From Flavobacteriaceae bacterium (lineage in GTDB: Bacteria; Bacteroidota; Bacteroidia; Flavobacteriales; Flavobacteriaceae), in the NCBI GenBank assembly GCA_016764435.1, contig JAESRX010000010.1, positions 1-64,000 on the forward strand: a stretch of DNA of 64,000 nucleotides. The letters run 5' to 3'. Both the position numbers and the translations under genes were made by a program. A model generated the notes under the pieces. The model saw only the letters and a list, made by a program, of their open reading frames with translations, searched no databases and was not told the origin of the DNA. This document shows, piece by piece, positions 1-64,000 of the stretch (its first letter is position 1; each line of letters starts with the position of its first letter).

Positions 1-2
1 GA

Positions 3-80
3 TTACATTCAAGTTTAGGGTATTTATCACCGCTTGAAATGGAAATAAAACTAAAAAAGGAAATTAAGAAAGTGGCTTAG
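3..80 (+). pseudogene. C-terminal remnant of an IS3-family OrfB transposase
   Basis: Reading from base 3, an open frame that enters from outside the window encodes LHSSLGYLSPLEMEIKLKKE and ends at TAG (78-80). The HSSLGYLSPLE segment is the familiar end of the IS3-family OrfB integrase, just after the DDE catalytic domain. Only 25 codons are visible, so it is not possible to say whether the element is intact to the left. The accessory genes that follow lie directly beside this insertion sequence. Confidence 0.75.
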
Positions 81-298
81 TAAAATAGTCACCTATTTAG
101 TAGGAACTCCAGGCCAACCTACGATTTCTTATACTAATGTTGTAGCTAATTCATCCCTTTGTGGAAAAAAAACAAATAATTACGTTAAGCTAACATTTAA
201 TTAGCCAACAAAAGAAAAAAAATACGATTAAAAAACAGAACTACTGGCGATTGATTTTTATAAAAACACAAAACGTTAGTCAGAATTAAAAAAAAAAC
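81..298. other. Spacer between the IS remnant and the first lipoprotein gene
   Basis: This AT-rich stretch has no convincing reading frame. It should contain the right end of the insertion sequence just after base 80, but the terminal inverted repeat cannot be defined without the left end. No clear TAnnTTTG promoter box was found. Confidence 0.4.
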
Positions 299-1714
299 AT
301 GAAACTAAAATTTATTTTTTTTTGTCTTTTAGGACTAAATATTGTTAGTTGTAAAGAAAAATTTTCCGGTACTTCAGATGAAGAATTTAAATCATCTCGA
401 ATAGAAGTGATGAAAGACTTAACATCTATAGAAGAAGAGAAATTAGAAAAAGCATTTAGGGTTGTTGCTTTATATGCAATGGAAGAGAAATGGAACAATT
501 CTGACAAGTACATCGATAAATCTATAAATGAAATCTCACTAGATGTTATAAATAATAAAACGTACGATAACCTTGTTAATTTTGCAGAAGATTTTTTAAA
601 ACAAGAGAATGAAGGGGAAATAAAAAAAATTGAAATCAAAATTTCAGAAATAGAACTAAATCGAAAAAAAGCTGATTCTGTTATTACACTATTAAAAGCC
701 TTTAAGCCTACTGAAATTAAAATCATAAAAGGAATCTGGGATGAGCCGACTATTAGTGTTAAAATAATAAACAAAAGCTCCCTAACGGAAATAACTGAAT
801 ATCTGTTTGACTTAACCGTCTATTCCATTTCTCAAAATAAAAAAATTGATCGTGTTGTTTCTGGCTCTAATTATAAAGAGGGTAAATTAAAAGGTGAGGA
901 TGATTTTTTTGCATATATATCAAGGTCTTTGTCTCCAATAATAGAAAATAGTAAGAGATTACAGAAACAACTTCAAAACCCTAAATATCCTATTACCAAT
1001 TTAAAAGAATATGATTTACGAATAGAAGTAAAACCATATAAAATAGTTCTTAAAAATGGAACTAAATATGTTTATCCCAAAAAGACTTTAGCTGATTATA
1101 ATACCGAAATTAAAATTCTACAAGCGCAATTAAAAACTTTAAATTCTACCTTAGATGAATTAGCACTTAAAGAAATGGATATAGAAAATGAAAAATCCTA
1201 TAATGAAGAGTTCTTATTTGAATTAAAAGAAATAAGGAAAATCAAATATAAATCTGAGGAAAGGATCTTAAAAATAAATAAAAATATAACCTTCACTTTT
1301 CCTTCTAGATACGAAATTAAAAAACAAAATTCAGTAGGGATGTATGCCCTTTCATTAAGTAATAGTCTGAGTTTTGATAATAGTGATGAAAACCTTATTC
1401 AATATCAAATAAGAGATACAACATACATAGAATATGAAGACAACTACGATAAAGCTAATGGCGTGTTAAATGTTTTAAAAAAAGAAACCGCAACATACTA
1501 TATAAAAGAAACTATTGACGTACTTAAAACAACAAATTATTATAAGTTAATAGATACAGATGAAACAGGTTATATTTATGTTCCTCACTCTGATATGTAT
1601 CGCCTTTTACGCTATTTAAAAATTAATGATACTCATTATTTGTATTCCATGGATTTTAAGAATTTAAATGAATGTGTCCGAGAATTTGACCGCTCCAAAG
1701 GCTTAATAAAATAA
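299..1714 (+). CDS. Predicted lipoprotein of unknown function with a coiled coil
   Basis: The 471-residue product begins with a lipoprotein signal: a short basic start, a hydrophobic run, then a lipobox ending in NIVSC with Cys at about residue 18. It is therefore predicted to be lipid-anchored. The mature part is very rich in Lys and Glu. Residues of about 95-125 and 265-310 have the heptad-like spacing of coiled coils. The C-terminal part ends in a region rich in Tyr and Asp. I do not recognise a family. It lies directly after the IS3 remnant and before repeat copy A, in an AT-rich block of orphan genes. That setting suggests accessory DNA, perhaps a surface or immunity-type gene, but this is inference only. 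Confidence 0.7.
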   Translation: MKLKFIFFCLLGLNIVSCKEKFSGTSDEEFKSSRIEVMKDLTSIEEEKLEKAFRVVALYAMEEKWNNSDKYIDKSINEISLDVINNKTYDNLVNFAEDFLKQENEGEIKKIEIKISEIELNRKKADSVITLLKAFKPTEIKIIKGIWDEPTISVKIINKSSLTEITEYLFDLTVYSISQNKKIDRVVSGSNYKEGKLKGEDDFFAYISRSLSPIIENSKRLQKQLQNPKYPITNLKEYDLRIEVKPYKIVLKNGTKYVYPKKTLADYNTEIKILQAQLKTLNSTLDELALKEMDIENEKSYNEEFLFELKEIRKIKYKSEERILKINKNITFTFPSRYEIKKQNSVGMYALSLSNSLSFDNSDENLIQYQIRDTTYIEYEDNYDKANGVLNVLKKETATYYIKETIDVLKTTNYYKLIDTDETGYIYVPHSDMYRLLRYLKINDTHYLYSMDFKNLNECVREFDRSKGLIK

Positions 1715-1721
1715 CTGGCTA

Positions 1722-2090
1722 CAATAACTAAGTATTCATCCGGTGCGTAGTACCCATCATAAACATCCTGTTACTATAACAGCTCAAAAGAACTGCTAAA
1801 GGGATTGTGTGCAAACAATAAGTAGGCTTTCCTCTGGAACTAAATTGTTTACACGGTTCTAGTTATGGAGTTTTAAAAAGAGTAAGTTTTACTAAATTAT
1901 TGCCTAAAATGCAATATATGGCTATTACATTTTTCTTTTTTGCAAGATAAATTGTGGATTTCCGCACATTGAAGTATTTATTCTTCATTGTTGGTCGTTT
2001 TTTCTATTTTTATAAAAAAAACAATAATCACCTGCTTTCTATTGGATATAGGTTGTCATCTTTTGGCTTTAAGGTATGGATATATGGCTG
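1722..2090 (+). repeat. Long dispersed repeat, copy A (short form)
   Basis: This non-coding stretch aligns with copy B. Shared blocks include catcctgtta, ctaaagggattgt, the 20-mer ctaaattattgcctaaaatg, and gataaattgtggattt followed by gcacattgaagtattt. It ends about 20 bases before the next start codon. Compared with B it lacks a central part of roughly 190 bases. A small hairpin (CTGTTA / TAACAG) near its left end is also present in B. No coding frame was seen, and neither the function nor the family is known to me. Confidence 0.7.
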
Positions 2091-2111
2091 TTGTAACCAA
2101 TTTAAGAAAAT

Positions 2112-2450
2112 ATGATAATCATCTACAAAAATAGAGGGATATTAGTTCCTGTTTTTATTATAATACCAGTTGTAGGTATCTTAATTTTAAGTGGAGTACT
2201 TGAAAGAAATATTGGAGGAATATTCGCCTCAAATTATGACAAAAATATAATTCTAGGAATTGGACTCGTAATTTCAGGTATTTGGACGTATTTGAAAAGA
2301 ACTGATTATAATATAGTTAATGGAGAGAAAGAAGAAATTGAAATGAATAATCATTTATTCTTTATCTCATTAAATCTTTGGAGTAAGATACTGTTTGTAG
2401 TTGGTTTGTTAACCGTGATCTATGGGGTTTTAGAAACTTTAAATTTGTAA
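2112..2450 (+). CDS. Small membrane protein, unknown function
   Basis: The 112-residue product has two or three hydrophobic segments: about residues 10-28, a second around 47-60, and 90-108. A polar stretch containing GEKEEIEMNN lies between the last two. It begins just after repeat copy A. No family was recognised. The next gene follows about 110 bases later. It may be a small inner-membrane protein; in an array of orphan genes like this it could be an immunity or accessory protein, but the sequence does not show that. Confidence 0.55.
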   Translation: MIIIYKNRGILVPVFIIIPVVGILILSGVLERNIGGIFASNYDKNIILGIGLVISGIWTYLKRTDYNIVNGEKEEIEMNNHLFFISLNLWSKILFVVGLLTVIYGVLETLNL

Positions 2451-2562
2451 TAATGTTCGAATATGTAAAATCATTTTGGCGTTAATTTTTAAGATTCTAA
2501 ATATGTGATTAATTTTAAATATAGTTATAACACCTAGAACATCTGTATAATTGAATATAAAG

Positions 2563-2934
2563 ATGAAATACCTTTTGAAAAATATACTATTATTTCTAGT
2601 TATCATTTTAATAAGCTGTAGTAGTAGCACTGAAATAATTGAAAGTGACCTTAGGCCATTTATAGAAAAGCATTTTCCTGAAAGTAATTATTCAGTTCAA
2701 AATATAAACAATAATATTCATCTTACAATTAACACTAAACAAAACATTTCAGATGAGTATGTAGAAGAAAAAATGACAATGACTCTTGGAATAATTTATA
2801 GGAGTTTTTATTATAGTTCATCCGTTGCCCCTACAGTTACCGTAATTTCGATTACCTTAAAAACAGATAATTCAAAATGGGATTCTGAAAAATATGACTT
2901 ACATCAATTAGGGGAAATGTTCGAATTAAATTAA
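2563..2934 (+). CDS. Small predicted lipoprotein
   Basis: The chosen ATG gives a 123-residue product with a clean lipoprotein signal, MKYLLKN then a hydrophobic core ending IISC-like (LVIILISC) with Cys at about residue 19. The frame is open upstream to a TTG at 2551, but that would add four residues before a complete signal peptide. The mature domain is about 100 residues and has no recognised family. Just past the stop, a different frame continues with protein-like sequence to 3056, so the gene may be the front part of a longer, frameshifted gene. Confidence 0.55.
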   Translation: MKYLLKNILLFLVIILISCSSSTEIIESDLRPFIEKHFPESNYSVQNINNNIHLTINTKQNISDEYVEEKMTMTLGIIYRSFYYSSSVAPTVTVISITLKTDNSKWDSEKYDLHQLGEMFELN

Positions 2935-3056
2935 AAACTGCTTGCAATACGAAAATAGAAGTAATTGAGTACAAAGAAAAATTAGGATATAAACATACAT
3001 TTTTTTTTGAGGTGAAAAGTAGTGCTATAAATACGGAACTTCTCAAATTTAAATAG
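2935..3056 (+). pseudogene. Possible coding remnant (frameshifted tail)
   Basis: In a frame shifted relative to the preceding lipoprotein gene, the sequence reads through without a stop to TAG at 3054-3056. It encodes a segment including VIEYKEKLGYKHTFFFEVKS, whose composition looks like real protein. It has no start codon or ribosome site of its own. It could be the frameshifted C-terminus of the upstream gene or the leftover tail of a deleted gene. A run of nine or more T lies inside it. Confidence 0.3.
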
Positions 3057-3100
3057 TAGCCAATAATACGAGAGTATTACAACTAAAATTGAACTAAATA

Positions 3101-3412
3101 ATGGAAAAGGGAAGTATTATAAAACATGTTTTAATTAGAATTATGATACTCATAATACTTACGTTTGTTTCAGTATTTATTGGGTTATCTACATTAAATC
3201 CCAATAGGAGATGTGGCACAGGAGATGTTCTTTCTTTTATTCCTTGGTTTTTAGGCTTCTATTTACTCTGGTCTTTATGTTTGTTTTATGAATTTTTTTC
3301 TTTAATTAAAAGAAAACAGAAAGTAAAGAGGAATGGTAATTTAATTATGATTTTTTTATTACCTGCTATCATTATTCTACTTTGGTTTTATTTCGAAATA
3401 TTAAATTTATAA
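3101..3412 (+). CDS. Small membrane protein, unknown function
   Basis: The 103-residue product has about three hydrophobic segments (residues 8-28, 42-66 and 82-100). The first loop carries NPNRRCGTGD and a basic cytoplasmic-type loop, LIKRKQKVKRNG, lies between the last two. No family was recognised. It stands alone between the small lipoprotein and repeat copy B. Composition matches the other AT-rich orphan genes here. Confidence 0.5.
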   Translation: MEKGSIIKHVLIRIMILIILTFVSVFIGLSTLNPNRRCGTGDVLSFIPWFLGFYLLWSLCLFYEFFSLIKRKQKVKRNGNLIMIFLLPAIIILLWFYFEILNL

Positions 3413-3548
3413 AGTAGCAAAATAAAAACGCAGATGTTTTCATTCAAAATCTGAATTAATTTCTGTATTGAATTTTACTCAAATTTTGATAAAATAAAAA
3501 TAGGAATCCAAACAAAACGGATTAAAACCACTAAAAAAAGCACTATTG

Positions 3549-4110
3549 GTAACAACTAAGCGTTTTTTTTCGGTTCGTAGCGGACAGCATGAACATCCTG
3601 TTAACTGTAACAGCTCAAAACAACTACTAAAGGGATTGTATGTAATTAGTGAAGAGGCTATCAACAAAGACCTTAATAGATACTACCTGTTTTTAGATGA
3701 TTTGCTCTTACTCAATTTTGTAGGAATCGGTTTGTGCGGTTTTCCGCTACTGATTATTGTTGGTCAGTAGCGTTTATGCCTGTGTTTCCCATTACGTGGC
3801 TACGTTTTTTTATGTACGTATTCGTACTTTCTTTTATTCAATAAGCAGGCTCTCCTCTGCTGCTAAATGGCTGCCACGGTTCTATTTGTTCCACTTTAAA
3901 AAGAGTAAGTTTCACTAAATTATTGCCTAAAATGTAACATATGGCTATTATATTTTTATTTTTTGTATGATAAATTGTGGATTTCTGCACATTGAAGTAT
4001 TTGTTCTTCATTATTGATGATTTTTTTTATATTTATAAGAAAAACGATAATCACTTGGTTCTATTGGATATATGTCATCAATTTTCGGGTTGAAAGGATG
4101 GATATGCAGG
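3549..4110 (+). repeat. Long dispersed repeat, copy B (full form)
   Basis: This is the longest of three related non-coding copies. Its left part matches copies A and C (catcctgttaac, ctaaagggattgtatgtaatta). The middle part, from about 3650, matches only copy C (ccttaatag, tttgtaggaatcggtttgt against tcgtagggatcggtttgt). The right part, from about 3895, matches only copy A. Short open frames inside are not conserved between copies. It ends about 25 bases before the next gene. Origin unknown; it may be a decayed mobile element or a spacer spread by recombination. Confidence 0.7.
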
Positions 4111-4135
4111 GTGCCTTTAATTTTTAAAAAATAAC

Positions 4136-4972
4136 ATGAAGAAAATCATCATTATTACAATTATTATTCTGTTCCCATTTATCTCTAATTCTCAGAGTGT
4201 CAAAGTGAAAAAAGGGAATATATTATTAGATGGACAAAAATTTGGTAGTATTGAGAAAATAAAAGTAAAAGGAGCTAATAATTATTTGCAAATTAAAGAC
4301 AATAATCAAAATGTCATATTCAACGCCAAATTAATAGTTGAAGACTCTAAAATATATGGGAATAAAAAAAAGCATGTTTATTTTATGATTGACTGCGTAA
4401 AAGAAAAAGATACAATTGGAATAGAAAACCTAGGCTTTTATTTGGGGCAAAAAAAAGTAGTCAAATATCTTGTTAAAAATAAATTAATTAACACAGAGGG
4501 AGTTAATAATTCAAAATTAAATACGCTATTAGCGAACACTACTTCAAAACCTAGTTTTGTTTTGGACGATTTTAAAATTGAGGATGAACTCATTAAAAAT
4601 ATAAACTTCAAAGTAAATAGGGATACAAACAATCCTGTTTTTGTAGAAAAAACTATAAATGCTAAACTTAAGTTGAAGCCAAAAACATCTTCCACACATT
4701 TGAAATATGAAATTTTGCAAGGTGAAGACAAAACCAATAGAGCTTTAATTGGATATGCATTTATTGAATATTCTATCAGTAGCTCACGACCATATTTAGT
4801 TATAACCAATTCAAAAGGATCTCCAATTGCTTATTTTGATAATATTAATCATTATACATTATATCCTCAGGAACAATTTAAATTTGAACTTTTAAAAATG
4901 AAGCGGTTAGACACTCCTGTTGAAGCCATTTATCAAATTACACAATACTTAATAGAAAAAGAAAAATTATAA
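4136..4972 (+). CDS. Secreted protein of unknown function
   Basis: The 278-residue product starts with a Sec signal peptide (MKKIIIITIIILFPFISNS) with probable cleavage near SQS, and has no lipobox. The mature protein begins SVKVKKGNILLDGQKFG, and much of it looks beta-rich. No T9SS sorting domain is evident at the C-terminus, which ends in a Lys/Glu-rich helix. No family was recognised. It directly follows repeat copy B. About 260 non-coding bases separate it from the DUF3024 gene. Confidence 0.6.
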   Translation: MKKIIIITIIILFPFISNSQSVKVKKGNILLDGQKFGSIEKIKVKGANNYLQIKDNNQNVIFNAKLIVEDSKIYGNKKKHVYFMIDCVKEKDTIGIENLGFYLGQKKVVKYLVKNKLINTEGVNNSKLNTLLANTTSKPSFVLDDFKIEDELIKNINFKVNRDTNNPVFVEKTINAKLKLKPKTSSTHLKYEILQGEDKTNRALIGYAFIEYSISSSRPYLVITNSKGSPIAYFDNINHYTLYPQEQFKFELLKMKRLDTPVEAIYQITQYLIEKEKL

Positions 4973-5235
4973 ATCTATTTACCAACAAGAAACTAGAGGA
5001 AATACGGGTTTTTGGTACTTAGTGCAAAGTTTCTTACTTTTGACAAAGACCGTCAAATTTTTTGGTTTTCTTGCCTTTTTTTTAATATAGGTATTCGTGA
5101 TTTTAAAGTTGGTTTTAATAAGAAAAGATAGAACAACTAAAAAGTTCAGGATAATTGCAAGTAAGTAAGGTCAAGTATGTTAACTCCGTGCTCCGCTTAG
5201 TTAAGTGTTGTGTACAAGTGAAAAGATAGAACTCA

Positions 5236-5580
5236 ATGACAAAGAAAATAATAAACATTAATGAATCCACCATAAAAAAATATGTGGAATCAATAAGACC
5301 CGAAAGTTTAGAAATACGTGCTCAAGTTGATTTTGGATATTCTTATGATGGAAAAATTATTGAAATTCATGAAATTAGGCCTTTGTGGGATAATCCAACG
5401 GAAAAACAACAATTTCCCTTTGTGAAAATTGTCTTTTATAAGACAAAGCAATTGTGGAATTTATATTGGATGCGAGCAAGTGGAAAATGGGAACTTTATG
5501 AACCTTTTCCGAAATCAACTCACTTGGACAAAATCATTGAAGTTATTGAACACGATAAAAACGGTTGCTTTTTTGGTTAA
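5236..5580 (+). CDS. DUF3024 family protein
   Basis: The 114-residue product has the features I associate with DUF3024: a central IHEIRPLWDNP segment, then VKIVFYKTKQLWNLYWMRASGKWELYEP, and a C-terminal DKNGCFFG. It matches the family in length and lacks a signal peptide, so it should be cytoplasmic. The biochemical function of the family is unknown. It lies 58 bases before a DUF3781 gene in the same direction. Such small orphan genes are common in variable regions of Bacteroidota genomes. Confidence 0.8.
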   Translation: MTKKIININESTIKKYVESIRPESLEIRAQVDFGYSYDGKIIEIHEIRPLWDNPTEKQQFPFVKIVFYKTKQLWNLYWMRASGKWELYEPFPKSTHLDKIIEVIEHDKNGCFFG

Positions 5581-5638
5581 GTCTAATAAAGATGTTTTAT
5601 AAAAGATGATTCAAGTAAATAGTTAAAACTGAGTTGAT

Positions 5639-5896
5639 ATGAATATAAATAAACTAGAAATTCTAGAGAATATTTGTTATACAGAACTTGTTTACGAAAG
5701 AATAAATAAGAAACTAAATCTTAGTTTTTCAAAAAAACAAATTGAAAAATTTATAGCTCAAGTTTTGAAAGAAACTGAGGATGTTTTCTTTTTAAAAAAT
5801 GGGAAAAACTTTTATGTTACGAATAAAGAGAATAACATTAAAATAACGATTAATTCTACTACTTTTAGAGTTATAACTGTTAACAAAATTGCATAA
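5639..5896 (+). CDS. DUF3781 family protein
   Basis: The 85-residue product matches what I know of DUF3781: an N-terminal helical part with VYERINKKLNL, then a C-terminal strand-rich part with KNGKNFYVTNKENNIKITIN and TFRVITVNKI. It is complete and of normal family length. Function is unknown. It lies just downstream of the DUF3024 gene and just upstream of repeat copy C. It is probably cytoplasmic. Confidence 0.75.
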   Translation: MNINKLEILENICYTELVYERINKKLNLSFSKKQIEKFIAQVLKETEDVFFLKNGKNFYVTNKENNIKITINSTTFRVITVNKIA

Positions 5897-5909
5897 AAAA
5901 ATGAGTATA

Positions 5910-6140
5910 CAATAACTAAATGTTTGTGCGATGACCTAGCTTCCGATATGATCATCCTGTTGATAATTTCATGTAAAAAGTAGTTACTAAGTGGATTGCG
6001 TGTAATTAATGAAGAGATTACCTATAAATACCTTAATAGGTATGACTGGTTTTAGGTCATTTTTTCCTACTCATTTTCGTAGGGATCGGTTTGTATTGTT
6101 TTTAGGTGTTGATTGCTATTTTTTAGTAGGATTTAGGCAT
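5910..6140 (+). repeat. Long dispersed repeat, copy C (left half only)
   Basis: This segment matches the left and middle parts of copy B: an acaataactaa-like start, atcatcctgtt, a ggattgcgtgtaatta block, taccttaatagg and gtagggatcggtttgt. The right part found in A and B (with ctaaattattgcctaaaatg) is missing. The hairpin near the left end has decayed. A 75-codon open frame that crosses it is not conserved in copy B and is not called. Confidence 0.6.
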
Positions 6141-6267
6141 TCGTTTCTGAAACATTTATACCTCCTAAATGGCCTCTTTAAATTAGGGGTGTTTCTGTGT
6201 TTAAAGTTCTATTTTTTGGTCTTATCTCTTTTCTAATATCGATATTTTTACATCTTATTTTTCATTT

Positions 6268-6357
6268 GCGTTAGGGATAGAAGCGGTTACCCTGCAACTT
6301 TTTTTTCTTCTAAAAAAGTGAAGCGTATGAGCGTATAGCCCGACCCTTGGGGAACGC
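6268..6357 (+). ncRNA. Candidate structured RNA or repeat element
   Basis: The segment opens with gcgttagggatagaagcgg and closes with agcccgacccttggggaacg. The ends pair (GCGTT with AACGC) and an inner hairpin pairs ACTTTTTT (6297-6304) with AAAAAAGT (6312-6319). The closing part is far more GC-rich than its surroundings. I recall closely similar sequence occurring repeatedly between genes in Flavobacteriaceae genomes, but I cannot name an Rfam family. It could be a transcribed RNA, a terminator-like element or a dispersed repeat. Strand is chosen by the recalled consensus. Confidence 0.45.
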
Positions 6358-6509
6358 CCAAATTAGTCTATCATTTCTGATTTTTTTCTTTTTTATTAAA
6401 ACCGGGCTCTGGTTGTGTACGCTTAGTTTTTCCTCTTACTCAAGTAATGGAATGATACTGTGGAATAAAAATATATTATATTTACTTCTTAATTAAAAGA
6501 ACATTCAAA
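6358..6509. other. Spacer before the DUF6526 gene
   Basis: No reading frame was seen here. A near-consensus Bacteroidota -7 box, TATATTTA, at 6477-6484 lies 25 bases before the next ATG and may be its promoter. No good -33 TTG was found at the usual distance. Confidence 0.3.
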
Positions 6510-6938
6510 ATGGAAGAACAGAATTTTAAAAATCATAGTAAATGGGTGCCTGGATATCATTTGATAACGTTTTTAGCAATCGGAGTATTGATCGTTGGAA
6601 GTATACGTAATTTAGTGTTGTTTTCAGATCAAAGTGTTTATACAGGGACTTTATTACTCCTTATAAGTTTTGTGCTATTATTTTTATTTTATTTTGTCCG
6701 AATTTTTGCATTGCGCGCGCAAGATAGAGCGATTAGATGCGAGGAAAATTTTAGACATTACTTATTAACAGGAAAACAATTACCAGTGACTTTAAAAATG
6801 CGTCAAGTTATAGGCTTAAGGTTTGCATCGGATGAAGAATTTCCGGAATTAGTGACAAAAGCTATTGCTGAAAAACTTTCTGAAAAAGAAATTAAGCAGG
6901 CTATTCGTACATGGAAATCTGATGATTATAGAGTTTAG
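6510..6938 (+). CDS. DUF6526 family membrane protein
   Basis: The 142-residue product begins MEEQNFKNHSKWVPGYHLIT, the usual start of DUF6526 proteins of Bacteroidota. Two membrane helices follow (about residues 17-36 and 46-67), then a cytoplasmic C-terminal half with RFASDEEFPELV and a helical KLSEKEIKQAIRTWKSDDYRV tail. Function is unknown. It appears to be a single-gene unit with its own terminator at 7077-7121, and it marks the end of the accessory region. Confidence 0.75.
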   Translation: MEEQNFKNHSKWVPGYHLITFLAIGVLIVGSIRNLVLFSDQSVYTGTLLLLISFVLLFLFYFVRIFALRAQDRAIRCEENFRHYLLTGKQLPVTLKMRQVIGLRFASDEEFPELVTKAIAEKLSEKEIKQAIRTWKSDDYRV

Positions 6939-7076
6939 TTGATATGGTTTTATAAAAGGGGATGCGTTGTGTATTCCTAGTTATTATTGTTCTATAGTTG
7001 CTAAGGGATTTGCGTTTTTTCACAGAGTATTCCTTTGTTTTTCTGTTTTCTAGTGTGAAATTATATTGCATTATAG

Positions 7077-7121
7077 AGACTAGATAAAGGGTAGGGGATT
7101 CCTTAATCTAGTCTTTTTTTT
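7077..7121 (+). terminator. Intrinsic terminator after the DUF6526 gene
   Basis: AGACTAGAT (7077-7085) pairs with ATCTAGTCT (7106-7114). After one mismatch the stem continues with AAGG / CCTT. A T run follows on the plus strand. On the minus strand no T run follows, so it should act mainly on plus-strand transcripts. Confidence 0.85.
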
Positions 7122-7130
7122 AATAAAAAA

Positions 7131-8390
7131 TTAGATTAAGAATTGAAAAAGTTCGGGATTTTCATTTAGGTATTCACCTAAAAAGCCTTTTTCTTTCATT
7201 CTTTTTAATAATGGTTGAAAATCGTCTTTATGTTCTAATTCAATACCGACTATTGCAGGTCCTTTTTCTCTATTGTTTTTCTTGGTATATTCGAAATATG
7301 CGATGTCGTCAGTGTCTCCTAATACCTCCACTACAAACTCTTTTAATGCGCCTGCTCTTTGTGGAAATCTGATGATGAAATAATGTTTAAGACCTTCATA
7401 TAACAAGGCTCTTTCTTTCATTTCTTCCATTCTGGTGATGTCATTATTTCCGCCACTTACTACACAGACTACTTTTTTTCCTATGATTTCATCTTTGTAT
7501 TTTTCCAGTGCGGCTATGGATAGTGCTCCGGCAGGTTCTACGACCATGGCATTTTCATTATATACTTTTAAAATAGTGGAACAAATGAGTCCTTCAGATA
7601 TTAAATTAGTGCCATCTAGCTGTTTGCGACAGATTTCGAAAGTGATCTCTCCCATGTGCTTTACGGCGGCACCATCTACAAATTTTTCAATGTGTGTTAA
7701 ACGTGTGTTTTTTCCGTTTTTCAGGGAGGTTGTTAAAGAGGGGGCTCCTTCTGGTTCCACTCCAATGAGTTTAGTGTCTGGGCTCAGGGCTTTGAAAACA
7801 CTAGAAAGTCCGGAAGCTAATCCTCCTCCTCCGACGGGCATAAAAACATAATCGATGGGGTCTTTTGAATCGTTTAGTATTTCGAGTCCTACAGTTCCTT
7901 GTCCAGCGATTACGTCATAATCATCAAATGGATGTACAAAATTGCTATTGTGTTGGTTGCAATAAATTTTGGCGGCTTCTGAGCTGTCATCAAAACTATC
8001 ACCAATTAATTTTATTTCCACAAAGGCTCCTCCAAACATACGTACTTGACTTATTTTTTGATGGGGCGTGGTTACAGGCATAAAAATGACTGCTTTTACC
8101 TGTAGCTTTTGACAAGAATAAGCAACGCCTTGCGCATGATTTCCTGCGCTGGCACATACAATACCATGGGCTAATTCACTTTTAGAGAGCCCTTTTATTT
8201 TGTTAAATGCACCTCTAATTTTATACGATCGAACTACTTGAAGGTCTTCTCTTTTAAAATATATATGGGCATTATACCGTTCAGAAAAATTTTTCATATA
8301 CACCAAAGGGGTCTTTTCTACAACCTCTTTAATTTGATGTTGTGCTTTGTATATTTTTTCTAAAGAGATGGTGTTGTTAAGTGTATTCAC
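7131..8390 (-). CDS. ilvA: Threonine ammonia-lyase (threonine deaminase), biosynthetic
   Basis: This PLP enzyme converts threonine to 2-oxobutanoate and ammonia, the committed step to isoleucine. The 419-residue product has the PLP lysine motif in YKIRGAFNK (about residue 58), the phosphate-binding glycine loop VGGGGLASG (about 188) and CVVSGGNNDI (about 313). A C-terminal ACT-like regulatory domain of about 80 residues (HYFIIRFPQRAGALKEF onward) can give isoleucine feedback. A single such domain matches the shorter IlvA form. It is the last gene of the ilv operon, 81 bases after ilvC, so it would share attenuator control from 14206-14361. Confidence 0.93.
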   Translation of the reverse strand: MNTLNNTISLEKIYKAQHQIKEVVEKTPLVYMKNFSERYNAHIYFKREDLQVVRSYKIRGAFNKIKGLSKSELAHGIVCASAGNHAQGVAYSCQKLQVKAVIFMPVTTPHQKISQVRMFGGAFVEIKLIGDSFDDSSEAAKIYCNQHNSNFVHPFDDYDVIAGQGTVGLEILNDSKDPIDYVFMPVGGGGLASGLSSVFKALSPDTKLIGVEPEGAPSLTTSLKNGKNTRLTHIEKFVDGAAVKHMGEITFEICRKQLDGTNLISEGLICSTILKVYNENAMVVEPAGALSIAALEKYKDEIIGKKVVCVVSGGNNDITRMEEMKERALLYEGLKHYFIIRFPQRAGALKEFVVEVLGDTDDIAYFEYTKKNNREKGPAIVGIELEHKDDFQPLLKRMKEKGFLGEYLNENPELFQFLI

Positions 8391-8411
8391 AATAATTGAT
8401 TTTGAATAAAG

Positions 8412-8447
8412 TCACCACAGAAGTTTGTTGTATTTCTTATGTGGTGA
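8412..8447 (-). other. Inverted repeat between ilvC and ilvA
   Basis: TCACCACA (8412-8419) pairs with TGTGGTGA (8440-8447) in the ilvC-ilvA gap. No T run follows on either strand, so it is not a simple terminator. It could set mRNA stability or partial read-through into ilvA. Confidence 0.4.
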
Positions 8448-8471
8448 TTGTAATAATGTGTTTATCAGCGA

Positions 8472-9944
8472 CTAGCTTATTTTTTTCATGGCTGTCATAG
8501 AGGCTCTTAATTCGTCTCCAATAATTTCAATAGGATGAAAACGAATGGCTTTGTTTACCGCGATCAATTCTATGTTATCCACACCGTTTCCTTGGGTGTC
8601 ATAAGCGGTTCCTATAACATCGGTCTTTACTGTTTTCATAAAGTCTGCTAATAATGGTTTACAGGCGTGATCAAATAAATAACAACCATATTCTGCCGTG
8701 TCGGAAATGATTCTGTTCATTTCAAATAGTTTTTTTCTTGCGATTGTGTTTGCAATTAAAGGCGTTTCGTGTAAAGATTCGTAATAAGCAGATTCTTCTT
8801 TAATTCCAGCTTCTGTCATGGTTTCAAAGGCTAATTCTACGCCTGATTTTACAAAGGCAATTAGCAATACTCCATGGTCAAAGAATTCTTGTTCAGAAAT
8901 TTCCTGCGAAGTAGCTTCGGTTTTTTCGAAGGAAGTGTCTCCGGTTGCGGCTCTCCAAGACAGTAGATTTTTATCATCATTGGCCCAATCTTCCATCATT
9001 GTTTTAGAAAAATGTCCTGACATTATATCATCCATGTGTTTTTGAAATAAGGGACGCATAATAGTTTTCAATTCTTCGGAAAGTCGAAAGGCTTTTATTT
9101 TAGATGGGTTTGATAATCGATCCATCATATTGGTGATTCCACCGTGTTTTAATGCTTCTGTAATGGTTTCCCATCCATATTGTATCAACTTGGAGGCGTA
9201 GGATGCTTCCAATCCATTGGCTACCATTTTATCAAATGACAGGATGGATCCCGTTTGTAATAACCCACATAAAATGGTTTGTTCTCCCATTAAATCTGAT
9301 TTTACTTCGGCTACAAAGGAGGAGTTTAGAACACCTGCTTTATGACCACCTGTGGCGGCTGCATAGGCTTTTGCAATTTCAAATCCTTCACCATTTGGGT
9401 CGTTTTCTGGGTGTACTGCGATTAATGTAGGGACTCCGAATCCACGTTTGTACTCCTCACGAACTTCTGTTCCGGGTGATTTAGGGGCTACCATAACTAC
9501 GGTAATATCTTTCCGAACTTGCATCCCTTCTTCCACAATATTAAAACCGTGAGAATAGGATAGAATTGCATTTTTTTTCATCAGAGGCATTACTGCAGAT
9601 ACGACACTTGTGTGTTGTTTATCTGGCGTTAGATTGATTAACATATCTGCGCTAGGAATCATTTCTTGATAGGTGCCTACTTTAAATTTGTTATCAATTG
9701 CATTTTTATAGGATGCACGTTGTTCGCTGATAGCGGCATCACGTAGGGTATAAGAAATATCCAATCCAGAATCTCTCATATTTAATCCTTGGTTTAGTCC
9801 TTGTGCTCCACAACCAATAATGACTATTTTTTTTCCTTTTAGTTTCTCTACTCCATTAGGGAATTCTGAGGCATCCATAAAGTCGCAGGTTCCTAATTGT
9901 TCTAATTGTAAGCGTAATGGTAAGCTGTTAAAATAATTTGCCAT
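8472..9944 (-). CDS. ilvC: Ketol-acid reductoisomerase, class II (long form)
   Basis: This enzyme carries out the Mg-dependent isomerisation and NADPH reduction of acetolactate or acetohydroxybutyrate in valine and isoleucine synthesis. The 490-residue length marks the class II form, which has a duplicated C-terminal knotted domain, as in E. coli; class I enzymes have about 330-340. The N-terminal dinucleotide fold contains [16 protein letters not shown] (about residues 36-51), followed by SYSHGFNI and [16 protein letters not shown]. It starts 6 bases after ilvN ends, so the two genes are tightly coupled in the operon ilvDBNCA. Confidence 0.95.
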
Positions 9945-9950
9945 TTGTGT

Positions 9951-10475
9951 TTAGTCTTTAAATTCTTGTAATAATTCTGATATTGCCATTTTTTCTTTGG
10001 TAATTGCGATACGTCCGGAGCGTACAAATTGTAATAAACCGTAAGGTTTTAATCGGTCGTATAATCTGTTAATATCTTCGGTGGTTCCAGTAGTTTCAAT
10101 TACAAAATAGCGTTCGTTTATAGTTACCATGTGCGCACGACGTAATTTTAATTTGTTTTGTATTTTTTCGTCGTACAGGTGTTCTGTTGATATTTTAAAC
10201 ATTGCTGTTTCTTGGAATATTACTTCGTCGTCGGTATGGTAAAACGCGCGAATTACTTCGATTTGTTTTTCTATTTGCCCAAGTATTTTCTTAATTCCTT
10301 TTTCGGTCATGTTTGCTACGATGGTAAAACGATGTACATCTTCTATCTCTGATTTTGATACCGTCAAACTTTCAATATTAATATGACGTTTTAAAAAGAT
10401 AGCGGATATTCGGTTTAATAGTCCGATGTTATTTTCGGTATACACCGAAATCGTAAATTTTTGTTTTTCTTCCAT
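9951..10475 (-). CDS. ilvN: Acetolactate synthase regulatory (small) subunit
   Basis: The 174-residue product begins with an ACT domain (FTISVYTENNIGLLNRISAI, residues 8-27, with SLTVSKSE after it) that in this family binds valine and confers feedback inhibition on the large subunit. A C-terminal small-subunit domain follows, ending KEKMAISELLQEFKD. Length is normal for the short IlvN/IlvH type. It lies 2 bases after ilvB and 6 bases before ilvC, which fits a heteromeric enzyme with IlvB. Confidence 0.93.
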   Translation of the reverse strand: MEEKQKFTISVYTENNIGLLNRISAIFLKRHINIESLTVSKSEIEDVHRFTIVANMTEKGIKKILGQIEKQIEVIRAFYHTDDEVIFQETAMFKISTEHLYDEKIQNKLKLRRAHMVTINERYFVIETTGTTEDINRLYDRLKPYGLLQFVRSGRIAITKEKMAISELLQEFKD

Positions 10476-10477
10476 AA

Positions 10478-12211
10478 TTATTTAAGTCTAACTTCTGAAA
10501 CACTGGATCCTGTAGGGATCATTGGAAATATATTATCTTCTTTTTCTATGATGACTTCCAAGAAAAAAGCGTGGTCTGAAGCTATCATTTTTTCGATAGC
10601 TTTAGGAAGGTCTTCTCTCTTCGAAACACGTATCGCTTCTATATCATAAGCTCCTGCTAATTTTACAAAATTAGGACTTACCATTTCTGTAGAAGCATAG
10701 CGTTTGTCAAAAAATAATTCTTGCCACTGTCTTACCATACCTAGGTATCCATTATTAAGAACTACTATTTTTACAGCAGCCTTTGTTTGTAGAATGGTTC
10801 CTAGCTCGTTACAGGTCATTTGGTAGCCTCCATCGCCAATAATGGCGACGACTTCTCTTTCTGGGGCTCCTAGTTTTGCGCCGATGGCTGCAGGTAAGGC
10901 AAAACCCATGGTTCCTAATCCACCGGAGGTAATGTTACTTCTGGTTTTTTTAAAATCTGCGTAGCGACATGCAAACATTTGGTGCTGCCCTACATCTGAC
11001 ACAATAATGGCATCTCCTTTAGTTTCTTTATTAATACCTTTGAGTACTTCACCCATGGTTAATCCCTCTTTGGTTGGGTTCAATTGTGGATCAATTACTT
11101 CTTGATTTTCAATGGAGCGTAATTTTTTAAATTTGTCAAACCATGCCTCATGTGATGTTGGATTCAATAAGGGGAGTAACTCCGCTAATGTTTCCTTTAC
11201 ATCACCTAATACGGCTACAGTAGTAGGTACATTTTTATCTATTTCTGAAGGGTCAATATCAAAATGGATTATTTTAGCCTGTGTCGCATAGCGCGCTAAA
11301 TCTCCCGTAACACGATCGTCAAAACGCATTCCGATCGCAATTAAAACATCACATTCATTGGTGAGTTTATTAGGTGCATAATGTCCGTGCATTCCCACCA
11401 TTCCTACATTTAAAGGATGCGTTGAATTTATAGCCGATAAGCCCAAGGCTGTAGATGCGGATGGGATATTGGCTTTTTCAATAACTGCTTTAAATTCGGA
11501 TTCTGCTTGACCAAGAATCACTCCTTGACCAAAAACAACAAATGGTTTTTTTGCGTTGTTTATAAGGTTGGCAGCTTCTTTAATTTTATGAATATCATAA
11601 TGTGGTACGGGCCTATAACTACGTATAGAGGTGCATTTTTTATAGACAAAATCAAATACTTCTAGTTGTGCATCTTTAGTGATGTCTATTAATACGGGTC
11701 CTGGTCTACCGGATTTGGCGATATAAAACGCTTTTGCAAATACGCCTGGGATTTCAGAGGCTTTGGTGATTTGGTAATTCCACTTGGTAACGGGGGTGGA
11801 AATACCGACGATGTCCGTTTCTTGAAAAGCATCGGTTCCTAACAAATGGGAAGCTACTTGTCCAGTAATACAAACTAGAGGGGTAGAGTCTATTTGCGCA
11901 TCTGCAATTCCTGTGACTAAATTAGTAGCACCAGGTCCGGAAGTGGCAAAAACAATTCCTACATCTCCTGTTACACGGGCGTGTCCTTGGGCCGCATGAA
12001 TGGCGCCTTGTTCGTGACGTGTAAGAATGTGTGTAAACTGGTCTTGGTATTTGTACAATTCGTCGTAGACCGGCATAATGGCACCTCCAGGGTATCCATA
12101 TCCTAATGTTTGCCCTTCAGCCAATAGACATTTTACAACGGCTTCTGCTCCAATAATTCGAACGGACTTTGACGTGTCTGAAGTTTTTGTTAGCGTGCTT
12201 TTTGTTTCCAT
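10478..12211 (-). CDS. ilvB: Acetolactate synthase catalytic (large) subunit
   Basis: This thiamine diphosphate enzyme condenses two pyruvates, or pyruvate with 2-oxobutanoate. The 577-residue product has the Pyr-binding N-domain with GYPGGAIMPVYDELY and the catalytic Glu segment RHEQGAIHAAQGHAR, a central domain, and a C-terminal TPP-binding motif, GDGGYQMTCNELGT, ending at NN. The start chosen is METKSTL (ATG at 12209-12211). An in-frame ATG eight codons upstream would overlap ilvD further and adds atypical residues. The gene overlaps the end of ilvD by a few bases, so translation is probably coupled. Confidence 0.94.
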   Translation of the reverse strand: METKSTLTKTSDTSKSVRIIGAEAVVKCLLAEGQTLGYGYPGGAIMPVYDELYKYQDQFTHILTRHEQGAIHAAQGHARVTGDVGIVFATSGPGATNLVTGIADAQIDSTPLVCITGQVASHLLGTDAFQETDIVGISTPVTKWNYQITKASEIPGVFAKAFYIAKSGRPGPVLIDITKDAQLEVFDFVYKKCTSIRSYRPVPHYDIHKIKEAANLINNAKKPFVVFGQGVILGQAESEFKAVIEKANIPSASTALGLSAINSTHPLNVGMVGMHGHYAPNKLTNECDVLIAIGMRFDDRVTGDLARYATQAKIIHFDIDPSEIDKNVPTTVAVLGDVKETLAELLPLLNPTSHEAWFDKFKKLRSIENQEVIDPQLNPTKEGLTMGEVLKGINKETKGDAIIVSDVGQHQMFACRYADFKKTRSNITSGGLGTMGFALPAAIGAKLGAPEREVVAIIGDGGYQMTCNELGTILQTKAAVKIVVLNNGYLGMVRQWQELFFDKRYASTEMVSPNFVKLAGAYDIEAIRVSKREDLPKAIEKMIASDHAFFLEVIIEKEDNIFPMIPTGSSVSEVRLK

Positions 12212-12215
12212 AGTC

Positions 12216-13892
12216 TTAAAATTTATCGGTAACACATCCTTCCGATGCCGTGGCTACCATTTTTGCATATTTGTATAGTATTCCTTTTAGGTGTTTGGGA
12301 GCTGGCTCTGACCACCGCTTTTTTCTTTCCGTAATTTCAGCATCGCTTAAAGCAACACTAATGATATTCTTAGTGGCGTCAATGGTAATCTGATCTCCAT
12401 CTTTTAGTAGGGCTATCATGCCGCCACTTTGTGCTTCTGGTGTAATATGTCCGACTACAAAACCATGGGTTCCTCCGGAGAAACGACCGTCCGTAATTAA
12501 AGCGACCGTTTTTCCAAGCCCAGCTCCCATAATCATAGAGGTTGGTTTTAGCATTTCTGGCATTCCAGGACCTCCTTTAGGACCTACATAGCGGATGACA
12601 ATCACATCTCCTTTTTTTGCCCTACCTGCTCTTATCCCTTGATTCGCCGCATCTTCTCCATCAAAAACAATGGCAGGTCCTTTAAATAATTCTCCTTCTT
12701 TTCCGCTTATTTTGGCGACAGATCCTTCGACGGCAAGGTTTCCATATAATATTTGAAGGTTTCCAGTTTCTTTTATTGGAACGCCCTTCGAATGAATCAC
12801 GTCTTGTTCAAAAGATAAAGGAAGTACATCTGCTAGGTTTTCTGCGACTGTTTTTCCCGTGACGGTCATACAGTCTCCGTGTAAATGTCCTTCTTCTAGT
12901 AAGTATTTCATTACGGCTGGAGTGCCTCCAACTCTATGAACATCTTCCATTAGGTATTCTCCACTAGGTTTTAAATCTCCGATCACCGGTGTTCTGTCAC
13001 TTACTCGTTGAAAATCATCTAGGGTGAAATCTATATCTGCCGCATGTGCAATGGCTAAGAAATGGAGTACAGCATTGGTAGATCCTCCTAAGGCATTTAC
13101 TAAAACTACGGCGTTTTCTATAGATTTTTTACTGATGATATCCAGGGGTTTCAAGTCCAACTCTAACAGGTTTTTGATGGCCTTAGCCGTCCGTGTTGCT
13201 TCCTGTGATTTCATCTCACTTTCTGCTGGGATAGAGGAGTTGAAAGGCAAGGAAAACCCCATTGCCTCAATAGAGGAAGCCATGGTGTTAGCGGTATACA
13301 TACCACCACAAGCTCCTGGTCCAGGACAGGCCTTTTTTATAATTTCTTTGTATTCTTTTTCGTCAATGATACCCGCTACTTTTTTCCCTAAAGCTTCAAA
13401 GGCTGATACGATATTTAATTTTTCTCCTTCATGACAGCCAGAAGCAATAGTTCCACCGTACACCATAAGAGAAGGCCTGTTTAAGCGCAACATAGCCATC
13501 ACAGAACCAGGCATGTTTTTATCGCAGCCTACTACCGGAACCAGTGCATCGTAACTTTGAGCATTACAGACTACTTCCATAGAGTCGGCAATAATATCTC
13601 TGGAAGGCAAGGAATAATTCATTCCCGAAGTTCCCATGGAAATTCCATCACTCACTCCGATGGTATTGAATACCAATCCTACTTGTTCCAATTTATTGAC
13701 CTCGGCTTTTATTTCCTTAGCCATTTCGTTTAAGTGCATGTTACACGGGTTACCATCGTATCCAGTACTTGCAATTCCCACTTGTGGCTTATTCATGTCC
13801 TCTTCAGATAAGCCTACAGCGTATAACATGGCCTGAGAAGCTGGTTGGGTTTCGTCTTGGGTGATTCTTCTGCTGTGTTTGTTTAAATGCAT
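12216..13892 (-). CDS. ilvD: Dihydroxy-acid dehydratase
   Basis: This iron-sulfur enzyme dehydrates dihydroxyisovalerate and dihydroxymethylvalerate to the 2-oxo acids. The 558-residue product carries the family signatures [13 protein letters not shown] (about residue 124, cluster Cys) and [14 protein letters not shown] (about 194, cluster Cys), with [12 protein letters not shown] and the C-terminal [17 protein letters not shown]. It is the first structural gene of the ilv operon. The roughly 310 bases upstream of its ATG contain the attenuator terminator and, beyond that, the leader ORF. Confidence 0.95.
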
Positions 13893-14148
13893 TGTTTGTT
13901 TTTTATATGAATCTCAATAAATTAAAAGGAACGATTGTAATCTCTTAGCTTATTAGTTGATTATTGATGGTTTAATAGTCTCGGTGATTGATTCCTTAAT
14001 TAATAGCAATTCTAATGAACGAAAGTACTTTTGTTTTGCGGGCTCTGTATTTCATTTTTAATGTTTTTACAGTATTCAAGTCGTGGTTTTTTGAGTTAAG
14101 TAATTGTTATGTGGTGGTTTATGTGTTTTTATTTACACTCTTTAGACC
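13893..14148 (-). other. Leader between the attenuator terminator and ilvD
   Basis: About 250 bases of untranslated leader lie between the terminator and the ilvD ATG. A 19-codon frame (13996-14055, minus strand) ends in FIRIAIN and contains Ile, Val and Leu codons. This could be a second leader peptide, but there is no terminator behind it and AT-rich DNA favours Ile codons. I treat it as unproven. Confidence 0.35.
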
Positions 14149-14184
14149 AAAAAAAAACCTTCCGTTTAAGGAAGGTTTTTTTTA
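14149..14184 (-). terminator. Attenuator terminator of the ilv operon
   Basis: On the minus strand AACCTTCC and GGAAGGTT form a perfect eight-pair stem around a six-base loop, followed by a run of nine T. It lies about 22 bases after the stop of the Ile/Val-rich leader ORF and about 250 bases before ilvD. That position fits a regulated attenuator better than the end of another gene. A T run on the plus strand means it could also act in the other direction. Confidence 0.88.
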
Positions 14185-14205
14185 TAAAATATGTTGTTGT
14201 TCACA

Positions 14206-14292
14206 TTATACCATCCCTTCCCTTATCCTTGTAATTCGAATTACAACGACGTTAATTAAAGAAATAATAATAAGTGAGTTAAAATTTTCCAT
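14206..14292 (-). CDS. ilv operon leader peptide (attenuation)
   Basis: The 28-codon ORF starts at ATG (14290-14292) and begins MENFNSLIIISLINVVVIRI, then has one more Ile and a final Val before TAA (14206-14208). It has 7 Ile, 4 Val and 2 Leu codons, the three end products of the branched-chain pathway, including III and VVV runs. A consensus promoter lies about 38 bases upstream and an intrinsic terminator about 22 bases downstream. By analogy with enterobacterial ilv leaders, ribosome stalling at the Ile/Val codons when the charged tRNAs are scarce would prevent terminator formation and let ilvDBNCA be transcribed. Confidence 0.88.
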   Translation of the reverse strand: MENFNSLIIISLINVVVIRITRIREGMV

Positions 14293-14329
14293 TTATGATA
14301 CTGTACGGTCTGTTTTGTTAAGTACGCAG

Positions 14330-14361
14330 CAAATATTGAAATTAAATATTAAAAAACAAAA
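14330..14361 (-). promoter_or_regulatory. Promoter of the ilv leader and operon
   Basis: Read on the minus strand, a -33 TTTTG is followed by exactly 19 bases and then AATATTTG, one mismatch from the Bacteroidota -7 consensus TAnnTTTG. Transcription would start near 14325, leaving about 33 bases before the leader ATG. Confidence 0.65.
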
Positions 14362-14399
14362 TTCATTGGATACTTTTTTAAAAGAAAGCTATAAATTTG

Positions 14400-15797
14400 A
14401 TGAATTATCAAAATATCATGGAACATATCACAGAAATCATAACGAAGCAAGATTCTTTTTTCACCTCTCAAATTACTAAAAGTATCGGTTTTAGATTAGG
14501 ATTACTTAAGAAATTGCGGACGGAATTAATTTCTAGAGAGGAAGAAATTAATAAAGCATTGTATGCTGATTTTAAGAAACCTGCATTTGAAAGTTTAATA
14601 TCTGAAACAGGTGTGGTATTGATAGAATTAAATAAAGTGATTCGGAATTTAAGAAAATGGGCGAGGCCAAAGGCTGTTTTTCCTGCGATGCTTAATTTTC
14701 CTTCTTATAGTAAAATTTACAAGGATCCATTGGGTAAGGTTTTGATTATTGCGCCATGGAATTACCCTTTTCAGTTAGCATTGGCACCAGTTATAGGCGC
14801 TATAGCCGCGGGGAATACCGTAGTGCTTAAACCTTCAGAATTAGCAAGTAATACGGCTTCTCTTGTTCAACGTATTATTTCAACTGTTTTTGATCAATCA
14901 CATGTAGCAGTGATAGAAGGAGGCGTAGAGACTTCTCAGTTTTTATTAAAGCAGCGTTGGGACTTTATCTTTTTTACAGGTTCTGTGGCCGTTGGGAAAA
15001 TTGTAGCAAAAGCAGCAGCGGCACATTTAACGCCCGTAACTTTAGAATTGGGTGGTAAAAATCCCTGTATCATAGATGAAACTACAGATTTAAAATTAGC
15101 AGCTAAACGCTTGGTTTGGGGGAAGTTTTTAAACGCAGGACAAACCTGTATTGCCCCCGATTATTTTTTAGTACACAGCAGTATTAAAAGTGATTTTATA
15201 GCGGAGTTTTCAAAAGCAATCAACGCAACTTACGGGGAGGATGCTCAAAAATCTCCCGATTATCCACGAATTATAAATACACGTAATTTTGATAGGTTAG
15301 AAAAGATGCTTGTAGGTGTTGATATTGTTTACGGCGGAAAAAAAGATAGAGATGATGTTTTTATCGGTCCCACATTGATTGATAGCCCAGCGATGGATAG
15401 TGAAGTGATGAAAGATGAAATATTTGGACCAATTTCACCTGTTTTTTCCTACGAAAATGAAGCGGATATCGATAGGTTTATGACGCATTACGAAAAACCA
15501 TTATCTTTGTATATCTTTAGTAAACGCAAGGCGTTCATTGCTTCTATTTTAGAAAAACACTCTTTTGGAGGTGGTTGTATCAACGATACTTTAATTCATT
15601 TTGTAAACGATCGTTTACCATTTGGAGGAGTAGGGAATAGCGGTATGGGGGCTTATCATGGAAAACGATCTTTTGATACCTTTTCACATCATAAAAGCAT
15701 TACTAAAAGATATTCTTGGCCGGACCTTCCGATTCGATATGCGCCGTATAAAGGGAAATATAAATTATTGAAATCAATGCTTAAGATTATAGGCTAA
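14400..15797 (+). CDS. Aldehyde dehydrogenase, ALDH3-like
   Basis: The 465-residue product is an NAD(P)-dependent aldehyde dehydrogenase. It has VLIIAPWNYPFQLALAPVI (about residue 110), the general-base motif LELGGKNPCII (about 212), and the catalytic Cys in NAGQTCIAPDY (about 247). The short length and lack of an N-terminal extension resemble ALDH3 or fatty-aldehyde type enzymes. The substrate cannot be read from sequence. A perfect -7 box, TAAATTTG (14392-14399), touches the first ATG, so if that promoter is used the real start is the second ATG at 14418. It is transcribed away from the ilv leader. Confidence 0.88.
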   Translation: MNYQNIMEHITEIITKQDSFFTSQITKSIGFRLGLLKKLRTELISREEEINKALYADFKKPAFESLISETGVVLIELNKVIRNLRKWARPKAVFPAMLNFPSYSKIYKDPLGKVLIIAPWNYPFQLALAPVIGAIAAGNTVVLKPSELASNTASLVQRIISTVFDQSHVAVIEGGVETSQFLLKQRWDFIFFTGSVAVGKIVAKAAAAHLTPVTLELGGKNPCIIDETTDLKLAAKRLVWGKFLNAGQTCIAPDYFLVHSSIKSDFIAEFSKAINATYGEDAQKSPDYPRIINTRNFDRLEKMLVGVDIVYGGKKDRDDVFIGPTLIDSPAMDSEVMKDEIFGPISPVFSYENEADIDRFMTHYEKPLSLYIFSKRKAFIASILEKHSFGGGCINDTLIHFVNDRLPFGGVGNSGMGAYHGKRSFDTFSHHKSITKRYSWPDLPIRYAPYKGKYKLLKSMLKIIG

Positions 15798-15849
15798 TAA
15801 GGGAATTTAAGGCTTTTTTTAGGAAAAATAAAATGCCTTTTACAGAAAC

Positions 15850-15892
15850 AGGTAAAATTACTTGTTGGATGAGGTAATTTTACCTATATTAG
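15850..15892 (+). promoter_or_regulatory. Inverted repeat overlapping the toxin-antitoxin promoter
   Basis: AGGTAAAATTAC (15850-15861) and GTAATTTTACCT (15874-15885) form a perfect 12-base inverted repeat with a 12-base spacer. A TTG at 15862-15864 and TATATTAG at 15885-15892 (20-base spacing) look like the -33 and -7 elements, so the repeat covers the promoter. It ends 28 bases before the antitoxin ATG. It is a good candidate operator for autoregulation by the Xre-type antitoxin. No T run follows, so it is not a terminator. Confidence 0.6.
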
Positions 15893-15913
15893 AGCTTATT
15901 AAAACAGTTGACA

Positions 15914-16345
15914 ATGGTAGCCATAGAAACGAGACATCTGAAAATTCTGCAAGAAATTCCTGATAAAATAAATGATATTGATATATTATTGTATTTACAG
16001 GGGAAGAAAATTAATTGGGAATATGTGCAAACATTAAAAAGAATCACTGATTTTAATGATGAAGTTTTATCAAGTTGGTTAAACGTGAGCGTAAAGACAT
16101 TTCGTTCTTATAAAAAGCCAGACCAAGAAATAAATGTAAATATAAAAGAACATGTACTTGTATTGTTGTCACTGATGCAACATGGTAAAGCTGTTTTTAA
16201 TTCAGTACACAAATTCGAAGAATGGTTAAAAACGCAAAATTTTTATTTTGACGGGGAAATGCCGATTGGTTTCCTGAAAACAATTACAGGTATTAGGTTT
16301 GTAAATGATAGATTAACCGCATTGGAATACGGAGATAACGTTTAA
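15914..16345 (+). CDS. Antitoxin of the Xre/MbcA/ParS family
   Basis: The 143-residue product has an N-terminal helix-turn-helix-like part (VLSSWLNVSVKTFRSYKK, about residues 52-69) and the C-terminal MbcA/ParS/Xre toxin-binding domain (HGKAVFNSVHKFEEWLKT onward). The family ends with a small motif that blocks the toxin active site; here it would be the ITGIRFVNDRLTALEYG tail. The chosen ATG lies two codons after an in-frame TTG. The RES-domain toxin starts 3 bases after its stop. The pair is the well-known Xre-RES type II toxin-antitoxin arrangement, and the upstream inverted repeat suggests autoregulation. Confidence 0.88.
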   Translation: MVAIETRHLKILQEIPDKINDIDILLYLQGKKINWEYVQTLKRITDFNDEVLSSWLNVSVKTFRSYKKPDQEINVNIKEHVLVLLSLMQHGKAVFNSVHKFEEWLKTQNFYFDGEMPIGFLKTITGIRFVNDRLTALEYGDNV

Positions 16346-16348
16346 AGT

Positions 16349-16801
16349 ATGGAGTTATATCGAATTTCTGCTGAAAAATACGCAACTAGTTTACATGCTT
16401 CAGGGGCTTCCAATAGGTGGAATAAAAAGGGCGAGTATGTGATTTATGCGGGTTCATCAAGATCCTTAGCAACCTTGGAATTAATTGTGCATAGAAATTT
16501 TATAAAACCGGACATTCGGTATAAAGTCATGATCTTATCAATACCTGATGACGACTTCTTAGTTAAAAGTTTTGGGACAAAAGATCTACCTTTAAAGTGG
16601 CGTAAATTTGAAATGTATTCAAAACTACAGGAAATAGGAAGTAATTGGTATAATCGTAAAGAATCATTGCTTTTGAAAGTTCCTTCAGCCATTATTCCTT
16701 ATGAATCTAATTATATTATTAATACGGAACATCCAGATTTTATAGATAAGGTCCAGTTAGTAAGAACTGAACATTATTTTTGGGATGAGAGACTGTTCTA
16801 A
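16349..16801 (+). CDS. RES-domain toxin
   Basis: The 150-residue product is a complete RES domain. The three residues that name the family appear to be Arg5 (ELYRIS), Glu44 (ATLELIVHRN) and Ser113 (KVPSAIIPYESNY). Members of the family act on NAD+ (phosphorolysis or hydrolysis, as with MbcT and related toxins) or ADP-ribosylate a host enzyme (ParT); sequence alone does not say which applies here. The gene is directly downstream of its antitoxin. Both genes are intact, so the system is probably active. Confidence 0.88.
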   Translation: MELYRISAEKYATSLHASGASNRWNKKGEYVIYAGSSRSLATLELIVHRNFIKPDIRYKVMILSIPDDDFLVKSFGTKDLPLKWRKFEMYSKLQEIGSNWYNRKESLLLKVPSAIIPYESNYIINTEHPDFIDKVQLVRTEHYFWDERLF

Positions 16802-16883
16802 TGTCTATCTTAGATTGTTTTTTTTGATTTTTTACTCCTAGTAACTACACCTTCTTGGTGAAAATGGGGACAATAGAAAAAAC

Positions 16884-18428
16884 CTACTTCCTCAACAGTC
16901 GCATTTTACGTGCTACAATTTTGCTTACCGAAACCCCTTCTATATTACTTTCCAACCAAGAGAGAAGATCTAAATATAAAAAAGCACGTTTTTCATAAGG
17001 ATGATTTTCGTACACTTTAAGCTCGGTATGTAATTTTTTAAAGGCATCTTTTAATTCATGTGGATATAAACGGCCTAAGTTTTTTAGGAAGGTGATTATT
17101 TTGCGTTGGACTTCATACAGTTCATTCATTTTTAGCAAGAACCTATAAGTAGATTTTATCAATGATTCTATGTTGTGGTCATAGCCTGCAGAATAATGAG
17201 AAACCAAATTAAGAATTCGGGAGTAGCAGAGCAGGTCTTCCCGCATTTTTAATTCTTTATTACTAATGATTTTATCCAGGTATAAAATACAGTTTTTATG
17301 GTCGTCATTTCCGAAATATAAACAGGCTGTTTTATAGTAGAATACCATAATGTGATGTGCATCAATTCTGTTTTTGTACCGTTCAATGTTTTTTAATAAA
17401 TCGGGAACCATAGCAATACCTCCAATAAAATCTCCTTTTAAAAAAAACTGATTTATTTTGTTTTGGTAGATGTATAAAAACGAGAGTGATGCGGTGTTTT
17501 CGTTAGTGGCTATTTTATTCTGGTGCATGTCCATCTCTAGTTTTTTAAAGACGCTGTCAAATTTATTTTGATGCTGTGCTAGGTACAATGCTTCGAGTAA
17601 ATAATTACACCCTTTCATATAAAATACAGGATGTAATTGTTTCATTGCTGGTTTTTCTTCGAATAAATCCACCCATTTCTGCGCATATTTATAACAGGAA
17701 GAAAAGTCTTGCATCATAAAACTATACCATAAATAGGCTTTGTATAAGTAGAGTTTTTCTATGAAATCTAGGTTTTCAAAAACGTATTCTGGGAGTCGAG
17801 ATTCAAAATAAGATTGCACTAATTTATGGTCGTCATCATTGCGTACATAGCCCATTTTTAAGAACAAGCTATAGAGTTGTAGTGATAGGTTAGAGAGCTT
17901 ACTGGTCAATACATTTTTTAAGCTTAAATTTTTAGCTTGAATGGCCAATTCATCAGCTCTATTACTCATGCTACGCGTTATATATTGCGATTCTATGACT
18001 TTTTCAAATTCTACAATTTCATAGGCTAAATTGGTTTCTACGCAGTCCAATGCTTGGGTTTTTGCCTTGTCTAAAATTTTTAAACTCTGTTTATACAAGC
18101 CTTTATTGTAAAGAATACTGGCAAAGTCTAATTGCTCTCTTATTTGAGTGATAGGACTTTGATGTAAAGGATTTAAACGCAGACTTATTAACAACTGTTT
18201 ATATAAATGTGCTTTAGAATTCGACAATTGTCTTTTTTTTATGGAGGTTTTCTGAAGTATTAAGCTTTCGTTGAAACGGTCCATTTTATCAATGACTTTA
18301 AATAAAGCCATAAAATTAGCATCGTCGTTTGCGCCTAGCCTTCGTACGTACAGGCTGAACTGTCGTTTTTCAGATTTAGATAAGGATTTTATCAATAAAA
18401 ATAACACATCTTTTTGTTCCGTAGCCAT
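16884..18428 (-). CDS. Conserved hypothetical protein, probable alpha-helical repeat
   Basis: The 514-residue product has no signal peptide or membrane helix and is predicted to be almost all alpha-helical. Pairs of helices such as FASILYNKGLYKQSLKILDKA (about residues 107-127) and TACLYFGNDDHKNCILYLDK look like TPR-type repeats. The N-terminus (LFLLIKSLSKSEKRQFSLYV) is reminiscent of conserved flavobacterial proteins of unknown role. It is monocistronic and divergent from leuA, with about 150 bases between them. A scaffold or regulatory function is only a guess. Confidence 0.6.
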   Translation of the reverse strand: MATEQKDVLFLLIKSLSKSEKRQFSLYVRRLGANDDANFMALFKVIDKMDRFNESLILQKTSIKKRQLSNSKAHLYKQLLISLRLNPLHQSPITQIREQLDFASILYNKGLYKQSLKILDKAKTQALDCVETNLAYEIVEFEKVIESQYITRSMSNRADELAIQAKNLSLKNVLTSKLSNLSLQLYSLFLKMGYVRNDDDHKLVQSYFESRLPEYVFENLDFIEKLYLYKAYLWYSFMMQDFSSCYKYAQKWVDLFEEKPAMKQLHPVFYMKGCNYLLEALYLAQHQNKFDSVFKKLEMDMHQNKIATNENTASLSFLYIYQNKINQFFLKGDFIGGIAMVPDLLKNIERYKNRIDAHHIMVFYYKTACLYFGNDDHKNCILYLDKIISNKELKMREDLLCYSRILNLVSHYSAGYDHNIESLIKSTYRFLLKMNELYEVQRKIITFLKNLGRLYPHELKDAFKKLHTELKVYENHPYEKRAFLYLDLLSWLESNIEGVSVSKIVARKMRLLRK

Positions 18429-18539
18429 CGTGCAATAAGTTAATGTAATATACTAAATATCAAATAGTTGTTGAATTATTTTTTAGATGGATAATGTAAA
18501 AGTGATGAATCTAATTCTTTTATGGAGATACATCTCAAC

Positions 18540-18547
18540 TATATTTG
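18540..18547 (+). promoter_or_regulatory. -7 box of the leuACDB promoter
   Basis: TATATTTG is an exact match to TAnnTTTG and ends 31 bases before the leuA ATG. No clear TTG lies at the usual distance upstream. A start here leaves a leader too short for an attenuator, unlike ilv. Confidence 0.5.
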
Positions 18548-18578
18548 AAATATCAAAAGTGATAAAAAAAAATTAGAA

Positions 18579-19751
18579 ATGAGTAATAATAGAGTTCAAA
18601 TATTCGACACAACACTAAGAGACGGTGAGCAGGTTCCTGGATGCAAGCTAAATACGCAACAGAAATTAGTGATTGCCGCACGCCTCGATATTTTAGGGGT
18701 TGACATCATAGAAGCTGGATTTCCAATTTCCTCTCCAGGTGATTTTTTATCCGTGGAAAAAATTTCTAAATTGGTGAAAAATGCAGGAGTTTGTGCCTTA
18801 ACAAGAGCGCATCAGAAAGACATTGAAGTAGCCGCACAGTCGCTGAAATATGCAGTGCGACCTCGTATCCATACAGGCATTGGAACGTCAGATTCCCACA
18901 TCATCCATAAATTTAAATCGAATAGGGAGGCCATTATGGAACGGGCGATAAAAGCGGTTTCTTATGCGAAAACTTTTGTAGAGGATGTAGAGTTTTATGC
19001 AGAAGATGCAGGACGTACTGATAATGAGTATTTGGCCAGGGTCTGTGAAGCAGTGATTAAAGCTGGTGCTACGGTATTGAATATACCCGATACTACGGGC
19101 TATTGTTTACCAGAGGAATATGGTGCAAAAATAAAATACTTAAAAGAAAACGTACGAGGAATAGATAACGTAATTTTATCTACGCATTGCCACAACGATT
19201 TAGGGCTGGCTACTGCTAACGCAATTGCTGGAATTACCAATGGAGCACGTCAGATAGAATGTACTATCAATGGAATTGGGGAACGTGCTGGAAATACGGC
19301 TTTGGAAGAGGTGGTGATGATTATGAAGCAACATCCTTATTTGAACTTGGATACAGGCATCAATACGAAAATGTTATACAGTACGAGCCAGTTGGTGCAA
19401 GATTTGATGGGGATGCGAGTACAGGCAAATAAGGCCGTCATCGGAGAAAATGCGTTTGCACATAGTTCGGGAATACATCAAGATGGCGTGATAAAAAATA
19501 GAGAAACTTACGAGATTATGGATCCTGCAGATGTAGGTGTAAATGCGTCTTCCATTGTGTTAACAGCACGTAGTGGTAGAGCAGCATTGGCCTATAGAGC
19601 GGAAATAGTGGGTTTTGATTTGACAAAGGTAGAGTTGGACGATATTTATCCACAGTTTTTGAAATTTGCAGATAATAAAAAAGAAGTGGACGATGAGGAT
19701 GTTGTCCATTTGATGGAATTAAATCATATACAAAAGAAAGCTTCGGCTTAA
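18579..19751 (+). CDS. leuA: 2-isopropylmalate synthase, short form
   Basis: This enzyme condenses acetyl-CoA with 2-oxoisovalerate, the first step of leucine synthesis. The 390-residue product has the HMGL-like TIM barrel with the signature [14 protein letters not shown] (residues 8-21), metal ligands in [15 protein letters not shown] (about 204) and [15 protein letters not shown]. It stops soon after the linker and lacks the roughly 120-residue C-terminal LeuA dimer domain that mediates leucine feedback in the 500-residue forms. Position as first gene of leuACDB supports LeuA over homocitrate or citramalate synthase. Confidence 0.9.
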
Positions 19752-19753
19752 TT

Positions 19754-21133
19754 ATGGGAAAAACATTATTCGATAAAGTGTGGGATAGTCATGTAGTGAC
19801 TACGATAAAAGAGGGTCCTCAAGTATTATATATTGACAAGCATTTGATTCATGAGGTCACCAGTCCTCAAGCATTTAATGAATTGAAGGAGCGGGGGCTT
19901 TCGCTGTTAAGACCGAATCAGATTTTAGCAACGGCAGATCATAATACGCCCACCAAGGAGCAGCATTTACCTATAAAGGATGAATTGTCGCGGAAGCAAT
20001 TGGAGGCATTGACTAAAAATTGTGCAGATAATAATATTGAATTGTATGGATTAGGACATAAATACAATGGAATAATCCATGTAATTGCGCCAGAGTTAGG
20101 TGTTACACAGCCGGGGATGACCATTGTTTGTGGAGATAGTCATACTTCAACTCATGGGGCATTTGGTTCTATTGCTTTTGGGATTGGCACAAGTCAGGTG
20201 GCACAAGTTTTTGCAACACAATCTGTAGTGATGGAAAAACCGAAATCGATGCGGATTACCATTGATGGAAAATTAAATAAAGGTGTTTTATCAAAAGACG
20301 TAGTCCTTTATATCTTAGCTGAAATTTCTACCAATGGAGGAACAGGACATTTTATAGAGTTTGCAGGAGAAGTATTTGAAAACATGAGTATGGAAAGCCG
20401 GATGACGGTGTGTAATATGAGTATAGAAATGGGGGCTCGTGGAGGAATGATTGCGCCAGATGAGACTACTTTTGACTATGTAAGAGGGCGGAAGTTTGCC
20501 CCAAAAGAAACGGTGATTGAACAGAAAGTTGCTTTTTGGAAAACACTAGCTACGGATAAAACAGCTGTTTTTGATACAGAATATACATTTAAAGCAAGTG
20601 ATATTGCTCCTATGATAACCTTTGGAACCAATCCAGGGATGGGGATGAAAATAACAGCATCAATACCTAAAAACACCAATGAATCCTATAAGAAATCATT
20701 GAAATATATGGGTTTTAAGCAAGGAGATTCTTTGGAGAATGTGCAAGTAAACTATGTGTTTATTGGAAGTTGTACCAATGCTAGGATTGAAGATTTTAGA
20801 GCAGCAGCTGCTTTTATTAAAGGGAAGAAAAAAGCGGATAATGTGACGGCTTTAATTGTCCCTGGCTCACAATTAGTCGCAAAACAGATTAGGGAAGAAG
20901 GATTGCAAGCCGTTTTTGAAGACGCTGGTTTTGAATTGAGGCAACCAGGATGTTCGGCTTGTTTAGCAATGAATGATGATAAAATTCCGGACGGGGAATA
21001 TTGTGTTTCTACCTCTAATAGAAATTTTGAAGGGAGACAAGGGCAAGGGGCGCGGACTTTACTGGCGAGTCCATTAGTGGCAGCATCGGTAGCCGTCGCA
21101 GGAAAAATAGTTGATATAAGTAATTTAGTTTAA
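19754..21133 (+). CDS. leuC: 3-isopropylmalate dehydratase large subunit
   Basis: This is an aconitase-family 4Fe-4S enzyme that isomerises 2- to 3-isopropylmalate together with LeuD. The 459-residue product shows [21 protein letters not shown] (about residue 125) and the three cluster cysteines in [13 protein letters not shown] and in GCSACLAMN. It starts 2 bases after the leuA stop and is followed 4 bases later by leuD. Confidence 0.95.
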
Positions 21134-21137
21134 GTAG

Positions 21138-21728
21138 ATGGAGAAATTTAAAACAATACACTCACGGGGAATTCCATTGCCCGTAGAAAATATAGATACA
21201 GACCAGATTATTCCAGCACGTTTTTTAAAAGCGACAGGTAGAGAAGGTTTTGGTGAAAATTTATTCAAGGATTGGCGTTTTAATAGAGATGGTACTGTCA
21301 ATGATGAGTTTGTGCTAAATAAAGACGCTTTTCAGGGAAGTATTTTAGTGGCAGGGAGTAATTTTGGATGTGGTTCTAGCCGAGAACATGCCGCTTGGGC
21401 ATTAGGTGATTATGGTTTTAAAGTGGTTGTTTCTAGTTTTTTTGCTGATATTTTTAAAGGGAATGCATTGAATAACGGATTGTTACCTGTCCAGGTTTCA
21501 GCGTCATTTTTACAAGCCTTGTTAAAGGGGATTTCTGAAGATCCAACAATGAGTATCTCCGTTAATTTAGAACAAGAATTAATTACTGTAAGCGGTTTAA
21601 ATCTTTCAGAAAAATTTGAAATAAATCCGTATAAAAAGCTATGTTTGTTAAGCGGATATGATGATATGGATTATTTAGTTAGTATCTTAGACGCGGTAAA
21701 AGAATACGAAGAAAAAGAGAGTCGCTAA
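21138..21728 (+). CDS. leuD: 3-isopropylmalate dehydratase small subunit
   Basis: The 196-residue product is the swivelling small subunit of the LeuCD dehydratase. Its signatures are the N-terminal [16 protein letters not shown] and the substrate loop [17 protein letters not shown] (about residues 73-89). Length is normal. It sits between leuC and leuB. An 87-base gap separates it from leuB, the longest in the operon. Confidence 0.95.
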
Positions 21729-21815
21729 AGGACTGTCTTAAAAAATAGAGGTTTAAAATTATCCAAGTATTAGTAGGATAGTGAAGGTGATCAAATTAAT
21801 AAAATAGAGAGACTC

Positions 21816-22931
21816 ATGAAGTTAAAAATTGCAGTTTTAGCGGGCGATGGAATTGGACCAGAAGTGACCCAACAAGCTATTAAAGTATTAAACGCCATTG
21901 CGGACAAATACGAGCATACGTTTAGTTATGAAAGAGCAGAAGTAGGAGCTTGTGCTATAGAAAGTACAGGAAATCCATTACCTCCAGTTACGATGGATGT
22001 TTGTGTGAAATCTGACGCTATTTTGTTTGGAGCGATTGGAGATCCTAAATATGATAATAATCCAGATGCTATTGTAAGACCAGAGCAAGGCTTATTAAAG
22101 TTAAGGAAGGAATTGGGCTTATATGCTAATATTAGACCTTTACATACTTATAATCCGCTATTGCATAAATCCAACTTAAAACAAGAAGTAATTGAAGGGA
22201 CAAATTTTGTCATCTATCGAGAGCTTACGGGTGGGATTTATTTCGGAGAAAAGAACTTGAGTGCTGATGGGCTTGTCGCTTTTGATAATTGTCAATATTC
22301 AGCCATGGAAATTGATAGAATTACACACTTAGCATTTAGAGCCGCTAGAGCTAGACGTAAAAAGCTGACCTTGGTAGATAAAGCGAATGTGTTAGAAACC
22401 TCAAGGCTTTGGAGGAAACGAGTTGGAATTATAGCCGAAAATTACACAGATGTTACCGTAGAGTATTTATTTGTAGACAATGCGGCGATGCAAATTATTT
22501 TAGACCCGAGACAGTTTGACGTGATTTTAACAGAGAATATGTTTGGTGATATCTTATCAGATTTAGCGAGTGTGATTTCCGGATCTATTGGTTTATTAGC
22601 TTCTGCATCGATAGGAGATAAAACAGCCCTATTTGAGCCTATTCACGGCTCTTATCCTCAGGCTGCAGGAAAAAACATAGCCAATCCGTTGGCTTCTATT
22701 TTGTCTGCTGCTATGTTATTAGATCATTTCGAATTAAATGAGGAAGCACAAGATATTAGAGCTGCTGTAGAAAAATCAATAGAATTAAATTTAACCACAC
22801 CAGATTTAAATAATACCAATCACTTTTCAACGACCAATGTAGGGAGTTTTATCAGTGATTATGTAATGGATGAGGATAAAACAAATTATAATAAACACAA
22901 TATAGACCTTGGTCAATCTACCATTATATAA
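21816..22931 (+). CDS. leuB: 3-isopropylmalate dehydrogenase
   Basis: This NAD-dependent enzyme oxidises and decarboxylates 3-isopropylmalate. The 371-residue product carries VLAGDGIGPEVT (residues 7-18), the substrate-binding LLKLRKELGLYANIRP, RELTGGIYFGE and the metal-binding region VILTENMFGDILSDLAS (about residue 238). It is the last gene of leuACDB and is followed directly by a strong terminator. Confidence 0.95.
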   Translation: MKLKIAVLAGDGIGPEVTQQAIKVLNAIADKYEHTFSYERAEVGACAIESTGNPLPPVTMDVCVKSDAILFGAIGDPKYDNNPDAIVRPEQGLLKLRKELGLYANIRPLHTYNPLLHKSNLKQEVIEGTNFVIYRELTGGIYFGEKNLSADGLVAFDNCQYSAMEIDRITHLAFRAARARRKKLTLVDKANVLETSRLWRKRVGIIAENYTDVTVEYLFVDNAAMQIILDPRQFDVILTENMFGDILSDLASVISGSIGLLASASIGDKTALFEPIHGSYPQAAGKNIANPLASILSAAMLLDHFELNEEAQDIRAAVEKSIELNLTTPDLNNTNHFSTTNVGSFISDYVMDEDKTNYNKHNIDLGQSTII

Positions 22932-22960
22932 GTAGATCAGAGGTATTCGTATTGTGGTTA

Positions 22961-23005
22961 AAAAACACCGTTTTCAATTTTTTGAAAGCGGTGTTTTTTG
23001 TTTTT
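22961..23005 (+). terminator. Intrinsic terminator of the leu operon
   Basis: AAAAACACCGTTTTCAA pairs with TTGAAAGCGGTGTTTTT (one mismatch) and is followed by further T. It begins about 30 bases after the leuB stop. Confidence 0.88.
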
Positions 23006-23065
23006 GTTCAATATGGAATGCATTTTGACTAATTTGTCCCCCATAAAATCGTGATTTTATCTGCA

Positions 23066-23127
23066 TTTTTGTTGGCGCTTAACTAAGGATTTATTTGTAT
23101 TTTTGTTAGTTGATATACGATATCAAC
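23066..23127 (+). promoter_or_regulatory. Possible promoter and operator of the DegT gene
   Basis: A TTTTTG at 23066-23071 and TATTTG at 23092-23097 are about 20 bases apart and resemble the Bacteroidota promoter. Just downstream, GTTGATAT-ACG-ATATCAAC (23109-23127) is a perfect eight-base inverted repeat at the expected start of transcription. It could be a repressor site, but no regulator gene is adjacent. Confidence 0.35.
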
Positions 23128-23233
23128 GAAACAATTTTTAATTATAAATAGGTGCTTAAAGCGATGGATGTAATCAATCCCTTGATACGTCCTTTTTTAA
23201 CTGCTTTTGGTGTCAGTATAAAATATAGAACAC

Positions 23234-24367
23234 ATGAAGAAAATTCAAATGGTTGACCTACAAGGTCAGTATCAACAAATTAAACCTCAGGTAGATGAGG
23301 CATTGCATAGTGTGTTGGATTCTGCTTATTATGTAGGCGGTCCGGATGTGAAAACTTTTCAGGCAGATTTAGAAGCGTATTTAGGTGTAAAACATGTGAT
23401 TCCCTGTGCAAACGGAACGGATGCTTTACAAGTCGCTATGATGGGTCTTGGTTTGGAGCCAGGAGATGAGGTTATTACAGTAGACTTTACTTTTGCAGCA
23501 ACTGTTGAGGTAATTGCATTATTGCATTTGACACCAGTATTAGTGGATGTGGATGCGGCGACCTTTAATATGGATATTGATGCTTTGAAAAAAGCGATTA
23601 CTCCTAAAACAAAGGCCATTGTTCCAGTACATTTATTTGGTCAGTGTGCAAACATGGATGCGATTATGGAAGTAGCCAAAGCACATAATCTATTTGTGAT
23701 AGAAGATACTGCTCAAGCAATTGGTGCAGATTATACGGCGGCTGATGGAACTGTTAAAAAAGCAGGGACTATTGGAAATGTAGGGACAACCTCTTTCTTT
23801 CCTTCTAAAAATTTAGGATGCTATGGAGATGGTGGCGCTATTTTTACGAATGATGATGACTTAGCACATGTTATCAGAGGGATTGTAAATCATGGAATGT
23901 ACAAGCGTTATTACCATGATGTAGTTGGGGTGAATTCACGTTTAGATAGTATGCAAGCCGCAGTGCTTCGTATTAAATTACCGTTGTTAAATGATTATTG
24001 TGCGGCACGTTTAAAAGCAGCAACATTTTATAATGATGCTTTTGCTGCATCAGAAAAAATTATTACACCCGTAACTAGTTCGTTTTCTAGCCACGTATTT
24101 CATCAGTATACTTTGCGTATAGTTGGAGGTGTAGACCGTGATGCATTACACCAGCATTTGTTAGATAACAACATCCCAAATGCTATTTATTACCCAGTGC
24201 CGTTACATAGCCAAAAAGCATATGTAGATGCACGTTATAAAGAAGAAGATTTTAAAGTAACCAACGAATTAATAAACACGGTTATTTCTTTGCCAATGCA
24301 TACAGAATTGGATAAAGAACAGCTAACGTTTATTACCAATACACTATTGGAATTCGTTTCAAAATAA
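23234..24367 (+). CDS. DegT/DnrJ/EryC1/StrS aminotransferase
   Basis: This is a PLP-dependent sugar aminotransferase of the fold-type I DegT family, 377 residues. It shows GQYQQIKPQVDEAL at the N-terminus, VIPCANGTDALQVAMMGLG (about residue 56), VIEDTAQAIGADY (about 155) and the PLP-lysine region TTSFFPSKNLGCYGDGGAI (about 188). Such enzymes make amino sugars for surface polysaccharides from keto-sugar nucleotides. The neighbour galE, 58 bases downstream, supports a role in nucleotide-sugar metabolism. The exact sugar cannot be told. Confidence 0.88.
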   Translation: MKKIQMVDLQGQYQQIKPQVDEALHSVLDSAYYVGGPDVKTFQADLEAYLGVKHVIPCANGTDALQVAMMGLGLEPGDEVITVDFTFAATVEVIALLHLTPVLVDVDAATFNMDIDALKKAITPKTKAIVPVHLFGQCANMDAIMEVAKAHNLFVIEDTAQAIGADYTAADGTVKKAGTIGNVGTTSFFPSKNLGCYGDGGAIFTNDDDLAHVIRGIVNHGMYKRYYHDVVGVNSRLDSMQAAVLRIKLPLLNDYCAARLKAATFYNDAFAASEKIITPVTSSFSSHVFHQYTLRIVGGVDRDALHQHLLDNNIPNAIYYPVPLHSQKAYVDARYKEEDFKVTNELINTVISLPMHTELDKEQLTFITNTLLEFVSK

Positions 24368-24425
24368 ACATAGCACTATAAAAACAAGACGCAGGTCTTG
24401 TTTTTATAGTGTATAAATTATAAGT

Positions 24426-25436
24426 ATGGCAAAAAGAATATTAGTCACTGGAGGTTTGGGGTTTATTGGCTCACATACCGTAGTAGAATTACAAAGCGAA
24501 GGATTTGAAGTTGTAATTATCGATAACTTGTACAATTCGAAAATTGAAGTATTAGATAATATTACTAAGATTAGCGGCATTAAACCAGCCTATGTGAATT
24601 TAGATTTAAGAGATAAAGAGGCAGTTACATCGTTTTTTAACAGTCAGAATGTAGATGGTGTTATTCACTTTGCAGCCTCAAAAGCGGTCGGGGAAAGTGT
24701 TCAAAAGCCGTTGGAATATTACGAAAATAATATTGCTTCCTTGATTTATGTACTGTCTGCAATGCAGAAAAATAAGGTGTCTAATTTTATTTTTAGTTCT
24801 TCTTGTACCGTGTATGGTCAAGCAGATGAATTGCCTATTACTGAAAATGCTCCTATTAAATTTGCGGAGTCTCCATACGGAAACACCAAGCAAATAGGGG
24901 AGGAAATTATTACAGATACAACTAAGACCAGCGATTTAAATGCCATTGCTTTGCGTTATTTTAACCCAACGGGTGCACATCCATCGGCAATTATTGGAGA
25001 ATTACCTATCGGAGTTCCTCAAAATTTAATTCCATTTATTACCCAAACAGGAGCTGGTATTCGTGCTGAATTATCTGTTTTTGGGGATGATTATCCTACG
25101 GTTGATGGAACAGCAGTACGTGATTATATCCATGTAGTTGATTTGGCAAAAGCTCATATTGTAGCCTTAAAAAGACTGATGGAAGGGACTAATAAAACCC
25201 AATTTGAGACTTTTAACATCGGAACAGGAAAAGGGAACAGCGTATTAGAAGTGATCAAAGCCTTTGAAAAAGTAAGTGGAAAATCATTAAACTATAAGAT
25301 TGTAGGTCGTAGAGAAGGTGATATTACGGCAGCATATGCAGATACAACCTTGGCGAATAATGAACTAGGTTGGAAAGCTGTTCAGACGATAGATGACGCA
25401 TTGCGTGATGCTTGGAAATGGCAACAAACATTATAA
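24426..25436 (+). CDS. galE: UDP-glucose 4-epimerase
   Basis: The 336-residue product is an extended short-chain dehydrogenase with the NAD motif VTGGLGFIGSHT (residues 6-17). The catalytic region has SSSCTVYGQAD (Ser/Thr near residue 125) and SPYGNTKQIGEEI (Tyr and Lys near 150), followed by ALRYFNPTGAHPS and GTAVRDYIHVVDLA, which are typical of GalE. It interconverts UDP-glucose and UDP-galactose for polysaccharide synthesis. It probably shares a transcript with the DegT aminotransferase and ends in front of a terminator. Confidence 0.92.
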   Translation: MAKRILVTGGLGFIGSHTVVELQSEGFEVVIIDNLYNSKIEVLDNITKISGIKPAYVNLDLRDKEAVTSFFNSQNVDGVIHFAASKAVGESVQKPLEYYENNIASLIYVLSAMQKNKVSNFIFSSSCTVYGQADELPITENAPIKFAESPYGNTKQIGEEIITDTTKTSDLNAIALRYFNPTGAHPSAIIGELPIGVPQNLIPFITQTGAGIRAELSVFGDDYPTVDGTAVRDYIHVVDLAKAHIVALKRLMEGTNKTQFETFNIGTGKGNSVLEVIKAFEKVSGKSLNYKIVGRREGDITAAYADTTLANNELGWKAVQTIDDALRDAWKWQQTL

Positions 25437-25563
25437 GTTAGTATCGAATGGTGAAATCTGAGTAGCGAGTTTTACTTGCGGTTATTTCTATATTGTTCAT
25501 ATTATGATGAATGATTGAAGTAATTTTCACTCCTATATTTTTACACGATACTCAATAAAAACA

Positions 25564-25595
25564 AAAAAGGTCGCTAAGTAGCGACCTTTTTTTAT
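25564..25595 (+). terminator. Intrinsic terminator downstream of galE
   Basis: GGTCGCTA and TAGCGACC form a perfect eight-pair stem around a two-base loop, flanked by A and followed by seven T. It lies 127 bases after galE. Confidence 0.88.
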
Positions 25596-25790
25596 TGAAA
25601 CCTTTCCCCAAATTTTTCAATTACTCTAAATAAGTATACTTTTTAGACACTCTTTTTTTTGAGAGGTCACAATTTGTTGAAAAACAATCGTCTATTGTTG
25701 GTTGTTTTTACTTCTTTACGGGGAGTAAAATGACAGTAATCATCTGTTTATTAATCCTTTGTGTATTTGTTTTTATTTTAAATAAAAACA
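25596..25790. other. Spacer between convergent galE and fabD
   Basis: No gene or conserved motif was seen in this spacer, which lies between the terminators of two convergent transcription units. Confidence 0.4.
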
Positions 25791-25826
25791 AAAAAAAGAT
25801 TGTAAAAATAAATTTACAATCTTTTT
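25791..25826 (-). terminator. Intrinsic terminator of fabD
   Basis: On the minus strand AAAGATTGTAAA pairs with TTTACAATCTTT and is followed by more T. It lies about 70 bases past the fabD stop. AT-rich but long. Confidence 0.8.
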
Positions 25827-25895
25827 ACACTGTTATATTGGGGTTTTTTATGCTGTATTTGAAGGTTGACAGGAGTCAAACCCAGCCAAAATTAA

Positions 25896-26786
25896 TTAAT
25901 TGATTACAAATGTGGCGCCACTAGCTGTAACAGAGCGGTCTATTTTTCGCATTAATCCTTGGAGTACTTTACCAGGGCCAACTTCTATAAAATCAGTTCC
26001 GCCATCAGTAATCATTGCTTGGATGCATTGAGTCCAGCGCACAGGGGCTGTTAATTGAGAAATTAAATTTTTCTTAATTTCCTCAGGATCCATTACTGCG
26101 CTAGCAGTTACGTTTTGATACACGGCGCAAGAAGGAGTGCTAAAAGTAGTTGCTTCAATAGCCGCCGCTAATTCTTCGCGAGCAGGTTCCATTAATGGCG
26201 AGTGAAATGCACCACCAACCGGTAACTTTAATGCTCTGCGTGCACCTTTTTCTGTTAATAATTCAATGGCTTTATCGATGGCTGCGTCTTCACCAGAAAT
26301 TACTAATTGACCAGGGCAGTTGTAATTTGCAGGAACCACAATTCCGTCTATTTCTTTACACGTGTCTTCTACTACATCATCAGCGAGTCCTAGAACAGCT
26401 GCCATTGTAGAGGATTGTGCTTCGCATGCTTTTTGCATGGCCATAGCACGTTTTGCAACTAATTTCAAGCCATCTTCGAAGGTAAGTACATTATTAGCAA
26501 CTAAGGCAGATAGTTCACCTAAGGAGTGTCCAGCGACCATTTCAGGTTTAAAATCGTCTCCTAACGTCTTTGCTAAAATTACAGAATGCAAGAAAATAGC
26601 AGGCTGTGTAACCTTGGTTTGTTTCAATTGTTCCGCAGTTCCTTCGAACATGATATCGGTAATTGAAAAGCCTAAAATTTCATTTGCTTGCTCAAATAAC
26701 TGTTGGGCTAATGGTGAGTTTTCGTATAAATCGAGACCCATTCCTGTGAACTGAGCTCCTTGACCTGGAAAAATATATGCTTTCAT
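25896..26786 (-). CDS. fabD: Malonyl-CoA:ACP transacylase
   Basis: This enzyme transfers malonyl from CoA to acyl carrier protein to start fatty acid elongation. The 296-residue product has the N-terminal YIFPGQGAQFTGMG, the nucleophile motif AGHSLGELSALV (Ser at about residue 91) and the catalytic His in GGAFHSPLMEPA (about 200). It is a single-gene unit, convergent with galE. A perfect -7 box lies about 20 bases upstream of its ATG. Confidence 0.94.
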   Translation of the reverse strand: MKAYIFPGQGAQFTGMGLDLYENSPLAQQLFEQANEILGFSITDIMFEGTAEQLKQTKVTQPAIFLHSVILAKTLGDDFKPEMVAGHSLGELSALVANNVLTFEDGLKLVAKRAMAMQKACEAQSSTMAAVLGLADDVVEDTCKEIDGIVVPANYNCPGQLVISGEDAAIDKAIELLTEKGARRALKLPVGGAFHSPLMEPAREELAAAIEATTFSTPSCAVYQNVTASAVMDPEEIKKNLISQLTAPVRWTQCIQAMITDGGTDFIEVGPGKVLQGLMRKIDRSVTASGATFVIN

Positions 26787-26807
26787 AAAGTTTCATTTTA
26801 ATAGGGG

Positions 26808-26815
26808 CAAAAATA
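26808..26815 (-). promoter_or_regulatory. -7 box of the fabD promoter
   Basis: On the minus strand this reads TATTTTTG, an exact TAnnTTTG match, followed by a C run. It is 22 bases upstream of the fabD start codon. No TTG at the standard spacing. Confidence 0.5.
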
Positions 26816-27050
26816 ATAAAAATCTTTTCAATACAGGGTATGTTATTCCAATCTATCTAATTTTGTGAATAATAAGAACTGTTTGAAGCCTTCGTGTTTA
26901 AGGGTTTATTATAGTGGATATACAGTTATTGTAAATAGGAAGTGTTCTATTGTGAAATCGGGATAGGTAAAGGGTTTACGTAATTAAAAAATTGATTCTT
27001 TTTAAAAAAAATTAATGATTAAAATCAGTTAATTTCAATCCTTAATATAC
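26816..27050. other. Spacer between divergent fabD and cydA
   Basis: No gene was seen. The spacer is AT-rich and holds only the flanking promoter elements. Confidence 0.35.
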
Positions 27051-27105
27051 TACTTTTGATGGCTTAATTTGAACCCTGAACTTTGGGTTTTTAAATACGA
27101 ACAGT
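27051..27105 (+). promoter_or_regulatory. Promoter and leader hairpin of cydAB
   Basis: TACTTTTG (27051-27058) matches TAnnTTTG exactly. A short hairpin (AACCC / GGGTT followed by TTT) lies between it and the cydA ATG, in the short transcribed leader. Its role is unknown. Confidence 0.45.
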
Positions 27106-28437
27106 ATGGAAGATATGCTATTTTACGATAGATTACAATTTGCATTCACAATAACCTTTCATTATATATTTCCTCAATTAACAATGGGCTTGTCTCTAAT
27201 TATTGTTTTTTATAAGGGCTTGTATCTTAGGAATAAACTGGAGAAATACAATGATGCAGCAAAGTTTTTTATGAAAATTTTTGCAATTAATTTCACGATG
27301 GGTGTGGTAACAGGAATCCCTATGGAGTTCCAATTTGGAACCAATTGGGCTAAGTTTTCAGAGCTTACCGGTGGAATTATTGGTCAGACCTTGGCTATGG
27401 AAGGGATGTTTTCTTTCTTTTTAGAATCCTCTTTCCTGGCGCTTTTCATTTTTGGAGAAAAATTAATGGGGCAAAAATTACATTTCCTAACGGGATTCTT
27501 AGTGTTTTTAGGCTCTTGGGCTAGTGGTTGGTTTATTTTAGCGACCAATGCATGGATGCAACATCCTGTGGGATATGAGATCTTAGAGAATGGTGTATTT
27601 GTATTGACTAGTTTTTCGGAATTATTTACAAACCCTTGGTTATTACCTGCGTTTTTACACAATCAAGTAGCCTCTGTAGTTACATCTTCATTTGTAGTAG
27701 CGAGTATTGGTGCTTTTTATATCCTAAGTAAAAGAGATGTAGAATTTGGAAAGTTGTTTTTAAAAACAGGAGTGATTTTTGGGCTCGTATCTTCGATGCT
27801 TATTGCTTTTCCAACGGGAGATTTAAATGCTAAGAATGTGGCAAAATACCAACCTGCAGCTTTTGCAGCTATGGAAGGGATTTTTGAAACTGAACATGCA
27901 GGAGCAGAAATTGTATTGATTGGACAACCGAATATGGTGGAGAAAAAATTAGACAATAAGATAGCAGTTCCTAATGTGCTGAGTTTTTTAACGTATCAAG
28001 ATTGGGATCGTCAGATAGTTGGAATGGATCAGTTTAAAGAAGAAGAATTACCAGATAATATTCCTGCACTTTACTATGCATATCACATGATGGTCGGGCT
28101 AGGGACTATATTTATAGGGGTAATGAGTTTAGCAGCCTTCCTGTTATGGAGGAAAAAACTATTTGTCACTAAAAAAATATTATGGCTTATTATGTTTTTA
28201 GTCCCATTTCCTTATATCGCAAATATCACAGGCTGGTATGTAGCAGAATTAGGGAGACAGCCGTATTTAGTTTATGGATTGTTAAAAACAAGTGAAGGGA
28301 TCTCTCCCACAGTATCTTCTGGAAATACATTATTTACACTGCTTGGATTTGCAGGTTTGTATTTAATTTTAGGGGCATTATTTTTATTATTAGTAGGGAA
28401 AACTATTTATCAAGGCCCTAAACATCAAACACATTAA
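27106..28437 (+). CDS. cydA: Cytochrome bd oxidase subunit I
   Basis: This is the quinol oxidase subunit that carries haems b558, b595 and d in the inner membrane. The 443-residue product has about nine membrane helices. It keeps the haem-binding His19 in FHYIFPQLTMG, and GRQPYLVYGLLKTSEGIS, characteristic of CydA, appears near residue 385. At 443 residues it is shorter than the 522-residue E. coli protein, which points to the short Q-loop form. The gene cydB follows after 3 bases. A cydX-like small subunit was not recognised. Confidence 0.94.
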   Translation: MEDMLFYDRLQFAFTITFHYIFPQLTMGLSLIIVFYKGLYLRNKLEKYNDAAKFFMKIFAINFTMGVVTGIPMEFQFGTNWAKFSELTGGIIGQTLAMEGMFSFFLESSFLALFIFGEKLMGQKLHFLTGFLVFLGSWASGWFILATNAWMQHPVGYEILENGVFVLTSFSELFTNPWLLPAFLHNQVASVVTSSFVVASIGAFYILSKRDVEFGKLFLKTGVIFGLVSSMLIAFPTGDLNAKNVAKYQPAAFAAMEGIFETEHAGAEIVLIGQPNMVEKKLDNKIAVPNVLSFLTYQDWDRQIVGMDQFKEEELPDNIPALYYAYHMMVGLGTIFIGVMSLAAFLLWRKKLFVTKKILWLIMFLVPFPYIANITGWYVAELGRQPYLVYGLLKTSEGISPTVSSGNTLFTLLGFAGLYLILGALFLLLVGKTIYQGPKHQTH

Positions 28438-28440
28438 ATT

Positions 28441-29514
28441 ATGGAATTATTTTGGTTTATCATAGTTGCGATTGTTTTAACCGTATTTTTTATCTTAGAT
28501 GGTTACGATTTTGGAGTGGGAATTATCCACTTATTTATGGCAAAAGAAGAAAAAGATAAAGAAGTGATTACAAAATCTGCTGGGCTATTTTGGGATTCTA
28601 ACGAAGTGTGGCTTGTCGTGGCAGGAGGGCTTCTTTTTATGGCCTTTCCCGTCTATTACGCGTCCGTGTTTAGTGGTTTTTACTTGCCACTTATGATGGT
28701 TTTATGGCTTATTATCTTTAGAGCGATAGGCTTGGAATTTAGAAGTCAGTTTTCTCATCAAATGTGGAGAGATATTTGGGACAAATCCTTTGGTGTTTCT
28801 AGTTTATTATTGGCCTTGTTTTTTGGAATGGCCCTTGGAAATATAATACGAGGAGTGAATTTAGGAGGTGTAGAAAATGGAATTTCTAAATACGAAGGTC
28901 ATTATTTTTTCTTGCCATTATGGGATGCAAGTTTTAGTCCTTTAGCGGAATCTCCAGGGGTTATAGATTGGTTTACGATTATTATAGGTTTTATTTCTGT
29001 AGTGGTTTTGGCCATTCATGGAGCAAACTGGATTATTTTAAAAACCAATGCATCTATTAATCCAAAATTGAAAACTACCATTCTAAAACTAAATAGTGTT
29101 TTGGTTGCTTTAACTTTAATTTCTTTAGTTGTTTGGCAATGGATAAACCCCAATTGTTTTGATAATTTTATGGACAAACCTTACCTTTTAATATTCCCGC
29201 TTATTTATATTCTAGGAATTGTAGGCTTGTTTTTTGTCAGGAAGTTTGATAAAGATATCTACGGATTTATATGTTCTACCGCATTGGTGTTTGGAGGAGT
29301 AACCTCTTCTTTAGCATCTATATTTCCCGTTATTTTACCTTCTACGAATACCGTAAATGACTCGTTAACGATCTATAATACGGCGACTACAGAGTATGGA
29401 ATGTCTGTGGCAATGGGTTGGGGGATTATAGGATTTATCTTGTTATTTGTCTATCTAGTGGTACAAAAAAGATTGATGGGTGGAAAGGTTGATAAAATGG
29501 ATTATGGACATTAA
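28441..29514 (+). CDS. cydB: Cytochrome bd oxidase subunit II
   Basis: The 357-residue product is an all-helical membrane subunit with the family start MELFWFIIVAIVLTVFFILDGYDFG, in which the last motif is typical of CydB. DSNEVWLVVAGGLLFMAFP follows, and GANWIILKT lies near residue 195. It pairs with CydA to form the high-affinity terminal oxidase used at low oxygen. It is followed 11 bases later by a small membrane protein that may belong to the same unit. Confidence 0.94.
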   Translation: MELFWFIIVAIVLTVFFILDGYDFGVGIIHLFMAKEEKDKEVITKSAGLFWDSNEVWLVVAGGLLFMAFPVYYASVFSGFYLPLMMVLWLIIFRAIGLEFRSQFSHQMWRDIWDKSFGVSSLLLALFFGMALGNIIRGVNLGGVENGISKYEGHYFFLPLWDASFSPLAESPGVIDWFTIIIGFISVVVLAIHGANWIILKTNASINPKLKTTILKLNSVLVALTLISLVVWQWINPNCFDNFMDKPYLLIFPLIYILGIVGLFFVRKFDKDIYGFICSTALVFGGVTSSLASIFPVILPSTNTVNDSLTIYNTATTEYGMSVAMGWGIIGFILLFVYLVVQKRLMGGKVDKMDYGH

Positions 29515-29525
29515 AATTTAGCACT

Positions 29526-29825
29526 ATGACAGCAACGCTTATCTCCATTATTAGTATTTTAATAGGCATACTTGGTGCCAATTCTATAGCGGTATTTTCT
29601 CTAAAATATTCACTGGGTTTTATCGGGAACACTATTTTAGGTGTTTTCGGAAGTGCCTTTTTGATAAAATCAATTGGAAGGCTAGGGTTCGGACCTAAGG
29701 AAATAATGGAGTCAGGAACCGTAGATGTTTCCTTACTTATTATTAACTTACTTGTGTCTTGTTTAGGAGGTATGTTGCTTGTTCTTTGTATTAAAACAGT
29801 AAAAAACAAGATAGATAAAACCTAG
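29526..29825 (+). CDS. Small membrane protein downstream of cydB
   Basis: The 99-residue product has about three glycine-rich hydrophobic helices (residues 4-22, 28-48 and 68-90) with GFGPKEIMESGTVDVS between the last two. It is faintly similar in layout to GlsB/YeaQ-type small membrane proteins, but I would not assign it. Only 11 bases separate it from cydB, so co-transcription with the oxidase is likely. It is longer than the CydX/CydS peptides (30-40 residues) and does not resemble them. Confidence 0.6.
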   Translation: MTATLISIISILIGILGANSIAVFSLKYSLGFIGNTILGVFGSAFLIKSIGRLGFGPKEIMESGTVDVSLLIINLLVSCLGGMLLVLCIKTVKNKIDKT

Positions 29826-29949
29826 GTTTTTAGGGGTGATTTTATCTTTTCTAACAGGTTGTATTTTTGAATATAAGTTGTTTAAATTTGAAAAACAGGA
29901 AAGAGAACCTTCCGTAATTCTCTTGGTGAAACCATGGAGTTGAAAAGTG

Positions 29950-29957
29950 TATATTTG
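29950..29957 (+). promoter_or_regulatory. -7 box of the LysR gene promoter
   Basis: TATATTTG matches the TAnnTTTG consensus exactly and ends 16 bases before the chosen ATG. This supports the later start codon (29974) over the in-frame upstream one. Confidence 0.5.
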
Positions 29958-29973
29958 TGTTTTTAGAAGAGAC

Positions 29974-30858
29974 ATGAAAACCAAATTACATATTTTTAAA
30001 ACCGTTGCTTACTACGCTAGCTTTACGAAGGCAGCGGAGCGACTGTTTATTTCTCAACCTGCCGTTTCTAAAGCCATTCGAAATTTAGAAGAATCCTATA
30101 AAAGTACTTTTTTTTTACGCAAAAGAAATTCCATTGAGTTGACCGATGAAGGGAACGTGTTTTTGACCTATGTACATCGAATCTTAAGTGTACATGCAGA
30201 AATTGATGATTATTTTCTGAGTTCAAGAAACAGTCAACCCCGTGATATTAAGTTTGGTGTCAGTACTACCGTGGCAAGTTATGTGATCCCAAAAGTGATT
30301 GCGAATTTCCGTACACAGTTTCCTCAGACTAACTTTGATATAAAAAGCGGGAATTCAGAGACCATAGAAACATTGATTCTAAACCAAACTTTGGATTTTG
30401 GAATTACAGAAGGGAAGGATACCCATCCGCAATTGCAATTTAATAAATTTGTAAAAGATGAAATAGTACTAGTCACTAATGCGAATAATAAACGGTTTAA
30501 AAATGATGTGGTGGATAAAAAAACATTGCAAAAAATGCCTTTTATAATGCGAGAACTCGGGTCTGGAACACGGGATATTATTCAGTCTGTTTTAAAAAAA
30601 CACCAAGTACCTTCTCTTACTACTGTTGTGACATTGAGTAGTACGGAAGCTATCAAGCATTACCTGTATTATTCAGATAATTATGCATTTATTTCTATTC
30701 ATGCTGTAAGCGAAGATTTATTAGCGAATAAACTGAAGGTTATTGATGTGAAAGGATTTGCTATTGAACGTTGGTTTTATTTTGTTTCACGTACAGGGTA
30801 TCAGTCTGTTTTAATGGATCAATTTGAAGATTTCTCCAAAAAGAACTATAACTTATAG
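29974..30858 (+). CDS. LysR-family transcriptional regulator
   Basis: The 294-residue product has the LysR winged helix-turn-helix at the N-terminus (FKTVAYYASFTKAAERLFISQPAVSKAIRNLE, residues 7-38) and a periplasmic-binding-protein-like effector domain from about residue 90. The start ATG is preferred because it gives the usual LysR N-terminus and lies behind a -7 box. The next gene encodes a YeiH-type transporter. A LysR gene beside yeiH is a common pairing (yeiE-yeiH in E. coli), so it probably controls that gene. The effector is unknown. Confidence 0.88.
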   Translation: MKTKLHIFKTVAYYASFTKAAERLFISQPAVSKAIRNLEESYKSTFFLRKRNSIELTDEGNVFLTYVHRILSVHAEIDDYFLSSRNSQPRDIKFGVSTTVASYVIPKVIANFRTQFPQTNFDIKSGNSETIETLILNQTLDFGITEGKDTHPQLQFNKFVKDEIVLVTNANNKRFKNDVVDKKTLQKMPFIMRELGSGTRDIIQSVLKKHQVPSLTTVVTLSSTEAIKHYLYYSDNYAFISIHAVSEDLLANKLKVIDVKGFAIERWFYFVSRTGYQSVLMDQFEDFSKKNYNL

Positions 30859-30905
30859 TTATATCGAATTACTTTTTAATTTGCGGTTTAGTTATTTATC
30901 AGGGC

Positions 30906-30913
30906 TACCTTTG
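30906..30913 (+). promoter_or_regulatory. -7 box of the YeiH-type gene
   Basis: TACCTTTG is an exact TAnnTTTG match, ending 20 bases before the ATG. A TTTG lies upstream but at 22 bases rather than 19, which suggests an activator-dependent promoter. Confidence 0.5.
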
Positions 30914-30933
30914 TGGTGTAAAAAGGATGTGAA

Positions 30934-31860
30934 ATGCGAATTTTTTTAGAGAGAATACTGTTTTTTGGAATGGTGATAGTGGCTTGTTTTGGGTTGGTAA
31001 ATGGAGTAACGGCCTTGATTTTAGGAATCTGTTTTTCCCTGTGCTTCAAGGTGCCTTTTAAAAAAAATCTTCATGTAGGAATTCAGTTTTTATTGAAAAT
31101 TGCGGTTGTTGGATTGGGATTTGGAATGAATGTAACTGAAACAATGACCGCCACAGTTACGAGTTTTAAGTTGACCTTATTTTCCGTAATGGCGACTGTA
31201 ACAATAGGTGTTTTATTGACGAAGTTTTTAAATATTGATAAAAAATTAGGACATTTAATCACTTCAGGAACAACGATATGTGGAGGAAGTGCTATTGCCG
31301 CTATTTCACCTGTTATTCATGCACCTCCTAAAACAATTAGCATTGCATTAGGACTGGTCTTTTTATTAAATTCTGTGGCCTTATTGGTTTTTCCCGTATT
31401 AGGTCACTATATGGGTTTAAGTCAGCACGATTTTGGACTCTGGTGTGCCATTGCTATACATGATACAAGTTCGGTTATAGGTGCGGCTTTAAGTTATGGA
31501 GAGGAAGCATTAAAAATAGCAACTACGGTGAAATTATCGAGAACATTATGGATTATCCCGCTCTCTGTTTTTTCTGTATTTCTATTTAAAACTTCTGTAA
31601 AAAAAATACGAATTCCTTATTTTATCTTGTTGTTTATAATGGCTGTTTTTAGTACTGATTTTCATTGGTTATCGGAAGGAACAACGGACCTATTAGTGCT
31701 ACTTTCAAAAAGGTTATTAGTCCTTGTTTTGTTTTTAGTAGGAACCAGTATTTCGATTAAAGATATGAAGCATGTAGGGTATAGACCACTTGTTTTGGCA
31801 GTGAGTTTATGGGTTTTTATTGCGGTATTTTCTTTGGGTTATATTGTCTATTTCACATAG
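30934..31860 (+). CDS. YeiH/UPF0324 family membrane protein, putative exporter
   Basis: The 308-residue product has about ten hydrophobic helices. It contains the family motifs KNLHVGIQFLLKIAVVGLGFGMN (about residue 46), TICGGSAIAAISPVI (about 112) and AIAIHDTSSVIGAA (about 172). The family is annotated as a putative sulfate exporter, but its substrate is uncertain. It is directly downstream of the LysR gene and has its own -7 box. Confidence 0.85.
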   Translation: MRIFLERILFFGMVIVACFGLVNGVTALILGICFSLCFKVPFKKNLHVGIQFLLKIAVVGLGFGMNVTETMTATVTSFKLTLFSVMATVTIGVLLTKFLNIDKKLGHLITSGTTICGGSAIAAISPVIHAPPKTISIALGLVFLLNSVALLVFPVLGHYMGLSQHDFGLWCAIAIHDTSSVIGAALSYGEEALKIATTVKLSRTLWIIPLSVFSVFLFKTSVKKIRIPYFILLFIMAVFSTDFHWLSEGTTDLLVLLSKRLLVLVLFLVGTSISIKDMKHVGYRPLVLAVSLWVFIAVFSLGYIVYFT

Positions 31861-32288
31861 GTACACAAGGGCGTTTTTCGAATAGAAATGTATCATTAAA
31901 TCTTGTACGAGTACTTGCTGTTTTAATAAGCCAGGTGTTTATTCAGGAGATTCTCCGTAATTATGTTTCTGTAAAGTTGAGGTTGTTTACGGAGTCTCAG
32001 GATTCAACTGTTACAGCTACACAATGCTACTTATAGCTGTGAAGTAAGTGTTTCTGACGCCTAATAGTTACTGCTGTAATGGGTTTGTTTTAAAATGAGT
32101 ACCTTTCAATCAGGTGCTTGTATTTTTATGGATGAGGTTTCTTTCTTAATAATTTATGGGTAAATACTAGGTTTCTGAAAAATCAAAAAGGCTATAATTA
32201 TAGGCGTATGCAATGCTTCCTCGTTTAAGTGATGGATGGTTGTTTTTTAGAAATATTCACTGAATATAAAGTCTTTATTTTTAAAAAA
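31861..32288. other. Long non-coding spacer with an inverted repeat
   Basis: No supported gene was seen. GAGA-TT-CTCCGTAA (31947-31960) and TTACGGAG-TCTC (31987-31998) form a long imperfect inverted repeat with a 26-base loop. No T run follows. A 75-codon open frame that starts inside the upstream gene looks like chance. Confidence 0.35.
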
Positions 32289-34190
32289 ATGAGCACAGAT
32301 CAAATAGCTATATTATCAATCCTCACGATGACTTTTCTTCTTTTTATATGGGGGAGATTGCGGTATGACATTGTTTCAGTCATAGCTTTAGGAACCTTGT
32401 TTATCGTCGATAAATTACTCGGAGGAGCGCAATCTGATTTAATTGTAGAAGGCAGTAATTTATTTATAGGCTTTTCGCACCCTGCGGTGATTACGGTAGC
32501 CTTAGTGCTTATCATAAGTAGGGCACTTCGTAATTCAGGTGTCGTGGATTTGATTTCGAGACAAATAGCCCCTTTTTCTAAGCATGAAATTACACATATT
32601 ACTAGTTTGAGTAGCGTTGTAATGATTCTTTCTGCGATTATGAATAATGTGGGAGCACTTGCACTAATGTTACCGGTGGCACTTAAGAGTGCTGTGAAAC
32701 GGAAAAGATCGCCGAGTATACTTCTGATGCCCTTGGCGTTTGCCAGTATTTTAGGAGGGATGATTACTATGATAGGGACGCCTCCGAATATTATTATAGC
32801 CGCTTTTCGTGAAACACAATTAGAGGATTTGAAAATACGTGCACTAGAGGATGTTAATTCGATGGCTGCTCATTATTTTAGAATTCAAAATATGGAGCTT
32901 TCTCAGATTGACCCGAAGCCATTCTCGATGTTAGATTTCAGCCCAGTTGGAGGTATAATTTCAATTGTGGGAGTTTTATTTATTGCTTTAATTGGTTGGC
33001 GATTAATTCCTAAAACATCTTTAAAAAAGCCAGGGAAGAGTACCTTGTTTTCTATTGAGGAGTATATTACCGAGGTGAGAATTCCGAAGGGATGTACGTT
33101 TATAGGGATGTGTGTTTGTGAAATTGAGGAGTTTACGAAAGATAGGCTGACTATTTTCGGGCATATTTTAGAAGATGAAAGGATTCATTTACCAAACAGT
33201 GACCATGTCATAAAGAAAGGTGATCGTTTCCAAATAAAAGCGGATCCGGTAGAATTGCGATTGATGATGAATGAATACGGTTTGCGTCTTACTAAGATTA
33301 TGCGTCAACGGATCAATGAATTAAGAGATAAACAAAGTACTATTTTTAGAGAGGTTTTAGTGACTCAGGAGTCTTTATTAGAAGGACAAAATAGAGCGTT
33401 TTTACGGACAAGAACTTCCGATACAGTGATTCTAATGGCACTTGCGCGTCGCGGAAAACCCATACGTAAACGGCTAGGGAATATTGTTTTTCATGTGGGA
33501 GATGTGTTATTGTTACAAGGGAATATGGATCATCTTGATGATTCAATAAGTTCATTGGAACTGATTCCCTTAGCGAAGCGGAATGTGAAGGTCGGCGTTT
33601 TTTCTAAAGTGACTATGGCTTTATTGATCTTTGGGACTGCTATTGTTTTAAGTATGCTTGGGATTCTTCCTACTACTATTGCTTTTGTAGCCGCTATATT
33701 GATGTATGTTTTTACGGGGATTTTACCTATTCGTGAGTTGTACAAACAAATAGACTGGCCTATTATTGTGCTATTAGGAGCTATGATTCCTGTGAGTAAT
33801 GCATTGCAGTCCACGGGTACTACGGGATTGATTGCCCATGGGATGTTAAGCCTTACACAGGGGTTTCCGGTTTGGTTTATTTTAGCGTTCATTATGATCT
33901 TTACCATGACCCTTTCGGATATAATTAATAATGCGGCCACCGCACTTATTATGGCGCCTATCTCCGTAGAGATTGCAGTATCTTTAGGATTGAGCATGGA
34001 TCCTTTTCTTATGAGTGTAGCAGTAGGGGCTTCGTGTGCTTTTCTGACACCTATTGGACATCAGTGTAATGCATTGGTACTGGGACCAGGGGCTTATAAA
34101 TTTACAGATTATTGGAGAATGGGGCTCCCTTTGGAAATCTTAATTGTGCTAGTGGGAACACCTCTGATTTTATATTTTTGGCCTATTTAG
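32289..34190 (+). CDS. SLC13/DASS-type permease with TrkA-C domains
   Basis: The 633-residue product has N-terminal and C-terminal membrane halves, each of four to six helices, around a cytoplasmic middle of about 200 residues holding two TrkA-C (RCK-C) domains (IPKGCTFIGMCVCEI and DTVILMALARRGKPI regions). Membrane motifs include SAIMNNVGALALMLP (about residue 120) and DIINNAATALIMAPISV (about 560), the paired SNT/NNA-type hairpins of the DASS fold. Such proteins carry dicarboxylate, sulfate or other anions with Na+. The ATG chosen gives the normal N-terminus; the open frame extends 20 codons upstream. Confidence 0.87.
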   Translation: MSTDQIAILSILTMTFLLFIWGRLRYDIVSVIALGTLFIVDKLLGGAQSDLIVEGSNLFIGFSHPAVITVALVLIISRALRNSGVVDLISRQIAPFSKHEITHITSLSSVVMILSAIMNNVGALALMLPVALKSAVKRKRSPSILLMPLAFASILGGMITMIGTPPNIIIAAFRETQLEDLKIRALEDVNSMAAHYFRIQNMELSQIDPKPFSMLDFSPVGGIISIVGVLFIALIGWRLIPKTSLKKPGKSTLFSIEEYITEVRIPKGCTFIGMCVCEIEEFTKDRLTIFGHILEDERIHLPNSDHVIKKGDRFQIKADPVELRLMMNEYGLRLTKIMRQRINELRDKQSTIFREVLVTQESLLEGQNRAFLRTRTSDTVILMALARRGKPIRKRLGNIVFHVGDVLLLQGNMDHLDDSISSLELIPLAKRNVKVGVFSKVTMALLIFGTAIVLSMLGILPTTIAFVAAILMYVFTGILPIRELYKQIDWPIIVLLGAMIPVSNALQSTGTTGLIAHGMLSLTQGFPVWFILAFIMIFTMTLSDIINNAATALIMAPISVEIAVSLGLSMDPFLMSVAVGASCAFLTPIGHQCNALVLGPGAYKFTDYWRMGLPLEILIVLVGTPLILYFWPI

Positions 34191-34433
34191 TTCGCTATTT
34201 TTAGCTATAAAATTCAGGTGTATATAATGTATGTTTAGGGTGGAATGATTGTGTAAATCGAAGTTTTTTAGCATAGTATTCTTCCTGTTTTAAGGGGAGG
34301 AAATGTCAGGAGTGGAAGAGAGTATGATTTGACACCATGAAGTGATATGCGTGAGGTGTTGTTTTATAGTGAGTTACTTAAATAAATACATAGATCTCTT
34401 CATTGTTAAAAAGTAAAAAAAATATCAATTCTC
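34191..34433. other. Spacer upstream of the arg leader
   Basis: I see no gene or terminator here. The stretch is AT-rich with a few short G-rich runs near 34290-34320. Confidence 0.35.
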
Positions 34434-34463
34434 TTGCAGGTTCAACTATTTGTTGTATCATTG
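34434..34463 (+). promoter_or_regulatory. Promoter of the arg leader and operon
   Basis: TTG (34434-34436) is followed by exactly 19 bases and TATCATTG (34456-34463), one mismatch from TAnnTTTG. Transcription would begin only a few bases before the leader ATG at 34469, so the leader ORF would be nearly leaderless. Confidence 0.55.
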
Positions 34464-34468
34464 TCCAG

Positions 34469-34543
34469 ATGAAAAACACAAATACATATAGTTTTACAAA
34501 CATTCGCCGCTGTCGCCTTGAGAGCCGTCGCCCCTTGCGCTAA
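34469..34543 (+). CDS. Arginine operon leader peptide, first copy
   Basis: The 24-codon ORF begins ATG AAA AAC and its last 13 codons spell IRRCRLESRRPLR before TAA. Six of those 13 are Arg, all CGC or CGT, although the local DNA is strongly AT-rich and AGA is a common Arg codon in this genome. It lies just after a promoter and about 290 bases upstream of an eleven-gene arginine operon. This is the expected form of an attenuator leader sensing charged Arg-tRNA. It has no terminator directly behind it; the terminator is at 34779-34816, after the second copy. Confidence 0.8.
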   Translation: MKNTNTYSFTNIRRCRLESRRPLR

Positions 34544-34559
34544 TCTTTAGTAGGGAAGT

Positions 34560-34707
34560 TTAACTATTTATTTTCATTATCAACAGTATCATTTTGCAAC
34601 ATTTTTTTAACATACAAGTTTTATATACCCTAACATCTGTTAGTGTAGCTTCTGTGGTTGCACCTATTATTTTACGACGCTTTCGCCGTCGCCCCTAGGG
34701 CGTTATA
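34560..34707 (+). repeat. Diverged tandem copy of the arg leader segment
   Basis: This stretch repeats features of 34441-34550 in the same order: TT-AACTATTT, TATCATT, ACATA-AGTTTTA, the exact 12-mer GCCGTCGCCCCT, and ATCTTTA. It has a second Arg-rich frame ending ILRRFRRRP at TAG (34695-34697), with five Arg codons of nine. It has no ATG: possible starts are GTG at 34653 or a distant TTG. The segment also holds a hairpin, CGCCC-CTA-GGGCG (34689-34701). Whether it is translated is unknown. Confidence 0.6.
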
Positions 34708-34713
34708 TCTTTA

Positions 34714-34738
34714 AGAAAGTGGTGAGTCCGCTTTCGTA
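34714..34738 (+). other. Hairpin in the arg leader RNA
   Basis: GAAAGTGG and CCGCTTTC pair around a TGAGT loop. The GAAAG arm could instead pair with CTTTC inside the second Arg-codon run (34680-34684), so translation there could switch the fold. No T run follows, so this is not itself a terminator. Confidence 0.45.
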
Positions 34739-34778
34739 TTTCAAAAAAAAACATACTAATTAATACCAAAAAGCATCA

Positions 34779-34816
34779 AAAATGAGTGTTTAATACTCGT
34801 TTTATATACTTTTTTA
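34779..34816 (+). terminator. Attenuator terminator of the arg operon
   Basis: AAAATGAGTGT (34779-34789) pairs with ATACTCGTTTT (34793-34803) around a three-base loop, eleven pairs including two G-T pairs. TTTATATACTTTTTT follows. It lies between the Arg-rich leaders and the first structural gene, which starts 15 bases later, so it must be regulated or weak for the operon to be expressed. Confidence 0.7.
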
Positions 34817-34830
34817 AATAAATAAACGCA

Positions 34831-35454
34831 ATGGAAATTGTAGTTGCTAACAGGTCTCATATAAAATTCGCAGGTATTATCTGTGATACTATTGCTGTTT
34901 CTGCCCAAGATAGAGGTACAGGAATAGCGAGGAGAACCCCTGAATATATCATTCAAAAAATAGAATTAGGCAATGGAGTTATTGCCCTTGAGGGGGATAA
35001 TTTTGCAGGGTTTTGTTATATAGAAACATGGGATGATAAGGAGTTTGTAGTGAATTCTGGATTGATTGTACACCCTGATTTTCGAAAAAGAGGATTGGCT
35101 AAAAAGATAAAGAAAAAGATCTTAGACTATTCTATCTCAAAATATCCCGATGCAAAAATATTCGGAATTACGACGGGTTTAGCAGTATTGAAAATTAATT
35201 ATGAGTTGGGCTACCAACCAGTAACATTTTCAGAATTGACCACAGATAAGGCCTTTTGGGATGGATGTAAAACCTGTGTAAATTTTGACGTTTTAAAAAG
35301 AACGGAACAGGAAATGTGTTTGTGTACGGGAATGCTGTACGATCCAATACAGGAAAAGAGAAGCCTAGGGCAGCCTGTGAACTTGAAAGTACTCAAGAGA
35401 CTTAAGAAAATAAAACAGGCCTTGTTTTTGAAAAAAAGAAAGAAGACAGATTAA
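34831..35454 (+). CDS. GNAT acyltransferase, probable N-acylglutamate synthase
   Basis: The 207-residue product has a GNAT domain with the acyl-CoA loop HPDFRKRGLAKKI (about residues 87-99). A C-terminal part after the domain has paired cysteines, CKTC (about 149) and MCLC (about 168), that could bind metal. It is the first gene of the arginine operon, where no other acylglutamate synthase (argA or argJ) is found. It is therefore the best candidate for making N-acetyl- or N-succinyl-glutamate, the first step. That function is inferred from context and the family alone does not give it. Confidence 0.75.
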   Translation: MEIVVANRSHIKFAGIICDTIAVSAQDRGTGIARRTPEYIIQKIELGNGVIALEGDNFAGFCYIETWDDKEFVVNSGLIVHPDFRKRGLAKKIKKKILDYSISKYPDAKIFGITTGLAVLKINYELGYQPVTFSELTTDKAFWDGCKTCVNFDVLKRTEQEMCLCTGMLYDPIQEKRSLGQPVNLKVLKRLKKIKQALFLKKRKKTD

Positions 35455-35498
35455 AAAGATACTAATGGTAGGTGAAAGTCTACGAAAAAATAGTTAAG

Positions 35499-36680
35499 AT
35501 GAAAAAAGTAGTATTAGCATATAGTGGAGGATTGGATACATCATACTGTGTAAAATATTTATCCAAAGAGAAGAAATTAGAAATTCATAGTGTATTAATT
35601 AATACAGGTGGTTTTACAGTGTCCGAATTGGAGATGATAGAGGAAAAGGCCTATGAAATGGGGGTTTGTTCACATAAAAGCATCAATATACTGGAAGCAT
35701 TTTATCAAAAAGCGATTAAGTATATGATTTTCGGAAATGTATTAAAAAACAATACTTATCCTTTATCGGTGAGTGCAGAGAGAGTATTCCAAGCCATAGA
35801 AGTTGCTAATTATGCGAAGAGTATTGGAGCAGATTATATTGCTCATGGAAGTACTGGTGCAGGAAATGATCAAGTGAGATTTGATATGATTTTTCAAACA
35901 GTGGCACCAGAGATTGAGATTCTTACCCCTATTAGAGATTTGAAATTGTCGAGACAAGAGGAGATTGATTATCTGAAAAAAAATGGGGTAGACGCTTCTT
36001 GGGAAAAATCTAAATACTCCATTAATAAGGGGATTTGGGGAACCAGTGTTGGAGGGATAGAGACCTTAACATCTCATCAGAATTTACCTTCTGAAGCATA
36101 TCCCAGTCAACTTAAAAAAGAAATACCTTCTAAAATTTCTTTACACTTTAAAAAAGGGGAATTAGTAGGCTTGAACGGGAAGTTACTAAGTCCGGTGGAT
36201 GCTATTTTAAAATTGGAAGCACTTGCTTCTGACTATGCAATAGGAAGAGACATGCATGTGGGGGATACGATAATCGGAATTAAAGGAAGAGTAGGTTTTG
36301 AAGCCGCAGCGGCAATGGTGACAATTAAGGCGCATCATATGTTAGAAAAGCATGTGCTCTCTAAATGGCAGCAATACTGGAAGGAACAATTAGGGAACTG
36401 GTATGGAATGTTATTACACGAAGGGCAGTATTTGGACCCCGTAATGCGAAATATTGAGTCGTTTTTAACGGATTCCCAAAAAACGGTCACAGGAAAAGTA
36501 TTTGTGACCTTGATGCCCTATCATTTTAGAGTAGATGGTATCGATTCTAAACACGATTTAATGAAGTCAGATTTTGGAGAATACGGAGAAATGAATAAAG
36601 CTTGGACGGCAGATGATGCCAAAGGGTTTATCAAGATATTAAGTACACAAAATAAAATTTATCACCAGGTTAATTCGTAA
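35499..36680 (+). CDS. argG: Argininosuccinate synthase
   Basis: This ATP-dependent enzyme joins citrulline and aspartate. The 393-residue product starts MKKVVLAYSGGLDTSYCVKY, with the PP-loop motif SGGLDTS, and has the substrate segments SIGADYIAHGSTGAGNDQVRF (about residue 110) and YSINKGIWGTSVGG (about 179). The ATG at 35499 is chosen over a GTG nine codons upstream because it starts right before the PP-loop strand. Second gene of the arg operon. Confidence 0.93.
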   Translation: MKKVVLAYSGGLDTSYCVKYLSKEKKLEIHSVLINTGGFTVSELEMIEEKAYEMGVCSHKSINILEAFYQKAIKYMIFGNVLKNNTYPLSVSAERVFQAIEVANYAKSIGADYIAHGSTGAGNDQVRFDMIFQTVAPEIEILTPIRDLKLSRQEEIDYLKKNGVDASWEKSKYSINKGIWGTSVGGIETLTSHQNLPSEAYPSQLKKEIPSKISLHFKKGELVGLNGKLLSPVDAILKLEALASDYAIGRDMHVGDTIIGIKGRVGFEAAAAMVTIKAHHMLEKHVLSKWQQYWKEQLGNWYGMLLHEGQYLDPVMRNIESFLTDSQKTVTGKVFVTLMPYHFRVDGIDSKHDLMKSDFGEYGEMNKAWTADDAKGFIKILSTQNKIYHQVNS

Positions 36681-36682
36681 TT

Positions 36683-37678
36683 ATGATACAAGTAGGAATA
36701 ATTGGAGGGGCTGGATATACCGCAGGAGAATTGATCAGATTGTTAGTGCATCACAAGAATGTTACCATTGATTTTGTGTATAGCACCTCTAATGCGGGCA
36801 ATAAAATAGCGGATGTTCATCAAGATTTATTAGGGGAAACGGAAGGGGCCTTTACGGCGACTGTTAATTTGAATGTAGATGTGGTTTTTTTGTGTCTAGG
36901 GCATGGGAACACAACTGCGTTTTTAAATAAGCATCACTTTTTAGCGGTTACAAAAATCATTGATTTATCCAATGATTTTAGATTGTCAAAGGACCATGTT
37001 TTTGGAAAAAGAACCTTTATTTATGGCTTGCCAGAATTGCAACAAGAAGCGATTTGTACAGCCTCTAATATTGCAAATCCAGGATGTTTTGCGACAGCGA
37101 TACAGTTAGGATTACTGCCATTAGCAAAAGCTCAAAAATTAGAGACAACCATCCATGTAAATGCTACGACGGGAGTTACAGGAGCAGGTGTTTCTCCTAC
37201 TTCTACAACGCATTTTAGTTGGAGAGCAGCTAATTTCTCTGTCTATAAAGCATTTAATCATCAGCATTTAGAGGAGATTTCTGAGAGTCTTCAGCAGTTG
37301 CAAGACAAACAGAAAGATCCAGTAAATAAGACAGATGATATATTATTTATACCCAATAGAGGGAGTTTTTCAAGAGGGATTTTTGCAAGTATTTATTTAG
37401 AGAGCAGTTTGACAGAAACAGCTGCTTATGATTTGTTTGAAGCCTTTTATAAAGACGCTGTTTATACACATATCAGTAAAAAAGAATTGCATTTGAAGCA
37501 AGTGGTAAATACAAATAACTGTTTTATACATATAGAAAAACATGGCAAGCAATTATTTATTACAACGGTATTAGATAATCTATTAAAAGGAGCGTCTGGA
37601 CAAGCAGTACAGAATATGAATTTGATGTATGGATGGGACCAAAGGGAAGGTCTTAGACTCAAAGCATCCTCATTTTAA
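36683..37678 (+). CDS. argC: N-acyl-gamma-glutamyl-phosphate reductase
   Basis: This NADPH-dependent enzyme reduces the acylglutamyl phosphate made by ArgB to the semialdehyde. The 331-residue product has the dinucleotide loop GIIGGAGYTAGELIRLL (residues 5-21), YGLPELQ and the catalytic Cys in NPGCFATAIQLGLLPL (about residue 132). It starts 2 bases after argG. Length fits the short ArgC type. Confidence 0.94.
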   Translation: MIQVGIIGGAGYTAGELIRLLVHHKNVTIDFVYSTSNAGNKIADVHQDLLGETEGAFTATVNLNVDVVFLCLGHGNTTAFLNKHHFLAVTKIIDLSNDFRLSKDHVFGKRTFIYGLPELQQEAICTASNIANPGCFATAIQLGLLPLAKAQKLETTIHVNATTGVTGAGVSPTSTTHFSWRAANFSVYKAFNHQHLEEISESLQQLQDKQKDPVNKTDDILFIPNRGSFSRGIFASIYLESSLTETAAYDLFEAFYKDAVYTHISKKELHLKQVVNTNNCFIHIEKHGKQLFITTVLDNLLKGASGQAVQNMNLMYGWDQREGLRLKASSF

Positions 37679-37690
37679 AAATTACAACAA

Positions 37691-38485
37691 ATGAAAATAG
37701 GAATTATTGGAGTTGGGAATTTAGGCTATTCCATTGCCTTAGGAATTTTAAATCAGGAGGCTATTCGTTTTACGTCCTTGTATTTATCGAAGCGAAACGT
37801 AGCGTCCTTACATGCTTGGTCAGAACTTCCAAGAGTAAGTATAACATCGGATAATATCGCTTTAGTTAAAAAATCGGAAATCATTATTATAGCGGTACAA
37901 CCGGGACAATTAAAAGGTGTTTTAGAAGAAATAAAACCGTATTTAATTTCGGATAAACACACTATAATTTCCGTGGTGACAGGGCGTAAGATAGCACAGA
38001 TAGCGGCTGTTTTAGGGGAGGATCATGCTCTTATTAGATGCATGCCAAATACGGCCATTTCTGTTGGGCAATCAATGACCTGTTTAAGTGCGAATGAAAA
38101 AGGGATAAAAAAGATAGAATTTGCGACCGTAATTTTTGGAGCTTTAGGGAAAACCATGTGTGTTGAGGAAGAATTAATGCAAGCCGCAACTGTTATATGT
38201 GCGAGCGGTATTGCTTTTTGGATGCGTTTGATTAGGGCCACTACGCAGGGTGCAATTCAATTGGGGTTTGATGCTGCTGAAGCTCAGGAATTATCCGTGC
38301 AGACCTGCTTGGGAGCCGCAAGTTTATTAAAGAAATCTGAGAGTCATCCAGAAGCAGAAATAGATAAAGTAACCACACCTAGAGGATGTACTATTTCTGG
38401 ACTGAATGAGATGGAACACGAAGGGTTGAGTAGTGCATTGATCAAAGGATTGGTGGCTTCTTTTAATAAAATTAATCAGATTTAA
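37691..38485 (+). CDS. proC: Pyrroline-5-carboxylate reductase
   Basis: The 264-residue product carries out the last step of proline synthesis, reducing pyrroline-5-carboxylate with NAD(P)H. It has the N-terminal GIIGVGNLGYSIALGIL fold motif, RCMPNTAISVGQSMT (about residue 116) and a C-terminal TPRGCTISGLNEME, the typical ProC signature. It is placed inside the arginine operon between argC and argD, which links the two glutamate-derived pathways. Confidence 0.92.
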   Translation: MKIGIIGVGNLGYSIALGILNQEAIRFTSLYLSKRNVASLHAWSELPRVSITSDNIALVKKSEIIIIAVQPGQLKGVLEEIKPYLISDKHTIISVVTGRKIAQIAAVLGEDHALIRCMPNTAISVGQSMTCLSANEKGIKKIEFATVIFGALGKTMCVEEELMQAATVICASGIAFWMRLIRATTQGAIQLGFDAAEAQELSVQTCLGAASLLKKSESHPEAEIDKVTTPRGCTISGLNEMEHEGLSSALIKGLVASFNKINQI

Positions 38486-38486
38486 T

Positions 38487-39611
38487 ATGGAATTATTTGA
38501 GGTGTATCCACTGTATGATGTCACTCCTGTAAAAGCGCTAGGAAGTACAGTATGGGATAAAAACAACCAGCAATATTTAGATTTATATGGAGGACATGGA
38601 GTTATTTCTGTAGGACATTCACACCCTAAATATGTGGAGAAATTAACTGCGCAATTAAATAAAATTGGGTTTTATTCCAATGCGGTTCAAAATCCTTTGC
38701 AACAACAATTAGCAGGAAAATTAGGAAGCGTTTCTAATTGTGAAGATTACAACTTGTTTTTGTGTAATTCAGGTACGGAAGCAAACGAAAACGCCTTAAA
38801 AGTAGCCTCATTTGTGACGGGGAAAAGTAGGGTAATTTCCTTTGAGAATTCGTTTCACGGGCGTACATCTGCAAGTGTTTCTATAACAGATAATAAAAAA
38901 ATACAGGCCACAATCAATAGGTTTAATCCAGTGACTATTTTACCCTTGAATGAATTGTTTTTACTTGAAAAAGCGTTAGAAAAGGGAGATGTATGTGCGG
39001 TGATTATTGAAGGGATTCAAGGAGTTGGAGGGCTAGATGAAGGAACAACGAAGTTTTTTAAAGGCATGGAACAGTTATGCTGGAAATACGAAGCGTTATT
39101 AATTGTAGATGAAATACAATCTGGCTATGGTAGGAGCGGTGCTTTTTTTGCGTATCAGCATCATCAGATAAAACCAGATATAGTTACTGTCGCTAAAGGA
39201 ATGGGGAATGGATATCCTATGGCGGGGGTGCTTATTCATGAAACTATTAAAGCCTCTTTAGGGATGTTGGGAACTACTTTTGGCGGAAATCATTTAGCCT
39301 GTGTAGCAGGGTTGGCGGTATTAGAAATTATAGAAGAAGAAGGTTTACTAAAGAATGTAACGGACGTTTCTAACTATTTTGTGCGTCAAGTAAAAACAAT
39401 TGATGCCGTAAAAAATATCAAAGGAAAAGGCCTGATGATAGGGCTGGAATTTGAAAATGAAGTGGGGGATTTACGTAGGAAATTAATTTATGAAGAGCAT
39501 ATATTTACTGGAGGCGCTACCAATAAAAAAATGTTAAGAATTTTACCTCCTTTAAATATCACTTTCAATGAAATAGATGTTTTTATAACCGCCTTAAAAA
39601 AATTAGTATGA
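38487..39611 (+). CDS. argD: Acetylornithine/succinylornithine aminotransferase
   Basis: This PLP enzyme transaminates N-acylglutamate semialdehyde. The 374-residue class III product contains CNSGTEANENALKVA (about residue 93), the PLP pocket LIVDEIQSGYGRSGAFFAY (about 204) and the Lys motif TVAKGMGNGYPMAGV (about 233). It begins 1 base after proC and overlaps proA by four bases (ATGA). Confidence 0.92.
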   Translation: MELFEVYPLYDVTPVKALGSTVWDKNNQQYLDLYGGHGVISVGHSHPKYVEKLTAQLNKIGFYSNAVQNPLQQQLAGKLGSVSNCEDYNLFLCNSGTEANENALKVASFVTGKSRVISFENSFHGRTSASVSITDNKKIQATINRFNPVTILPLNELFLLEKALEKGDVCAVIIEGIQGVGGLDEGTTKFFKGMEQLCWKYEALLIVDEIQSGYGRSGAFFAYQHHQIKPDIVTVAKGMGNGYPMAGVLIHETIKASLGMLGTTFGGNHLACVAGLAVLEIIEEEGLLKNVTDVSNYFVRQVKTIDAVKNIKGKGLMIGLEFENEVGDLRRKLIYEEHIFTGGATNKKMLRILPPLNITFNEIDVFITALKKLV

Positions 39612-40810
39612 GTACAAGAAAAACGTTGACGATCAATCAAAGGAATAAAGTGTTGTTATGTATGGCTTCTTTAGTATTGGAGAATAAAGAAGGGATACTT
39701 CAAGCAAACAGTTTGGATGTTTTCCATTATAAGGGCGCTGATCTGTCAGTGTTGGATCGTTTAAAAGTGGATGCCGTAAAGGTAAATGATATGGCAACAT
39801 CGTTACGTCTATTGGCGGATGAATCAGATCCTTTAGGAAAGGAATTACATCATGTAATACAGGAAAACGGTTTAAAAATAATTAATAAAACGGCCCCTTT
39901 TGGAACGGTGATGATCATTTATGAATCGCGTCCCGATGTAACTGTAGAGGCTGGAGCTATCGCATTTAAATCAGGTAATAAAATTATTTTAAAAGGAGGT
40001 AAAGAGGCCATTTATTCTAATTTAAAGTTGGTAGAACTATGGCACAAGGCCTTATTGCAGTGCGCTATAAATACAACTTGGGTGGAGTATTTAAAATTGT
40101 CTAGAATTGAAACACAGGAGTTTTTAGAAAATCCAACTCAAAAAATTGATTTGATAATCCCCCGAGGAGGAGAGAAATTGATTGCATTTGTAAAAAAGAA
40201 TGCGAACTGTCCTGTCATCGTAAGTGGCAGAGGAAATAATTTTCTGTATGTAGATTCGGAGGCGGATGTAGAAATAGCTTTGCGAATAATAATGAATTCA
40301 AAAACAGCCAAAATATCGGCATGTAATGCGCTAGATAAAGTATTGGTAAATGCTAGTTTACCTCATAAAGGAGCATTTTTAAAAGCATTAGTACTGCAGT
40401 TAAAAGCTTCGAATGTCACTATTTATGGAGATGAAAAAATAAGCTCTTTAGAAGAGGTTACCTTGATAAAAAATGATGATGTATGGTACGAAGAGTTTTT
40501 AGATTATAAAATTGTGATAGGTCAAGTAGCGAGTAGCTCGGAGGCTATTGATAAAATTAACAGGTATGGAGGTGGACATTCTGCGGTTATAATCACAACC
40601 AATGAACAGAAAGCAGCGGTATTTATGACGGGGGTAGATGCAGCCGCTGTTTATCAGAATGCTTCCACACGATTTACGGATGGAGGACAGTTTGGCTTAG
40701 GGGGAGAATTGGCCATAAGTACTGATAAATTACACCATAGAGGCCCTATGGGATTGCAACATTTAGTGACTAACAAATGGTATATTTTTGGGAATGGACA
40801 GACACGATAA
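39608..40810 (+). CDS. proA: Glutamate-5-semialdehyde dehydrogenase (gamma-glutamyl phosphate reductase)
   Basis: The 400-residue product reduces gamma-glutamyl phosphate in proline synthesis. It belongs to the ALDH superfamily, with APFGTVMIIYESRPDVTVEAGA (about residue 98), LIIPRGGEKLIAFVKKN and the C-terminal STRFTDGGQFGLGGELAISTDK (about 352). A Cys near residue 238 (KISACNALDKVLV) is in the catalytic position. It overlaps argD by four bases and proB by about 17. Confidence 0.93.
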   Translation: MSTRKTLTINQRNKVLLCMASLVLENKEGILQANSLDVFHYKGADLSVLDRLKVDAVKVNDMATSLRLLADESDPLGKELHHVIQENGLKIINKTAPFGTVMIIYESRPDVTVEAGAIAFKSGNKIILKGGKEAIYSNLKLVELWHKALLQCAINTTWVEYLKLSRIETQEFLENPTQKIDLIIPRGGEKLIAFVKKNANCPVIVSGRGNNFLYVDSEADVEIALRIIMNSKTAKISACNALDKVLVNASLPHKGAFLKALVLQLKASNVTIYGDEKISSLEEVTLIKNDDVWYEEFLDYKIVIGQVASSSEAIDKINRYGGGHSAVIITTNEQKAAVFMTGVDAAAVYQNASTRFTDGGQFGLGGELAISTDKLHHRGPMGLQHLVTNKWYIFGNGQTR

Positions 40811-41570
40811 AAAACGAATCTTACTTAAGATAGGAACCAATGTATTGACGAAAGAGTCGGAGTATATTTCTCGAGGGAAAATTGAGGATATTGCACGTCA
40901 AATAAAATTATTGACTGCTGATTATGAGTTTATACTGGTAAGTTCAGGGGCCATTGCGGCAGCTAAACAGTTTGTGCAGTTAGAAAGTAATGGAGAAGAA
41001 ATCAATGTAAAGCAAGCATTGGCTTCTATAGGACAACCTCATTTAATGCGTATTTTTCAAGAGAACTTCAGGGAGTTAGGCTTGCTTACTTCTCAGTGTT
41101 TATTGTCTTATTCTGATTTTGAAAAGGAACAGTCAAGAAAAAATATAGTGAATACGATTAATGTTTTAGTAGCCAATAATTACATTCCTATTATCAATGA
41201 GAATGATACTGTAGCTACCGATGAAATTAAATTTGGTGATAATGATAAACTGGCCGCTTTGACGGCGGTATTACTATCAGTGGATTTATTAGTGATTGGG
41301 ACCAATACAGACGGCGTGTATACGAGGAAATCACTACAACACGGAAAACCTCAAACGGTACGGGAAACTAGTGATATTTTGGAGATTGAAAAAGAGGTAA
41401 TATCAGCATGTTCAAGCCAAGGAACAGGAGGGATGCACTCAAAAATAAAAGCAGCTCAAATAGCTCAAGCAGCAGGTATAGAAACTTGGATAGTAAACGG
41501 GTTGGAAGATCGTTTTTTAATCAAAGCGATGAATAAAACGACTGTTTTTACTAAAATTACAACACCTTAA
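40794..41570 (+). CDS. proB: Glutamate 5-kinase, short form
   Basis: The 258-residue product is an amino-acid-kinase-fold enzyme that phosphorylates glutamate for proline. Motifs include RILLKIGTNVLTKE (about residue 8), LVSSGAIAAAKQF (about 50), PIINENDTVATDEIKFGDND (about 132) and GTGGMHSKIKAA. It has only the kinase domain and lacks the C-terminal PUA domain of the 370-residue enterobacterial ProB. The ATG at 40794 is preferred to a TTG two codons earlier. Confidence 0.92.
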   Translation: MDRHDKKRILLKIGTNVLTKESEYISRGKIEDIARQIKLLTADYEFILVSSGAIAAAKQFVQLESNGEEINVKQALASIGQPHLMRIFQENFRELGLLTSQCLLSYSDFEKEQSRKNIVNTINVLVANNYIPIINENDTVATDEIKFGDNDKLAALTAVLLSVDLLVIGTNTDGVYTRKSLQHGKPQTVRETSDILEIEKEVISACSSQGTGGMHSKIKAAQIAQAAGIETWIVNGLEDRFLIKAMNKTTVFTKITTP

Positions 41571-41571
41571 G

Positions 41572-42552
41572 ATGAAACATTATACAGGAATTAATGATAT
41601 AGGGAATTTGCAACAAGCCGTGAAAGAGGCGCTTGAGTTGAAAAATGACAAGCTTAAGTATCGAGCATTGGGAAAGGATAAAACCATTTGCCTATTGTTC
41701 TTTAATAATAGCCTCCGTACCAGATTGAGTACGCAAAAAGCAGCACAGAATTTAGGAATGGACGTCATCGTTATGAATTTTGGTTCGGAAGGTTGGGCTT
41801 TAGAATATGATGACGGAACAGTGATGGATCAAGGGAAATCAGAGCATGTAAAAGAAGCAGCTCAAGTGGTCTCTCAATATGCAACTGTTATTGGAATTAG
41901 AGCTTTTGCGGGCTTAGAGGATAAAGAAAAGGATGCAGCGGAACTGGTGTTGAATAGTTTTGTGAAATATGCTTCCGTGCCTATCGTAAATATGGAAAGT
42001 TCATTACAGCATCCATTGCAATGCCTAACGGATGCCATAACCATGGAAGAATATAAAATAGTTGGAAGAAAACCAAAAGTAGTATTGTCTTGGGCACCAC
42101 ATCCTAAAGCATTACCTCATGCTGTCGCCAATTCATTTATTAATATGATGCAGTTGCAAGACGCCGATTTTGTAATTACACACCCCATCGGCTATGAGTT
42201 AGATCCAAAAATAACCAAGGATATTCTGATTGAATACGACCAGGAAAAAGCATTTGAAAATGCTGATTTTGTCTATGTAAAAAACTGGAGTTCTTATCGG
42301 GATTACGGTCAAATTAAATGTACAGATCCTAACTGGATGATTACGGCATCCAAAATGAAAGTAACAAATAACGGGAAATTTATGCACTGCTTACCCGTGC
42401 GAAGGAATGTGGTAGTGACGGATGAAGTAATCGACAGTAAAAATTCCTTAGTGATAAAGCAAGCTGCAAATAGAGAATTTGCAGCACAGATTGTGTTGAA
42501 AAAAATATTAGAAAATGATGAAACTAACTCTAGTGAAAATAGGAGGACATAG
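41572..42552 (+). CDS. argF': N-acylornithine carbamoyltransferase (succinylornithine type)
   Basis: The 326-residue product transfers carbamoyl from carbamoyl phosphate to an acylated ornithine. The carbamoyl-phosphate motif is NNSLRTRLSTQKAAQNLGMD (about residue 46), close to the Bacteroides succinylornithine enzyme and unlike the STRTR of ornithine transcarbamylase; WAPHPKALPHAVANSF and FMHCLPVRRNVVV also fit. The loop that selects acetyl or succinyl (Glu or Pro in characterised enzymes) seems to read GKSEH, with Ser. Its C-terminus overlaps argB by about 35 bases. Confidence 0.85.
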   Translation: MKHYTGINDIGNLQQAVKEALELKNDKLKYRALGKDKTICLLFFNNSLRTRLSTQKAAQNLGMDVIVMNFGSEGWALEYDDGTVMDQGKSEHVKEAAQVVSQYATVIGIRAFAGLEDKEKDAAELVLNSFVKYASVPIVNMESSLQHPLQCLTDAITMEEYKIVGRKPKVVLSWAPHPKALPHAVANSFINMMQLQDADFVITHPIGYELDPKITKDILIEYDQEKAFENADFVYVKNWSSYRDYGQIKCTDPNWMITASKMKVTNNGKFMHCLPVRRNVVVTDEVIDSKNSLVIKQAANREFAAQIVLKKILENDETNSSENRRT

Positions 42553-43291
42553 CCTCGAAAATAAAAAAGATTTACATCAGTTTTTAATTGATTTCTCTCG
42601 TATTGAGGGGGTGAAAATTCTAGTACATGGTGGAGGGAAATCGGCCACAAATTTAGCGAATAAATTGGGCTTAAATCCTACCCTAATAGCGGGGAGAAGA
42701 ATTACCGATGCACAGAATTTAGACATTGCAATTATGACCTATGCGGGGTTGTTAAATAAAAACATAGTAGCAGGTTTGCAGAAAAACAAGTGTAATGCTA
42801 TCGGCTTAACGGGGGCGGATGCAAATACGATTGAGTCCGTTAAACGCCCTGTAAAAACGATCGACTATGGCTTTGTAGGGGATGTTAAAAAAGTGAATTC
42901 TAGGAATATTAAGGCCTTGTTATTGGCGGGGTTTACACCTGTTTTTTGTGCCTTAACACATGATACTAATGGGCAAATTCTCAATACCAATGCTGATACA
43001 GTGGCCAGTGAAATAGCCATTGCAATGACGGAGGAGTTTGAAGTAGAATTACTGTACTGTTTTGAATTAAAAGGTGTGTTAAGCGATATTAAAAATAGAA
43101 ATTCTGTAATTAAAGAGTTGACCACTAGTGTTTATAGACGTTTTTTGAAGCAAGGTGTTATTTCAGTAGGTATGTTGCCTAAATTAGAAAACTGTTTTAA
43201 GGCCTTACAGCAAGGTGTTTCGGTCATAAAAATAGGAAATACAAGCATGATAGGTAAGGGCTATGATGTGTTTACTAAAATTATATTATAA
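42518..43291 (+). CDS. argB: N-acylglutamate kinase
   Basis: The roughly 257-residue product phosphorylates N-acylglutamate. It shows LTLVKIGGHSL at the start (Lys of the amino-acid kinase fold), ILVHGGGKSATNLANKLGL (about residue 35), ITDAQNLDIAIM, LTGADANTIE and a C-terminal MLPKLENCFKALQQGV. Two consecutive ATG codons (42515 and 42518) are equally possible. The reading frame overlaps the end of the transcarbamylase gene, which suggests coupled translation. Confidence 0.92.
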   Translation: MKLTLVKIGGHSLENKKDLHQFLIDFSRIEGVKILVHGGGKSATNLANKLGLNPTLIAGRRITDAQNLDIAIMTYAGLLNKNIVAGLQKNKCNAIGLTGADANTIESVKRPVKTIDYGFVGDVKKVNSRNIKALLLAGFTPVFCALTHDTNGQILNTNADTVASEIAIAMTEEFEVELLYCFELKGVLSDIKNRNSVIKELTTSVYRRFLKQGVISVGMLPKLENCFKALQQGVSVIKIGNTSMIGKGYDVFTKIIL

Positions 43292-43292
43292 G

Positions 43293-44351
43293 ATGGAAGA
43301 ACTAAAAACGAACGCAATAATTTTATTAAAGAAGTTGATAAAGACGCCCTCTTTTTCTAGTGAAGAGCAGCGAACAGCATTGGTGATATCACAGTGGTTT
43401 TCAGAGCATGATATTAAGTTTCAATTGGTAAAAAACAACGTTTGGGCGGTGAATAAATACTATGATATATCCAAACCTACCTTACTATTAAATTCACATC
43501 ACGATACGGTAAAACCGAATAAAGGATATACAAATGATCCATGGGATGCTTTTGAAAGAGAAGGGAAATTATTTGGTTTAGGGAGTAATGATGCTGGAGG
43601 TTGCTTGGTGTCTTTAATGGCTACTTTTACTCATTTTTACCGTCGTAAAAATTTAAAATACAACCTGTTAATAGTTGCTTCTGCAGAAGAAGAAAATTCT
43701 GGAGAGCATGGTTTAAGAGGAATCTTAAATGTCTTGCCAGCATTTGAGGTCGCTATTGTGGGAGAGCCTACAAAAATGCAAATGGCGGTGGCAGAAAAAG
43801 GACTATTGGTGTTAGACGGGAAATCCATAGGAGTTCCTGGACATGCCGCACATGGACTGGGGCTTAATTCCATTTATCAAGCCATGGAAGATGTTTCTTG
43901 GATTAAAAACCACCAGTTTAAGAAAAAATCAAGGCTGTTAGGAGCTGTAAAAATGACGGTGACTCAGATACATGCAGGGACTCAACACAACGTAATTCCA
44001 GCCGTAACTAACTTTGTGGTGGATGTTCGTGTGACAGATGCTTATACCAATCAGGAGGTTTTAGAGATCATTCAAAAAAATACGATCTGTGATATTCAAG
44101 CGCGTTCAATACGTCATAATTCTTCTTCCATTCCAATGGAACATCCTATAGTCAAGGCGGGACTTAAATTAGGGCTGACTACGTACGGCTCTGCGACTTT
44201 GTCTGATCAGGCATGCTTGTCTTGCCCTTCTGTAAAAATCGGACCAGGTGATACTTTGCGTTCTCATGCGGCAGATGAATATATCTTTATAGAAGAGGTA
44301 GAGGAAGGTATAGAAATGTATATAAAATTACTCAATGATGTTATTCTGTAA
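43293..44351 (+). CDS. argE: N-acylornithine or N-acylcitrulline deacylase, M20 family
   Basis: The 352-residue product is an M20 metallopeptidase-fold amidohydrolase. Zinc-ligand motifs are LLNSHHDTVKP (His/Asp at about residue 68), GSNDAGGCL, ASAEEENSG and VGEPT. It should remove the acyl group. Because the transcarbamylase acts on acylated ornithine, the natural substrate is probably acylcitrulline. It begins 1 base after argB; the ATG chosen skips ten codons of overlapping frame. Confidence 0.88.
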   Translation: MEELKTNAIILLKKLIKTPSFSSEEQRTALVISQWFSEHDIKFQLVKNNVWAVNKYYDISKPTLLLNSHHDTVKPNKGYTNDPWDAFEREGKLFGLGSNDAGGCLVSLMATFTHFYRRKNLKYNLLIVASAEEENSGEHGLRGILNVLPAFEVAIVGEPTKMQMAVAEKGLLVLDGKSIGVPGHAAHGLGLNSIYQAMEDVSWIKNHQFKKKSRLLGAVKMTVTQIHAGTQHNVIPAVTNFVVDVRVTDAYTNQEVLEIIQKNTICDIQARSIRHNSSSIPMEHPIVKAGLKLGLTTYGSATLSDQACLSCPSVKIGPGDTLRSHAADEYIFIEEVEEGIEMYIKLLNDVIL

Positions 44352-44389
44352 CATCCATAAAAATTAATAACAAGTTTAAAATAAGAAGG

Positions 44390-45676
44390 ATGAAACTTTG
44401 GGATAAAGGATTTTCGACAGATAAAAAGATAGATATTTTTACCGTTGGTAATGATAGAGAATTAGATTTAGAATTGGCAAAATACGATGTGATAGGAAAT
44501 ATAGCACATGCAAAAATGTTATGTAGCATCGGTGTTTTGACTGCTGAGGAATGTAAATTACTGGTTCAAGAGCTAGAAAACATAGGTAAAAGTATTCACA
44601 AAGGTTCATTTACTATAGAAGATACTTTTGAGGATGTACATTCTAAAATAGAGTATTTATTGACAGAAAAACTGGGGGATGCAGGAAAAAAAATTCATAC
44701 AGCACGTTCTAGGAATGATCAAGTTTTAGTGGATATACAATTGTATTCTAAGGATAAGTTACAGGAAATGAAGGAAGATGTAAAATCACTGTTCGACTTA
44801 TTGATGGCGCTTGCCGCGCGATATAAAGAAGTATTATTACCTGGGTATACACATTTTCAAATAGCCATGCCTTCTTCTTTTGGACTGTGGTTTTCTGCCT
44901 ATGCGGAGAGTTTGATAGATGATATGTATTTTATCAATGCGGCGATTAAAGTAGCGGATCAAAATCCGTTGGGTTCCGCAGCGGGTTATGGAAGTTCATT
45001 TGCAATTAATAGAACCATGACAACGGAGTTATTAGGGTTTAAAACATTAAAATACAATTCAGTAGCGGCGCAGATGGGGAGAGGGAAATTAGAGAAGTCT
45101 ATTTCTTTTGCAATGAGTAGTGTGGCAGCTACACTGTCTAAAATGAGCATGGATATTTGTTTGTATATGAGCCAGAATTTTAGTTTTATTGCTTTTCCTG
45201 ACGAGTTAACTACCGGGTCTAGTATTATGCCACATAAGAAAAACCCAGATGTTTTCGAATTAATTAGAGGGAAATGTAATAAGTTACAAGCCATGCCTTA
45301 CGAGATGACCTTGATTTCTAATAATTTACCAAGTGGTTATCACAGAGATTTACAATTATTAAAAGAGAGTTTGATTCCTAATTTTTCTACGCTTAAATCC
45401 TGTTTGGAGATGTTGCATTACTCCTTAGAAAATATTCAAGTGAATGAGACGATCTTAAGGGATGAAAAATACACTTATTTGTTTAGTGTGGAAGCGGTAA
45501 ACACATTAGTGCAGCAGGGGGTTCCTTTTAGAGATGCCTATAAAATGGTGGGAAAAGAGATCCAAGACGGTACGTTTAACCCAGGGAAAACGGTAAATCA
45601 CACCCATGAAGGGAGTATAGGGAACTTATGTTTAGAGGAAATAAAAGAAAAAATGAAAGGTGCTTTAAATTGTTAA
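44390..45676 (+). CDS. argH: Argininosuccinate lyase
   Basis: The 428-residue product splits argininosuccinate to arginine and fumarate. It has the fumarase-superfamily signature GSSIMPHKKNPDVFELIRGK (about residue 277) and the N-terminal DVHSKIEYLL and TARSRNDQVLVDI motifs. It is the last gene of the arg operon and is slightly shorter than the usual 460 residues. No strong terminator was seen after it. Confidence 0.94.
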   Translation: MKLWDKGFSTDKKIDIFTVGNDRELDLELAKYDVIGNIAHAKMLCSIGVLTAEECKLLVQELENIGKSIHKGSFTIEDTFEDVHSKIEYLLTEKLGDAGKKIHTARSRNDQVLVDIQLYSKDKLQEMKEDVKSLFDLLMALAARYKEVLLPGYTHFQIAMPSSFGLWFSAYAESLIDDMYFINAAIKVADQNPLGSAAGYGSSFAINRTMTTELLGFKTLKYNSVAAQMGRGKLEKSISFAMSSVAATLSKMSMDICLYMSQNFSFIAFPDELTTGSSIMPHKKNPDVFELIRGKCNKLQAMPYEMTLISNNLPSGYHRDLQLLKESLIPNFSTLKSCLEMLHYSLENIQVNETILRDEKYTYLFSVEAVNTLVQQGVPFRDAYKMVGKEIQDGTFNPGKTVNHTHEGSIGNLCLEEIKEKMKGALNC

Positions 45677-46091
45677 AATTGATGTTTATGAAATTTCTAT
45701 TTTATGTTTTTAAACCTTTTGGTTCACTATGTAATTTTAGTTGTTCCTTATAAAATCACGTGAATTGTAGCTAAGGATCCATCAGTATTGTCACTTGTTT
45801 TTTGAGGAAATAGACACATTCTAACGGGTGATGATTTAAATAGTGTAATAATGAATTTAATGAAAAAGTAGTTTTTTAAAAGAAGTTAAAAGAACCGTAA
45901 TGTTAAATTCTACAAATAGTAGAAGCTAGATTTATAAAGAAACATATATTGACGATGACTATATCCTCGTCAAGTCGAGATGTTTTCTATTGGTTTTCAA
46001 ATAAAAAATCAGAAGAAAATTGTATCGAAATTCTTTCCTAAGCCTACTAACTTCTATGGAAGGAGGAATCCATGTAGAAAATACATTGGGT
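45677..46091. other. Spacer between argH and the convergent rluA-type gene
   Basis: No gene was seen. A perfect seven-base inverted repeat, TTGACGA (45949-45955) and TCGTCAA (45967-45973), is present, without a T run. Function unknown. Confidence 0.35.
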
Positions 46092-46784
46092 TTATTTCTT
46101 CTCACATGCCTTCCAAACAACATCGTTCGGGCAAGGAGCAGTTACAGAAATAGGTTCCTTTTTTACGGGGTGTATAAAGTGGATATGCCTCGCATGTAAG
46201 CTAATACTTGCATCCTTATTACTTCTTGCAAATCCATATTTTAAATCCCCTTTAATAGGACTTCCTATTTTTGAAAGTTGACATCTAATCTGATGATGTC
46301 TTCCTGTTTCCAAGTCAACTTCTAATAAATGAAAAGTATTGAGTGATTTTAAGACCTTATAATGCAATACAGCACGTTTACTTTCTTTTATTTCGGAAGT
46401 ATGGGCGGTAGATTTATTATTTTTTGGATTCTTTTTTAAAAAATGAACCAACGTATCTTGTTCTAAAGGAGGTAGTTGTTTGACTAAGGCCCAATAAGTT
46501 TTTTTAATCTCATGCTCACGGAGCATTTTATTAAGACGTTCTAGTGCCTTGGAGGTACGAGCAAAAATAATAACTCCTGTAGTAGGACGGTCCAAACGAT
46601 GGGCGACACCTAAAAAGACATCGCCTGGTTTGTTGTATTTTTTTTTGATATATTGTTTGACAATATCACTCAGGGGAGTGTCTCCGGTTTTATCACCTTG
46701 AACGATGTCTCCTGCTTTTTTATTGACAATTACCAAGTGATTGTCTTCGAATAAAACCTCAAGGGTATCTACTGTAGATGCCAT
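46092..46784 (-). CDS. RluA-family RNA pseudouridine synthase
   Basis: The 230-residue product has the RluA catalytic motif GVAHRLDRPTTGVIIFART with the catalytic Asp at about residue 64, and the C-terminal LLEVDLETGRHHQIRCQLSKIG. It lacks an S4 domain, as the short RluA/RluC-like forms do. It isomerises uridine to pseudouridine in rRNA or tRNA; the target cannot be assigned. It starts 2 bases after engB ends, in the operon hydrolase-engB-rluA. Confidence 0.9.
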   Translation of the reverse strand: MASTVDTLEVLFEDNHLVIVNKKAGDIVQGDKTGDTPLSDIVKQYIKKKYNKPGDVFLGVAHRLDRPTTGVIIFARTSKALERLNKMLREHEIKKTYWALVKQLPPLEQDTLVHFLKKNPKNNKSTAHTSEIKESKRAVLHYKVLKSLNTFHLLEVDLETGRHHQIRCQLSKIGSPIKGDLKYGFARSNKDASISLHARHIHFIHPVKKEPISVTAPCPNDVVWKACEKK

Positions 46785-46786
46785 TT

Positions 46787-47395
46787 TTATAGCTTGCTTA
46801 GGTCGACGTTTATTTGGTCGATATAATCTAATATTTCCTTTTTTCCTTCTGATGCACTTGCAGAGCTTATAAAATATTTAGGCATTTCTTCCCAGGCTCC
46901 TTGTGTCATTTTTCGTTTGTAAAAAGCAATGTTTTTATTCAATTCAGAAAGTTTTATCTTATCTGTTTTTGTAAAAACAATAGAAAAAGGAATGCCGTTT
47001 TCACCTAAGTATTCCATAAATTCTAAGTCTATTTTCTGAGGTTCGTGTCTACAGTCTATCAGTACAAAAGTACAGGCTAGTTGTTGACGTTGCTCAAAAT
47101 AGTCCTTGATAAATCCTTGAAATCCTGAACGTAATTTCTTAGAAACTCTTGCATATCCATATCCTGGTAAATCAACCAAAAACCATTCGTTATTAATCTT
47201 AAAGTGATTAATTAACTGTGTTTTTCCTGGTGTACCAGAGGTTTTAGCCAATCTACTATGGTCAGTGATCATGTTAATTAGCGATGATTTTCCAACGTTA
47301 GATCTTCCGATAAATGCATATTCAGGAATAGCATCTTTTGGACATTTGTTAACATCGGTATTGCTAATAATAAAGCTGGCTGTTTTAATTTTCAT
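46787..47395 (-). CDS. engB: Ribosome biogenesis GTPase EngB (YihA/YsxC)
   Basis: The 202-residue product is a TRAFAC-class GTPase needed for large ribosomal subunit assembly. G1 is [12 protein letters not shown] (about residues 29-40), G3 is [10 protein letters not shown]4 is TKTDK and G5 lies in [21 protein letters not shown] matches the switch I region of the family. Length is standard. It is flanked by rluA-type and hydrolase genes 1-2 bases away. Confidence 0.94.
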
Positions 47396-47396
47396 A

Positions 47397-48161
47397 TTAA
47401 ATAGTGTGTTCTTTAAACCAATTTTCTAGGATTCCGTTAAATTCATTAACGTGTTCCATCATTGGAGTGTGTCCGCATTTATCTATCCAAAATAGATTTG
47501 CGTTTGGTAATAATTTTTCAAAATCAAAAGCTACTTCTGGAGGTGTTACGATATCGTTTTTACCCCAAATTAAGCAGGTTCTAGTTTTAATATTTGGTAA
47601 GTCTTTAGACATGTTATGTCTGATAGCGCTTTTTGCAAGTGCTATAATTTTAATTGCTTTTCTACGGTCGTTTACCATGTCGTACACTTCGTCCACTAGC
47701 TCTTTAGTTGCTACTTTTGGATCGTAAAAAACATTGGATGTTTTTTCTTTAATGTATTCATAATCTCCTCTTTTCGGGTATGAATCTCCCATGGCATTTT
47801 CATAGAGTCCAGAGCTTCCGGCAAGTACCATGGCTTTTATCATTTCGGGGTGGTTATTCGCGAAATATAAAGCAACATGACCTCCCAGAGAATTTCCTAA
47901 TAAAACTACATTTTCTAAGTTTTTAAACTCGATAAATTCTTTTACAAATTTAGCTAAGTTCTTAACATTAGTTTTTAGCAAAGGAAGTTCGAAAATTGGT
48001 AATTCAGGTATTAATACCTTGTAACCTATTTCAGAAAAATGATTTAACACACCTTCAAAGTTACTTAGTGCTCCCATCAGTCCGTGTAAAACTATGATAG
48101 GTTGCCCTTCGCCTTTTTCTAAATAGCTAAATTTATCTTCTTTGATTAGTTGTTGGGTCAT
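47397..48161 (-). CDS. Alpha/beta hydrolase
   Basis: The 254-residue product has an alpha/beta-hydrolase fold: oxyanion region [12 protein letters not shown] (about residue 25), nucleophile elbow [13 protein letters not shown] (Ser at about 93), and the catalytic His in [11 protein letters not shown] (about 230). The Asp lies in [12 protein letters not shown]. The substrate is unknown. It is the first gene of the minus-strand operon and is divergent from the dcw cluster; I recall this arrangement in other Flavobacteriaceae. Confidence 0.88.
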
Positions 48162-48184
48162 TTATGGTTGGTTTTTTAACTACG

Positions 48185-48192
48185 CAAAGGTA
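48185..48192 (-). promoter_or_regulatory. -7 box of the hydrolase-engB-rluA operon
   Basis: On the minus strand this reads TACCTTTG followed by C, an exact match to TAnnTTTG. It ends 23 bases upstream of the ATG. Confidence 0.55.
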
Positions 48193-48319
48193 GCCTATTT
48201 CCGCCAAAATACGATTTTTTTAGACATAGTATTGGTCTTGTGTTAAAATTACTTTTAACTGGCTGTACTTCAATTTTATATCTGTAGGTGGGGCTTTACT
48301 TTAAAAGTTATTAACAAAG

Positions 48320-48344
48320 TGGGTAATTGTGGGTAATTATGGGT
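48320..48344 (+). promoter_or_regulatory. MraZ operator (TGGGT direct repeats)
   Basis: Three TGGGT boxes begin at 48320, 48330 and 48340, each separated by five bases. This is the TGGGN-N5 direct-repeat pattern known for MraZ binding sites. A further TGGGT at 48360 stays in the ten-base register. The boxes lie just upstream of the -7 element and so cover the -33 region, which fits repression of mraZ by its own product. Confidence 0.82.
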
Positions 48345-48353
48345 TTTTTTTCT

Positions 48354-48361
48354 TATTTTTG
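48354..48361 (+). promoter_or_regulatory. -7 box of the mraZ/dcw promoter
   Basis: TATTTTTG matches TAnnTTTG exactly and ends 21 bases before the mraZ ATG. Start of transcription is expected near 48366. Confidence 0.6.
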
Positions 48362-48382
48362 GGTTCAATCTATAAATTCGGA

Positions 48383-48850
48383 ATGGTTAATTTAATCGAA
48401 ACATATGAGTGTAAAGTAGATGCTAAAGGGCGTGTAGCTTTACCTATGGGGTTTCGTAATCAACTGGCTGAGTTGTTGGAAGATGGCTTTGTGTTAAAGC
48501 GCGCAGTATTTGCTAAGTGTTTGGATTTGTATCCGAAAAAGTCTTGGGATGTGGTGATGAAGGAAGTCGGAAAACTAAATAGATTTAATAAAAAAAATGA
48601 CATGTTCGTGCGTCAATTGACAGCGGGAATAAAAAAAGTAGACTTAGATTCGTCTGCACGATTTTTAATTCCAAAAGATTTATTGTTGTTTTCTGGAATC
48701 TCAAAAAACATTGTTTTGATTGGTCAAAATGATAAGATTGAGGTTTGGGATAAAGACAAGTATGAGGCGGTTATTAATGATGATGAAGGGTTCGGTGATT
48801 TGGCCGAAGAAGTAATGGGAAATTTAAATTTTGGACAAGATGTATCATAA
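48383..48850 (+). CDS. mraZ: Transcriptional regulator MraZ
   Basis: The 155-residue product has two MraZ/SpoVT-AbrB-like repeats: YECKVDAKGRVALPMGFRNQL at the N-terminus and KKVDLDSSARFLIPKDLL in the middle. MraZ binds TGGGN repeats upstream of its own gene and represses the dcw cluster. The ATG chosen gives MVNLIETYE; the frame is open for 18 codons upstream, but those overlap the promoter. It overlaps rsmH by 11 bases. Confidence 0.93.
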   Translation: MVNLIETYECKVDAKGRVALPMGFRNQLAELLEDGFVLKRAVFAKCLDLYPKKSWDVVMKEVGKLNRFNKKNDMFVRQLTAGIKKVDLDSSARFLIPKDLLLFSGISKNIVLIGQNDKIEVWDKDKYEAVINDDEGFGDLAEEVMGNLNFGQDVS

Positions 48851-49733
48851 TCCAGTATTATTAAAAGAAAGTATTGACGGGTTGAATATCAATCCCTCAG
48901 GAATATATGTGGATGTAACCTTCGGTGGAGGTGGGCATTCTCAAGAAATTTTGAATCGTTTAGGGCCTGAAGGTAAGTTATTTGCTTTTGACCAGGATCC
49001 TGATGCGGTCGCTAACAAGTTGAAGGATGACCGTTTTATATTAATAGAAGAAAATTTCAAGAACATAAAACGATTCTTACGTTTTTACGGCATAAGAAAA
49101 GTAGATGGAGTGTTGGCAGATTTAGGAGTGTCCTCACATCAGTTTGATGCTTCAGAGCGTGGATTTTCTACGCGTTTTGATGGTGATTTAGACATGCGTA
49201 TGAATCAGCAGAGTGAATTGTCCGCTTTTAAAGTGATCAATACCTACTCGGAAGAGGATTTGGCAAACGTACTGTTTCAGTATGGGGAGTTGCGTAATAA
49301 TAGAGCCATCGCAAAAAAAATAGTAGAAGAGCGTGCGATAACGCCCATAAAAACTAGTTTTAATTTAAAAGCTGTATTAAAGCAGTTTTTACCAGCGAGT
49401 AAGGAGCATAAGATTTTAGCTCAGATTTATCAAGCGGTACGGATAGAGGTGAATCAGGAATTAGAAGTCTTAAAGGATTTTTTAATACAGATGCCGTTAA
49501 TTCTTTCAGATACAGGAAGGTTGAGTGTGATTTCTTATCATTCTTTAGAGGATAGATTAGTGAAAAGATTTATACAGTACGGGAAATTTGATGGCTTGCC
49601 GGAGAAAGACTTTTTTGGAAATGTAGAAGTTCCAATGAAGAAAGTAGGAAAACTTATAATTCCTACGAAAGAAGAAATTGCAACAAATAACAGAGCACGA
49701 AGTGCAAAATTAAGAATAGCAACTAAAAGTTAA
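48840..49733 (+). CDS. rsmH: 16S rRNA (cytosine-1402 N4) methyltransferase
   Basis: The 297-residue product starts MYHNPVLLKESIDGLNI and has the AdoMet motif YVDVTFGGGGHSQEIL (about residue 24), the RsmH segments LADLGVSSHQFD and the C-terminal SYHSLEDRLVKRF and NNRARSAKLR. It methylates C1402 of 16S rRNA. Its start inside mraZ and its place before ftsL follow the classic dcw order. An upstream in-frame TTG was rejected. Confidence 0.94.
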   Translation: MYHNPVLLKESIDGLNINPSGIYVDVTFGGGGHSQEILNRLGPEGKLFAFDQDPDAVANKLKDDRFILIEENFKNIKRFLRFYGIRKVDGVLADLGVSSHQFDASERGFSTRFDGDLDMRMNQQSELSAFKVINTYSEEDLANVLFQYGELRNNRAIAKKIVEERAITPIKTSFNLKAVLKQFLPASKEHKILAQIYQAVRIEVNQELEVLKDFLIQMPLILSDTGRLSVISYHSLEDRLVKRFIQYGKFDGLPEKDFFGNVEVPMKKVGKLIIPTKEEIATNNRARSAKLRIATKS

Positions 49734-49738
49734 TAGCA

Positions 49739-50065
49739 TTGATCAATAATTGGTTTTTTAATGTGTTAAAAGGTCGCTTTTTAACAGAAGAAGAGGGGAT
49801 GCGGAATTGGCGTGTTATCTTTTTTGTGGTGTTGTTGATCCTCATTATGATTTCGAGTTCACATAGCTCTGATTCTAAAGTAATGGAAATTGCAAAGTTA
49901 AATAAGGAGATTAAAGAGTTGCAAGCATATTTTGTAGATACGAGGACTATTTCAATGCAATTAAGCCTCGAGTCTGGCATTAAAAAAAGAGTAGATACTT
50001 TAGGGTTAGCTCCCAGTGTAGTACCACCAAGATTAATCAGGGTAACGGATAAAAAAGAACAATAA
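49739..50065 (+). CDS. ftsL: FtsL-like cell division protein (TTG start)
   Basis: The 108-residue product has a cytoplasmic start, one membrane helix (about residues 25-42, VIFFVVLLILIMISS), then a short periplasmic coiled coil (KVMEIAKLNKEIKELQAYF). This is the layout of FtsL-type bitopic divisome proteins, and position between rsmH and ftsI fits. No ATG exists before the helix that keeps the conserved LKGRFLTEEEGMRNWR segment, so the start is TTG; the ATG at 49799 would leave a stub. FtsL bridges FtsB and FtsQ and activates FtsWI. Confidence 0.82.
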   Translation: MINNWFFNVLKGRFLTEEEGMRNWRVIFFVVLLILIMISSSHSSDSKVMEIAKLNKEIKELQAYFVDTRTISMQLSLESGIKKRVDTLGLAPSVVPPRLIRVTDKKEQ

Positions 50066-50066
50066 A

Positions 50067-52046
50067 TTGGCAGTAGAAAAAAAAGATATCCTAAATAAAT
50101 TGATCATCGTTTCCATTGGAATGGTGCTTTTTTTGTTGTTGATTATTTATAAAATGACTACCATTCAATTTAAAGAGGGAGATAAGTATCGCAGTCTAGC
50201 AGAAAGAATTTATGTAAAAAGAGATACGGTGTATGCAAATAGAGGAAATGTGTTTGCTGCAGATGGTAGTTTGTTAGCCACCTCGATGTCTAAGTTTGAA
50301 ATTCGCATGGACCCTATAGCGGTGCCGTTAGAAAAGTTCGAGGAACATGTGGCTGCTTTGGCAAAGGAATTGTCGAAAATGTTAGGAAATACTCCAAGGG
50401 CTTGGGAAAATAAATTAAGAAGAGCACGTGGCAGTAGAAATCGCTACTTGTTTATTACTAGAAATATTGGATATAACGACTATATGAAAATGAGGGGTTT
50501 TCCTATTTTTAAATTAGGGGTATACGGTGGTGGTTTTATAGCCGAGCAGTCCAGTGTGAGAGCGAGACCTTTAGGTAAGATTGCCGAACGATTTATTGGT
50601 TATGACGATTATAGAGGAGCACCAGGAATAGAAGGAGCTTATCGTAAATATTTAAAAGGAAAAACAGGAATTCGCAAGAAACAAAAAATAGCCAAAGGAC
50701 AGTGGAGACCGATAAATGATAATAATGAAAGAGAGCCTGTAGATGGATTGGATGTGTTAACAACACTGGATGTTAATATACAGGATATTACGCATCATTC
50801 TTTATTGCGTCAGTTAGAAAAACACGATGCAGATCATGGTTGTGCTATTGTGATGGATACAAAATCAGGTGATATTTTAGCGATATCTAACTTGGGACGT
50901 GGTAGAAATGGAACCTATTATGAACGGTTAAATTATGCAGTGGGCTCTTCTTATGAGCCTGGTTCAACGTTTAAATTGGCTGCTTTAATGGTTGGTATGG
51001 AAGACGGTCTTATTGATACGGCTTCTGTGGTAGATACTAAAGGAGGCGCTTTTCGTGTAAAAAATCATACGATTAGGGATTCCAATCATAAAGGCTATGG
51101 GAAAATATCTGCAGCTAGAGTGATAGAGGTTTCTTCCAATGTGGGGATTGTGAAGTTGATTCAAAAACATTATAAATCCAATCCAGGTAAATTTGTTCAA
51201 GGATTGCGAGATATGAGCTTGGACGGAAAAATAGGCTTGCACATGAAAGGAGAGGGGTCGGCTGTTATTCCTAACCCTAAAGATTCATTGTGGAGTGGTT
51301 TGTCTTTAGCGCAAATGTCTTATGGATATGAGGTGTCTATGACACCGATGCAGGTGCTTACATTTTACAATGCCATTGCCAATAATGGGAAGATGGTAAA
51401 ACCTAGGTTCGTAAAAGAATTGTCTGCACAAGGATTGACACATACGGTTTTTGAGCCGGAAGTGATCAATGATAAAATTTGTTCGAAGGCAACGGTACGT
51501 AAGATTCAGGAAATCCTAAAAAATGTAGTAAAGAGAGGTACAGGAAAGAGTTTGTATTCTCCTAGTTTTTCTATGGCAGGAAAAACAGGAACGGCTCAGG
51601 TAGAATACTGGAAGAAAGGAAAGAAAACATCGTATTCGGCATCTTTTGCGGGTTTTTTTCCTGCGGAGAATCCAAAATACACCTGCTATGTAATGGTGTA
51701 TAAGCCTAGTAAATTTGGTTATTACGGAGCAGATGTGGCAGGTCCTGTATTTAAGGATATTGCTCAGAAAATATATACATCTAATTATATTATAGATGAA
51801 ATAAGCAAAACGACCCCTCGTTTCACAAGTGTTCAGAAATCTTATCAAAAATTTGAGAGAGTATCAGAGCAAACGTTTAGTAAAATCCCAAAGGTAATAG
51901 GGATGGCTGGTATGGATGCCATTCCTATTCTTGAAAACCTTGGATTAAAGGTACGGATTGATGGCGTAGGAACTGTAAAAGGGCAGTCTATTAAAGTGGG
52001 GGTCAAAATTAAAAAAGGAGCAACAATATATTTAAAAGTGGCTTAA
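50067..52046 (+). CDS. ftsI: Division-specific penicillin-binding protein (PBP3-type) with PASTA domain
   Basis: The 659-residue product is a class B PBP, the septal peptidoglycan transpeptidase. A membrane helix near residues 15-32 is followed by the dimerisation domain and the transpeptidase domain with SxxK STFK (Ser300), SSN and KTGTAQ motifs. The C-terminus (about residues 600-659) is a PASTA-like domain (IPKVIGMAGMDAIPILENLG). It begins with a TTG one base after the FtsL stop. Its stop codon overlaps the murE ATG (TAATG). Confidence 0.93.
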   Translation: MAVEKKDILNKLIIVSIGMVLFLLLIIYKMTTIQFKEGDKYRSLAERIYVKRDTVYANRGNVFAADGSLLATSMSKFEIRMDPIAVPLEKFEEHVAALAKELSKMLGNTPRAWENKLRRARGSRNRYLFITRNIGYNDYMKMRGFPIFKLGVYGGGFIAEQSSVRARPLGKIAERFIGYDDYRGAPGIEGAYRKYLKGKTGIRKKQKIAKGQWRPINDNNEREPVDGLDVLTTLDVNIQDITHHSLLRQLEKHDADHGCAIVMDTKSGDILAISNLGRGRNGTYYERLNYAVGSSYEPGSTFKLAALMVGMEDGLIDTASVVDTKGGAFRVKNHTIRDSNHKGYGKISAARVIEVSSNVGIVKLIQKHYKSNPGKFVQGLRDMSLDGKIGLHMKGEGSAVIPNPKDSLWSGLSLAQMSYGYEVSMTPMQVLTFYNAIANNGKMVKPRFVKELSAQGLTHTVFEPEVINDKICSKATVRKIQEILKNVVKRGTGKSLYSPSFSMAGKTGTAQVEYWKKGKKTSYSASFAGFFPAENPKYTCYVMVYKPSKFGYYGADVAGPVFKDIAQKIYTSNYIIDEISKTTPRFTSVQKSYQKFERVSEQTFSKIPKVIGMAGMDAIPILENLGLKVRIDGVGTVKGQSIKVGVKIKKGATIYLKVA

Positions 52047-53509
52047 TGAAAGTGTTAAAAAACATATTAAAATCCGTAGATATTGCCCAGATTATAGGCA
52101 GTGATTCACTGGAAATCAATGCGATTTCTTTTTCCTCTAATGAGGTCGCCAAAAACGATGTTTTTGTGGCACAACGAGGGACGGTGGTAGATGGACATGT
52201 TTATATAAATGATGCGATTAAAAAAGGTGCATCAGTGATTATTTGTGAGGTGATTCCGGAATCTTTGGAAGCGCATGTCACCTATGTTCAGGTAGGAGAT
52301 TCTTCGGTGGCTTTAGCCGTGATGGCAGCCAATTATTATGGAAATCCATCAAAGGAATTACAATTAGTTGGAGTGACAGGAACGAATGGGAAAACTACGA
52401 TTGCTACCTTGTTATTTTCTCTTTATAAAGAGGCAGGGTATAAGGTTGGTTTATTGTCTACTATAAAAATTATGGTAAATGACACGACTTATACGACCTC
52501 TCATACAACACCAGATTCTTTAGTGATTAACAAGTATTTAAGGGGGATGGTGGAGCAAGGATGTGAGTATTGTTTTATGGAGGTGAGTTCTCATGGGATC
52601 CATCAGAAAAGAACCGTAGGATTAGTATTTGCAGGAGGTGTTTTTACAAATTTAACACACGATCATTTAGACTATCACAATACCTTTAAAGAATACCGAG
52701 ATATAAAAAAAATATTCTTTGATCAGTTGCCTAAAACAGCTTTTTCCTTGGTGAATTCCGATGATAAAAATGGCTTGTTTATGTTGCAAAATTCAACGTC
52801 TAAAAAACATACGTACGCTTTAAAGACATTGGCGGATTTTAAAGGAAGAGTTTTAGAAAGTTCTTTCTCGGGGATGTTGTTAGTGATGAATCAGCAAGAA
52901 TTGTGGTCCAAATTAATTGGTCAATTTAATGCTTATAATTTGTTAGCTATTTATGGAGTGACTCAGTTATTAGGGATGGAACCTTTGGAGGCATTGAAGA
53001 TCATAAGCAATCTGGAAAGTGTTTCAGGAAGGTTTGAACATTTAGTATCTAAGAAGGGCATTACTGTAATTGTGGATTACGCACATACTCCAGATGCTTT
53101 AAAAAACGTATTACAAACCATTCAAGGTATCCGAACGGGAAGTGAAAATGTATTGACAGTAGTAGGTTGTGGAGGTGATAGGGATAAAAAGAAACGTCCA
53201 AAAATGGGTGCTATTGCAGCGCAAATGAGTGATCAAACCATTTTTACTTCGGACAATCCAAGGACAGAAAACCCTGCAGTGATTATTGAAGAAATAGAAG
53301 CAGGAGTTGCAGCTCAAGACTTGAATAAAACATTAGTGATAGCAGATAGGAAGCAAGCGATAAAAGCGGCTTGTAAAATGGCTGTTTCAGGTGATATTAT
53401 TTTAATTGCAGGAAAAGGTCATGAAAATTATCAGGATGTTAATGGGCATAAAAGTCATTTTGATGACTACGAAACGGTAACGGAATTATTAAATCAACTA
53501 GGGAAGTAA
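52046..53509 (+). CDS. murE: UDP-MurNAc-L-Ala-D-Glu:meso-diaminopimelate ligase
   Basis: The 487-residue Mur ligase adds the third residue of the stem peptide. It has the ATP loop [14 protein letters not shown] (about residue 109), [12 protein letters not shown], and [14 protein letters not shown]. The DNPRTENP motif (about residue 405) marks meso-diaminopimelate specificity rather than lysine. It overlaps ftsI by one base. Confidence 0.95.
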
Positions 53510-53510
53510 G

Positions 53511-54734
53511 ATGTTATATTATTTATTTAATTATTTAGATTCACATTATAATTTAGCGGGAGCTGGGGTGTTTCAGTACATCACATTTAGATCCGCTATG
53601 GCGTTTGTTATTTCGCTATTAATCTCTACCATTTATGGACGTAGAGTGATTGATTATCTACAGCGAAAGCAAGTGGGAGAATTAGTACGTGACCTTGGAT
53701 TAAAAGGACAGGTAGAGAAAGCAGGAACACCTACAATGGGAGGTTTGATTATTATTTTTTCAACATTAATTCCGGTATTGTTGTTTGCGAAGTTGGAAAA
53801 TATTTACATCATTATATTAATCATTACCACCTTATGGATGGGTTTAATTGGATTTATAGATGATTATATTAAGGTATTTAAAAAGGATAAAGACGGTCTA
53901 AAAGGACGTTTTAAGATATTAGGACAAGTAGGCTTAGGGATCATTGTAGGTTCTATGTTATTTTTTCACCCCGATGTTACGATGAAAGACAAATTGGAAA
54001 CACCAATTGTTCATGTAGAGAGCGGGAAAACAACATTTTTTGGAGAAGCTCATCGTTCTACTAAAACGACCATTCCATTTATTAAGAATAATGAATTTGA
54101 CTATGCAGAGGTGCTTTCCTTTTTAGGAGATAATTACCAGTCTTTTGCGTGGATTATTTTTATTCCAGTGGTTATTTTTATTATTACGGCAGTTTCAAAT
54201 GGCGCCAATTTAACAGATGGGATAGATGGATTGGCTGCAGGGTCATCAGCAATTATAGTGTTGGCATTAGGGGTGTTTACCTTTGTGTCTGGGAATATTT
54301 TGCTGGCGAATTATTTGGATGTCATGTACATTCCGAATTCTGGTGAAATGACCATTTTTATCGCTGCCTTTATGGGAGCTTTAATTGGGTTCTTATGGTA
54401 CAATACATTTCCAGCTCAAGTTTTTATGGGCGATACAGGGAGTTTAACCATTGGAGGGATTATAGCGGTATTGGCAATAGCGGTACGTAAGGAAATGTTA
54501 ATTCCTTTATTAGCGGGCATCTTTGTTATAGAAGTAGTTTCTGTAATGATGCAAGTGAGTTATTTTAAATATACAAAGAAGAAATACGGAACTGGAAAAC
54601 GAATTTTTAAGATGGCGCCTATACATCATCATTTTCAAAAATCAGGGTACCATGAGAGTAAAATTGTAACACGATTTTGGATTATAGGAATTATGTTAGC
54701 AGTCTTGAGTATTGTAACATTAAAATTGAGATAA
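53511..54734 (+). CDS. mraY: Phospho-MurNAc-pentapeptide translocase
   Basis: The 407-residue product is the ten-helix membrane enzyme that makes lipid I on undecaprenyl phosphate. It shows [12 protein letters not shown] (about residue 70), the aspartate-rich FIDDYIK (about 117), [15 protein letters not shown] (about 231) and the [14 protein letters not shown]-terminal motif. It is longer than the 360-residue E. coli form, as is normal in Bacteroidota, because of an insert around residues 145-190 ([13 protein letters not shown] region). Confidence 0.94.
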
Positions 54735-54735
54735 G

Positions 54736-56070
54736 ATGCAAAAAATTGTAATTCTTGGTGGAGGAGAAAGTGGTGTAGGAACGGCCATTTTAGCGAAAAA
54801 AATGAACTATGAAGTGTTCGTTTCAGATTTCGGTGCCATAAAGGGAAATTACAAGGCTATTTTAGTAGAAAATGACATTGCTTTTGAGGAAGGTAAACAT
54901 ACAGAAGCGACCATTTTAGAGGCGGATGTTCTAATGAAGAGTCCTGGGATTCCAGAAAGTGTGCCTATCGTAGTTTTAGCATTGAAAAAAGGTATTTCTG
55001 TGATTTCTGAAATAGAATTTACTGCCAAATATTGCAAAGCTACTATCGTTGGGATTACAGGTTCTAATGGGAAAACTACCACTACGTTATTAACCCATCA
55101 TGTATTATCAAAAGCAGGATTGGATGTTCGTGTAGCGGGGAATATTGGAACTAGTTTTGCCGCACAAGTAGCCACTTCTGAAACGGAAAATTACATTTTA
55201 GAATTGAGTAGTTTTCAATTGGATGGTGTGGTAGATTTTGCACCGCATATTGCCGTAATCACAAATATATCACCCGATCATTTGGATCGATATAATGATG
55301 ATTTTATGGAGTATGTAGCCTCTAAATTTCGAATTACTAAAAATCAAACAGCAAAAGACTATTTGATTTATGATGGAGATGACTCCGTGATTAATTCATG
55401 GTTGGCAACACATAAAATAAGGCCTCAATTACTTCCTTTTTCATTAGAGAAAGAAGTAAGCCAAGGAGCCTTTTTAAAAGGTCAAGAATTATTTATAAAG
55501 CTTAATAAAGAAGAAGTTATAATGAATATAAAAACATTAGCACTACAAGGAAAACATAATATAAAAAACGCTATGGCGGCTACAATGGTAGCGAAATTGA
55601 TGAAGGTGAGAAAGCAAACGATTAGAGAGAGCTTGGAGGATTTTGAAGGTGTAGAACATCGATTAGAAGCTGTCAAGCATGTAAGAGGAGTGTCGTATAT
55701 GAACGATTCTAAAGCGACCAATGTAAACGCAACGTATTATGCGCTTGATTGTATGAAATCACCAACGGTATGGATCGTTGGAGGAGTGGATAAAGGAAAC
55801 GATTACTTTGATTTGATGCCATTGGTACGTGAGAAAGTAAAAGCAATTGTTTGCTTAGGAGTAGACAATGTAAAGATTAAAGAAACCTTTGGAAATGTGG
55901 TGGATTTAATCGTAGAAACACTTGGTGCGGAAGAGGCTGTGAAGGTGGCAGCAAAAATTGCTGAAAAAGGAGATATAGTGTTGTTGTCCCCGTGTTGTGC
56001 AAGTTTTGACTTGTTTGAAAATTACGAGGATAGGGGGAATAAATTTAAAAATGCCGTACGAAATTTATAA
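54736..56070 (+). CDS. murD: UDP-MurNAc-L-alanine:D-glutamate ligase
   Basis: The 444-residue Mur ligase has the N-terminal Rossmann-like VILGGGESGVGTAILA and the ATP loop VGITGSNGKTTTTLL (about residue 108), followed by NISPDHLDRY and the Mur C-terminal domain with EHRLEAVKHVRGVSYMNDSKATN (about 311). It adds D-glutamate to UDP-MurNAc-Ala. Its stop is immediately followed by the ftsW ATG. Confidence 0.95.
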   Translation: MQKIVILGGGESGVGTAILAKKMNYEVFVSDFGAIKGNYKAILVENDIAFEEGKHTEATILEADVLMKSPGIPESVPIVVLALKKGISVISEIEFTAKYCKATIVGITGSNGKTTTTLLTHHVLSKAGLDVRVAGNIGTSFAAQVATSETENYILELSSFQLDGVVDFAPHIAVITNISPDHLDRYNDDFMEYVASKFRITKNQTAKDYLIYDGDDSVINSWLATHKIRPQLLPFSLEKEVSQGAFLKGQELFIKLNKEEVIMNIKTLALQGKHNIKNAMAATMVAKLMKVRKQTIRESLEDFEGVEHRLEAVKHVRGVSYMNDSKATNVNATYYALDCMKSPTVWIVGGVDKGNDYFDLMPLVREKVKAIVCLGVDNVKIKETFGNVVDLIVETLGAEEAVKVAAKIAEKGDIVLLSPCCASFDLFENYEDRGNKFKNAVRNL

Positions 56071-57279
56071 ATGACACAAATTTTAAATAACTTTAAAGGA
56101 GACCGAGGGTTATGGATGACTATCTTTTTGATAGCCGTTGTTTCCTTTGCGCCCGTATTTAGTGCAAGTACCAATTTGGTATACGTTGCAGGAGCTGCGA
56201 GTTCTCCTTATGCGGCTTTATTTAAACATGCGATGTTATTAGTATTAGGGTTTGTAATTATGTATGGAATGCATAAAATTCCCTACCGCTTTTTTAGTGG
56301 TGGTTCTGTTATTTTATTGCCTTTTGTCATTTTATTATTACTATTTACCTTGGCACAAGGGACCTTAATAGGAGGGGCAAATGCCAGTAGATGGATTCGA
56401 ATCCCTGTAGTAGGGATGACGTTTCAGACGTCTACTTTTGCCAGTGTAGTCCTAATGATTTACGTGGCGAGATATTTAGCGAGAAACAAAGAAAAACGAA
56501 TTGATTTTCAAGAGTCATTTATCTATTTATGGATTCCAGTAGCACTGGTGTTAGGACTTATTTTACCTGCTAATTTTTCCACGACAGCCATTGTTTTTAT
56601 GCTCATTTTATTATTAGTGTATTTAGGGGGGTATCCGCTGAAACAATTAGGAGCCATTGTAGGAATGGGAGTGATTTCTTTGGCGTTTTTTGTGCTGATA
56701 GCAAAAGCTTTTCCGGATGCAATGCCTAATAGAGTGGATACTTGGATAAGTAGAATAGATGATTTTTCAAATGATAAAGTAGAAGGCTACCAAGTGACAA
56801 AAGCTAAGATAGCAATTGCCACGGGTGGTTTGTATGGAAGAGGTCCAGGGAAGAGTATTCAGAAAAACTTTTTACCGCAATCCTCTTCAGATTTTATCTT
56901 TGCGATTATTATTGAAGAATTTGGCCTCTTAGGAGGTTTGACCACTATTTTACTATACGTGATTTTACTGGTTCGAATATTAGTCATTGCTAAAAGTGCT
57001 AAAACCATTTTTGGAACCTTACTCGTGTTAGGAGTCGGTTTGCCCATTATTTTTCAGGCCATGATTAATATGGCTGTGGCGACTAATTTATTCCCTGTAA
57101 CGGGACAGACGCTTCCGTTTATAAGCAGTGGAGGAACGTCTATTTGGATGACTTGTTTGTCATTTGGAATTATATTAAGTGTTTCATCGGCAAAAAATGA
57201 AATATTAGAAACAGAAGTGCAACATATAGACCCATCATTAGAAAACCCTTTAGAAGTATTGCATGAAACAATCGGTTAA
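56071..57279 (+). CDS. ftsW: Septal peptidoglycan glycosyltransferase (SEDS)
   Basis: The 402-residue product has about ten membrane helices. Its SEDS-family features are [21 protein letters not shown] (about residue 96) and the C-terminal [19 protein letters not shown] (about 346). It polymerises lipid II at the septum with FtsI. Its end overlaps murG by about 17 bases. Confidence 0.93.
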
Positions 57280-58363
57280 AATAATAGTAAGTGGAGGAGG
57301 AACAGGAGGACATATCTATCCTGCGGTGTCCATTGCGAACGAATTAAAAAAACGTTACACAGAGGCTGATATCCTATTTGTAGGTGCGAAAGGACGTATG
57401 GAGATGGAAAAGGTCCCGCATGAAGGCTACCCTATAAAAGGACTTTGGATTACAGGTGTGGAGCGAAAACTAACCTTTAAAAATCTACTATTCCCTTTTA
57501 AATTGATCAGTAGTGTTTGGAATGCATTTTGGATTGTAAAAAGATTTAAGCCACAAGTAGTTATTGGTACGGGTGGATTTGCTAGTGGGCCTACCTTATT
57601 TGTTGCGGCAAAAATGGGGGTTAAAACATTGGTTCAGGAACAAAATTCATATCCAGGAATTACGAATAAATTACTGAGTAAGATCACCCAAAAAATTTGT
57701 GTGGCTTATGACGGATTAGAATCGTTTTTCCCAAAAAATAAAATGATTAAAACAGGAAATCCTGTACGTCAGGATTTATTAGATATTCAATCTAAAAGAG
57801 TCGAAGCCTTGGACTTTTTTAACTTAGATCCGACTCAAAAAACGGTCTTGGTTTTAGGCGGGAGTTTAGGCGCTAGAGAAGTGAATAAATTAATAGCCAC
57901 TCAGTTGGAGTTTTTTCAGAAGAAAGGAGTACAGTTGATTTGGCAGGTAGGATCGTTATATTTCGATCAATACGAGCAATATCATCAGAATCCAGGAGTG
58001 CAAGTACATGCGTTTTTAAATAAAATGGACCTATCTTTTGCTGCAGCGGACTTTATTATAAGTAGGGCGGGTGCAGGTTCTATTTCAGAGTTATGCATTG
58101 TAGGGAAGCCGGTATTGTTTATTCCATCACCGAATGTAGCGGAGGATCATCAGACTAAAAATGCCATGGCCGTAGTAGATCATGAGGCCGCTTTATTATT
58201 GCCAGAAAAGGACAAAGATCAATTTGAAAAAGTATTTGGAGACTTATTGGACAATCCATTGTTACAAGCACAACTTTCAGAAAACATAAAGAAATTAGCA
58301 TTGCCAAACGCCACAAAATTAATTGTGGACGAAATAGAAAAATTAATAGGAGATAATTCATGA
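57263..58363 (+). CDS. murG: Lipid II synthase (UDP-GlcNAc transferase)
   Basis: The 366-residue GT-B glycosyltransferase adds GlcNAc to lipid I. It has the glycine-rich loop [19 protein letters not shown] (about residues 8-26), GTGGFASGP (about 94), VQEQNSYPG and the C-domain [19 protein letters not shown] (about 264). It overlaps ftsW at its start and murC by four bases. Confidence 0.95.
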
Positions 58364-59700
58364 ATTTAGATCAGGTACATAGTGTCTATTTTATAGGTAT
58401 CGGAGGAATCGGTATGAGTGCATTAGCGCGTTATTTTAACGCGAATAATGTGGCTGTGGCTGGTTATGATCGTGTGGAAACTGAATTGACAAAAAAGTTA
58501 GTTGAAGCAGGTGTATCCGTACATTATATAGATGATGTCGCTGAAATAAAAAGTGAATTTTTAGATAAAGAACATTGCTTGGTTGTTTATACCCCCGCTG
58601 TTCCTAAAGGCCATAAAGAGTTAGTGTATTTTAGAAAAGAAGGATTTTCTATTTTAAAGCGTGCAGCATTATTAGGCTTGATAACGAAAGAGTCTACATG
58701 TTTAGCTGTAGCTGGAACACATGGGAAAACAACAACTTCTACCATGCTTGGACATGTGATGGAAGTCTGTAATACTAATGCAACATCGTTCTTAGGAGGG
58801 ATTTCAGAAAATTACCACTCCAATTTAATATTGGGAGGAACCAAAGTCAGTGTGGTAGAGGCGGATGAATTTGACCGTTCATTTTTAGAATTATCACCAG
58901 ACATTGCCTGTATTACATCGATGGATGCAGATCATTTAGATATTTATGGTTCAGCAGCAGCGCTTGTAGCTACTTTTAATCAATTTGCAGCGAAGGTATC
59001 TCAAGTATTGATTGTTAAAAAGGGATTGCCTATCCATGGATTGACTTATGGAATTGAAGAAGCAGCAGATTATAGTGCTATAAATATTAAGGTTATAAAT
59101 GGTAAATATCAGTTTGATATTAGGATGCCTGACGCGACAGTTAGTGATGTACAAATTCATTTACCAGGCAGGCATAATGTATTAAATAGTTTGGCAGCTT
59201 TCGCTATGGCGCATCAATATGGAATAGCGCCCAAGGATATTGTAAAGGCATTCCTTAGTTTTAAAGGGATTGAGCGAAGGTTTAGCTATAAGATAAAGAA
59301 AGACAATTTTGTGTTAATCGATGATTATGCCCATCATCCAACAGAAATAAATGCTGTGGCAGATGCCGTTAGGGAAATGTATCCAAGGAAAAAGATAGTG
59401 GCGGTTTTTCAGCCCCATTTGTTCAGTAGAACCAAGGATTTTTCAGAAGATTTTGCAGTGGCATTGGCTAGGTTTGACAGTTTATTGTTACTGGATATTT
59501 ATCCAGCAAGGGAATTACCACTGGAAGGAATTACCTCTGAGTGGTTACTCGGAAAAGTTAAAATGGATGCTAAGAAGTTGGTTTCCAAAGATGATTTATT
59601 AAAAGAGATACAGAAAGAAGCTGCGGATGTCCTAATAATGATGGGAGCTGGAGATATTAGCGTGGTTATTAAAAGTGTAGTAAAAGCATTGTCTGTATGA
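58360..59700 (+). CDS. murC: UDP-MurNAc:L-alanine ligase
   Basis: The 446-residue Mur ligase starts with the dinucleotide-like [15 protein letters not shown] (about residue 12) and has the ATP loop [16 protein letters not shown] (about 116), [11 protein letters not shown], and the C-domain [22 protein letters not shown] (about 324). It is the first ligase of the stem peptide. The gene overlaps both murG and ftsQ by four bases. No murF or ddl lies in this cluster. Confidence 0.95.
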
Positions 59701-60419
59701 AATTAACAAAAACATATATAAAAGGGTTTTTACTCGTGCTATTTTTAGTGCTGTTACTAGGGTTCTCAAATCATAAAAATAGTAGCCGACCTGTTGATAG
59801 AGTGACTGTTATATTCGAGGATGGAGAGAATTTATTCATGGATTATGGCATGGTTGATAAATTATTAAAACAAAATGGTAAAACAGTAGCGAAACAAGCA
59901 AAATCTGTGGTAAATTTACAGGGTTTGGAATCCAATGTTTTAAAGCATCCAATGGTCGAAAGTGCAACGAGTTATCTCACGGTAGATAATGAGTTTGTCA
60001 CTAAAGTGAGACAGCGCAAGCCTATTGCTAGAATTTTAAGTAGTAAAGGAAGCTATTACCTTGATAGATTAGGACAAAAAATGCCGTTATCGGCTAATTA
60101 TTCAGCCCGTGTAGTATTAGTCACGGGGAGGATTGATACCTCTGATTTTAAGGATGTGTTTAAATTAGTAATGGCCATTAAAAGTGATGCATTTTTGAAA
60201 CAACAAATAGTGGGAGTTCAGAAACGGAAGGACAACGAGTACGAATTGCAATTACGTGTAGGGAAACAACGTGTTCAATTTGGGAAGGTGACAAAAATAA
60301 AAGAAAAAATCAGCAAACTGAATGTGTTTTTTAAAAAGACATTGGCAGATAAAAGTATTGAGAAATACGCAGTGATAAATTTAAAATACAACCATCAAGT
60401 TGTGTGTACAAAAAGATAA
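59697..60419 (+). CDS. ftsQ: FtsQ/DivIB-type division protein
   Basis: The 240-residue product has a short cytoplasmic start, one membrane helix (about residues 9-24, GFLLVLFLVLLLGF) and a periplasmic domain with the POTRA-like pattern NLQGLESNVLKHPMVESATSYL (about 80-100), then the FtsQ beta domain. Sequence is weakly conserved, so the call leans on size, topology and position between murC and ftsA. Confidence 0.85.
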   Translation: MKLTKTYIKGFLLVLFLVLLLGFSNHKNSSRPVDRVTVIFEDGENLFMDYGMVDKLLKQNGKTVAKQAKSVVNLQGLESNVLKHPMVESATSYLTVDNEFVTKVRQRKPIARILSSKGSYYLDRLGQKMPLSANYSARVVLVTGRIDTSDFKDVFKLVMAIKSDAFLKQQIVGVQKRKDNEYELQLRVGKQRVQFGKVTKIKEKISKLNVFFKKTLADKSIEKYAVINLKYNHQVVCTKR

Positions 60420-60422
60420 GTT

Positions 60423-61769
60423 ATGGAACACAATGATATTTCAGTAGGATTGGATATTGGTACAACAAAGATTGTAGCAATGATCGGACGGAAAAATGAA
60501 CATGGAAAAATTGAAATGCTCGGAATGGGTAAGGCTAAGAGTTTAGGTGTTCACCGAGGTGTTGTAAATAATATTACGCAGACAATACAGTCTATTCAGC
60601 AAGCAGTAGATGAAGCAGTAGCGGTGTCTGGATTAAATATTAAGGAAGCTGTTGTAGGAATTGCAGGGCAACATATTAGAAGTATTCAGCACAGTGATTA
60701 TATTAGTAGAGCAAATCCGGAGGAAGTAATAAGCACGGAAGATATCACACTTTTAGAACGTCAAGTGTATAAATTAGTGATGTTACCAGGAGAGGAAATT
60801 ATACATGTATTACCACAGGATTTCAAAGTGGATGGTCAGGCAGAAATTACGGAACCTATCGGGATGTATGGAGGAAGATTGGAAGCTAATTTCCACTTAG
60901 TAGTGGGGCAGGTTTCTTCTATTAGAAATATTGGACGCTGTGTAAAAAGTGCAGGTTTAGGATTGGCAGGGATTACCCTAGAGCCATTAGCTTCTGCAGA
61001 AGCTGTGTTAAGTGAAGAGGAAAAAGAAGCGGGAGTAGTGCTGATAGATATAGGAGGAGGAACTACAGACTTAGCAATTTTTAAAAATGGAATTATCAGG
61101 CATACCGCCGTGGTTCCTTTTGGAGGAAATGTAATTACAGAAGATATAAAAGAAGGCTGTTCTATTATTGAAAAGCAAGCAGAATTATTAAAAACCAAGT
61201 TTGGATCGGCATGGCCAGGAGAGAATAAGGATAACGAGATTGTTTCTATTCCTGGATTGAGAGGTCGTGATCCTAAGGAGATCACCTTAAAAAACTTGTC
61301 TAAAATAATTCATGCACGTGTAGTAGAAATCATAGAACAAGTTTTTTCAGAGATAAAAGGATATGGTTATGACGAACCAAAGAAAAAATTAATTGCAGGT
61401 ATAGTATTGACAGGTGGAGGTTCACAGTTAAAACATATTAAGCAATTAGTAGAATATATTACAGGGATGGATACGCGTATAGGCTATCCAAACGAACACT
61501 TAGCAAGTGGATCTGACGAGAGTTTGTCAAGTCCACAATACGCGACTGCTGTAGGGTTGTTAATGAATGGGTTGAGAGATGTTGAAGTAAGAAAAGAAAG
61601 AGAAAAAGTAGCGCAAAGAATCAATGCCGTACGTGCAGAAGAGCAATTGGCAGAAGAAAAAAAAGAAGAAAAAGTAGAAGAAATAATCAGAGAAACAAAA
61701 GCAGTCAGAAAACCATTTTTCGAAAAATGGTCTGATAAATTTCGTGATTTTTTAGACAACGCAGAATAA
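60423..61769 (+). CDS. ftsA: Cell division protein FtsA
   Basis: The 448-residue actin-like ATPase tethers FtsZ to the membrane. It has SVGLDIGTTKIVAMIG (phosphate 1, about residue 7), the 1C domain, IDIGGGTTDLAIF (phosphate 2, about 206) and GIVLTGGGSQLK (about 323). The C-terminus has a charged, Glu/Lys-rich linker followed by FFEKWSDKFRDFL, a likely amphipathic membrane-targeting helix. It is 10 bases upstream of ftsZ. Confidence 0.94.
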   Translation: MEHNDISVGLDIGTTKIVAMIGRKNEHGKIEMLGMGKAKSLGVHRGVVNNITQTIQSIQQAVDEAVAVSGLNIKEAVVGIAGQHIRSIQHSDYISRANPEEVISTEDITLLERQVYKLVMLPGEEIIHVLPQDFKVDGQAEITEPIGMYGGRLEANFHLVVGQVSSIRNIGRCVKSAGLGLAGITLEPLASAEAVLSEEEKEAGVVLIDIGGGTTDLAIFKNGIIRHTAVVPFGGNVITEDIKEGCSIIEKQAELLKTKFGSAWPGENKDNEIVSIPGLRGRDPKEITLKNLSKIIHARVVEIIEQVFSEIKGYGYDEPKKKLIAGIVLTGGGSQLKHIKQLVEYITGMDTRIGYPNEHLASGSDESLSSPQYATAVGLLMNGLRDVEVRKEREKVAQRINAVRAEEQLAEEKKEEKVEEIIRETKAVRKPFFEKWSDKFRDFLDNAE

Positions 61770-61778
61770 ATTAGCATT

Positions 61779-63728
61779 ATGGATAGCACAAATTTTAACA
61801 ACATCTCGTTTGATTTACCAAAGAATAAGTCAAATGTAATCAAGGTCATCGGTATCGGTGGTGGAGGTAGCAATGCCGTGAATCACATGTATTCACTAGG
61901 AATTAAAGGAGTAGATTTTGTAATCTGTAATACGGATTCTCAAGCTTTGTCCAGTAGTCCCATTCCAAATAAAATTCAACTAGGGGTTACCTTAACCGAA
62001 GGACTTGGTGCAGGTGCAAACCCAGAAGTAGGAGAGGAAGCTGCTAGAGAAAGTATTGAAGATATTAAAATGATGCTTGGTACACATACTAAAATGGTCT
62101 TTTTGACCGTGGGTATGGGAGGTGGTACAGGGACAGGTGCCGCACCAGTAATAGCGAAAGTAGCTAGAGAGATGGATTTATTAACCATTGGTATTGTAAC
62201 CATGCCATTTTCTTTTGAAGGTAAACGAAGAAATGATCAAGCTATCGAAGGAATAGAAACCTTGAGAGGTTTTGTAGATTCGTTAGTGGTAATTAACAAT
62301 AATAAATTAAGAGAAGTATATGGTAATTTAGGGTTTAAAGCGGGATTCTCCAAAGCAGATGAAGTGTTGTCTACTGCTGCTAAAGGAATTGCGGAAGTTA
62401 TTACCCATCACTATACACAAAACATTGACCTTAGAGATGCTAAAACGGTCTTGTCTAATAGCGGAACAGCTATCCTTGGTTCTGCGACTGCTTCAGGTGA
62501 AAATAGAGCCGAAATTGCGATTTCTAGTGCCTTAGATTCTCCGCTGTTAAATGATAATAAAATCACGGGTGCTAAAAATGTATTATTACTAATTGTTAGT
62601 GGATCTGACGAAATTACCATTGATGAAATTGGAGAAATCAACGATTTTATTCAAGATGAAGCCAAGTCCAATGTAAACATTATAATGGGGGTTGGTGAAG
62701 ATGAAAGTCTGGGTGATGCAATTGCGGTAACCATTGTTGCGACTGGATTTAATCAGGACCAACAACATGAAATCTCTAATGTAGAAGCTAAAAAAATAAT
62801 TCATACCCTTGAAGAAGAGCAAGGAGTTACCTATAATTTCACCAAGGAAAGTCCAATTAGTACACCGATAACGACACCTGTAAGTACACGAATTGAAACT
62901 CCAAGAGAAAGACATAGAGGAGGTGTAGGACAAGTTCCTCCCGTCAATGAACCCATTATTCATCAGTTATTTGATGAAGAAGAAATGCAAAAAACAGTAT
63001 TGACCCCTACTTCTGAAAGGATACGTGCTGTAGAGGTTGTTTATGACGAAGTAATGGTAACACCTGTAAATGTGGACGATTTTGTCATTACAAATGTAGC
63101 AACAATTACTCCTGAGATAGTATTGCAAAAAGAGGCAATAGTGGCGTCTGAATTAGCAACACAAACAAGTTTGACTTTTGATTTACCTGTTAAAAATTTA
63201 GAGGAAGTACCGATGGTGGTGACGACTCCTGAAATTAGAGCCATAGAAGTAGTGGCAGCAGAACCTATCGTTGTAAAGAAAGAAGTAGTTGAAGAAATTG
63301 TACATTTTTCTTTAGATGATTATAAGGAGGTAGAGGAACGTTTTTCTGCGACTAAAAAACCATTAAAAGAAGAGAAAATAGATGAGGAAGTACGGTTTGA
63401 AGTAAGAACAGAAGCTCCGAAAGTAATACAACAACAAGAAGTGGTGGATCACAAAGAGGTCTCTCCTTTAGATTTGACTATTTCTGAATTGCAAAAACAT
63501 ACGCAATCTAGAATGGATAAGATGAAGAGTTTTAATTATAAATTCTCTCATAAAGTAAGTAATTTAGACGAGTATGATGCTGTTCCTGCCTACAAAAGGA
63601 TGCACGTGAAGTTAGATGATGTACCATCATCAAGTGATGTAAAATCATCTCGTACAACTGTAAATGTAGAGGATGGAGCCCTGAATTTTAGGTCTAATAA
63701 TTCATTTTTACATGATAATGTAGATTAA
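61779..63728 (+). CDS. ftsZ: Cell division protein FtsZ with long C-terminal tail
   Basis: The 649-residue product has an FtsZ tubulin-like GTPase domain in the first 340 residues or so: [14 protein letters not shown] (about residue 26), the signature [16 protein letters not shown] (about 112) and the FEGKRR loop. The remaining 300 residues are an acidic, low-complexity, Val/Glu-rich linker, which is much longer than in E. coli but usual in Bacteroidota. A short conserved stretch, [17 protein letters not shown] (about residue 605), is a candidate partner-binding motif. It is the last dcw gene and is followed by a terminator. Confidence 0.95.
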
Positions 63729-63756
63729 ATACGTATAGAAGTATTAAGGTATAAAT

Positions 63757-63803
63757 AAAAACCCTCTTAGGTGGTTTAAAATTTACATTTGAGGTTTTTT
63801 TTT
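63757..63803 (+). terminator. Probable terminator of the dcw operon
   Basis: AAAACCCTC pairs with GAGGTTTT (one bulged C) around a 24-base loop and is followed by nine or more T. It lies about 30 bases after ftsZ. Confidence 0.6.
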
Positions 63804-63832
63804 AGTAATTTCGCTCCGTAAAAATTTAAGAT

Positions 63833-64000
63833 ATGAGTTTACAAAAACAAATTATGGTTTCTTTAAAAGAAGCTATGAAAAGTAAAGATAAAGTAGCATT
63901 AGAATCTCTAAGAGCTATAAAATCAGAATTATTATTAGCCCAAACTAAAACAGGTTCTAATGATGGATTGACAGAAGAGGAAGAGATTAAATTATTACAA
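63833..64000 (+). CDS. YqeY/GatB-domain protein, 5' part (runs off the window)
   Basis: The first 56 codons read MSLQKQIMVSLKEAMKSKDK, then VALESLRAIKSELLLAQTKT, a pattern matching the N-terminus of the YqeY-like family, which shares the GatB tRNA-binding fold. The reading frame is open to the last base of the window. Gene order ftsZ then yqeY-like is common in flavobacteria as I recall. Function of the family is uncertain. Confidence 0.8.
   Translation, partial: MSLQKQIMVSLKEAMKSKDKVALESLRAIKSELLLAQTKTGSNDGLTEEEEIKLLQ

Follow-up and report, generated by a model that had tools for sequence, protein, structure and literature searches.

Arg-rich leader ORFs and a conserved RNA element precede the arginine operon of Flavobacteriaceae and may take the place of ArgR control

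How is arginine synthesis controlled in the Flavobacteriaceae? A search for ArgR (PF02863) found it in none of 120 genomes of the family, 99 of them near-complete, and was positive in 8 of 14 control genomes. In this respect the operons of the family differ from ArgR-controlled arginine operons. The locus studied here is an eleven-gene arginine operon at 34831-45676 of the window, by which we mean the whole stretch of 64,000 nucleotides that was analysed; this and all other features described below lie on its forward strand. Based on NCBIfam and Pfam matches, the genes follow each other in the order GNAT acetyltransferase, argG, argC, proC, argD, proA, proB, acetylornithine carbamoyltransferase, argB, argE/dapE-type deacylase and argH-type lyase. 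The leader preceding them suggests a specific answer to the question for this family.

In a preliminary description the leader was read as a ribosome-mediated attenuator with two Arg-rich segments, the second a duplicate of the first, followed by an intrinsic terminator. All the elements named there are present in the sequence. The first leader ORF (ORF1, 34469-34543, peptide MKNTNTYSFTNIRRCRLESRRPLR) does have six Arg among its last 13 codons, the second segment (ILRRFRRRP) has Arg at five of nine codons, and the exact 12-mer shared by the two, GCCGTCGCCCCT, occurs in the window at 34524 and 34685 only, where shuffled sequences would be expected to have none. Six Arg in 13 codons were reached by 2 of 2000 dinucleotide shuffles of 34434-34830, and two such segments by none of them. 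What had been overlooked is that the second segment belongs to a separate, conserved ORF of 34 codons (ORF2, 34594-34698, peptide LQHFFNIQVLYTLTSVSVASVVAPIILRRFRRRP), which on sequence grounds appears to start with the TTG at 34594. We propose that ORF1 and ORF2 are the first and second of two sensors.

The comparison with relatives used 80 named loci taken from genome contigs, with upstream regions in gene orientation; a search of 40 relatives located the first gene in 22. Throughout the Flavobacteriaceae, orthologous arg operons are preceded by Arg-rich leader ORFs, and the Arg runs noted in the window are kept family-wide as in-frame codons. ORF1 is near-identical within the genus and has Arg-rich analogues in about 40 loci of other genera. 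When the reading frame was chosen by openness alone, Arg made up 19.1% of the 16 codons before the hairpin P1 (see below), while the other two frames had 5.5% and 4.7%; each of the six Arg codons was used. The same was seen when the ORFs were counted by type. In ORF1 the Arg share was 22.8% in the leader frame and about 3% out of frame; the corresponding values were 12.7% and 2-3% for ORF2 of two-ORF leaders, and 16.0% and 5-6% for one-ORF leaders. Arg was the sole residue enriched, approximately 3-7 fold, in the leader frame only. It could be argued, since P1 overlaps CGN codons, that G+C-rich hairpins alone account for the Arg codons and that no ribosome translates the ORFs; this is hardly credible, because the enrichment is frame-specific, extends to codons upstream of P1 and to ORF1, and involves all six synonymous codons. 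The proline genes proC, proA and proB sit within the arginine operon (36683-41570). Joint sensing of Arg and Pro by the leader was considered and rejected, because the Pro codons have no frame specificity: no Pro enrichment particular to the leader frame was found.

Two Arg-rich ORFs in series are present in about 40 Flavobacteriaceae loci, and a similar number have a single ORF, of the ORF2 type and with an ATG start. On a tree built on the first gene, which is not a species tree and has many weak branches, the one-ORF, two-ORF and other leader states require at least 6 to 9 changes. A recent duplication of the sensing segment in this lineage is not upheld by these data: the two-ORF layout is scattered across the family tree, and each ORF has RNA partners of its own, a long-range helix (H0) in the case of ORF1 and the hairpins P0, P1 and P2 in that of ORF2. 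In the genus of the window the end of ORF1 (SRRPLR, 34524-34543) resembles the end of ORF2 (RRRP, 34685-34702) and is unlike ORF1 elsewhere, which may be due either to local copying between the ORFs or to convergence.

Comparison between species places the widely conserved RNA structure at 34690-34735, and not at 34780-34816, where the terminator had been read. It consists of two hairpins. P1 (34690-34702, CGCCC-CUA-GGGCG) has the last Arg-Pro codons as its 5' arm and the stop codon in or beside its loop; across the family it extends over the final Arg codons and, in many cases, over the stop codon. It is found in nearly all family loci and shows compensatory forms, for example CGCAC/GUGCG in loci L009 and L061. 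P2 (34715-34735, GAAAGU-GG-UGAGU-CC-GCUUUC) starts about 10-13 nt after P1, at a near-constant distance from the Arg codons. Its stem forms on average 5.82 of 6 pairs, compared with 4.84 when the 3' arms are shuffled (maximum 5.05 in 1000), its apex GG-UGNGY-CC is conserved with the loop UGNGY in all 65 sequences, and the closing pairs switch jointly from GG/CC to GA/UC in L036, L087 and L088. A third hairpin, P0 (34630-34643, CUAAC-AUCU-GUUAG), lies within ORF2 before its Arg codons. Species-matched P0 arms pair better than mismatched ones (z -5, 0 of 5000 permutations), and P0 appears in most minimum-energy folds (z -3.0 for the fold in the window). The inferred start of ORF2 is 24-30 codons before P1 in all 41 two-ORF leaders; judged from sequence, the start codons of these are TTG in 23, GTG in 11 and ATG in 7.

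A covariance model of P1-P2, which matched P2 of the window at E 3.9e-10, tied the element to the arginine operon. At E <1e-6 it matched 17 of 40 relatives, once each and at the arg operon, and at E <1e-5 it matched 92 of 150 family genomes, again once each and before arg operons. Comparison of positions by eye puts these matches some 40-240 nt before the arg GNAT gene. The one strong exception is genome G101 (locus L171, G101:C41:301100-304500), where the element precedes another ORF of about 194 aa followed by argG; a search of this genome found no orthologue of the gene that usually comes first. There was no Rfam match at the gathering score in the window and nine related loci, and weaker matches by E-value in the window were rejected as chance. 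P2 in relatives carries a bulged A at a distance of two GG/CC pairs from the loop, a shape which we take to be that of the coat-protein operator hairpins of RNA phages; P2 of the window is without the bulge.

Several ideas about the P2 apex were tried and discarded. As a general amino acid element it does not hold, because the apex AGGTGNGTCC gave 11 genome matches compared with 9 for the reversed control, none of them in a P2 context. Pairing between the Arg codons and the apex, put forward by RNAalifold as an invariant CGCC/GGUG pairing, is broken in L009, L061, L036, L087 and L088, and pairing of the apex with the 3' end of 16S rRNA is opposed by the change from GG/CC to GA/UC. Nor did any alternative, antiterminator-type pairing of P2 with the leader or the downstream region surpass that of mismatched species.

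The hairpin taken for the terminator (34780-34816) has eleven pairs and a T-rich tail ending at 34816, and it is stable in the window (-9.2 kcal/mol, z -5). The expected covariation was seen in part: paired changes preserve the hairpin within the genus, but its U tail is lost in two of the three relatives compared (G001 and G002; the fourth sequence has N at the site), and the hairpin was not seen in other genera. It is instructive to compare the hisG upstream regions of the same group of genomes (L144-L170; L147 is from the genome of the window), which encode a leader peptide containing 2-6 His codons and have a canonical G+C-rich terminator with a U run. By their sequence these are textbook attenuators, and they illustrate the form that a genuine terminator takes in this group of genomes. 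A terminator-like site was found in 26 of 27 hisG leaders, the sole miss (L162) apparently being a wrongly oriented sequence, but in only 2 of 67 arg leaders. A classical attenuator that combines a duplicated sensing segment with intrinsic termination at 34780-34816 is thus very improbable, in spite of the Arg codon runs, the stable hairpin with its U-rich tail and the hisG leaders which seem to work in this way: the loss of the U tail, the scarcity of terminator-like sites and the family-wide occurrence of the two-ORF layout all speak against it. What stands of the earlier reading, backed by the in-frame Arg codons, the arg-only RNA site and the missing ArgR, is an Arg-codon leader as the best account of arg operon control; the terminator and a recent duplication are not supported.

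The RNA partner of ORF1 is H0. The first codons of ORF1 (AUGAAAA, 34469-34475, and AUAGUU, 34488-34493) can pair with a U-rich tract that lies immediately upstream of ORF2 (AACUAU, 34562-34567, and UUUUCAU, 34571-34577), and the complementarity tracks the changes between genera. Among 38 non-redundant loci the own-species duplexes average -12.2 kcal/mol compared with -8.6 for between-species ones, and none of 20000 permutations was as low. The fold in the window alone is no better than that of shuffled sequences (z -0.7), so the support for H0 is comparative. Its 3' strand ends a median of 5 nt before the ORF2 start codon in 41 loci and 16 nt before it in the window.

The 5' end of the transcript is probably close to this helix. 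A -7-like promoter element, TATCATTG, is located at 34456-34463, 13 nt before the ATG of ORF1. Among the two-ORF leaders, 36 of 43 have such an element with its start 12-13 nt upstream of the first leader ATG; among the one-ORF leaders, 23 of 32 have it at 15-16 nt. In a control region it had no fixed position. From this fixed distance it appears that transcription probably starts at, or within a few nt of, the ORF1 ATG, yielding a leaderless or nearly leaderless transcript. If so, the arg leader is unusual beside those of Flavobacterium johnsoniae, in which 87% of the transcripts have leaders longer than 10 nt (PMC6847099). Flavobacteria are without Shine-Dalgarno sequences, and structure near the start codon tunes initiation (PMC6847099).

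It is conceivable that a single mechanism, transcription attenuation, operates here, with P2, or H0 with its U tract, as a non-canonical terminator which a stalled ribosome prevents from acting. The near-constant distance of P2 from the Arg codons would fit such a role, as would the U-rich 3' strands of H0 and the at least 5 U found in the next 8 nt after 10 of 65 P2 hairpins. However, the U tract is missing after most P2 hairpins, termination would leave the invariant apex unexplained, the alternative pairing partner was not found, and several genera have no G+C-rich stem in the AU-rich H0. We regard this explanation as rather unlikely.

Natural variants of the leader are informative about how ORF2 may be read out. 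Ten Flavobacterium loci (L091, L095-L097, L101, L103, L107-L109 and L112), which, being related, represent one event or a few, retain ORF1, here with two CGG codons, whereas P1-P2 and the Arg run of ORF2 have been lost; P1-P2 is also missing from L175 (G144) and from L176 (G158), the latter of another lineage. In these loci ORF2 has about 55-62 codons, and its stop codon adjoins or overlaps the start of gene 1: in the ten Flavobacterium loci and G144 the frame is open to a stop at most 2 nt from the gene 1 start, and in G158 the stop overlaps the start. Since this layout is that of translational coupling, translation of ORF2 probably favours the expression of gene 1. It also suggests that H0 may act via the translation of ORF2, and that P1-P2 and coupling may be two ways to relay the state of ORF2.

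The same variants bear on the possibility that an arg-specific trans factor or a metabolite, for example arginine, binds to P1-P2, and that the Arg ORFs merely modulate access to this site. An invariant apex on a covarying stem, occurring once per genome and at arg operons only, is what one would expect of such a site. On the other hand, the analysis yielded no candidate factor, metabolite aptamers are usually larger than P2, some second reason would be needed for the in-frame Arg codons, and in Flavobacterium P1-P2 is replaced by ORF coupling. We consider this distinctly unlikely.

Taken with the missing ArgR, these comparisons incline us, by a little more than an even chance, to the view that a cis-acting leader RNA senses charged Arg-tRNA by ribosome stalling and replaces control by ArgR, in the present case with two sensors in series. 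In the mechanism we propose, the transcript would begin at or near the AUG of ORF1. With plentiful Arg-tRNA ORF1 would be finished, and the freed 5' end could pair, as H0, with the sequence before the weak start of ORF2, which would then stay untranslated. With scarce Arg-tRNA a ribosome would be held on ORF1, H0 would stay open and ORF2 would be translated. In the second stage a ribosome would stall at the Arg codons of ORF2, between P0 and P1, and block the formation of P1. Otherwise P1 and the arg-specific P2 would reduce the expression of the operon. They might do so by RNA decay, through a bound factor, or by a P1-dependent pause accompanied by Rho-dependent termination. In Flavobacterium ORF2 would be read out via stop-start coupling to gene 1 in place of P1-P2. 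Several observations speak against this mechanism: a search for an antiterminator-type partner of P2 found none, H0 is AU-rich and unremarkable when the window is taken by itself, the first Arg codon of ORF1 in Flavobacterium is codon 13, so that a ribosome stalled there would leave part of the 5' strand of H0 uncovered, and one-ORF species manage without the first stage. H0 could also act on transcription instead. It is only tentatively, and with more doubt than belief, that we suggest that a two-stage ribosome relay with a terminator-free P1-P2 readout represents an undescribed class of regulatory RNA standing in for ArgR family-wide.

It is useful to compare this leader with known systems. 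Like the ribosome-mediated attenuators of the his and trp type, among them the hisG leaders of these genomes, it has a short ORF rich in codons for the end product directly before a biosynthetic operon, but it differs from them in having no canonical terminator and no antiterminator that we could find, and in having two serial sensor ORFs and an operon-specific conserved hairpin. In translational attenuators of the erm and cat type a ribosome stalled on the leader ORF frees the start region of the next ORF. H0, with comparative support for both the helix and its position just before the ORF2 start, is reminiscent of these; here, however, the controlled ORF would be a second leader, the signal would be an amino acid and not an antibiotic, and the start of gene 1 lies outside H0. 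Attenuation was reportedly the subject of a comparative study by Lopatovskaya et al. in 2010. Going by its name and taxon (Bacteroidetes, cis-regulatory), Bacteroid-trp RNA (RF01692) likewise leads an amino acid operon in this phylum, but the window and the nine related loci have no match to it, to the T-box or to any other Rfam leader at the gathering score. A transcriptome study of Flavobacterium psychrophilum, thus of the same family, gave clues to leader-peptide attenuation at amino acid operons and named conserved 5' elements for pheA and hisG; its main text mentions neither an arg operon nor a P1-P2-like element (PMC9723704). A literature search, with subscription journals mostly outside its reach, found no published description of an arg leader of Bacteroidetes or of P1-P2. 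If our reading is true, it would be a case of leader-peptide control with two serial sensors and an output other than the textbook terminator. The hisG leader of the same cell offers an internal comparison, and the natural variants (one ORF, two ORFs, ORF1 with translational coupling) provide a ready set of constructs.

No relatives were found among viral contigs, and the search of two sister families yielded only three genomes and one genome, respectively. The sister-family loci L180 and L182 have a single Arg-rich leader, a P1-like hairpin and, in the position of P2, a hairpin with another conserved apex, GGUUACGUAYY. Finally, the acetyltransferase encoded by the first gene of the operon (34831-35454) has invariant cysteines (C146, C149, C163 and C165) and a basic C-terminal tail, which are possibly a metal-binding addition to the GNAT fold.
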